Below, in pieces: positions 1 through 27,327 of a stretch of 27,327 nt of DNA. The notes beneath the pieces were generated by a model, which worked only from the letters and a program-made list of their open reading frames with translations, was not told the origin of the DNA and ran no database searches. A program made the position numbers and the translations under genes. Positions within the stretch are counted from its first letter, which is position 1. Every line of letters begins with the position of its first letter. Origin of the DNA: a virus; the IMG/VR virus record IMGVR_UViG_3300042484_000673, positions 1-27,327 of that record, one strand, 5' to 3'.

Positions 1-36
1 TTCATTGTAAACAAATGTTAAACTTCTGGTACCCAT
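1..36 (-). CDS. MGTRSLT-type phage protein, N-terminus only
   Basis: Only the first 12 codons lie in the window; the reading frame runs off the left edge. The ATG follows a GGAG ribosome site (GGAGTTTAATT-ATG) two bases after the stop of the upstream gene. The start MGTRSLTFVY matches, from memory, the N-terminus of a widespread small phage protein of unknown function. Identity rests on this short string only, and no catalytic role is known to me. Confidence 0.6.
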   Translation of the reverse strand, partial: MGTRSLTFVYNE

Positions 37-38
37 AA

Positions 39-230
39 TTAAACTCCACTCAAATTAGTTTTGTAACGCTCTTCATAAATTTTGATAATTGTATCGTCAG
101 TCAATTCACGCAAATTATCAGTCAGTAAATCTTTGGTAAGGTCAATCAATTCAGCTTTTTTAAGCTTTTTCATTTGAACCATACCATCAGTTACCAATTC
201 AGTAATCAATCTATCAATCATTCTACTCAT
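39..230 (-). CDS. Small helical hypothetical protein (63 aa)
   Basis: The ATG has a good ribosome site (GGAGATTAT-ATG). The protein is charged and predominantly helical, with repeated Lys/Glu/Asp and no Cys, signal peptide or membrane segment, so it is probably cytoplasmic. It follows a 182-nt gap and is the first gene of a short unit continuing into the partial gene at the window edge. I do not recognise the family. Confidence 0.7.
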   Translation of the reverse strand: MSRMIDRLITELVTDGMVQMKKLKKAELIDLTKDLLTDNLRELTDDTIIKIYEERYKTNLSGV

Positions 231-412
231 ATAATCTCCAAAAATAGGGTTTGGTTTACATTATCTCAGTTGAAACCAAAAAACTATCAGCTGCTGTTCG
301 TGCTTTTTAAGGTCTGCACATGATATTCCTCAATTAAGACCAAGTAATGTGATTTTCCCACACATCACCACGCATATCGGTTTAAACTAGTTACGCCGTA
401 TGCGATTTTCAA
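231..412. other. Intergenic region with inverted repeats, no gene seen
   Basis: No ORF with a ribosome site is visible here. Downstream of the gene ending at 413, the transcribed strand has an inverted repeat with 6-bp arms CGCATA (415-400 side) and TATGCG (376-371), extended by a CGG/CCG pairing. A second weak repeat (ATGTG/CACAT) follows. Neither has a clean U-run, so this is not a clear terminator. A GATAAT sequence precedes the next gene, but no convincing -35 accompanies it. Confidence 0.35.
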
Positions 413-727
413 TTAATGGCTACGATTATTAGCCCATCTAACACCACGCTCAAATGCCTCAAGCTCAATACGAATCTCATGAACTACACGAGCATCACGC
501 TGATACACATCAAAAGCTTTTGCATCACGCTTACGAGTAGAACTCGCACCACGATTACGAGGACCACGGAACATTACGAAATACTTGGTGAAATCAATAA
601 ACTGCTTGATTTGCTCGTAATTGTCAATTGGCACACCTTTGTAAACTGACCGAAAACCAATTGGTGAATGATGATTAGCAAATATAGATTGCATAATATC
701 TTCTTTCTGTTGATAATTCAATTTCAT
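413..727 (-). CDS. Hypothetical basic protein (104 aa)
   Basis: The start ATG overlaps the stop of the upstream gene by four bases (724-727) and has a GGAAATTGT leader. The protein has a hydrophobic centre (about residues 38-53) and an Arg-rich second half with a GPRNRG turn and the basic stretch STRKRDAK, which might bind nucleic acid. There is no signal peptide and no motif I can assign. It is the third gene of the unit expressed from the promoter at 1229-1256. Confidence 0.7.
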   Translation of the reverse strand: MKLNYQQKEDIMQSIFANHHSPIGFRSVYKGVPIDNYEQIKQFIDFTKYFVMFRGPRNRGASSTRKRDAKAFDVYQRDARVVHEIRIELEAFERGVRWANNRSH

Positions 728-915
728 ACAATTTCCTTTTCTACTGGTGCAAAGAACTCACGACCCATGGCCATGAATGTTCGAAATGCCAATGCCTCTT
801 GGTGATTCAAATCATCATAACACATCTGCATTTCTTCCAAGGTTTCCAATAGACCTTTGATACCCCATTGGTCTTGGTACCGCCTAATAATCAATACTGA
901 TTGCTCTATTTGCAT
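724..915 (-). CDS. Hypothetical protein (63 aa)
   Basis: The ATG is preceded by GGAGTAATT, one of three identical initiation cassettes in this region. The acidic, helix-forming protein contains a QDQWGIKG segment and ends EKEIV. No membrane segment or known motif is present. It lies between two genes with almost no spacing and is therefore probably co-transcribed with them. Function unknown. Confidence 0.7.
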   Translation of the reverse strand: MQIEQSVLIIRRYQDQWGIKGLLETLEEMQMCYDDLNHQEALAFRTFMAMGREFFAPVEKEIV

Positions 916-917
916 AA

Positions 918-1199
918 TTACTCCGATAAATTGATTACACGAAAATCAAATTCCATAAAACTGGTCTGGTGTGGCACAAACATAATCTTACCAACACGAT
1001 TCTTTTTATTAGGTTTGGTTTCAAACTTACGGAACTTATCAGCAGTCACCGTAATTTTGTAGCAGTTAAAACCAGGTTCATTACAATTTGCCTGCTCAAC
1101 CACACCTTCAATAAATGCATCATCACGACCTGCACATGGCTTAAAATCATATGCACGAATCATATCACCAACTTTTGCAATACCTTCAAATTTCAACAT
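918..1199 (-). CDS. Hypothetical protein, first gene after promoter (93 aa)
   Basis: The frame opens at a TTG at 1217, but the ATG at 1199 (MLKFEGIAKVGD) is preferred because AAAGG lies six bases before it. The sequence looks beta-rich (GKIMFVPHQTS, FDFRVINL) with three Cys. A start such as KVGDMIRAYDFKP resembles small barrel proteins that modify or bind other proteins, but that is only an impression. It is the first gene behind the promoter at 1229-1256. Confidence 0.7.
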   Translation of the reverse strand: MLKFEGIAKVGDMIRAYDFKPCAGRDDAFIEGVVEQANCNEPGFNCYKITVTADKFRKFETKPNKKNRVGKIMFVPHQTSFMEFDFRVINLSE

Positions 1200-1228
1200 A
1201 ATGTACCTTTCATTCAATTTATACTACC

Positions 1229-1256
1229 ATTATACACTTACCACAGGGGTTTTCAA
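1229..1256 (-). promoter_or_regulatory. Sigma70-like promoter with overlapping inverted repeat
   Basis: The minus strand reads TTGAAA (1256-1251), 16-bp spacer, TATAAT (1234-1229), followed by GG. The -35 lies in the loop of a perfect 7-bp inverted repeat, ACAGGGG (1243-1249) and CCCCTGT (1258-1264). A second repeat, GTTGTA-N4-TACAAC (1263-1278), ends six bases upstream of the -35. The arrangement suggests an operator-controlled early promoter for the genes at 1199 and leftwards. Confidence 0.75.
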
Positions 1257-1279
1257 GCCCCTGTTGTAAATATACAACA

Positions 1280-1411
1280 CTATTTGGTTTTCTTGATAGA
1301 ATAACCTTTTAATAAAACCCACTCAACATATGCTTCAACGATTGCCGGTGTATCTGGCGTTTCCTGCTGAAGTGCCTTTAATTCTTTGATTGTAAATTCC
1401 CATTTACTCAT
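1280..1411 (-). CDS. Hypothetical microprotein (43 aa)
   Basis: The ATG overlaps the upstream TGA as ATGA (1408-1411), indicating translational coupling. The protein begins MSKWEFTIKELKAL and ends with a basic KKTK tail; it is soluble and helix-forming. The stop TAG sits directly against the inverted repeat that precedes the next promoter. Function unknown. Confidence 0.6.
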   Translation of the reverse strand: MSKWEFTIKELKALQQETPDTPAIVEAYVEWVLLKGYSIKKTK

Positions 1412-1602
1412 GCGGTCTCCTTAAACCATTCATTCCAAAGGTCACGCTCATTCATCTCCTGCACCAATTCTTCATCGGTGTAGTTTTCGTAACCTTTAAA
1501 ACCTGACCTCAGTATTTCACTAATAATCCACGAATCAGATGATTGAAAAGTGTCAATATCATCATCAATCAGCATTTTAATCATTTCTTCACGCCTACTC
1601 AT
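1408..1602 (-). CDS. Acidic hypothetical protein (64 aa)
   Basis: The open frame is longer, but the ATG at 1602 (MSRREEMIKML) is chosen because AGGAG is seven bases upstream; a nearer ATG at 1608 would be too close to it. The N-terminus overlaps the end of the Api92-like gene by eight bases. It is rich in Asp/Glu, with DDDID near the start and an aromatic C-terminus (DLWNEWFKETA). No known motif. Confidence 0.7.
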   Translation of the reverse strand: MSRREEMIKMLIDDDIDTFQSSDSWIISEILRSGFKGYENYTDEELVQEMNERDLWNEWFKETA

Positions 1603-2125
1603 CAGCATTCTCCTCTTCCCATTCACGCATATTCTCCGTGATACCATACATTTCGTCCAATGGTTCAGGAAGATAATCTTCCGCTTCGTCAGCACTCATG
1701 CCAGAATAATCGTAACCTTCGTCAAAGCCTTCATACACACCACAGAAACCCATACCAGGTTCATTGTAGTAAGCCCTAACCTCAAAACCTAATTCTTCAA
1801 ATTTTGCATATGCTTCGATTGGAGGACCCCATGGTGAATCAAAGGCACCGACCAATACACCATGCTCATTGATTTCTACGCCATATGGTGAGATATCCCA
1901 CTTGGTACCCCAATTACTAATGCACCACGAGTACCAGTCAGAAGCACCGTATTTTGCTACCAATGCCTCATTGGTTTCGCTTGGTGATGTGGTGTCTTCC
2001 AACTCTTTTGGTAACGGAATAAACTCATTTAATAATGTGCCATCAGCAAATGCTTTGGCGGCACGCTCAACCATCGCTTTATCAGGATGGGACAACTCAA
2101 TATTATTATTACACCAGTTTGGCAT
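1595..2125 (-). CDS. Api92-like (DUF1281-type) phage protein
   Basis: The ATG at 2125 (MPNWCNNN) is chosen over a TTG at 2131; GGAG lies eight bases before it. MPNWC plus an Asn-rich start, a central WGTKWDISPYGVE and the later DSPWGPP motif are typical of the Api92-like ferredoxin-fold family found in phages and phage-like elements. The molecular function is not established to my knowledge. The C-terminal third is very acidic (EEENADE end). It belongs to the unit starting at the promoter at 2231-2259 and is preceded by a 27-residue membrane microprotein. Confidence 0.8.
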   Translation of the reverse strand: MPNWCNNNIELSHPDKAMVERAAKAFADGTLLNEFIPLPKELEDTTSPSETNEALVAKYGASDWYSWCISNWGTKWDISPYGVEINEHGVLVGAFDSPWGPPIEAYAKFEELGFEVRAYYNEPGMGFCGVYEGFDEGYDYSGMSADEAEDYLPEPLDEMYGITENMREWEEENADE

Positions 2126-2127
2126 AT

Positions 2128-2211
2128 TCAAAACTCCTTAATCACAAAATAAATTAACAAACCTGCTACTATCATATACAACAAAATACCAATGTTTATT
2201 GCTACTAACAT
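2128..2211 (-). CDS. Single-span membrane microprotein (27 aa)
   Basis: The ATG has a strong ribosome site (AAGGAGTAAAA-ATG) and is the first start codon after the promoter at 2231-2259. Nearly the whole protein is one hydrophobic helix (from MLVAINIGIL to LLIYFVI) ending KEF, so it should insert in the inner membrane. Its stop lies two bases before the ATG of the Api92-like gene. It is too short for standard ORF cut-offs. Role unknown. Confidence 0.6.
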   Translation of the reverse strand: MLVAINIGILLYMIVAGLLIYFVIKEF

Positions 2212-2230
2212 TTTTACTCCTTAAAAGACC

Positions 2231-2259
2231 ATTATACAGGAAACTGGTACAAAAGTCAA
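2231..2259 (-). promoter_or_regulatory. Sigma70-like promoter
   Basis: The minus strand reads TTGACT (2259-2254), 17-bp spacer, TATAAT (2236-2231) in the context CTGTATAATGGT. That context recurs at several promoters in this window. It drives the 27-residue microprotein, the Api92-like gene and following genes. Confidence 0.8.
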
Positions 2260-2269
2260 TACCCTGTAT

Positions 2270-2296
2270 AATAGTCGACCAAACCGGTCAACTATT
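2270..2296. terminator. 11-bp inverted repeat between gene end and promoter
   Basis: The arms AATAGTCGACC (2270-2280) and GGTCAACTATT (2286-2296) pair with a 5-nt loop; the single mismatch becomes a G-U pair in the minus-strand RNA. It lies between the stop of the gene at 2303 and the -35 at 2254-2259. There is no U-run after it, so it may be an operator or RNA-processing hairpin rather than an intrinsic terminator. Confidence 0.55.
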
Positions 2297-2302
2297 CAAA
2301 AC

Positions 2303-2599
2303 CTAATCACAAATACTTACCGAACAACCGAGGCGGAGTTGCCGTTTGACAATATCCACACCAAGTATCGTATCAGCATTTGACCACCGAAGCGCACCAT
2401 AACCACTTTGGTTGGTTCCAAGACGACCTGAATTCTTCCACGCCTCACAGATTGCCAAGGTGACCGCTGGTGTCAATTCACCATCATACTCAATATCCAC
2501 CGAATCTTGCCAAGTGTCTTGGTACGCCTCCATGCGGTGACTACCTTCAATCATTTTCCTAGTACCTACTAACAATTTACCACCAAAACGACCTGTCAT
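2303..2599 (-). CDS. Hypothetical protein (98 aa)
   Basis: The ATG is preceded by GGAGTAATT, identical to two other genes nearby. The start MTGRFGGKLLVGTRKM is basic. The middle (DIEYDGELTPAVTLAICEAWKN) looks helical, and the end carries two Cys. No signal peptide or membrane span is seen. It is the last gene of the unit before the inverted repeat at 2270-2296. Function unknown. Confidence 0.7.
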   Translation of the reverse strand: MTGRFGGKLLVGTRKMIEGSHRMEAYQDTWQDSVDIEYDGELTPAVTLAICEAWKNSGRLGTNQSGYGALRWSNADTILGVDIVKRQLRLGCSVSICD

Positions 2600-2601
2600 A
2601 A

Positions 2602-2787
2602 TTACTCCAATGTTAAATGCTCAATTTGCACATCCTCGGTTTCACCAAGGTTCTTGGTTGGTATCTGGTTCTGCACCATTTTCATGAATGCCTCCGCTTT
2701 CTCGTAATTCGTAAATGCTCTGAGATTCAACCATTCCCAACCAGAGAAATCTATCAACTGGCCAGATTTTACAATATACACATTCAT
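2602..2787 (-). CDS. Hypothetical protein (61 aa)
   Basis: The ATG at 2787 (MNVYIVKSG) is preferred to a TTG at 2793; AGGAG lies seven bases upstream, and the ATG overlaps the TGA of the 25-residue gene. The protein looks like a small alpha/beta domain with the segment NYEKAEAFMKMVQNQ, a pattern seen in many small phage proteins of unknown role, and an acidic tail. Confidence 0.7.
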   Translation of the reverse strand: MNVYIVKSGQLIDFSGWEWLNLRAFTNYEKAEAFMKMVQNQIPTKNLGETEDVQIEHLTLE

Positions 2788-2861
2788 AAACAAACTCCTA
2801 CTAATAATAACGATACACCAACACCAAACCGAATGAATATTTGTTTTTCAAAATAAGTCAT
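2784..2861 (-). CDS. Membrane microprotein (25 aa)
   Basis: The ATG at 2861 has the cassette GGAGTAATT-ATG. The product starts MTYFEKQIFIRF and then forms a hydrophobic helix (GVGVSLLLVGVCL). Its TGA overlaps the next ATG, so it could also serve to couple translation. It is too short to be sure it is functional, but the ribosome site and coupling support expression. Confidence 0.5.
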   Translation of the reverse strand: MTYFEKQIFIRFGVGVSLLLVGVCL

Positions 2862-2863
2862 AA

Positions 2864-3007
2864 TTACTCCGCAAAGTCCGTCCAATACTCTACTGCCTGC
2901 TCTGCCATGTCCAACGAGCAACCTAATGCTTGAGAGATTTGGTCGGCATTGTAACCACACTCCAATAATACCTGGACTTCATCCAGAAATGCTTTCATAC
3001 CGCTCAT
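2864..3007 (-). CDS. Small helical protein, possibly UBA/HTH-like (47 aa)
   Basis: A GGAGG site lies four bases before the ATG at 3007; a second in-frame ATG at 2998 is possible. The product has two or three short helices (FLDEVQVLLECGYNADQIS and ALGCSLDMAEQAVEYW), a spacing reminiscent of UBA-like or helix-turn-helix folds. This fold guess is by eye only. It lies two bases before the 25-residue gene. Function unknown. Confidence 0.55.
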   Translation of the reverse strand: MSGMKAFLDEVQVLLECGYNADQISQALGCSLDMAEQAVEYWTDFAE

Positions 3008-3075
3008 ACTGCCTCCATCTTAATAGTAAACGAATAATCTTACTAATAACCACTCATAGAATGGTTACTATAAAA

Positions 3076-3267
3076 TCACGGTGTAATAAATTCTTTGGTT
3101 AATACTGATACAATCTTTTCCAATGATACATGGCGCCTTCTTTCCAACTTTTTCTGTTGAAATAATACCACCGCTTTATCATAATTTGACATTGATTTAA
3201 TATCATTACAACCAAACTTAGGTTCATACCAACTAACCTCATACCTAACATTTTTAAATGTTTTCAT
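3076..3267 (-). CDS. Hypothetical basic protein (63 aa)
   Basis: The ATG at 3267 (MKTFKNVRYEVSWYE) is chosen because AGGAGG lies nine bases upstream; the longer frame would overlap the preceding gene. The second half is strongly basic (KKLERRRHVSLEKIV). There is no Cys cluster or membrane segment. It follows the DUF7227-like gene by one base and is probably co-expressed with it. Confidence 0.7.
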   Translation of the reverse strand: MKTFKNVRYEVSWYEPKFGCNDIKSMSNYDKAVVLFQQKKLERRRHVSLEKIVSVLTKEFITP

Positions 3268-3268
3268 A

Positions 3269-4045
3269 TTATGCTGCCTCCTGCATCTTAATAGTAAACT
3301 TATAGTCACCAACAGGATACTTCACGAAACCGCTGGTATCTTTCTTGGCCTTACCTTTGGCATATAGACCAACCACACAACCTTTTGGATCAAGAAAACG
3401 CAAATCGCTATCATCACCATTAAATACGGATAGATTATGGTTGAAGAATTTCTTAGGCATTGCAGTACCTTTCTTAATGCCAAACACCACAGCAATATTC
3501 AAACCTTCAGTAACCGCACGCTTACAATCTAAGTAATTACCATCTGCCATGCTAAAGGTCAAATGGTAATTGGATATACCAGTCACCTTACGACCAATGA
3601 CCTTGGTATAGTCATAGAATTGCACATCAGGGAATGCCGCAAATATGTTAGTGAAAACTTCACCACCACGCACCACCTCATACTTTTCCCATGATAAATC
3701 AGAGGTGCCATTCAAGCGAAATACAGGTACGAGACCTTTCTTAGCAGATTGCTTAATCGCCAATTCAATATCAGCAACTAACCACTCCATGAAATACTTC
3801 CGCTCTTCAAAGAAAAATGCCGTTTTACGCATCCGTGCTTCTTGAATAACATTGGTGGTCGTACCTTTCTTGAATAGACCACCACGACCTGCCGTATTCA
3901 AACAGGCGGATTTGCATCCGGCCGTTGCCTTTGGACAGGTATTATAACCAGAAAGGTCAGCAGGCGCAAGATGCAATATGTAAGTATTGTAACCTTGTGC
4001 CAAACCTTTCAGTATCTTAGGATTGCCAGTAGATAATAATTTCAT
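3269..4045 (-). CDS. DUF7227-like conserved phage protein with Cys motif
   Basis: The product is 258 residues from the ATG at 4045 (MKLLSTGNPKIL). Near the N-terminus it carries HLAPADLSGYNTCP followed by CKSACLNTAGRGG, a three-to-four-cysteine cluster. Further on are RLNGTSDLSWEKY and FPDVQFYDYTKV, all hallmarks of a phage family I recall as DUF7227. The biochemical activity is unknown to me; the Cys cluster suggests a metal or cofactor site. It is the first gene behind the promoter at 4076-4103. The family label is from memory and unverified. Confidence 0.75.
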   Translation of the reverse strand: MKLLSTGNPKILKGLAQGYNTYILHLAPADLSGYNTCPKATAGCKSACLNTAGRGGLFKKGTTTNVIQEARMRKTAFFFEERKYFMEWLVADIELAIKQSAKKGLVPVFRLNGTSDLSWEKYEVVRGGEVFTNIFAAFPDVQFYDYTKVIGRKVTGISNYHLTFSMADGNYLDCKRAVTEGLNIAVVFGIKKGTAMPKKFFNHNLSVFNGDDSDLRFLDPKGCVVGLYAKGKAKKDTSGFVKYPVGDYKFTIKMQEAA

Positions 4046-4075
4046 AATAATAATTTCCAATTCATTAAAAATACC

Positions 4076-4103
4076 ATTATACCAGAATGGCGGTAAAAGT
4101 CAA
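4076..4103 (-). promoter_or_regulatory. Sigma70-like promoter
   Basis: The minus strand reads TTGACT (4103-4098), 16-bp spacer, TATAAT (4081-4076) followed by GGT. It is placed about 30 bp upstream of the DUF7227-like start codon. An imperfect GTNG-N8-CAAC element (4122-4137) lies upstream, with CAAC on the transcribed strand. Confidence 0.78.
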
Positions 4104-4140
4104 GACAAATCCGCAACCTGTTGTATAAAAGCGACACTTG

Positions 4141-4380
4141 TTATTCCTCAATAAAATCCAAGGTTTTCACCCATTGTATTGATACCTCACGGAAAGAATA
4201 CCACCTTGCTGAACGATTACGATATGGAGAAGATATAGGATAACTCACCAATATTTGTTGGTCAGCATAATCTATACGATCCAATGATAAAAACACTGGT
4301 TCGGTTGTATGCTTTATCAACATCTTAACCACTCGCATTTTTTTCATTTTGTTTCTTACTAATAATTTAGCATTTTCCAT
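4141..4380 (-). CDS. Basic hypothetical protein, start uncertain (79 aa)
   Basis: The open frame runs back to a GTG at 4455 without a convincing ribosome site. The ATG at 4380 (MENAKLLVRNK) and one at 4347 (MKKMRVVKML) are both possible. From 4347 on the sequence looks like a compact beta-rich, basic domain (VSYPISSPYRNRSARWYSFRE). Upstream of 4380 the DNA contains a repeated CCCACTTT. Function unknown. Confidence 0.5.
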   Translation of the reverse strand: MENAKLLVRNKMKKMRVVKMLIKHTTEPVFLSLDRIDYADQQILVSYPISSPYRNRSARWYSFREVSIQWVKTLDFIEE

Positions 4381-4552
4381 AATAATACCATATAAAGTGG
4401 GATAAAGTGTGAAAAAGTGGGATTGTCGTGGATTCAGTCGCTGGATATATGTCACCTGCGGCTCTTAGTTTGTTTCCACGATTCTCCTACTCTTTCCTAC
4501 CATTTCCTGAGTATCCTAGAGACCACCTAAGATATTCAGAGAATAATAGAGC

Positions 4553-4762
4553 TTATTCACAGCTTTGTAAATCAGTATAAATTACCTGTCCGCCACTACG
4601 CTTCACTAAGGCTATTTCATTACACCTACGGGACTCCAGCTGATACCATGAGGGTTTCTCTACTGTAATATGAACCTCTACGGTTAGACCTAAGTCTGCT
4701 TGAAGCATGGCTAGCAGTGTTTTTTTATCTGCTAATGGTAAAGCTTTAATATTATCAAGCAT
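4553..4762 (-). CDS. Hypothetical protein (69 aa)
   Basis: The ATG at 4762 has AGGAAT seven bases upstream and overlaps the preceding gene by eight bases. The N-terminal half is a Leu-rich helix (MLDNIKALPLADKKTLLAML) and the second half appears beta-stranded (VEVHITVEKPSW). A 172-nt gap with no clear gene or terminator separates it from the next chosen start. No family recognised. Confidence 0.65.
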   Translation of the reverse strand: MLDNIKALPLADKKTLLAMLQADLGLTVEVHITVEKPSWYQLESRRCNEIALVKRSGGQVIYTDLQSCE

Positions 4763-4958
4763 AGAATGAATTCCTAAAGTATTTGGTGGATTTTTGAGCT
4801 TTACTAATCAAATCCGACCAGTCACCAGAAGCAGCTGCTTTTTGTATATCCTTATTGACCCACTTGGTAAAGCCCTTACTGGTACTGGCATTCATAGCCC
4901 GCTCAGAATTTGCTGTTACCATACGGCTCAAAAATGGATCCGTGGTTAATTTTCTCAT
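4755..4958 (-). CDS. Hypothetical basic protein (67 aa)
   Basis: The ATG has a GGAGATAGTCT leader. The product is soluble, basic and Ser/Lys-rich, with ASTSKGFTKWVNKDIQKAA and KAQKSTKYFRN. It follows a hairpin-bearing spacer after the gene at 5020 and overlaps the next gene by eight bases. Function unknown. Confidence 0.65.
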   Translation of the reverse strand: MRKLTTDPFLSRMVTANSERAMNASTSKGFTKWVNKDIQKAAASGDWSDLISKAQKSTKYFRNSFYA

Positions 4959-4984
4959 AGACTATCTCCTAATAAATTTACCAA

Positions 4985-5005
4985 TGGTACCTCATTGAAG
5001 TACCA
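4985..5005. repeat. Short inverted repeat in intergenic spacer
   Basis: TGGTAC (4985-4990) and GTACCA (5000-5005) form a perfect 6-bp stem with a 9-nt loop between the genes at 5020 and 4958. No U-run follows, so an intercistronic mRNA-processing or stability hairpin is as likely as a terminator. Confidence 0.4.
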
Positions 5006-5019
5006 CTATAAATTCACTA

Positions 5020-5295
5020 TTAAGCGAATTTGGTGACGGCTGGCTTGGAAGGCTTTTTGTTGGCCTTGATAGCTTTGGCACCGACTGGATTACGCATTGC
5101 TTCGAGCTTTGCTTCGAGAGCGGCGATGCGTTCCGCTTTCTTTTGCGCACGAAGCAGAGCTGAATTCTGCTTGCGTTGGAAGTTAGCATCACGGTTAGCA
5201 GCAATATGCTCCTTAATCATAAATTTAATAGATTTGACTAAATTGCGCTTTTCTGCAACGGTTAAATTCTGGATGGTGTCAATATATGAAAACAT
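5020..5295 (-). CDS. Basic coiled-coil protein (91 aa)
   Basis: The start MFSYIDTIQNLTVAEKRNL lies just behind the promoter at 5329-5356. The middle (about residues 36-67) is an Arg/Lys/Ala/Glu coiled coil (QRKQNSALLRAQKKAERIAA), and the C-terminus is Lys/Pro/Ala-rich, as in histone H1-type tails. This suggests a nucleic-acid-binding protein acting on host or phage DNA, but no family is recognised. Being first behind a strong promoter fits an early gene. Confidence 0.7.
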   Translation of the reverse strand: MFSYIDTIQNLTVAEKRNLVKSIKFMIKEHIAANRDANFQRKQNSALLRAQKKAERIAALEAKLEAMRNPVGAKAIKANKKPSKPAVTKFA

Positions 5296-5328
5296 GGTAA
5301 TTCCTTTCTTTTCTGAGTTAATGAAACC

Positions 5329-5356
5329 ATTATACAGGTTTGTGCGGTATTGTCAA
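5329..5356 (-). promoter_or_regulatory. Sigma70-like promoter
   Basis: The minus strand reads TTGACA (5356-5351), 16-bp spacer, TATAAT (5334-5329) in the CTGTATAATGGT context. It is the nearest signal to the gene at 5295 and lies at the left border of the GC-rich block. Confidence 0.82.
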
Positions 5357-5665
5357 ATGGTATTTTTGCGTGCCGTAAGCGGTTGATCCGGTTGTGGATA
5401 ATACTTGACCGGACAGCTGGACTATTGGTCGGGGTTCACGAGGACGCTCGAAAACGCTTAGAGGTGGTAAGGCTCGGAGGGCTTCGGAGTGGCTCTGGGA
5501 GCCGTGTGGGGATTGGGTGGGATACTGGAGAGGCGTGGCGCCGGAGCCGTATGGGTACTGCTTCGGAGTGCTTCGGGACTGCTGTACAGCACTTGCCTGG
5601 TCACGCTTGGAGGGCAGCTATGATTCTGACTATATGGTGCAAGGGTGGGAGGGATGGAGTAAAGT
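5357..5665. other. GC-rich, G-skewed non-coding block with repeats and hairpins
   Basis: This stretch is about 59% GC at 5401-5640, against surrounding AT-rich DNA. In 5461-5580 the plus strand has about 57 G to 21 C. It holds direct repeats GCTTCGGAGTG (5481, 5560) and GGAGCCGT(G/A)TGGG (5498, 5543). Hairpins occur at 5491-5503, 5541-5566 and 5567-5593, with a 12-bp palindrome at 5580-5591. G-runs with quadruplex spacing lie at 5497-5521 and 5643-5657. Its open frames look non-coding. It lies between a terminator-like hairpin and a promoter. Origin, structured RNA or acquired DNA are all possible. Confidence 0.6.
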
Positions 5666-5678
5666 GATAAGCTAAAAA

Positions 5679-5727
5679 AGCTCCACCAGGTCAAACTCTT
5701 TTTTTCAATTTTTTATTTTCTGGAGCT
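5679..5727 (-). terminator. Terminator-like hairpin after the gene at 5713
   Basis: On the minus strand, AGCTCCA (5727-5721) pairs with TGGAGCT (5685-5679), followed immediately by six T. The loop of about 35 nt is long and includes the stop codon of the upstream gene. The stem plus U-run fits a weak intrinsic terminator that would keep transcription out of the GC-rich block. Confidence 0.5.
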
Positions 5728-6018
5728 CCGAGAAGGATTTGAATTTTCCAGATTTTTTTCGTGGAGTCTATTACCAATCTTAGCGAGTTCATCCGCTAGT
5801 AATCTAACCTGTTTACTTTCTACAGGATCCTCTATGGTTCTTGCCAATTCATGGAGATTAATAATACATTCACCAAATTCTAAATTTTTTTTCGGACCAC
5901 AATTACAGTTCCTACCTTGGTTACATTCGCCAGTGCAAGAACTTTGCATATTAAAAAATTTTTTCAGGACGGTCCACAGAGACCAGAAGCGTTCTTTATA
6001 CACTTTAACGGGATCCAT
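5713..6018 (-). CDS. Small protein with CNQGRxCxC cysteine motif (101 aa)
   Basis: Residues 28-40 carry C-x3-C-x5-C-x-C (CTGECNQGRNCNC), a compact likely metal-binding motif that recurs in small phage proteins from memory. The N-terminus is aromatic and basic, and the second half is a helical segment ending in a basic Ser/Arg/Lys tail. The start at 6018 overlaps the previous gene by 14 bases. No enzyme function can be assigned; a zinc-stabilised adaptor is a guess. Confidence 0.7.
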   Translation of the reverse strand: MDPVKVYKERFWSLWTVLKKFFNMQSSCTGECNQGRNCNCGPKKNLEFGECIINLHELARTIEDPVESKQVRLLADELAKIGNRLHEKNLENSNPSRSSRK

Positions 6019-6115
6019 ACAGTTGTCTTTCCAGTTCTTGTATTCTCTCTAAGAGTTTCAGTACCTCACTCATTGGTACCCATTTACCAGATATATCAGT
6101 TGTTATATTTTTCAT
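6005..6115 (-). CDS. Microprotein with C-terminal helix (36 aa)
   Basis: The ATG overlaps the upstream TGA as ATGA. The product begins MKNITTDISGKWVPM and continues as an amphipathic helix (SEVLKLLERIQELERQLYG), probably a short coiled coil that could oligomerise. Its end overlaps the Cys-motif gene by 14 bases. Function unknown. Confidence 0.55.
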   Translation of the reverse strand: MKNITTDISGKWVPMSEVLKLLERIQELERQLYGSR

Positions 6116-6225
6116 TTAAATAACCATTTTAATATTTGAAAGAAACTCACTACACTACCCACTACTAAACAGAATACTATTACATACCCTACTATTGCAG
6201 TGATAAGATATGGTATTATATTCAT
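6112..6225 (-). CDS. Membrane microprotein (37 aa)
   Basis: The product is coupled by ATGA to both neighbours. One long hydrophobic segment (from MNIIPYLITAIVGY to VVGSVVSFF) is followed by the positive end KWLFK, so it should span the inner membrane with its C-terminus inside. It is one of a run of membrane or exported small proteins between 5.7 and 8.8 kb. Function unknown. Confidence 0.6.
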   Translation of the reverse strand: MNIIPYLITAIVGYVIVFCLVVGSVVSFFQILKWLFK

Positions 6226-6461
6226 TCTATTAATGTCCTCTCTTGTATATGCCACCACCTCTCTACAGCAGCCTTGGCGGATTCAGAGTTAATATACATT
6301 CCTAATGAGAAAACCTCTTTGTTGTCTGGATAGATGGTTGTCGTGTGTTTAGTTTTAATCTGATGTCCAGCAAGGCCAACTTCGCCAATGATTCTACCAC
6401 TCTCATCATAATACAGAAAGTTTGCAACGGTCTCTCCGTCTTTCCATTTACGAATATTCAT
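6222..6461 (-). CDS. Hypothetical protein (79 aa)
   Basis: Start ATG at 6461 overlaps the upstream TGA as ATGA. The protein appears to be a small antiparallel beta domain (NFLYYDESGRIIGEV, TIYPDNKEVFSLG) followed by a helix (ESAKAAVERWWHIQE). This fold resembles many small phage proteins, but I cannot name a family. It is cytoplasmic by composition. Confidence 0.7.
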   Translation of the reverse strand: MNIRKWKDGETVANFLYYDESGRIIGEVGLAGHQIKTKHTTTIYPDNKEVFSLGMYINSESAKAAVERWWHIQERTLIE

Positions 6462-6613
6462 ATTGAAATATCTGGTCGGTCAAAGACCATTGCGAACCCA
6501 CAGATAGTTAATAATAGATAACCTTTTGGTGTGTATTCTTTGAAGTACCAGAAGCTAGGTTTGAACCAGAGGTCGGTATGAGTCCAGTATTGGAATATGT
6601 GTAGTAGCCTCAT
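6458..6613 (-). CDS. Aromatic membrane-associated microprotein (51 aa)
   Basis: ATGA overlaps at both ends (6610-6613 and 6458-6461) give good support despite the length. The sequence is very rich in Trp, Phe and Tyr (FQYWTHTDLWFKPSFWYF), followed by a short hydrophobic segment (GYLLLTICGFAMVF). It probably associates with the membrane interface. No family recognised. Confidence 0.6.
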   Translation of the reverse strand: MRLLHIFQYWTHTDLWFKPSFWYFKEYTPKGYLLLTICGFAMVFDRPDISI

Positions 6614-6819
6614 TTGGTGTCCCTATCTTTAATGATTAAATTGGTTCGTTCTTTACCATTTTGGTCTACGCAGATCCAGATATGGCTCAGCGGCTTCTGA
6701 GGCCGACAGGTGAGAACGGTTTCGGTAGTATTGGTATCTTTTGGTATCGGAGGAAGGCCTTGTCCGGATGCGGCGGAAACGCAGAGGAAGTAGAGAGGTA
6801 CGAGGAGTAGTTTTGCCAT
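6610..6819 (-). CDS. Small exported protein (69 aa)
   Basis: The N-terminus MAKLLLVPLYFLCVSAASG is a typical signal peptide with cleavage near residue 20 (ASG-Q or SAA-S). The mature part is about 50 residues with two Cys (LTCRPQ and WICVDQ) likely to form one disulfide in the periplasm. The ribosome site is weak, and the 33-nt spacer upstream contains a 13-bp tandem repeat. Function unknown. Confidence 0.65.
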   Translation of the reverse strand: MAKLLLVPLYFLCVSAASGQGLPPIPKDTNTTETVLTCRPQKPLSHIWICVDQNGKERTNLIIKDRDTK

Positions 6820-6827
6820 GATATAGT

Positions 6828-6852
6828 GTTGCGTTTCGCCGTTGCGTTTCGC
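6828..6852. repeat. Tandem 13-bp duplication
   Basis: GTTGCGTTTCGC occurs at 6828-6839 and again at 6841-6852, separated by one C. The repeat unit is more GC-rich than its surroundings and overlaps the TAG stop of the 56-residue gene. It is likely a slippage duplication; a binding role is possible. Confidence 0.7.
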
Positions 6853-7022
6853 TATTTGGTGAGATTATTCCAAAGGTCTTTATATGTTTCGATTAAGGTC
6901 ATCCAAAGTTTAATAATCGTTTTGATTGGATGTTCTATAAGAGTGGCGAAAGCAATGAGTGTGGCTGGTATAGCGACCAGTATGGTAATAAGAACACCGA
7001 GTATACCTAAAAATGTAATCAT
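6852..7022 (-). CDS. Membrane microprotein (56 aa)
   Basis: The start overlaps the upstream TGA as ATGA. The N-terminal half is a hydrophobic helix (from MITFLGILGVLITILVAIP through TLIAFATLIE), and the rest is an amphipathic helix (KLWMTLIETYKDLWNN). It is likely a single-span inner-membrane protein with a short cytoplasmic tail. The unit also encodes other exported or membrane products. Function unknown. Confidence 0.62.
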   Translation of the reverse strand: MITFLGILGVLITILVAIPATLIAFATLIEHPIKTIIKLWMTLIETYKDLWNNLTK

Positions 7023-7321
7023 GATTTTATAAAGTCAATAATGCCTTGTGATGTATTCATATGGCGAGTTTTGTAGGACCGATATTCTTTCAGTTCTTCC
7101 TCAAGTTCGGAGATTCGTCTATGAAGTAAAGAGTTTTCATTCTCTGTATGGGATAGGTTTAATTTTAATTGTGTATCAGGTACGGTATCTTCATAACCTG
7201 GATGATATGGTGCTTCTGCAACCAAATCAACCTTTAAATCATCACCAGCTGTATTTGGTACTATACAACCCATACCTGGATCATATGCCGTTTTTCTATC
7301 GTCAGATGTAAAGGTGGTCAT
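7019..7321 (-). CDS. Hypothetical protein with C-terminal coiled coil (100 aa)
   Basis: The ATG has a GGAGATAGGT leader. The N-terminal half is Pro/Asp/Gly-rich and probably unstructured (DDRKTAYDPGMGC). Residues about 55-85 form a coiled coil (ENSLLHRRISELEEELKEY). This would suit an oligomerising scaffold or adaptor, but no family is recognised. It is coupled to the downstream membrane microprotein. Confidence 0.68.
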   Translation of the reverse strand: MTTFTSDDRKTAYDPGMGCIVPNTAGDDLKVDLVAEAPYHPGYEDTVPDTQLKLNLSHTENENSLLHRRISELEEELKEYRSYKTRHMNTSQGIIDFIKS

Positions 7322-7330
7322 ACCTATCTC

Positions 7331-7513
7331 CTATTGTAATGTTGAACCCATTTCTTTTCGTATCTCATCAATACGGGACTGTAATACAGTAGCAGCCGTA
7401 TTGAAATGACCTGTGCCTTCGGATTGTGGCTTATAATAATGTCGTAACAGAGTTTCTTTTTCTGTTTCTAATACGGCCAAGTATTCTTCATTTGTAATGT
7501 TAAAATTTTTCAT
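7331..7513 (-). CDS. Hypothetical helical protein (60 aa)
   Basis: The ATG at 7513 (MKNFNITNEEYLAV) is preferred because it overlaps the TGA of the methyltransferase-like gene as ATGA, the usual arrangement here; an ATG at 7528 with AGGA upstream is possible. The product is a helical hairpin by appearance (EEYLAVLETEKETLLRHYY, then VLQSRIDEIRKEM) without Cys or membrane span. Function unknown. Confidence 0.65.
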   Translation of the reverse strand: MKNFNITNEEYLAVLETEKETLLRHYYKPQSEGTGHFNTAATVLQSRIDEIRKEMGSTLQ

Positions 7514-8115
7514 AGTTTCCATACCCATTGATATCCTGTATATATTCTTTCTTTACCGATTAAGTCCATAAATTGTTTTATATACAGGCCCTTACCCATT
7601 TCAATTGGATTACCAGCACCATCTTGACACTCTGGATTATCATCAACACAAATCATGGTGCCTTCTCGTAGGCATGGCATAATAGCGGTCAATTCAAAGA
7701 TGTGGTGTAATGATGACGGATGTGGATTATCCAAGTCAAAGTCAAATGAATCCAGATACAACAAATCAATCTTACGGTTCTGTGATACCCATACCTGAGA
7801 TTGTTGGTGTAAAAACTTTACAGAATCAGAACAGGTGAGATTGGCTTTCTTGGCCGTTGCCGTAGCAAAACGAATGTTATCGGAATTAATATCAACCGAA
7901 TAAAACTCACCACCATGATAATCAATGAAAGTATCAAAGATAGTGGTTGACATACCATCACCTTCAAAATTGTTTTCTTGCCGAGCACAACCAGTTTCTA
8001 CAACCAATGGTTCATGAATTGGTATCAAATGATTGAGCATCAGAGCAAATGATGGTGCTCGCTTGGTCGTTTTATTGACCAGTTCTCCAATATGGTTAAA
8101 TTGTTCTTCGGTCAT
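7510..8115 (-). CDS. Class I SAM-dependent methyltransferase-like protein
   Basis: The 201-residue protein has a motif I-like strand and loop at residues 38-57 (VVETGCARQENNF, then EGDGMST). An acidic end of the next strand (YSVDIN, D75) and a motif IV-like LLYLDSFDFD (119-127) follow, then ICVDDNP, in the order of a Rossmann-type methyltransferase. The Cys/Arg in the glycine loop is unusual but occurs in phage and glycan-linked methyltransferases. The substrate cannot be told from sequence. It is coupled to a 26-residue membrane microprotein upstream (ATGA). Confidence 0.75.
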   Translation of the reverse strand: MTEEQFNHIGELVNKTTKRAPSFALMLNHLIPIHEPLVVETGCARQENNFEGDGMSTTIFDTFIDYHGGEFYSVDINSDNIRFATATAKKANLTCSDSVKFLHQQSQVWVSQNRKIDLLYLDSFDFDLDNPHPSSLHHIFELTAIMPCLREGTMICVDDNPECQDGAGNPIEMGKGLYIKQFMDLIGKERIYTGYQWVWKL

Positions 8116-8192
8116 AAGATGTGGCTATAAAAGGTATATGCAACCATGATAATAGAAATAATAACTAGTGTTACTGTGAGCGCTGTTTCCAT
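8112..8192 (-). CDS. Membrane microprotein (26 aa)
   Basis: It starts inside the 3' end of the preceding gene (22-base overlap), and its TGA overlaps the methyltransferase ATG as ATGA. The product is essentially one hydrophobic helix (METALTVTLVIISIIMVAY) ending FYSHIL. It may be functional or serve only to couple ribosomes into the methyltransferase gene. Confidence 0.5.
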   Translation of the reverse strand: METALTVTLVIISIIMVAYTFYSHIL

Positions 8193-8566
8193 AATTCCTC
8201 GCAAATTGATTTTTTGTCAGCTAACGATAAACAATCTTCCATAAACTCTTTCTGTTCCTTACTTATCTGTGCTACCACAGGTTTTACAGGTTCAGGCTTC
8301 ACTTCTACTTTTGGTAGAGGTGGTGGTGTTTCATCAATCACAACCACAGGTGGTGCCGTTTTAGCAATTACATTAAGTGGTTCTGGTGTGCCTTCTGACC
8401 GTGAGAATACGAAAATGATTATAAGAGCAAAGAAACCTGCCAGTAAAAATTTCCAATACATTACACAGACAATGCCAATACCAATAGCAATGATTGTAAA
8501 GATGATAATGGTTTCTAAGCGACCTTGTGTGATGCCTAAGGTCGTTAGAATTGTATTATAGTCCAT
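8171..8566 (-). CDS. Two-span membrane protein with Pro-rich linker (131 aa)
   Basis: Residues about 19-36 and 39-55 are hydrophobic helices separated by a short turn. They are followed by a long Pro/Val/Glu-rich segment (58-105, with ETPPPLPKVEVKPEP) and a small C-terminal part with two Cys. The layout resembles a membrane anchor with an extended TonB-like spacer crossing a compartment. It is two bases from the lipoprotein gene, so an envelope role, such as exclusion or remodelling, is a fair inference. Confidence 0.68.
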   Translation of the reverse strand: MDYNTILTTLGITQGRLETIIIFTIIAIGIGIVCVMYWKFLLAGFFALIIIFVFSRSEGTPEPLNVIAKTAPPVVVIDETPPPLPKVEVKPEPVKPVVAQISKEQKEFMEDCLSLADKKSICEELWKQRSQ

Positions 8567-8568
8567 GA

Positions 8569-8808
8569 TTACTTAGCACGCTTAGGATCACAATGAACAT
8601 TGATAGGCACCAATACTTTACCATGTGGAGTAACTTGACTAACATACTCAACATAAGGTTTCATATTAGCATCTTCACATTCACCAACACCACGAATTAC
8701 ATCACGGCGTTCCATCTTCTCTACCTTTTCGGCACCAACCACCGTAGGTGTGGATGCACAAGCCGGTAACAATAACAACGGCAATAACATAATAAAATAC
8801 TTCTTCAC
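8569..8808 (-). CDS. Small lipoprotein (79 aa), GTG start
   Basis: The start is GTG at 8808 with GGAG seven bases upstream. MKKYF plus a Leu-rich core and the lipobox LPAC (Cys17) mark a signal-peptidase-II substrate. The mature chain has two more Cys (GECED, VHCDPK). It is the first gene behind the promoter at 8841-8869 and precedes the Pro-rich membrane protein, so the two may work together in the envelope. Confidence 0.75.
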   Translation of the reverse strand: MKKYFIMLLPLLLLPACASTPTVVGAEKVEKMERRDVIRGVGECEDANMKPYVEYVSQVTPHGKVLVPINVHCDPKRAK

Positions 8809-8840
8809 TTTAAATCTCCAATAATAAACATAATAAAAAT

Positions 8841-8869
8841 ATTATACTATAAGTCAATATGATTAGCAA
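8841..8869 (-). promoter_or_regulatory. Probable sigma70-like promoter
   Basis: The minus strand reads TTGCTA (8869-8864), 17-bp spacer, TATAAT (8846-8841). The -35 is weaker than at the other sites and overlaps the end of the upstream gene. A tempting TTGACT lies only 5 bp from the same -10 and cannot be its -35. Confidence 0.5.
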
Positions 8870-9198
8870 CCAGTCCATCTAATTGTACCATATTCTTTTC
8901 GTATAACATTGCCACGAGGAAAGTTTTTAGCTGGAGCTTTCCAACTTGCCGCTTTCCAAATATCGCCAGTATTCAAATCAATGAATGAATGGCAACTTCT
9001 TTGTTTCAAGGATGACCCATGGTCATACCAATGAAAAATTCTTACATACTTATTACCAGCATCAAAACCTGTGGTAAATCCAAGGTCGTTTTTGAATTGG
9101 CATTTATCTTGATAAGAAGCATAATTACTTTCAATATATTTTTGGTATTCTTCAATATGTGGAAGAAGTTTTAAAAGCTTTTCACCTGATTTAGTCAT
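8863..9198 (-). CDS. Conserved hypothetical with GDIWKAASWKAPAK motif (111 aa)
   Basis: The ATG at 9198 (MTKSGEKLLK) is preferred because GGGA lies six bases before it; an upstream ATG at 9210 has no ribosome site. The C-terminal half has FIDLNTGDIWKAASWKAPA followed by RGNV, a motif I recall in small proteins of many phages and large DNA viruses, without a known activity. The N-terminal half is helical. It stands alone behind a strong promoter and a highly structured leader, so its expression is probably controlled at the RNA level. Confidence 0.72.
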   Translation of the reverse strand: MTKSGEKLLKLLPHIEEYQKYIESNYASYQDKCQFKNDLGFTTGFDAGNKYVRIFHWYDHGSSLKQRSCHSFIDLNTGDIWKAASWKAPAKNFPRGNVIRKEYGTIRWTGC

Positions 9199-9316
9199 AA
9201 TATATCCCATAATAAAAAGCTAGTTTTTCTTTAAGGCCTATAACTAGCAAAAATAGGCCGCTTCAGTTTTGTGAGATTTATGGTCCTCACCGGACGGCAC
9301 CGCCCTTGACCACTTG
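9199..9316 (-). promoter_or_regulatory. Structured 5' leader: two tandem H-type pseudoknots
   Basis: From the predicted transcription start (about 9316), the RNA can form UGGUC (9312-9308)/GACCA (9285-9281) interleaved with GUGAG (9290-9286)/CUCAC (9275-9271). It can then form GGCCUAU (9259-9253)/AUAGGCC (9241-9235) interleaved with GCUAGUU (9248-9242)/AACUAGC (9225-9219). In each case the second arm abuts the third with no linker. The last arm is followed by UUUUU and then the GGGA ribosome site, so a terminator alternative also exists. A riboswitch or regulatory RNA is inferred. Confidence 0.6.
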
Positions 9317-9322
9317 ATACCA

Positions 9323-9350
9323 ATTATAACACAACCACCTATATTGTCAA
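9323..9350 (-). promoter_or_regulatory. Consensus sigma70 promoter
   Basis: The minus strand reads TTGACA (9350-9345), 16-bp spacer, TATAAT (9328-9323), both hexamers perfect. An inverted repeat GTTGTT-N4-AACAAC (9357-9372) ends six bases upstream of the -35, the same spacing as at the 1229-1256 promoter. Confidence 0.85.
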
Positions 9351-9371
9351 ATGGCTGTTGTTTTGAAACAA

Positions 9372-9485
9372 CTATTTACCACCTAGTGATTGTATCATTT
9401 CGGTGAGTAATTTTCTAGCCATGGAATCTGGTGTAGTCCAACACCGAATTCTTTTTAAATTGGCAACCAAATCATTCTGTGTCAT
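9372..9485 (-). CDS. Hypothetical microprotein (37 aa)
   Basis: The ATG lies 14 bases inside the end of the MazG-like gene. The product starts MTQNDLVANLKRIRCW and ends with a helical MARKLLTEMIQSLGGK. It is soluble and basic. The stop codon touches the inverted repeat preceding the 9323-9350 promoter, marking the end of the unit. Function unknown. Confidence 0.5.
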   Translation of the reverse strand: MTQNDLVANLKRIRCWTTPDSMARKLLTEMIQSLGGK

Positions 9486-9753
9486 AGATACTAGACCAAA
9501 TCTTCAACTTTTCTTTTTTATAATGTCTAGCAGCATTAATTGCAGTATCAGACAATACACATTGTTCGGTTAATATATCAATCATCGCCAATACTTGGCC
9601 AACTTCCATTTGTAATTCTTCTAGTGTCGTGCCGGATTCTGGCAAAGGCCATCTTGATTCTGTGCCAAAACGAAATACTTTGGATGCAGCTTGTATTACT
9701 TCAGCACATTCTTCTTGTAAAATCAGTAGTGCTTCTTTTTGCTTCTCATTCAT
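9472..9753 (-). CDS. MazG-like NTP pyrophosphohydrolase-fold protein, altered metal site
   Basis: The ATG at 9753 (MNEKQKEAL) is chosen over a TTG at 9768. Residues 11-20 (ILQEECAEVI) match the first EExxE helix of all-alpha NTP pyrophosphatases of the MazG type, which hydrolyse (d)NTPs. The second motif, normally E-x-x-D, reads E50-V-G-Q53, so the metal-binding Asp is Gln. The 93-residue length suits the small phage members. Activity may be lost or changed; a role in nucleotide or alarmone control is inferred only from the fold. Confidence 0.7.
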   Translation of the reverse strand: MNEKQKEALLILQEECAEVIQAASKVFRFGTESRWPLPESGTTLEELQMEVGQVLAMIDILTEQCVLSDTAINAARHYKKEKLKIWSSIYDTE

Positions 9754-10012
9754 TTTTATCTTCTTCAATAAATTTAATCACAGGCATATATTCTTCCACT
9801 TTTTTAAGTGCTTCTAATTTTGTGGAAGCAATTACTTTGCAAGTATATAAACCATCTTTCATACTAATGGTAAATGGAACAACTCCATTAATAAACCATT
9901 CTTCTTTCACATAACACTTGATGTGCCATTCTCTGGCATTAAGGCATCGTTTAATCATTTCATCAGCGATCCTTTTAGGATCAAAATCATCAGCTTCAAT
10001 TATTTCAGGCAT
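9746..10012 (-). CDS. Hypothetical protein (88 aa)
   Basis: It overlaps both neighbours by eight bases. The start MPEIIEADDFDPKRIADEM is acidic, and the middle looks beta-rich (WHIKCYVKEEWFINGVVPF, LYTCKVIAS). It ends with a helix and an acidic tail. There is no recognisable motif. It belongs to the unit downstream of the CobT-like gene. Confidence 0.68.
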   Translation of the reverse strand: MPEIIEADDFDPKRIADEMIKRCLNAREWHIKCYVKEEWFINGVVPFTISMKDGLYTCKVIASTKLEALKKVEEYMPVIKFIEEDKNE

Positions 10013-10208
10013 TTTCGTTCAGTAATTGTTGGTTACGACCTTCGTTTAAAAATACTTCAACCATATGTTTAGCATCAACCAATGTTTCCATCACATTCAT
10101 TTTTCTAAACAATCGGTCACCAATGTAAAGTTCAACAACATAACAATGGTCATTATGAAAAATGTTGGCTTTTCTATCAACGGCATATCCTGTGTGTAAT
10201 AGTTTCAT
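10005..10208 (-). CDS. Hypothetical protein (67 aa)
   Basis: The ATG has GGAGAAGATAA upstream and overlaps the previous stop. The chain looks like a beta-hairpin with a following helix (CYVVELYIGDRLFRKMN, then LVDAKHMVEVFLNEG). Two His/Asp-rich turns are present (NIFHNDHC). No family recognised. Confidence 0.66.
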   Translation of the reverse strand: MKLLHTGYAVDRKANIFHNDHCYVVELYIGDRLFRKMNVMETLVDAKHMVEVFLNEGRNQQLLNENA

Positions 10209-10402
10209 TTATCTTCTCCAAAAGCGTATTTTTTGGCAGCTTCTTCTGCTTCTTCTTCGGTGTTATAAAACTCGGTTTTAAATAAATCAGACTCTTTAAA
10301 AAAGTCCACAACATATGGTGCCATGATACACGATGCCACAAATAATATATCAGCGTGGCGGTGTCCATGAGCACCAAAAAAAGATACTAACTGTTCTATC
10401 AT
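10205..10402 (-). CDS. Hypothetical protein (65 aa)
   Basis: Start codon overlaps the end of the CobT-like gene by four bases, consistent with coupling. The N-terminal half contains a His-rich GAHGHRH segment and a moderately hydrophobic stretch (ADILFVASCIMAPYVV) that could be buried or membrane-associated. The C-terminal half is an acidic/Ala helix. Function unknown. Confidence 0.66.
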   Translation of the reverse strand: MIEQLVSFFGAHGHRHADILFVASCIMAPYVVDFFKESDLFKTEFYNTEEEAEEAAKKYAFGEDK

Positions 10403-12516
10403 GATATCATTCCTATGAATCGGTTAAGCACAACACGGTTTGCAACACGACCACCAGCATACTTACTAAATGCGGATACGAGACCACGAGTGGTGGCATT
10501 TTCTTTTACTTCAAAGGTACTATCTTCTTCGGTATTCAATGCTTCAGAACGGAGAATATAATACTCATCAAAACCAGCCGTAGTAACAACTGCAAATTTG
10601 GTTTTACGGAATGAAGCCTTGATAGTTTCGTAATTGGCTGTGCGTGGATAAAAGTCATATATTTTACGACCAAACTCACGACCAGAAATTACATAAAATC
10701 CTAATACATTACAATTGGTACGAGCTTTCAACAACTTCACATATGCACCCGTATGATTAGCACAATTATATATGTTATCAACAATTTCTTGATGTTTGGT
10801 TATTGGATCACGAATAATCAAACCAAAATTATCAAGACCATAATCTTTACCAATTCTGAGATATTTACCATCATCACTCATATCATAAGTTTGACGGAGT
10901 GTATGACCTTCACCATCTGTTAAGAATACAGAATTAACAATTTGTAACTTGTAATGTTTCTGAAATGCTGGAATAATTTCCATAGCGGCAATAACTGCTT
11001 CATTCAATGGTGTACCACCCATAGCCATAAAGGTGGGTGTATATCGTTGATTGTTAGCTATGAATGTCAAAATTTTGGCCGCCTTAGTAAATTCACCAGC
11101 ACTCATTTTACTTGACAATAGATTCATCAGGTAAAAAGGATTACTTGCAATATCACCTTTCTTTGGAGGAATTTGATATTGGAGTGAATTGAAACTTTCA
11201 GGTGAAGCGAAAGCATATACATCATAAGGAATGTTTACTTTCTTGCAAAACATCACCAGACTGATTAATTGTTTTACGGTGTTTGAAATGTGGTCGTGCA
11301 TTGAACCAGACCAATCTAAGAACATAACAAGACCATGAGATTTACCATTTGGTACTACCGAAATCTTTTTAAAGATATCATCATTGAATTGATAAGAGAA
11401 AATCTTCTTCATATCAAGGTCACCAGTTTTGGCAGTAGATGCACGTTTTAACTGGTCGGCATTTTTACGCAATTCGAATTCTTTAACAAGATAGGAAACT
11501 ACCTTGTTTGTATCACGGCGTAATTTATTATATTGACCATTTTCTATTCTGTCAAAATCCATTGCCCAATTAGAATATTCGCCTTCAATTTTTTTGTATA
11601 ATTCTTTATAGGTAAGAATACCCTTCTTCATATCAAACTTGGGAATGTTACCATACATATAGTTCTTTGCATTTTCAGCAAATAACTTTTTCTCATTTTG
11701 TTTGAATGCTTCATCGGTGAAAGCACGAACATTATCCTGTTCTACTTCTTTATGTTCAAAGCGGTCATCATCACCAATAATTTCGGTATCTTCATCTTCG
11801 CCGTCATTATAATCATCAGAAGCTCGTTTTGAACCAGATTCGGTTTCTTCACCTTCCTCGGTTTCATCACCAAAGTCCTCGTCCCATTCATTGGCAAAAT
11901 CATCACCATTATCACCATCTTCATCATCTTCGGAATCTGGTGCATTGGCTTTACGTTCTTCTTCTTTTTGTTTCATAAAAGCAAGAACTTTTTGAGCCAC
12001 AACTAAAACATCATCATAACTTTCGGTGGACTCAATCTCATCAAGCAATTTTCTTTCTTCTACATCAAAACGAATACCAAGCATAGCACCGCCTTTGCTG
12101 TGCATATTCACTCGGTCAACAAAATTCAATTCATTCAAATCAACACCATTGGTGCCAAAGAAATCTTTTTGAGTTAGTTCAACATATGCTTTTGTGAAAG
12201 AAGAACGGAGACCGGGATATTTGTATTTGACTTTCTTTTCAATACGAACATCTTCAATCACATTTGAAATAGATTGTGGAATTTTTAAATCTCTGGCACG
12301 GATAAGGCCAGATTCGGGAGTATATAATGCGTGGCCAACTTCATGGCCAACAAAAAGGTCATAAAGATAACCAGAAATATTCTTATCTAAAACAGGAATT
12401 GTCAAAACACGATTTTTGACATCAAAGCAAGCAGTAGGAACATTGCGCTGTTCCACTACTAAGTTCTCGGTAGCCATCAATTTGGCTAAAAGTGATTTGG
12501 ATTCAAGTAATTGCAT
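10399..12516 (-). CDS. CobT-like protein with HEXXH and VWA/MIDAS domains (705 aa)
   Basis: The ATG has TTAGGAG upstream. Residues 58-62 are HEVGH, followed by NVIEDVRIE (85-93), the pattern of a zinc metallopeptidase-like site. Residues 194-258 are a long acidic, low-complexity linker. The C-terminal half is a von Willebrand A domain with MIDAS elements DWSGSM (401-406), GGTPL (500-504) and TDGEG (533-537). The layout recalls cobaltochelatase CobT and the CobT-like proteins reported in T4-like marine phages, where a CobS-type AAA+ ATPase is the usual partner. No CobS is seen in this window. A role as a VWA adaptor or peptidase in protein remodelling is inferred. Confidence 0.85.
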   Translation of the reverse strand: MQLLESKSLLAKLMATENLVVEQRNVPTACFDVKNRVLTIPVLDKNISGYLYDLFVGHEVGHALYTPESGLIRARDLKIPQSISNVIEDVRIEKKVKYKYPGLRSSFTKAYVELTQKDFFGTNGVDLNELNFVDRVNMHSKGGAMLGIRFDVEERKLLDEIESTESYDDVLVVAQKVLAFMKQKEEERKANAPDSEDDEDGDNGDDFANEWDEDFGDETEEGEETESGSKRASDDYNDGEDEDTEIIGDDDRFEHKEVEQDNVRAFTDEAFKQNEKKLFAENAKNYMYGNIPKFDMKKGILTYKELYKKIEGEYSNWAMDFDRIENGQYNKLRRDTNKVVSYLVKEFELRKNADQLKRASTAKTGDLDMKKIFSYQFNDDIFKKISVVPNGKSHGLVMFLDWSGSMHDHISNTVKQLISLVMFCKKVNIPYDVYAFASPESFNSLQYQIPPKKGDIASNPFYLMNLLSSKMSAGEFTKAAKILTFIANNQRYTPTFMAMGGTPLNEAVIAAMEIIPAFQKHYKLQIVNSVFLTDGEGHTLRQTYDMSDDGKYLRIGKDYGLDNFGLIIRDPITKHQEIVDNIYNCANHTGAYVKLLKARTNCNVLGFYVISGREFGRKIYDFYPRTANYETIKASFRKTKFAVVTTAGFDEYYILRSEALNTEEDSTFEVKENATTRGLVSAFSKYAGGRVANRVVLNRFIGMIS

Positions 12517-12542
12517 ATAAGCTCCTAACGATTAATATAACA

Positions 12543-12570
12543 ATTATACAGGAATCCTATAGTCCGTCAA
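12543..12570 (-). promoter_or_regulatory. Sigma70-like promoter for the CobT-like gene
   Basis: The minus strand reads TTGACG (12570-12565), 16-bp spacer, TATAAT (12548-12543) with CTG before it. A GTTG-N8-CAAC element (12588-12603) lies 17 bp upstream of the -35, behind the stop of the 52-residue gene. Confidence 0.78.
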
Positions 12571-12611
12571 GTATTTTCTTCGGAAGCGTTGTTTTTTAGC
12601 AACACACCTGA

Positions 12612-12770
12612 TTACTGATACAATTCCTTCATCTTTTGGTAGTCGGAAAGGTCTTTTTCGTGTTGAGAAAGTATTGCCCACTTGCGAGTTACGATATCCA
12701 AGCGTTTCCAAGCAGGAATTTCTTCATCATCTGATCGACCAGCTTCAAAAAATAGCATATCATTCGGCAT
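12612..12770 (-). CDS. Hypothetical acidic protein (52 aa)
   Basis: The ATG lies 11 bases inside the end of the preceding gene. The product starts MPNDMLFFEAGRSDDEEIP and continues as helices with two Trp (AWKRLDIVTRKWAIL). It is soluble and contains no Cys. It is the last gene before the CobT-like promoter. No family recognised. Confidence 0.58.
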   Translation of the reverse strand: MPNDMLFFEAGRSDDEEIPAWKRLDIVTRKWAILSQHEKDLSDYQKMKELYQ

Positions 12771-12945
12771 TTTTCAGTTCCTTGTCAAAAAAATTGTGCT
12801 CAATCGCACTTGCCAACTCATCTGCAAGCTTCGGATCAAATTTTACAAGAAAATGTGCTACATCTTGAGCAGGAATGTGCCTCAGATTGAACATAATCTC
12901 ATCTATGCCTTTATATATTTGTGTTTCTTCCCATTGTTGCAACAT
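12760..12945 (-). CDS. Hypothetical helical protein (61 aa)
   Basis: The ATG follows GAGAAAAT. The entire chain appears helical (EETQIYKGIDEIMFNLRHI, then DPKLADELASAIEHNFF), with no membrane span. It is arranged head-to-tail with two similar-sized unknown genes. Function unknown. Confidence 0.66.
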   Translation of the reverse strand: MLQQWEETQIYKGIDEIMFNLRHIPAQDVAHFLVKFDPKLADELASAIEHNFFDKELKNAE

Positions 12946-12951
12946 ATTTTC

Positions 12952-13122
12952 TCACATTTCATAATATTGGTCAATCACAACGATATTTTTGCCTCGTTGT
13001 TTGGCTTTTCCAAGTGCTAACATGGATTGTAACTCAATTTCTTTCTCTTGGCAAGTTAAAGACTGAAAATATTCCTCATAATCTTGCCAATCTTCATCTG
13101 TCCAACCTTTTGGTGTATTCAT
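12952..13122 (-). CDS. Hypothetical protein (56 aa)
   Basis: The ATG sits one base beyond the previous stop codon. The start MNTPKGWTDEDWQDYEEYF is acidic and aromatic, and the end is basic (GKAKQRGKNIVVIDQYYEM), with one Cys. The composition suggests a small soluble helical protein. No family recognised. Confidence 0.58.
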   Translation of the reverse strand: MNTPKGWTDEDWQDYEEYFQSLTCQEKEIELQSMLALGKAKQRGKNIVVIDQYYEM

Positions 13123-13123
13123 A

Positions 13124-13468
13124 TCATCTTCTCATGCTTGAAATTTCTTTGGCTTCTTTATCCGTGAACACAGGAACGGCATTTGACTTGTGCATTGTAG
13201 CCACACCTTTCATTTTTTCACCTGTATATGAATTTTGGGATTTTTTGGTACAAGGTATAAAACCTGTATCAATGGATGCGTATAGGGGAGTTTCCCTGCC
13301 AGCTGGAATTCTAGGAATAGGGATAGATTTGGAAATACTCGTGGTATTGGTATAATTCGTTTTTGGAGATATTGCCAAAATCTGATTTTGCCATTCTTCG
13401 TGGCGTAATCTCACCAATTTTGGAACTTTGCGTCTTTTAGACTTAGGAATGTAACCGTGTATAATCAT
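13124..13468 (-). CDS. Basic hypothetical protein with HKSN...MRR tail (114 aa)
   Basis: The N-terminus is very basic (GYIPKSKRRKVPKLVRLR), and the middle is Ser/Pro/Thr-rich and probably disordered. The C-terminus contains TMHKSNAVPVFTDKEAKE and ends SSMRR, a tail I recall from small proteins of several T4-like phages; its function is not known. It is the first gene behind the tandem promoters at 13496-13585, which suggests early expression. Confidence 0.68.
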   Translation of the reverse strand: MIIHGYIPKSKRRKVPKLVRLRHEEWQNQILAISPKTNYTNTTSISKSIPIPRIPAGRETPLYASIDTGFIPCTKKSQNSYTGEKMKGVATMHKSNAVPVFTDKEAKEISSMRR

Positions 13469-13495
13469 AATGTAATCTCCGACCAGGAAACTACT

Positions 13496-13524
13496 ATGAT
13501 ACTATAGTTTAGAGAAAATGTCAA
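13496..13524 (-). promoter_or_regulatory. Sigma70-like promoter (proximal of two)
   Basis: The minus strand reads TTGACA (13524-13519), 17-bp spacer, TATCAT (13501-13496). It lies about 28 bp upstream of the start codon at 13468. An imperfect GTTG-N8-ACAC repeat (13533-13548) lies just upstream. Confidence 0.7.
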
Positions 13525-13557
13525 GAGTAAGTGTTGTTTTTATGACACACCTACCAG

Positions 13558-13585
13558 ATTATATGGATCCAAAGCTTTATTTCAA
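13558..13585 (-). promoter_or_regulatory. Sigma70-like promoter (distal of two)
   Basis: The minus strand reads TTGAAA (13585-13580), 16-bp spacer, TATAAT (13563-13558). It lies about 60 bp upstream of the proximal promoter in the 189-nt gap that separates the replication genes from the accessory region. A weak GCTTT/AAAGC hairpin overlaps its -35. Confidence 0.6.
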
Positions 13586-13657
13586 AAGCGGACACCGATA
13601 CTTATCCGAAAAAAATCAAATATAAGTGGAAATAATGTTTTTTCTTATAATGTGAAA

Positions 13658-13843
13658 TTAATATTGCATTGGCCAATCTTTTTCATCAAACAAATCAATT
13701 GAATCTTCGTATTCGTGATTTTTTAACTTCTTTACTTCAGCGTGTTCGCCTCTACGCTTTTTACTATGTAAGAAATTCTTCGCATAATCATAATCATCTG
13801 AGTAATCTTTATTTTTGCGAAACTTACCTAAAAACTTTGTCAC
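13658..13843 (-). CDS. Small charged hypothetical protein (61 aa), GTG start
   Basis: The start is GTG at 13843 with AGGAG seven bases upstream (AGGAGATAGTA-GTG). The product begins MTKFLGKFRKNKDYSDDYD and has a basic KKRRGEHAEVKKLK centre and an acidic end. Similar small proteins near the replication genes occur in T4-like phages from memory. It is the last gene of the replication block. Function unknown. Confidence 0.68.
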   Translation of the reverse strand: MTKFLGKFRKNKDYSDDYDYAKNFLHSKKRRGEHAEVKKLKNHEYEDSIDLFDEKDWPMQY

Positions 13844-13852
13844 TACTATCTC

Positions 13853-14224
13853 CTATTTCAAGGTTTCAAATGTTATGCCTCTTATTTTTGTTTCTGGCAT
13901 ATTGTGCATATCCATATCCGACACATAGGTTATGTTGGAATGTGGATAACAAATTTTTACAATTTTGAGAAGCTGGCAGACTGTGCCATCCGAATCATTG
14001 AAAGTGAATACTTCATCAACACATCTTACATTTTGAATAATCTCACGCCGTGTATGATAATTGTGTGTAAATCCACCACGAGCATACACCATCCACCAAT
14101 CTGAATGAACTCCGACCACTAACCAGTCACCTTTCCTCTTACATCTTTGTAGGAAGTGTAATTCATTGGATTCTAAAGGATCAAACTCACCGGTAACTAC
14201 AATGATTCGTTCTTTATCGTGCAT
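13853..14224 (-). CDS. Cytidylyltransferase-fold protein lacking HxGH
   Basis: The chain VVTGEFDPLESNELHFL (residues 9-25) aligns with the GxFDxxHxGH start of nucleotidyltransferases such as glycerol-3-phosphate cytidylyltransferase. The downstream ETKIR (111-115) matches the (S/T)TKIR motif. The two catalytic His positions are instead Glu18 and Glu21 (ESNE). The 123-residue length is that of a single domain. It may be a pseudoenzyme that binds a nucleotide, or use different chemistry. It follows the DUF6433-type gene directly. Confidence 0.75.
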   Translation of the reverse strand: MHDKERIIVVTGEFDPLESNELHFLQRCKRKGDWLVVGVHSDWWMVYARGGFTHNYHTRREIIQNVRCVDEVFTFNDSDGTVCQLLKIVKICYPHSNITYVSDMDMHNMPETKIRGITFETLK

Positions 14225-14647
14225 TTAGGGTAAAAGTTTTGGAAATGCCTCTTTGACAAAATTATATGTCAATCCTTTCACGCCTTGGTCTTTTTGAAAG
14301 ATACCCATCACAACTTCAGCTTCACGAGGTTCTAAAGATTCTAAGAATAGAATCAATAGTTCGTTTTGTTTTCTTGGAGAGAGTTTTTCAGCTTCAGGAT
14401 GTCCTTCCTGAAACAGATAGATTCTACGAATTTCCGTAGATAGTTGAGCAACAGAAATTCCTGGCTTTGTATCAGGAATTTTGTAGTTTTCTGGCATTTC
14501 TTTTATTTTCCATTTATGACCTGGATGAAAAGTAAATTCTAAGACTTCTACCAATGTTTTTGATAGATTCTTTTCAATTACTGCCATTCTTTCTTTTTTA
14601 TTTGTTGCAGCTTCAAATTCGTCAAACACTTCATAGATATTTTTCAT
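14225..14647 (-). CDS. DUF6433-type conserved phage protein (140 aa)
   Basis: The sequence is helical with the elements KTLVEVLEFTFHPGHKW, a central Pro-rich turn, and SPRKQNELLILFLESLEPREAE, then an AFPKLLP end. This pattern I recall as DUF6433 of T4-like cyanophages and pelagiphages. Its function is not established. The start overlaps the stop of the exonuclease gene by one base, suggesting a link with replication or DNA processing, as in relatives. Confidence 0.75.
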   Translation of the reverse strand: MKNIYEVFDEFEAATNKKERMAVIEKNLSKTLVEVLEFTFHPGHKWKIKEMPENYKIPDTKPGISVAQLSTEIRRIYLFQEGHPEAEKLSPRKQNELLILFLESLEPREAEVVMGIFQKDQGVKGLTYNFVKEAFPKLLP

Positions 14648-15495
14648 TAAAATTCCTCAATAACATCCATTAAATTTTTCAGTTTGTTTTCAATAAAATA
14701 ATTTAATAGTTTTTGGCGAGATGCCGGTTTTGTTTCGTCATAGGTATTTATGATTTTTTCTTTTATCTCTTTTGGAATAAAAGTTAGGTCAATCAATGTG
14801 GCATTTCTGGCATAGTTGGCTTTATCAGTTTCATTGTAGTTGGCCACATCCTCTTTCAGATACTTATCCAATATTCCCTTAGTTATTGGTTTCTGTCTAA
14901 GGTCACGGACAAAACAATCAGATGGTGAGAACATATTTGGAATGCCATCGCCTTTATCACCACGAATAATCTTCTCTTTTAATTCTTCAATCGGTTTCTC
15001 AGATTTAACAAACTTCTTCTGTGCTGGATTGTATTGTTTTACATTACTGCCATAATTTTGTAATTGTAAAAAGTCACCATCGCTTGATAGAATCAAAATC
15101 TTCTGGTGTGGTGCATAGATTGGTACGAGTGTGCCAATAATATCATCAGCTTCAGCGCCTTCAACATCAATCACTTTGTATGGAAAGTTTTCACGCAATT
15201 CTGATTTAAATTTGGCTAACATATCAAAAATTAGATGCCAGTCTAAATCAGATTTTTCTCTGGTCTTTTTACGACCAGCTTTATAGAATGGAAAATATTC
15301 TTTACGCCAATATTTACGGTTATCACAACACAATACTACATCACCATAATCTTTTCGGAAGTTGCGGATGTGCATACGGAGAATATTGAGGATCATGTGT
15401 CGTACCAGACTTTCATCTAGTTTAACACCTTTTTGGTTTGAAATCTGAGCCATAAGGCCAGATAGTAATACTTGATTTAAGTCAACGAGAATCAT
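14647..15495 (-). CDS. rnh: RNase H / 5'-3' exonuclease, T4 Rnh type
   Basis: The 282-residue protein has the FEN/PIN-type nuclease motifs in order: MILVDLN (Asp5), CCDN (Asp58), YWRKEYFPFYKAGRK (62-76), VEGAEADD (111-118), SSDGDF (137-142) and RGDKGDGIPN (178-187). These supply the acidic two-metal site. T4 RNase H (305 residues) removes RNA primers and flaps from lagging-strand fragments, and this is the expected role. It has its own promoter at 15523-15551 and lies downstream of the primase and precursor-synthesis genes. Confidence 0.92.
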   Translation of the reverse strand: MILVDLNQVLLSGLMAQISNQKGVKLDESLVRHMILNILRMHIRNFRKDYGDVVLCCDNRKYWRKEYFPFYKAGRKKTREKSDLDWHLIFDMLAKFKSELRENFPYKVIDVEGAEADDIIGTLVPIYAPHQKILILSSDGDFLQLQNYGSNVKQYNPAQKKFVKSEKPIEELKEKIIRGDKGDGIPNMFSPSDCFVRDLRQKPITKGILDKYLKEDVANYNETDKANYARNATLIDLTFIPKEIKEKIINTYDETKPASRQKLLNYFIENKLKNLMDVIEEF

Positions 15496-15522
15496 AACAA
15501 ACTTTCACAGTTTCAAAATTAT

Positions 15523-15551
15523 ATTATATCACTTTTTCTTTACCATGTCAA
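15523..15551 (-). promoter_or_regulatory. Consensus sigma70 promoter inside gene end
   Basis: The minus strand reads TTGACA (15551-15546), 17-bp spacer, TATAAT (15528-15523), perfect at both hexamers. It overlaps the last codons of the gene at 15529 and would start transcription about 20 nt before the rnh start codon. Confidence 0.85.
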
Positions 15552-15876
15552 GCAGTTTCTTTAACAGCTTATGTGATGTGGTAGTCTTTCTGGCAATTAT
15601 ACCATAAAAACCACCTGGTATTAATCCTGAAACATATTCTAATGGGCAAGCAAGGATGGCTTCAAAGTCATCAAACTCATCATATTCTTCTGGATTTTCT
15701 TTACTCTCACGGAACAATACAATATGATATAAATCACCAAGAGAAGTACCACCAACTTTTTCTCCTGGATTTGCATATTCGGAACTCATAATATCAACTC
15801 GGCCTTCTTCATCTCCTGATAGAAATGTAAAAAAGTCAAGATTTCTCTCTTTTAGTGGTTGTAGGTAATCTAGCAT
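15529..15876 (-). CDS. Hypothetical protein (115 aa)
   Basis: The start MLDYLQPLKERNLDFFTFL overlaps the GIY-YIG-like gene by 41 bases. The chain is acidic and mixed alpha/beta (SLGDLYHIVLFRES, DDFEAILACPLEYV) and ends with a basic helix. Its last codons double as the -35 and spacer of the rnh promoter. It sits in the conserved nrdB-rnh interval. No family recognised. Confidence 0.72.
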   Translation of the reverse strand: MLDYLQPLKERNLDFFTFLSGDEEGRVDIMSSEYANPGEKVGGTSLGDLYHIVLFRESKENPEEYDEFDDFEAILACPLEYVSGLIPGGFYGIIARKTTTSHKLLKKLLDMVKKK

Positions 15877-16282
15877 CTTTTTCCTTAATGTGAGCTTTTC
15901 TAACTCTTACCATTATCCATGTGTTATAATATTCATCACTCTCCAATACACCTTTGGTAAATTGTTCTTTTGCTTCCAAGTAAGAACACATTCCTTTAGA
16001 GTGGCATAAGTGAATTATTTCACGGACAAAGTTGTCGTGTCCGTATTGTAACACATCTTGCTTCAAGATGTCACTACTTCCATAGTAAGTTTGCCAATCT
16101 GAACTGGCTTTATACTTTTTCTTCTTACCTTTGACTTGTTTGGTTTTGGCAGAATAAAATAATTTCTTGCCTATGTATTTCTTCCCATTCGTCAGATTAG
16201 TTATCTGATACACGAACCCGTAATTATTACCAATCAAGTCTTCCGTAAAATCTTTACCATCATATTGCCAGTTTAGTCCCAT
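15836..16282 (-). CDS. GIY-YIG-like nuclease-domain protein (148 aa)
   Basis: Residues 20-25 (NYGFVY) and 36-40 (YIGKK) correspond to the two strands of the GIY-YIG fold. A basic insert (KGKKKKYK), a YYGSSD motif and a possible catalytic Glu at YLEAKEQF (101-108) follow. GIY-YIG proteins cut DNA; in phages this family includes homing-type and resident nucleases. It sits at a conserved position downstream of nrdB, so a resident role in DNA metabolism is more likely than a mobile intron, and no intron is visible. Confidence 0.75.
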   Translation of the reverse strand: MGLNWQYDGKDFTEDLIGNNYGFVYQITNLTNGKKYIGKKLFYSAKTKQVKGKKKKYKASSDWQTYYGSSDILKQDVLQYGHDNFVREIIHLCHSKGMCSYLEAKEQFTKGVLESDEYYNTWIMVRVRKAHIKEKDARLPTTTKREKS

Positions 16283-16461
16283 TCCTTAGTGTCCAAATCA
16301 TCTTCGTCATCCTCTATATAGTCCTCGGATAATTCTTCAATGATTTCGCCACAGAATGGGCAATGTTCTGGTAATTCTTGTGAGACCATTTCTTCCATAT
16401 ATGATACTGAATATGTTGATTCACAACTTAGGCATTCACCTGATAATGATTTGTCTGTCAT
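16273..16461 (-). CDS. Zinc-ribbon-like acidic protein (62 aa)
   Basis: The chain has CLSC near residue 10 and CPFC near residue 34, a classic two-knuckle zinc ribbon, followed by a very acidic tail (EDYIEDDEDDLD). A protein with the same layout and the SYMEEMVSQELPEHCPFCG core is, from memory, common next to nrdB in T4-like cyanophages. The role is unknown; glutaredoxin-like action is not supported. It lies nine bases downstream of nrdB. Confidence 0.78.
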   Translation of the reverse strand: MTDKSLSGECLSCESTYSVSYMEEMVSQELPEHCPFCGEIIEELSEDYIEDDEDDLDTKEWD

Positions 16462-16470
16462 TTAAATTCC

Positions 16471-17457
16471 TTAATGAGCCCACACATCACCCCAATTTCC
16501 TGATAAAGCTCCTTTTGCATAATCAGTAGCACGATTTTCAAAGAAATTAGTATGTGTTGGTGCGTTAATCATTTCTTCTACCCATGGTAGAGGATTCTTT
16601 TTCACTTTAAACACACCTTTGAGTCCTAAAGAAATTAGACGGCGGTCTGCAATATAACGAATATACTTCTTAACATCTTCTGAAGATAAACCTTCCATTT
16701 CATTTACACCAAATGCAAGGTCAATAAATTTATCTTCTAGTTGAACCATTCTTTCTGCAATCGTATAAATTCTTCCTTTGAGTTCATCATTCCAAATCTC
16801 ACGATTTTCTTCTATGTATGTTCTAAACAATTTAACCATGGACTCTGCGTGTTGAGTTTCATCAACAATAGACCATGTGATAATCTGACCCATGCCTTTC
16901 ATTTTACCGTGACGAGCAAAGTTCAATAACATAATAAATGAACTGAATAGTTGCATACCTTCGGTAAAGGCTGAGAACACGGCAATATGTGTTGCGGTAT
17001 TCTCTCTAGTGGTATTCTTATTGGAGATTTCCATAACATAGTCATGTTTCTCTCTCATTGCCTCATACTCTAGGAACTCATTGTAAGTGGTTTCGGGTAG
17101 GCCTAGTGTTTCAATCAGGTGTGAGTAGGCTGCAATATGTAACGCCTCTCTGGCAGCGAATCCTGTCAGCATCATACGAACTTCAGGTTGTGGAAAGTAT
17201 GGCAGATAGTTCTTAACATAACCACCAGCCACATCAATATCACCTTGTGTAAAGAAACGGAAGATTTGTGTTAGAAATGTTTTTTCTTCTTTGGATAATT
17301 TCTTCTTCCAATCTTTCACATCTTCGGACATAGGAACTTCGGTGTGTAACCAATGGGATTGCTCATGTTTCAACCAAGCTTCATAAGCCCAAGGATAGTT
17401 GAAAGGTTTGAAATAGTTGCGTTCTTCCGATAGATTTGATTCTACTTTTTTTGTCAT
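16471..17457 (-). CDS. nrdB: Ribonucleotide reductase small subunit (class I, NrdB)
   Basis: The 328-residue subunit shows the diiron ligands Asp73 (or 75), Glu104, His107, Glu166, Glu200 and His203. In EALHIAAY the tyrosine at 111 sits where the radical Tyr122 of the E. coli protein lies. It makes the stable radical used by NrdA to reduce ribonucleotides, supplying dNTPs for phage replication. An AAAGGA site precedes the ATG 18 bases after nrdA, so the two are co-transcribed. Confidence 0.95.
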   Translation of the reverse strand: MTKKVESNLSEERNYFKPFNYPWAYEAWLKHEQSHWLHTEVPMSEDVKDWKKKLSKEEKTFLTQIFRFFTQGDIDVAGGYVKNYLPYFPQPEVRMMLTGFAAREALHIAAYSHLIETLGLPETTYNEFLEYEAMREKHDYVMEISNKNTTRENTATHIAVFSAFTEGMQLFSSFIMLLNFARHGKMKGMGQIITWSIVDETQHAESMVKLFRTYIEENREIWNDELKGRIYTIAERMVQLEDKFIDLAFGVNEMEGLSSEDVKKYIRYIADRRLISLGLKGVFKVKKNPLPWVEEMINAPTHTNFFENRATDYAKGALSGNWGDVWAH

Positions 17458-17475
17458 TATTGTTTTCCTTTAAAA

Positions 17476-19266
17476 TTAACCTTCGCAAGCTAAACATTCG
17501 TTGCCTTGAGCAATAGCGCTCATATCTAATTCTTTAATCACTTCTCTTTCAATCTTTTTGGCAACTTTGTCCGCCTTACCAATTTTCTCAGAACGACAAT
17601 AGTATAAAGTTTTCAATCCTTTTTTCCATGCAAGAAAATGACAAGCATGGAGATACTTTAAATTAACATCTGGTCTAAAGAACAAATTAAGTGACTGTGC
17701 TTGGTCAATATATTGTTGTCTATCAGAAGCCAATTCAATTACCCATCTCTGGTCAATTTCCATGGATGTTTTGAATACATCTTTATCGTGGTCAGACATC
17801 CATTCTAAATGTTGAACAGAACCATCATTAGCAATAATAGACGACCAAACATCATTATACCAATTTTCTGGTTTATCGTGCGATAGTTTAATAATCAATT
17901 CATTTAACCAACGATTCTTGTTTAGATATGCTCCTGATAAGGTGTCTTGTCTGTAAGCATTAGCACGATATGGCTCAATACTAGGACTGGTGTTGCCCAT
18001 AATAATAGAGCTTGATGCATTTGGGGCAATAGCCATAACATGAGAGAACCGTAGACCGGTGCCAACACAATCAGGAGGAGAGCCACGTTCTGCACCCAAT
18101 TCAAGATTTGCATTATTTAATCCTTCTCTAATATGTTTAAATATTTTGTTGTTTGTAACTTTGGCCATTACTCCTTCAAAAGCAATGCCATTGCGCTGTA
18201 GATAAGCATGGAACCCAAGAGCACCGATACCAATAGAACGCTCTCGCTCGGCACTAAACTTTGCACGAGCAATAGCATCAGGAGCATTAGTGATGAAGTA
18301 ATTGAGGACGTTATCAAGCATTTCGGCAACGTCTTTAAGAAATAATGGTTCAGACTTCCATTCATCATAGTTCTCCAAGTTTAAAGAAGATAAACAACAT
18401 ACAGCTGTTCGCTCCTCATTTGTAGGTAGAATAATTTCGGAGCAAAGATTTGATTGGTGAATCCTTAAACCTTTGTCTTTAAGAAATTGTGGCATCTCAC
18501 GATTACTCGTATCAATATAATGAATGTATGGTTCACCTGTCATCATGCGAAGCTCTAGAATTTTCTGCCAAAGTTCTTTTGCAGATACAACTTCTCTTAC
18601 TTCACCTGAATGTGGATCTTTCAATTCCCAATCATCTTTTGCTTCAGGATCCAACATACAAGTTTCAATGATGTGCATGAAGTTATCGGTGATATTAATA
18701 CCGTGATGTAGATTTAAACAACGGACATTTGGATCGCCTGTCGGCTTACGCATCTCTAAGAAAGAGATAATATCTGGATGAGAGATATTGAGGTAAGCAG
18801 CATAACTGCCCCTGCGAGTGCGACCTTGCCTGTATGCCAAAGAACTGGCGTCATAGATTTTGAGGTGAGGCATGACACCAGTAGATTTATCGTCTGCTGA
18901 ACGAATACCAAAGCCAATACCAACACCACCCCCGAGCATAGAAAGCCAATTAGTTTCTGATAGATTATCAACTAGTCCCTCCGCAGTATCTTCAATATAG
19001 TTAAGGAAACATGATATAGGCATCCCACGCTTAGAACGACCAAAAGAAAGAATGGGAGTAGAATAAGACAACCAATGTTTACTGCTGTAGTCGTATAATC
19101 TCTGTGCGTGTTCCGGATTGGAACTAAACGATTTTGATACAAATGCGAATCTATGTTGTGGTGATTCTTCATCTTCTTTCATGTAACTTTCTTTAAGTCT
19201 TTTAATTCCAAGTTCGTCAAATAATTTATCTCTTTCTAAATCTATGCTGATGCCTAGGTATTCCAT
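17476..19266 (-). CDS. nrdA: Ribonucleotide reductase large subunit without ATP cone (NrdA)
   Basis: The catalytic subunit has its substrate-site Cys86 (ISCFL), the N273-C275-E277 triad in SNLCSE, Cys290/291 (AVCC), the Tyr pair in LYYCRS and the C-terminal relay pair C591/C594 (CLAC). At 596 residues it is much shorter than the 761-residue E. coli NrdA; the N-terminal ATP-cone domain is absent, so dATP feedback through that site should be lost. It works with NrdB, ThyX and the primase in the same operon. Confidence 0.95.
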   Translation of the reverse strand: MEYLGISIDLERDKLFDELGIKRLKESYMKEDEESPQHRFAFVSKSFSSNPEHAQRLYDYSSKHWLSYSTPILSFGRSKRGMPISCFLNYIEDTAEGLVDNLSETNWLSMLGGGVGIGFGIRSADDKSTGVMPHLKIYDASSLAYRQGRTRRGSYAAYLNISHPDIISFLEMRKPTGDPNVRCLNLHHGINITDNFMHIIETCMLDPEAKDDWELKDPHSGEVREVVSAKELWQKILELRMMTGEPYIHYIDTSNREMPQFLKDKGLRIHQSNLCSEIILPTNEERTAVCCLSSLNLENYDEWKSEPLFLKDVAEMLDNVLNYFITNAPDAIARAKFSAERERSIGIGALGFHAYLQRNGIAFEGVMAKVTNNKIFKHIREGLNNANLELGAERGSPPDCVGTGLRFSHVMAIAPNASSSIIMGNTSPSIEPYRANAYRQDTLSGAYLNKNRWLNELIIKLSHDKPENWYNDVWSSIIANDGSVQHLEWMSDHDKDVFKTSMEIDQRWVIELASDRQQYIDQAQSLNLFFRPDVNLKYLHACHFLAWKKGLKTLYYCRSEKIGKADKVAKKIEREVIKELDMSAIAQGNECLACEG

Positions 19267-19283
19267 GTATTCGCCTTACCTTA

Positions 19284-19928
19284 TTATTGTGTTATAAATT
19301 CTTTAATCATGGGAAAAATCGGTTCAATTGCATCAGCACAAGCCAAAGCGACTTCACGATGTTCTTTCTGAGTACCTTTATCGCTTCGTAGCTGTATATA
19401 GTGAACCCAAGACCTCATAGTTCCATTCATATACAACCTTGAAACTGTAATACCCTCAGGCAATACTGCTCGTGCCTGTTCTTTTGCAATACCGTGTTCA
19501 ATAGCCCAACGATATGCTTTTTCTGCAGCTAAAATAACATAGTCTTGTTGTGTTTCCCAATTCAACTTCAAACCAATGTTATCTGTTTCAATACTATTCT
19601 GCCGATTCTTATCATCCTGAAGTCTTGCTTCTTTGAATTCAAAACCCAAATCCGCTACTGCATATCTTTGAGAAAATTCTTGGAATGAAAAGGAGCGATG
19701 CCGTAATATTTGTCTTGCTATATCTCTTGTAGTTTCAATTTCTAAACAAACATTCACCATCTCTAATGGTGACCAATGTTGATGCTTAATTAAATAACGG
19801 ACCAACTTTTCAGCTGTGTCGCTATTGTTTTGATTTGATGGGTTAGAAACTCTAGCTGCATATGCTACTTGCTCTAGTAAATTCTTACCATCTGTTCCTT
19901 GTGTGTATGATATTAATTTTACATTCAT
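19284..19928 (-). CDS. thyX: Flavin-dependent thymidylate synthase
   Basis: The 214-residue protein has the ThyX signature RHRSFSFQEFSQRY at 76-89 (RHR-x7-S), which binds dUMP and FAD. It also has the C-terminal LYMNGTMRSWVHYIQLR segment. ThyX methylates dUMP to dTMP using methylene-tetrahydrofolate and NADPH, without DHFR. It stands between the primase (three bases apart) and nrdA, completing a dNTP-supply cluster. Confidence 0.95.
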   Translation of the reverse strand: MNVKLISYTQGTDGKNLLEQVAYAARVSNPSNQNNSDTAEKLVRYLIKHQHWSPLEMVNVCLEIETTRDIARQILRHRSFSFQEFSQRYAVADLGFEFKEARLQDDKNRQNSIETDNIGLKLNWETQQDYVILAAEKAYRWAIEHGIAKEQARAVLPEGITVSRLYMNGTMRSWVHYIQLRSDKGTQKEHREVALACADAIEPIFPMIKEFITQ

Positions 19929-19931
19929 TAT

Positions 19932-20942
19932 TTAAACCTTCTTCCAATTCACTAGTTCTGCTTTTGCTCTTAAATTAACGAATGTGTATTTACTTATAAT
20001 GTCTTGAATTTCATCTGGTGAGAACCCATCCATTATCATATCATTAATGTCTTTAGATTCAATCATTTCTGGCCATATCACTACATTATAATGTTTTTCT
20101 ATCGCTTCATCAATTTTTTTAACTATTTCTTTATTACGAGGTTCATTATCAAATATCAAAGTTACTTTAGACTTATCGTATATAGATGTGATTGATTCCA
20201 AGTTACTGTCCGCAGTGGCTACAGCATTGTCTAAGAACATACTGTCAATAGGACCTTCCACCACATATATCATCTTGTCCTCGTCTATCCTATCAAGTCC
20301 AAAGAACTTGTGGTTATCTTCATGTAGTTTGATAGTGATATATCTTAGCTTAGATTCACCTAGCGCTCGCCCCTGTATGGCAACGAGGTTCTTTTCTTGG
20401 TCATAAAACGGAATAACGAGGCGCTTGTCTTCCTTAGAGAGTTCTTTCTCAATTCCCAAACTTTGTATGAAGGCCGAGAAATCTTCCGCATAATATAGTT
20501 GCGAGAGAAAGTTCTCTGGAATCCGTCTTTGCTGAACATAGACTTTAGCAAAATGCGCCTCTGGTAACGAGTTGATAGATGGAAGAACCAACGATTTCTT
20601 AAAGACTGGTTTTTTGGTCTTTGCTTCTTCAAAGTCCGGAGTATTATGGTTGGTTTTGTTATTGTCACCATTTTTATATCTTTCTAAAGCATATTCTTTT
20701 ATCAGAGATGGATCAACCTTATCTAAAAAATTATAAAATGAAGTTGAAGCACCACAATTATGACACATATAGAAGTAGTCATTCTTTTTGCGGTACACAT
20801 AACCACGAGATTTGGTTTTGTTTTTCTGTGAGTCGCCACAGAGCGGACACCGAAAATTATAAAGGTCTTCCTTCTTTTGGGTAAACCTTTGTAATTTTGG
20901 CGAAATACGGAGCAGAAAAGCTCGGTCAATAAAAACACTCAT
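19932..20942 (-). CDS. 61: DNA primase, T4 gp61 type
   Basis: Residues 32-63 hold a four-cysteine zinc site (CPLC and CHNC), and the Toprim part has YVVEGPIDSMFLDN (226-239) with Glu229 and Asp233, then LIFDNEP (262-268). Length (336) agrees with T4 gp61 (342). It makes the RNA primers for lagging-strand synthesis and normally acts with the gp41-type helicase, which is not in this window. It is the first enzyme of the thyX-nrdA-nrdB operon. Confidence 0.92.
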   Translation of the reverse strand: MSVFIDRAFLLRISPKLQRFTQKKEDLYNFRCPLCGDSQKNKTKSRGYVYRKKNDYFYMCHNCGASTSFYNFLDKVDPSLIKEYALERYKNGDNNKTNHNTPDFEEAKTKKPVFKKSLVLPSINSLPEAHFAKVYVQQRRIPENFLSQLYYAEDFSAFIQSLGIEKELSKEDKRLVIPFYDQEKNLVAIQGRALGESKLRYITIKLHEDNHKFFGLDRIDEDKMIYVVEGPIDSMFLDNAVATADSNLESITSIYDKSKVTLIFDNEPRNKEIVKKIDEAIEKHYNVVIWPEMIESKDINDMIMDGFSPDEIQDIISKYTFVNLRAKAELVNWKKV

Positions 20943-20967
20943 AATATATTTAGGTTGTATTACAATA

Positions 20968-21390
20968 CTATTTGATTAATTTGATTATTGTATCAAGATT
21001 TAGATTAGAAATCAACCATGAGATAGCAATAATACCACCGGCAACCATCCATTTCCATTTCAATAAGGTATCTAAAGCTTCTTTTTCTTGTTTGTTGTGG
21101 TCACTCATATCTTTACGGAGAGATTTAAATTCATCCATAATTTCTTTGTTTGACGATTCCATTTTGTCCAAAACGGTATCTATTCGCTGATGAATTTCTT
21201 TGATATCAGCCTCCGTTTCTAATCTTCGGTTGTCCATGTTCGTATATACCTTTGCAATATGGCGGTCGTGTTGATCCACCAATTTTTCTATGACCTGGTC
21301 CATTTTATTACAAAGTGCAGATAAAGTCAATACTTGTGTCTTTAAAACACCAATATCCACTTTAATATCGGTATCGTCAAACTCTGCCAT
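20968..21390 (-). CDS. Tail-anchored coiled-coil membrane protein (140 aa)
   Basis: Most of the chain (about 15-110) is a charged coiled coil with heptad pattern (DRHIAKVYTNMDNRRLE, RIDTVLDKMESSNKE). A hydrophobic segment (113-130) near the C-terminus ends in KLIK. This topology places the coiled coil in the cytoplasm. Similar proteins occur near lysis or replication genes of T4-like phages, without known role. It directly follows the exported protein gene at 21391. Confidence 0.75.
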   Translation of the reverse strand: MAEFDDTDIKVDIGVLKTQVLTLSALCNKMDQVIEKLVDQHDRHIAKVYTNMDNRRLETEADIKEIHQRIDTVLDKMESSNKEIMDEFKSLRKDMSDHNKQEKEALDTLLKWKWMVAGGIIAISWLISNLNLDTIIKLIK

Positions 21391-21582
21391 TTATTTCTTT
21401 TCTGGTACTTTTGTGCCTTCTAATTTCTTATGCACTTTGATTTCTTTACAAACTTCTTTTTCTTTACCAGTTTTTTGGTCTTTCTGCATCACACAAGCCT
21501 TTTTAGTTTCAGCTGCATATGCAACTTGATAACCAACAAGAGACCAGACCACGAGATTGAGTGCAATTAAAAACTTTTTCAT
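21391..21582 (-). CDS. Small exported basic protein (63 aa)
   Basis: The N-terminus MKKFLIALNLVVWSLVGYQ with AYAA before the mature chain is a signal peptide cut near residue 23. The mature 40 residues are Lys/Glu-rich with two Cys (KACVMQ, EVCKE) likely joined in the periplasm. It overlaps the next gene's stop by four bases. Function unknown. Confidence 0.7.
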   Translation of the reverse strand: MKKFLIALNLVVWSLVGYQVAYAAETKKACVMQKDQKTGKEKEVCKEIKVHKKLEGTKVPEKK

Positions 21583-22220
21583 TTTTTCCTCTTTTGAATA
21601 ATTTGATTTACAAGATTGTCATTGTTTTCTGACTGATCCATTTTGTTTACTAATGATTCAGCAAAGACATCTGGTGCAGCCACAGGATGTTGAGTGCAAA
21701 CCGATGGATTGCTTTGACCAGCTTCTGTTAAGAATTCGGTACCATGTTTAATTTGACCAATAGGACATTTACATTCAGCTGTAGGTGAACCATTAATTGT
21801 TTTTCCAATGGTACAAATCATGCTCCAACAATTTGTGGATCCTTGTGCAAATTGACCAGAACAAGCCTGAACTGATGCTCTAGTTGCAGATTTCGGTGTG
21901 GTCACAAAATTACTAGCTTCTTGTGGATAATATACTTTTGGTGCAAATAAACTCCACACTTGACCTGTTGGAGCTGCACAAGAACCTTTCATATTACCAC
22001 CAGTCAAATCAGCAATTGCTTTTCCTTTTAGTATAGGACAGGTACAAATAACTTCTGGCCATGATTTACCATCATTAGTTTGAATTTTGTTGCCTGTAAG
22101 TCTACAAGTAGAAGCTGCACAGAGAGCATAATCGCCGTCACACAAGGCAATCGTAGGAGTGGTTTGTGCAAAAGTCAAACCACTAAAAAACATCAATAGA
22201 GTTAAACATAATTTTTTCAT
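21579..22220 (-). CDS. Exported protein with duplicated six-Cys unit (213 aa)
   Basis: A signal peptide (MKKLCLTLLMFFSGLTFA, cut before Q19) is followed by 12 Cys in two matching sets. Set one is C27, 34, 39, 59, 61, 81; set two is C120, 131, 136, 150, 152, 175. Each has a C-x4-C step and a C-x-C-P motif (CTCPI, CKCPI). Periplasmic disulfide-bonded domains are implied. The tail (about 180-213) is charged and helical. Position between lysis genes suggests an envelope function at the end of infection; no family recognised. Confidence 0.75.
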   Translation of the reverse strand: MKKLCLTLLMFFSGLTFAQTTPTIALCDGDYALCAASTCRLTGNKIQTNDGKSWPEVICTCPILKGKAIADLTGGNMKGSCAAPTGQVWSLFAPKVYYPQEASNFVTTPKSATRASVQACSGQFAQGSTNCWSMICTIGKTINGSPTAECKCPIGQIKHGTEFLTEAGQSNPSVCTQHPVAAPDVFAESLVNKMDQSENNDNLVNQIIQKRKK

Positions 22221-22240
22221 TTTTTATTCCTTTTTAATTA

Positions 22241-22354
22241 TCAACAAATACACATAGTTACTGGACAAGCACAAGGTGAAACACTTGGGAAAGCAACAAA
22301 GATAACAATAGCTATTGCAATAACAGCAACTGCGGTTATAATAACGTTTTTCAT
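22241..22354 (-). CDS. Membrane microprotein with Cys cluster (37 aa)
   Basis: The ATG overlaps the upstream TGA as ATGA. One hydrophobic helix (MKNVIITAVAVIAIAIVIF) is followed by a short tail with four Cys (CACPVTMCIC), again with a CxCP step as in the adjacent exported protein. The Lys near the N-terminus suggests the tail faces the periplasm. Role unknown. Confidence 0.6.
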   Translation of the reverse strand: MKNVIITAVAVIAIAIVIFVAFPSVSPCACPVTMCIC

Positions 22355-22572
22355 TTTTCTTCCTTTTTGGCAAATTTTTCTGAAGCAGTAAAACCTAATC
22401 CTGCAATCACCAAGTATATCATTGAATCAAATAATGATGCAGTTACTTTATAACCATGTATGTCAGCAACAAAACCATAAACACATACAATAAACGCCAA
22501 TAGTGTTATAACTCTTTTACTACTAACAGAGCCATTAATACCATCAGACAACATACTATTTAACCAGTTCAT
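22351..22572 (-). CDS. Two-span holin-like membrane protein (73 aa)
   Basis: The length and two hydrophobic segments (VITLLAFIVCVYGFVADI and the LFDSMIYLVIAGLGFTA region), with a short charged tail (EKFAKKEEK), fit small class II/III holin-like proteins. Holins form the membrane lesion that releases the endolysin. The assignment rests on topology and on the location two genes from the GH19 endolysin. It overlaps the next gene by one base. Confidence 0.65.
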   Translation of the reverse strand: MNWLNSMLSDGINGSVSSKRVITLLAFIVCVYGFVADIHGYKVTASLFDSMIYLVIAGLGFTASEKFAKKEEK

Positions 22573-23078
22573 TATAGTTCAGGTTGTGGTGGTTGAACTG
22601 GTGCAGGTTTACCACCAAATCCTGTTACAACTGCTGGTGTAAATGGTGAAACCACAGGAGTTCCTCCGACTGATCCAAAGCTTGGTGTTGGCATCACGTT
22701 TGATCCAACTGCTCCAAAACTTGTTGTTGGTGTGGGTGGTGCTGTTGGTGCAGGCGATACTGTTGTTGTTCTATTGGCTAATTCCAATGCTCTCTTTTGT
22801 GCATCTTTGTCACCGCCAGCCAACATGATACCTGATAATGTACCAGTTAAGAATGTGGCGATAGGTATAATCAACTCAAAGAATTTTTGGTCAATTGGAG
22901 AAATAGCATTAAGTGGTTGTGTTACAAAAATTAAAGAGTATAATACCACAAACACAATACCAAACAATGTAAGTGATAAACAGATACCAATGAAGAACTT
23001 CAGACGAGCCATTAACTGCTCTTCTGTATACATGAAGTCTGGTTCTAGTTGTTTTGGTTCTTTATTAAATAAATTCAT
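22572..23078 (-). CDS. Membrane protein with Pro/Thr/Gly-rich tail, lysis cassette (168 aa)
   Basis: The ATG at 23078 (MNLFNKEP) overlaps the upstream TGA; AGGAG lies ten bases before it, and a TTG at 23084 is rejected. Two membrane segments (about 30-50 and 69-90, the second ending SGIMLAGGDKDAQ) precede a disordered Pro/Thr/Gly-rich tail of about 65 residues. A similar protein is, from memory, widespread in T4-like marine phages. It may be the holin or a holin partner; the long tail is unusual for a holin. Confidence 0.72.
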   Translation of the reverse strand: MNLFNKEPKQLEPDFMYTEEQLMARLKFFIGICLSLTLFGIVFVVLYSLIFVTQPLNAISPIDQKFFELIIPIATFLTGTLSGIMLAGGDKDAQKRALELANRTTTVSPAPTAPPTPTTSFGAVGSNVMPTPSFGSVGGTPVVSPFTPAVVTGFGGKPAPVQPPQPEL

Positions 23079-23347
23079 TTGCAATTCGCTCCTGTTACTG
23101 GTACTGTTGGTGTATTTTGTGCAAGAGGTTTATTTCCTGCTGGTCCTAATCGTGGGTCATTTTGGCCTTTGAAAATATGTTCCGGACAAGTTCTTGTTAC
23201 ATCACAATACGGCAACTTACACATATCTTTATCCCAATTTGCTGGGTCTTGGCAAGGATAACGGAATCGGTCACCACTAAAATAAGCCAATGTTAAAGGC
23301 AATAACAATATAAACAAAATCCACTTTAATAACTTCTTGTCATTCAT
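23075..23347 (-). CDS. Cys-rich exported or anchored protein (90 aa)
   Basis: An N-terminal hydrophobic segment (LLKWILFILLLPLTLAYF) is a signal anchor. The rest holds five Cys (YPCQD, MCKLPYC, TCPEH, NCK) and a Pro-rich end, implying a periplasmic disulfide domain. It overlaps the endolysin stop by one base and the next start by four. Function unknown; the lysis-cassette position suggests envelope action. Confidence 0.7.
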   Translation of the reverse strand: MNDKKLLKWILFILLLPLTLAYFSGDRFRYPCQDPANWDKDMCKLPYCDVTRTCPEHIFKGQNDPRLGPAGNKPLAQNTPTVPVTGANCK

Positions 23348-23973
23348 TAATGAACTCCTAATACATGAAGTGCGTGTTCATAATGTTTAATTCTATCTTC
23401 AAGACCAATGGTACCACCATTGATACGCTTTGTTAATGTTAGTATATCGCCTTTGTCAGCCCATTGGTTAAGATTGTTTGTTTCCCAAAACCAGCAAGCA
23501 GATTGAGCTGCACCTTCAAATGTTTGTAGATATTCGGATGCTTGTTCAACAGATACTTCAATTGAGGCAGCAAACCAAGAATAGTTTTCTTTACCTGTCA
23601 ATTGAATTAGACCACGACCACAATATCTAAAACCATCACCAGAGGCCTCATCGCCATTACCCATGCGATTAGCATAGATACGATTTGCGATTGCTTCTTG
23701 TTTGTTTGGTTTGTTTGCATACTCATTCGCCAACTCATCTGTTGGAAAATACTTAGCAAACAGTTTGCGTAGTGTTGCAGCTTTGTAATTTAGATTCTCT
23801 TTGAGGAATACAAAATTACCAGATTCGTGAGCGCATTGTGCTATGAAGGCTGCAATACGTTGGGGTGTATTGATACCATAGTCAGGTAACAATTGTGCCA
23901 GTGCACCATGCCATTGGTCAATATATGGATTCTTTGGAAGCAATTGCTTCAGCTGGTCTTTTGTCAGTTCCAT
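23347..23973 (-). CDS. GH19 endolysin (chitinase-like muramidase)
   Basis: The 208-residue protein has the GH19 core: AHESGNF with catalytic Glu50, ENLNY with a second Glu at 59, and RYCGRGLIQLTGKENY. Phage GH19 enzymes cleave peptidoglycan glycan strands. There is no signal peptide, so a holin is needed for its release, consistent with the two holin-like neighbours. Its start overlaps the stop of a 37-residue membrane protein by one base (TAATG). Confidence 0.92.
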   Translation of the reverse strand: MELTKDQLKQLLPKNPYIDQWHGALAQLLPDYGINTPQRIAAFIAQCAHESGNFVFLKENLNYKAATLRKLFAKYFPTDELANEYANKPNKQEAIANRIYANRMGNGDEASGDGFRYCGRGLIQLTGKENYSWFAASIEVSVEQASEYLQTFEGAAQSACWFWETNNLNQWADKGDILTLTKRINGGTIGLEDRIKHYEHALHVLGVH

Positions 23974-24086
23974 TATTTCTTAATCATTCCTAAAACTTTA
24001 GCTTTAATTGCTTTAGCCCAAAAAGGCTCTGGAAAGTGCCAACCTACAAATGCACCAACTAAAACCCAAAATAGTGTGTCTAACAT
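23973..24086 (-). CDS. Small membrane protein, GWHFPEPFWAK type (37 aa)
   Basis: The ATG has GGAGAAAAA upstream. One short membrane segment (MLDTLFWVLVGAFVGWHF) is followed by PEPFWAKAIKAKV. The G-x-x-x-G-W-x-x-P-x-P-x-W-A-K pattern recurs in phage lysis regions from memory. It is coupled directly to the endolysin gene and could be a holin or antiholin accessory. Confidence 0.65.
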   Translation of the reverse strand: MLDTLFWVLVGAFVGWHFPEPFWAKAIKAKVLGMIKK

Positions 24087-24096
24087 TTTTTTCTCC

Positions 24097-24303
24097 TTAT
24101 ACAGCCATTGAAGCAACAGAAATTGCTGCGTTGATAATTGTATTCAATTGTTCTTTAAGTGCCAAACCTTCAGCATCATCGTTGATACCTTCCATAATGT
24201 TGATGCCTTGTAATAACTGGACATATTCCTCTTTGCTGATTTGTCCTTCAGCCCACATTTTATTATACTCTATGACTAATGCATTTAATTGTTCTGGTGT
24301 CAT
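24097..24303 (-). CDS. Hypothetical acidic helical protein (68 aa)
   Basis: Start ATG overlaps the lipoprotein stop by four bases. The N-terminal half is an EF-like helical stretch (YNKMWAEGQISKEEYVQLL) without a calcium loop, and the C-terminus is moderately hydrophobic (TIINAAISVASMAV) but short for a membrane span. Function unknown. Confidence 0.68.
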   Translation of the reverse strand: MTPEQLNALVIEYNKMWAEGQISKEEYVQLLQGINIMEGINDDAEGLALKEQLNTIINAAISVASMAV

Positions 24304-24704
24304 CTTGGTTTGCTCCCTAAAACGTGTTGAATGGTATCGGCCGACTTAACGACCTGTTGTAATTTTGCTTTACAGAAAATTGGTGAAATCTTTTCTGCTT
24401 TGTTAAAATAATCTTTTGTATCTTTTGTCAATGTTAATAGTTTAGTTGACATATTATCCGTATCTTTGTTTCTTGGTATATGAGCAGTAAAGTTCTTAAA
24501 CTCTAAAGCTTTAATATACAATTCGTTTACCTGTGTAACAACCAATAATTGGTTACTACAATTTTCTTCTGCAACTTGTGCCTTTGTTTTAATGTCATTC
24601 ACAATAAAGTATTCGTTGGTGTCATATTTGGCCATAAAATAGGCATCAAATAAGGCACAACCAGATAAACTAAATGCAAATAGAACTATAAGTATTCTTT
24701 TCAT
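24300..24704 (-). CDS. Lipoprotein (134 aa)
   Basis: MKRILIVLFAFSLSGC ends in a clear lipobox with Cys16. The mature chain is helical with two further Cys (ENCSNQ, PIFCKAK). It is one base from the exported nuclease and precedes the lysis genes. A superinfection-exclusion or envelope role is possible, but no family is recognised. Confidence 0.73.
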   Translation of the reverse strand: MKRILIVLFAFSLSGCALFDAYFMAKYDTNEYFIVNDIKTKAQVAEENCSNQLLVVTQVNELYIKALEFKNFTAHIPRNKDTDNMSTKLLTLTKDTKDYFNKAEKISPIFCKAKLQQVVKSADTIQHVLGSKPR

Positions 24705-25138
24705 TAGTTACACCATGACTGTTTGGCTTCACCGTAATACTCACGAGCAAATCCATTTTGAATGAGACCAGTGCGTAATGATTGGCCATCTAAAAGAATA
24801 TCACCCAAGACACGGCCACCAAATTTATCCCAGCTATACAACACAACTTGACGCTTGGTAGATTTGGTAATGGCGGCTTTTGTAAATTCACTAGCGGCCT
24901 TACCACGGGCATCTTCGGCAGGACATTGAGCTCTGTGTCCTTTTTCTGGAGTATCCACACCGAATATTCTAACGGCAAGTTCTGGTTTAAGTGGTGCCGG
25001 TAAAAAGGGAGCCGCTATGACCACAGTATCGCCATCGCTTACACGGACAATCTGAGCATCATAGGTTACACCCTTTGGAGTTTTCTGTGCCATTGCCAAC
25101 ATAGGCATGGCAAGTAATACAAGTAATAATTTTTTCAT
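24704..25138 (-). CDS. Exported staphylococcal-nuclease-type enzyme (144 aa)
   Basis: A signal peptide (MKKLLLVLLAMPMLAMA) precedes an SNase domain: VSDGDTVVI (Asp35, Asp37), VRIFGVDTPEK (Arg57, Asp62, Glu65) and KFGGRVLGD (Arg109), the calcium site and both catalytic arginines. These enzymes cleave DNA and RNA outside the cytoplasm. In a phage, nuclease sent to the periplasm could degrade DNA injected by a competing phage or salvage nucleotides; this is inference. It overlaps the o-spanin by four bases. Confidence 0.9.
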   Translation of the reverse strand: MKKLLLVLLAMPMLAMAQKTPKGVTYDAQIVRVSDGDTVVIAAPFLPAPLKPELAVRIFGVDTPEKGHRAQCPAEDARGKAASEFTKAAITKSTKRQVVLYSWDKFGGRVLGDILLDGQSLRTGLIQNGFAREYYGEAKQSWCN

Positions 25139-25428
25139 TTTACACTATCAAATATTTGTTTCTGTTGTTTATACCATAACTGCCATGCATTGTATCGGTC
25201 TTGTAATTCATAATAGAGTCCATAATTCTCATTAGCATTTTGTAATAAGTCTGCTAATGTCTTTTTATTCTCATTTAGAGGCTTTAGAACCGGAGCGGGC
25301 TCCATTAGCACTTGAGGAGCCTCTGGAAATTTTTGGCTCAATGGCACGGTTGTAGAGCACCCAAGCATCATCAGACAGCTTGCACTCAGCATTAATAGCT
25401 TCCCTTTTTGCTTCAATGTCCTTAGCAT
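25135..25428 (-). CDS. o-spanin, Rz1-like lipoprotein
   Basis: The N-terminus is basic then hydrophobic with lipobox LMMLGC (Cys24). The mature chain is Pro-rich at first (FPEAPQVLMEPAPVLKPL), then helical. It starts within the i-spanin gene and shares about 158 bases with it in another frame, the classic Rz/Rz1 arrangement. The mature lipoprotein would sit in the outer membrane and pair with the i-spanin to fuse the membranes during lysis. Confidence 0.85.
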   Translation of the reverse strand: MLRTLKQKGKLLMLSASCLMMLGCSTTVPLSQKFPEAPQVLMEPAPVLKPLNENKKTLADLLQNANENYGLYYELQDRYNAWQLWYKQQKQIFDSVK

Positions 25429-25765
25429 TCTTATTCACCTTCTCTTTAATCAATTCTTTATTCTTACTCACTTCAGCTGCCAACTTCTCATTGGCTTTGG
25501 CAGATTTAACTTCTGCTTCCTTTATCTTTGTTTGCATCTCGGCTATTCTGGCACGATATGACATTTCTGTGGCATATCCTCCTTCAAAGAATACACCAAC
25601 TACTAATAACACTATACCCAACTGTCTGCCAACCAAAGCGTATGGTTGAATTATAGGTATAAATCTAACAAGTGATCCTATAAATGTTAATACAAGTCCA
25701 AGAATAACAAGACCATGTATTGCCCATTGTAAAATCCAATCAGGAATGAATGACAAAAACCACAT
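25271..25765 (-). CDS. i-spanin, Rz-like membrane protein
   Basis: Two hydrophobic segments (about 14-32 and 47-60) precede a long charged coiled coil (70-125, with ARIAEMQTKIKEAEVKSAK) and a Ser/Arg-rich end. The coiled coil would cross the periplasm to meet the o-spanin encoded within its 3' half. Two spans rather than the usual single N-terminal anchor are noted. Role: final step of lysis by joining inner and outer membranes. Confidence 0.8.
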   Translation of the reverse strand: MWFLSFIPDWILQWAIHGLVILGLVLTFIGSLVRFIPIIQPYALVGRQLGIVLLVVGVFFEGGYATEMSYRARIAEMQTKIKEAEVKSAKANEKLAAEVSKNKELIKEKVNKNAKDIEAKREAINAECKLSDDAWVLYNRAIEPKISRGSSSANGARSGSKASK

Positions 25766-25766
25766 A

Positions 25767-26177
25767 TTAAGCCTTTGGAGATTTTCTCCTGATAGACAAC
25801 ATTACAGGACTTGTTCTTTTCTTTCTATTAACAGCACTAGCACTAATAGGATCAGTAGATGTTGCAACACCAGTTACATTCGTTGGTCCTGCTGAACCAC
25901 CCACTACACCATCTTCATTCATTCTTTCTGTCTTTACATTGATTGGTGCACCACGGCGTTCTGGATTAGGATCCTCTCTACGCTTTCTACGAGCAGCTGT
26001 AGCACGAGCATCTTTACCAATGGCGTGTGCTTTGGCTTGAGGTAGACACTTTGGTTTACCTTCACCTGGTTCTCTTGCACAATCACCTCTGATATTACCT
26101 TTGGTGTCCATGCGAACCCACTTTTGCTTAAACCATTGGCGTAAATCTTCACCAAGGTATTCTTTAAAAGATTGCAT
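25767..26177 (-). CDS. Basic DUF6321/DUF5872-like protein with capsid-targeting-like leader (136 aa)
   Basis: The ATG at 26177 (MQSFKEYLGED) is chosen, since it overlaps the upstream stop as TGATG. KWVRMDTKGNIRGDC, CLPQAKAHAIGK and AARRKRREDPNPERRG form a positively charged domain I recall as DUF6321/DUF5872-like. The start plus L8-G9-E10 fits the T4 capsid-targeting leader cut by the prohead protease after (L/I)-x-E. An internal head protein packaged with DNA is inferred. Confidence 0.68.
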   Translation of the reverse strand: MQSFKEYLGEDLRQWFKQKWVRMDTKGNIRGDCAREPGEGKPKCLPQAKAHAIGKDARATAARRKRREDPNPERRGAPINVKTERMNEDGVVGGSAGPTNVTGVATSTDPISASAVNRKKRTSPVMLSIRRKSPKA

Positions 26178-26497
26178 CAGCAGTTCCACTTTCTTAAAGC
26201 TTTGTTAATACGGCTATCTGGATCATTTGCTGTCTTGGCGGATGTTAATCGTTTCTTCATGCCACCCATACGAGCACAAAATGATTTTCTACGATTGGCT
26301 GCTTTAGAACCTGGTTTTAGTTTAGATGGCTTTGTTGTGACAGCCATTGAAAGTTTAGAACCTGGATTTTCTCTACGATAAGAGGCAATACCTTTACGAT
26401 TCAGTCCGCCTTCTGGATCTTTACCCGCAGCACGCTGCCATGCTGGAGATTTTTCATCCAAGTATTCTTCGGTTACAAACTGTTTGAATGTTTTCAT
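26177..26497 (-). CDS. DUF6321-like basic protein with capsid-targeting-like leader (106 aa)
   Basis: The chain MKTFKQFVTEEYLDEK begins like T4 internal-protein leaders, and L13-D14-E15 fits the prohead-protease cut site. The core SPAWQRAAGKDPEGGLN, RRKSFCARMGGMKKRLTSA and SRINKALRKWNC is very basic and matches a family I recall as DUF6321. It is coupled (ATGA) to the gene upstream and overlaps the next. DNA-binding head protein injected with the genome is a reasonable inference. Confidence 0.72.
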   Translation of the reverse strand: MKTFKQFVTEEYLDEKSPAWQRAAGKDPEGGLNRKGIASYRRENPGSKLSMAVTTKPSKLKPGSKAANRRKSFCARMGGMKKRLTSAKTANDPDSRINKALRKWNC

Positions 26498-26880
26498 ATT
26501 TGCCTCAATATCTCTGCGACATTAACATCTATTTGTATTTCTACGACCGAAATGTTTTTACCTCTAATACCGTAAACCATTTCTGGTACAATGTTCAAAT
26601 ATGACAAGAAAGTTTTGAGTATATCATAATCTCTCTCGTCTATCTTATAGAATAATATTCTAGCCGTTGCTTCAGGACCAAAAACATTATTCAATAAAAT
26701 AATATGATTTAATATTAATCTCTCTTTAAGAGATTTGGTAATTTTATATCTACGAAATAAACGCTTCAAATATTTTGTTCGTTTAATATCGCTTTCAAAT
26801 TCAGACATAATACAATGTGGTGCATCGTAGCACTTTACCGCATATATCAAAAAATTATCATCATTTAAATCATCAATCAT
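26494..26880 (-). CDS. DUF7207-like conserved phage protein (128 aa)
   Basis: The start MIDDLNDDNFLIYAVKCYD, the RTKYLKRLFRRYKITKSL segment and RLILNHIILLNNVFGPEATARIL resemble a T4-like phage family I recall as DUF7207. Predominantly helical, cytoplasmic, no catalytic motif. It lies four bases from the gene at 26885 and overlaps the DUF6321-like gene by four. Function unknown. Confidence 0.72.
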   Translation of the reverse strand: MIDDLNDDNFLIYAVKCYDAPHCIMSEFESDIKRTKYLKRLFRRYKITKSLKERLILNHIILLNNVFGPEATARILFYKIDERDYDILKTFLSYLNIVPEMVYGIRGKNISVVEIQIDVNVAEILRQI

Positions 26881-26884
26881 TATA

Positions 26885-27327
26885 TCATTCTTCTTCTATG
26901 TCTGGTTCCTCTGAAGAAAGATAATCATCTAACTCATTTTCATCAGATATCATCGCTTCAACATCATAGTAACCATTATCATCCATTTCATAAGAAAAAT
27001 AAAAATAATGTTGAACTTCATCCAAATTATTCATCTTCTCTACTGTGCCATTCAATTCGGCACCCGAGCGAGCACCGAATTGGTCTATATGCACAATTTC
27101 TTCACCCATATCTAAATCGTGAAATATTACTTTAGGGAGAGTTATGCCAAATAAAACTAAAACTTTACTTACACGATTCCATGCTGAGTATGGATTTATA
27201 TTGTTTCCTGCTACAGCTAATGCTAGGTTGTGATTCAACTCTTGGCGGGTTATCTTGTCCGCCAAGTTTGAACCACTTTTCTCAATGTGTGTGGTAGGAA
27301 TTGAATCGTGTCCTTCCACAACAAACT
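26885..27327 (-). CDS. Acidic conserved hypothetical, start outside window
   Basis: The frame is open through the right edge: codons before the GTG at 27319 read Phe-Val, so the true start probably lies beyond the window and that GTG is likely an internal Val. The visible part is mixed alpha/beta (SAWNRVSKVLVLFGITLPKV, FYFSYEMDDNGYYDVEAM) with a very acidic end (SSEEPDIEEE). Its place next to the DUF7207- and DUF6321-like genes suggests a virion or assembly role. No family recognised. Confidence 0.6.
   Translation of the reverse strand, partial: FVVEGHDSIPTTHIEKSGSNLADKITRQELNHNLALAVAGNNINPYSAWNRVSKVLVLFGITLPKVIFHDLDMGEEIVHIDQFGARSGAELNGTVEKMNNLDEVQHYFYFSYEMDDNGYYDVEAMISDENELDDYLSSEEPDIEEE

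Follow-up and report, generated by a model that had tools for sequence, protein, structure and literature searches.

A candidate structured RNA element with two tandem pseudoknots upstream of a DUF7717 gene in a T4-type phage

Compact H-type folds beside a ribosome site are found in the SAM-II and preQ1-I/II riboswitches. Pseudoknots are also present in phage RNAs: the translational operator of gene 32 in T4 and RB69 consists of a 5' pseudoknot and a following unstructured stretch with the ribosome site, which serves autogenous repression (PMC535899), and phage PhiTE carries pseudo-ToxI, a pseudoknot decoy RNA (PMC3475682). A leader with the potential for two such folds was analysed in a 27,327-base virus record, which was examined at its full length and is referred to here as the window. 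Its genes are oriented mainly on the minus strand, and several of them (for a T4 RNase H-like exonuclease, both ribonucleotide reductase subunits and a primase) resemble those of T4-type phages. A member of a 'peptidase' protein family that is otherwise almost confined to cyanophages is also encoded; this 705-aa protein (10402-12516, minus strand; phrog_459) has no Pfam match and shows approximately 35% identity to its matches in named phages, almost all of which are cyanophages.

The initial annotation had proposed two tandem H-type pseudoknots with exact arms and abutting third arms, a perfect sigma70 promoter upstream of them and a 111-aa phage gene just downstream. All of these features were recovered, the pseudoknots being read directly in the minus strand (Table 1). 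In the first pseudoknot (PK1), S1 pairs UGGUC (9312-9308) with GACCA (9285-9281) and can be extended by a G-U pair (9313/9280), and S2 pairs GUGAG (9290-9286) with CUCAC (9275-9271). Its first loop of 17 nt has room for a 5-bp hairpin (GGGCG/CGUCC, 9305-9301/9296-9292), which goes beyond that annotation. In the second pseudoknot (PK2), S1 pairs GGCCUAU (9259-9253) with AUAGGCC (9241-9235), S2 pairs GCUAGUU (9248-9242) with AACUAGC (9225-9219), and the loops comprise a U-rich first one (UUUU, 9252-9249) and an A-rich last one (UUAAAGAAA, 9234-9226). Every arm is an exact complement and the third arm adjoins the second in both pseudoknots, which are unlike each other in sequence and size. The 3' end of PK2 lies 21 nt upstream of the DUF7717 start codon. 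Promoter, element and gene share one orientation in every copy, with the element directly between the other two, and the promoter is kept in relatives both with and without the element. Judging from the promoter position, transcription would be expected to start near 9316-9315; the leader is real as DNA, and the leader transcript is predicted.

Table 1. Positions of the promoter, the element with its parts, and the downstream gene in the window
Feature	Coordinates	Strand	Remarks
Sigma70 promoter (TTGACA-N16-TATAAT)	9323..9350	-	TTGACA from 9350, 16-nt spacer, TATAAT ending at 9323; TG before -10; 12/12 consensus matches
Structured RNA element, 97 nt	9219..9315	-	Seven copies: the window plus six related contigs
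PK1, H-type, 5/5 bp	9271..9313	-	Exact arms read in the sequence
Linker PK1-PK2	9260..9270	-	Substitutions and a 1-nt deletion among copies
PK2, H-type, 7/7 bp	9219..9259	-	Exact arms; invariant in all seven copies
U5 run, Shine-Dalgarno, spacer	9199..9218	-	U5 at 9218-9214; GGGA at 9208-9205; ATG at 9198
DUF7717 gene, 111 aa	8863..9198	-	Family matches (phrog_5014 / phrog_818)

In several promoters of this phage family, the -35 box is preceded, at a distance of about 10-25 bp, by an inverted repeat, GTTGT-n-ACAAC, or by the ACAAC half alone. In the window it is located at 9385-9355 (minus strand) and near the promoters at 1256, 4103 and 12570 (minus strand), and the repeat or its half was also found in the leaders of the related loci L007, L014, L015, L053 and L061. 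It is a possible operator or terminator common to the promoters of the phage family.

The pairing potential of the leader exceeds chance expectation. When the 107-nt leader was shuffled 4000 times with its dinucleotides preserved, a 5/5 pseudoknot of any kind was found in 164 shuffles, a 7/7 pseudoknot in two, and two pseudoknots in tandem in none; since this test was made after the structure had been seen, its significance is somewhat overstated. A scan of the whole window detected two other large exact pseudoknots, both in coding sequence (22563-22617 and 3853-3901), so that a 7/7 pseudoknot somewhere in the window is less special, and the unusual feature is the tandem arrangement within a short non-coding leader. 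The one at 22563-22617 (minus strand) is a larger exact pseudoknot with stems of 7 and 9 bp. It covers the stop codon of an ORF ending at 22572 together with the beginning of the following ORF, the two overlapping in TAATG, and could have a role in translational coupling or reflect chance pairing in repetitive coding sequence.

Folding was assessed by prediction. The predicted pairing probability was 0.998 for PK2 S1 and about 0.78 for PK1 S1, values that cover nested stems only, the crossing stems being outside the scoring of the program. Stem stacking was estimated at -14.5 and -12.1 kcal/mol for PK2 and at -10.0 and -8.8 kcal/mol for PK1. Loop lengths such as those of PK2 suit the crossing of 7-bp grooves in H-type knots. 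The geometry as a whole (stacking sums, abutting third arm, and the U-rich first and A-rich last loops of PK2) agrees with an H-type knot. Thus, folding of PK2 appears plausible from stacking and loop lengths, and that of PK1 somewhat less so.

The distribution of the element was examined in relatives and in several sequence collections. A protein search with DUF7717 yielded 22 loci and an alignment-based search 38 loci, and six viral contigs (L001-L006) were found to carry the element, with 96-98% identity over 114 nt. When IMG/VR was searched with exact and loop-only patterns taken from several regions of the element, only these contigs and chance matches were returned; in the loop-only scan (104 stretches), the other two-stem sequences were only low-complexity A/T stretches dependent on G-U pairs. 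No DNA similarity to the leader was detected in the phage collection, and plasmids gave two 21-nt chance matches. Two exact patterns had zero and four matches in a bacterial and archaeal genome collection, and the surroundings of these four did not resemble the element. A covariance model run over the loci of relatives recovered the element alone (next match, E 0.59), with no diverged or second copy. The Rfam search called for by the initial annotation gave no match at the gathering score, and when it was extended to E 10 the best match (E 2.5) was far below gathering.

The position between promoter and DUF7717 is variable among related phages. The element is missing from L012, where DUF7717 shows 91% identity and where the gene is still preceded by promoter and ribosome site (TATAATGGTATCGTAAACTGAGAAAGGTTATATTATG). 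An ORF of about 75 aa occupies the position of the element in L007-L011, L013 and L014, and a different ORF of about 50 aa occupies it in L015-L017 and L053-L061. Between the conserved promoter and DUF7717, itself conserved, lies a variable slot, in which relatives carry two or three unrelated small ORFs. Since the content of this slot changes between phages, the element appears to have entered or been exchanged at this position. The 3' limit of the exchanged segment is uncertain, as the U5 run and the following ATTATGGG resemble the spacer and start of the relatives' small ORF (GGAG-TTTTATTATGGG in L053, L057 and L059), and this stretch may be what is left of the start region of that ORF instead of belonging to the RNA element. 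Use of an ATG at 9210, in frame with the annotated start and four codons before it (MGYI-MTKSGEK), would give a product of 115 aa. This ATG directly follows TTTTTATT, is similar to the beginning of the small ORF in L053, and may be left over from a lost slot ORF. Being nearly unchanged in close relatives and absent from a slightly more distant one, the element looks real, young and narrowly distributed.

The final 62 nt before the ATG, including all of PK2, show no difference across the seven copies. Between the two carrier clades, the DUF7717 gene differs at 16-19 of 333 bases and its four-fold sites at up to 7-8 of 36. This segment appears to be under selection because it is identical in seven copies while four-fold sites differ; the conservation could partly reflect recent recombination, and it would also fit constraints other than RNA structure. 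The few changes seen within the element are mostly located in the linker (9266-9262, including the 1-nt deletion in L002) and in the PK1 loop hairpin (G9303 to U). In L001, G9285 to A breaks the C9308-G9285 pair of PK1 S1. Among the four distinct, near-identical sequences, 97.5% of cells are paired under the named structure, and no compensatory change was found in any stem. A hidden leader peptide was also considered: a 19-codon GTG frame (9290) is the sole open one and loses its frame by the deletion in L002, so the element behaves as non-coding.

Taken together, the tentatively preferred explanation, with a probability somewhat short of even, is that the element is a lineage-specific structured 5' leader that would control mRNA stability or translation of DUF7717. 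Host RNA polymerase would start at about 9315, as suggested by the promoter, so that the transcript would begin within 2-3 nt of PK1. PK2 would follow and end at the upstream edge of the 30S ribosome position, leaving the U-rich single strand and the Shine-Dalgarno sequence free on its 3' side. The knots at the 5' terminus might then shield the DUF7717 mRNA from end-dependent decay, and/or offer a protein a binding place next to the ribosome site, as the gene 32 leader of T4 does for gp32. This proposal is supported by the contiguous layout of promoter, knots and gene, pairing beyond chance, a geometry that suits H-type knots, conservation, the non-coding behaviour of the element and the precedent of T4 gene 32; what it would add to these observations is a transcription start, folding of the RNA, action in cis and a binding partner. 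On the other hand, the small protein genes at the same position in relatives would fit an independent RNA cargo equally well, and the lack of any paired change among the four distinct sequences and the broken PK1 pair in L001 also count against it. Control by the element is not needed for the gene, because L012 and other relatives have DUF7717 without such a leader.

The downstream gene matches only DUF7717 and the phage families phrog_5014 and phrog_818. Its predicted fold (pLDDT 84) combines a long helix with a sheet of five strands, and comparison of the model with PDB gave no match with E <0.001, the best Z being 5.9 to unrelated proteins. Autoregulation is without structural support because the fold search found no nucleic-acid-binding relative of the model; the predicted fold hints at RNA binding neither way. 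Should the element fold and work as drawn, it would represent a family of phage RNAs not described before, in which the transcript opens directly with two knots, versus one in the classic example of T4. Close relatives with the same promoter and gene and without the element form a natural matched pair, which allows a direct test of what a double pseudoknot does when added to an mRNA, or of what carriage of the RNA as cargo does.

Several other explanations should be weighed against this leader model. The main rival is an independent small RNA of about 100 nt, made up of both pseudoknots and extending to the U5 run, with DUF7717 merely lying downstream. Such an RNA might act in trans by binding a host protein or by mimicking a host RNA, comparable to the PhiTE decoy. 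The promoter at the very start of the element and the U5 run at its end would suit such an RNA, the position is empty in L012 and filled by unrelated small protein genes in other relatives, implying cargo-like behaviour, and phage pseudoknot decoy RNAs are documented (PMC3475682). However, the two knots are dissimilar and hence form no ToxI-like repeat array, no Rfam family was matched even below threshold, and the element runs directly into the ribosome site of DUF7717; moreover, the U run is the common spacer of the ribosome site at this locus, where the terminator scan called nothing. An independent RNA thus appears rather unlikely, and a stand-alone double-pseudoknot cargo that would act in trans on a host factor, as a decoy or as an inhibitor of a ribonuclease or a defence, is considered unlikely as well, a little more so. 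That the element has no RNA function, its pairing being due to chance in a recent insert whose copies stay identical through recent descent or a role as DNA binding sites, would be consistent with the absence of covariation among four sequences, the one broken pair and the narrow distribution, but tandem knots in none of the 4000 shuffles and conservation well above that of synonymous sites make it improbable.

Switching mechanisms are likewise disfavoured. The initial annotation had noted that the last stem is followed by UUUUU and then by the ribosome site, and this layout was found; its reading as a terminator is weaker, because the position of the U run corresponds to the GGAG-TTTTATTATG spacer of relatives, in which TTTTATTATG recurs as a start-codon context at this locus. 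Attenuation, in which PK2 S2 and U5 would halt most transcripts and an anti-terminating factor or an alternative fold would permit read-through, draws on the invariance of the 7-bp S2 and its direct contact with the U run, but an intrinsic terminator combines a short-loop GC-rich hairpin with a U run, and PK2 S2 as a plain hairpin has a 16-nt loop. With no terminator-like site found there, the spacer of the relatives matching at the same place and no alternative anti-terminator fold known as conserved, attenuation carries a low probability. Switching of translation, another earlier suggestion, is unsupported in the form of hiding the Shine-Dalgarno sequence because predicted accessibility was inconsistent across copies and sequence lengths and an equally good anti-Shine-Dalgarno partner occurred in 57% of shuffles; the candidate pairing of AUCUCA with UGGGAU appeared in one fold and was rejected. 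A new class of metabolite riboswitch, also suggested earlier, has a superficial likeness to SAM-II and preQ1 in its compact knots with U-rich and A-rich loops directly upstream of the ribosome site. It is disfavoured by the narrow distribution and the absence from a relative with 91% identical DUF7717: seven near-identical copies are present in one phage lineage at a single downstream gene for a hypothetical protein, and two exact patterns found nothing resembling the element in the bacterial and archaeal genome collection. With no credible Rfam resemblance and no consistent switching of Shine-Dalgarno accessibility, it is very improbable. Of the initial interpretation, a structured, non-coding and conserved element is supported, and its more cautious options, a structured leader that may bind a protein and a small RNA, are retained. 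The element appears to be a new phage RNA element of narrow distribution.

Among known systems, the SAM-II and preQ1 riboswitches share with this locus the compact H-type pairing potential by the ribosome site, but the element has neither their core sequence nor an Rfam match, and it is not spread across genes or taxa. Pseudo-ToxI and type III antitoxins are likewise phage-borne, non-coding small knots, and the layout of promoter, knots, U run and gene is similar. Unlike ToxIN, CptIN, TenpIN or pseudo-ToxI, however, the element contains no tandem repeats of one pseudoknot unit and matches no Rfam family; the adjacent gene encodes DUF7717 rather than a ToxN-like endoribonuclease, and DUF7717 is not a toxin partner of the element, because many relatives have it without the element. 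Like the gene 32 leader of T4 and RB69, the present leader belongs to a T4-type phage and has H-type pseudoknot potential 5' of an A/U-rich stretch with the ribosome site. The differences are two knots here versus one (about 28 nt) in T4, a ribosome site that lacks a surrounding run of UUAAA repeats, and DUF7717 as the product instead of the single-strand binding protein gp32. Membership in the T4 gene 32 operator class fails for this last reason, and the gene 32 leader would still serve as the working analogy for this element.
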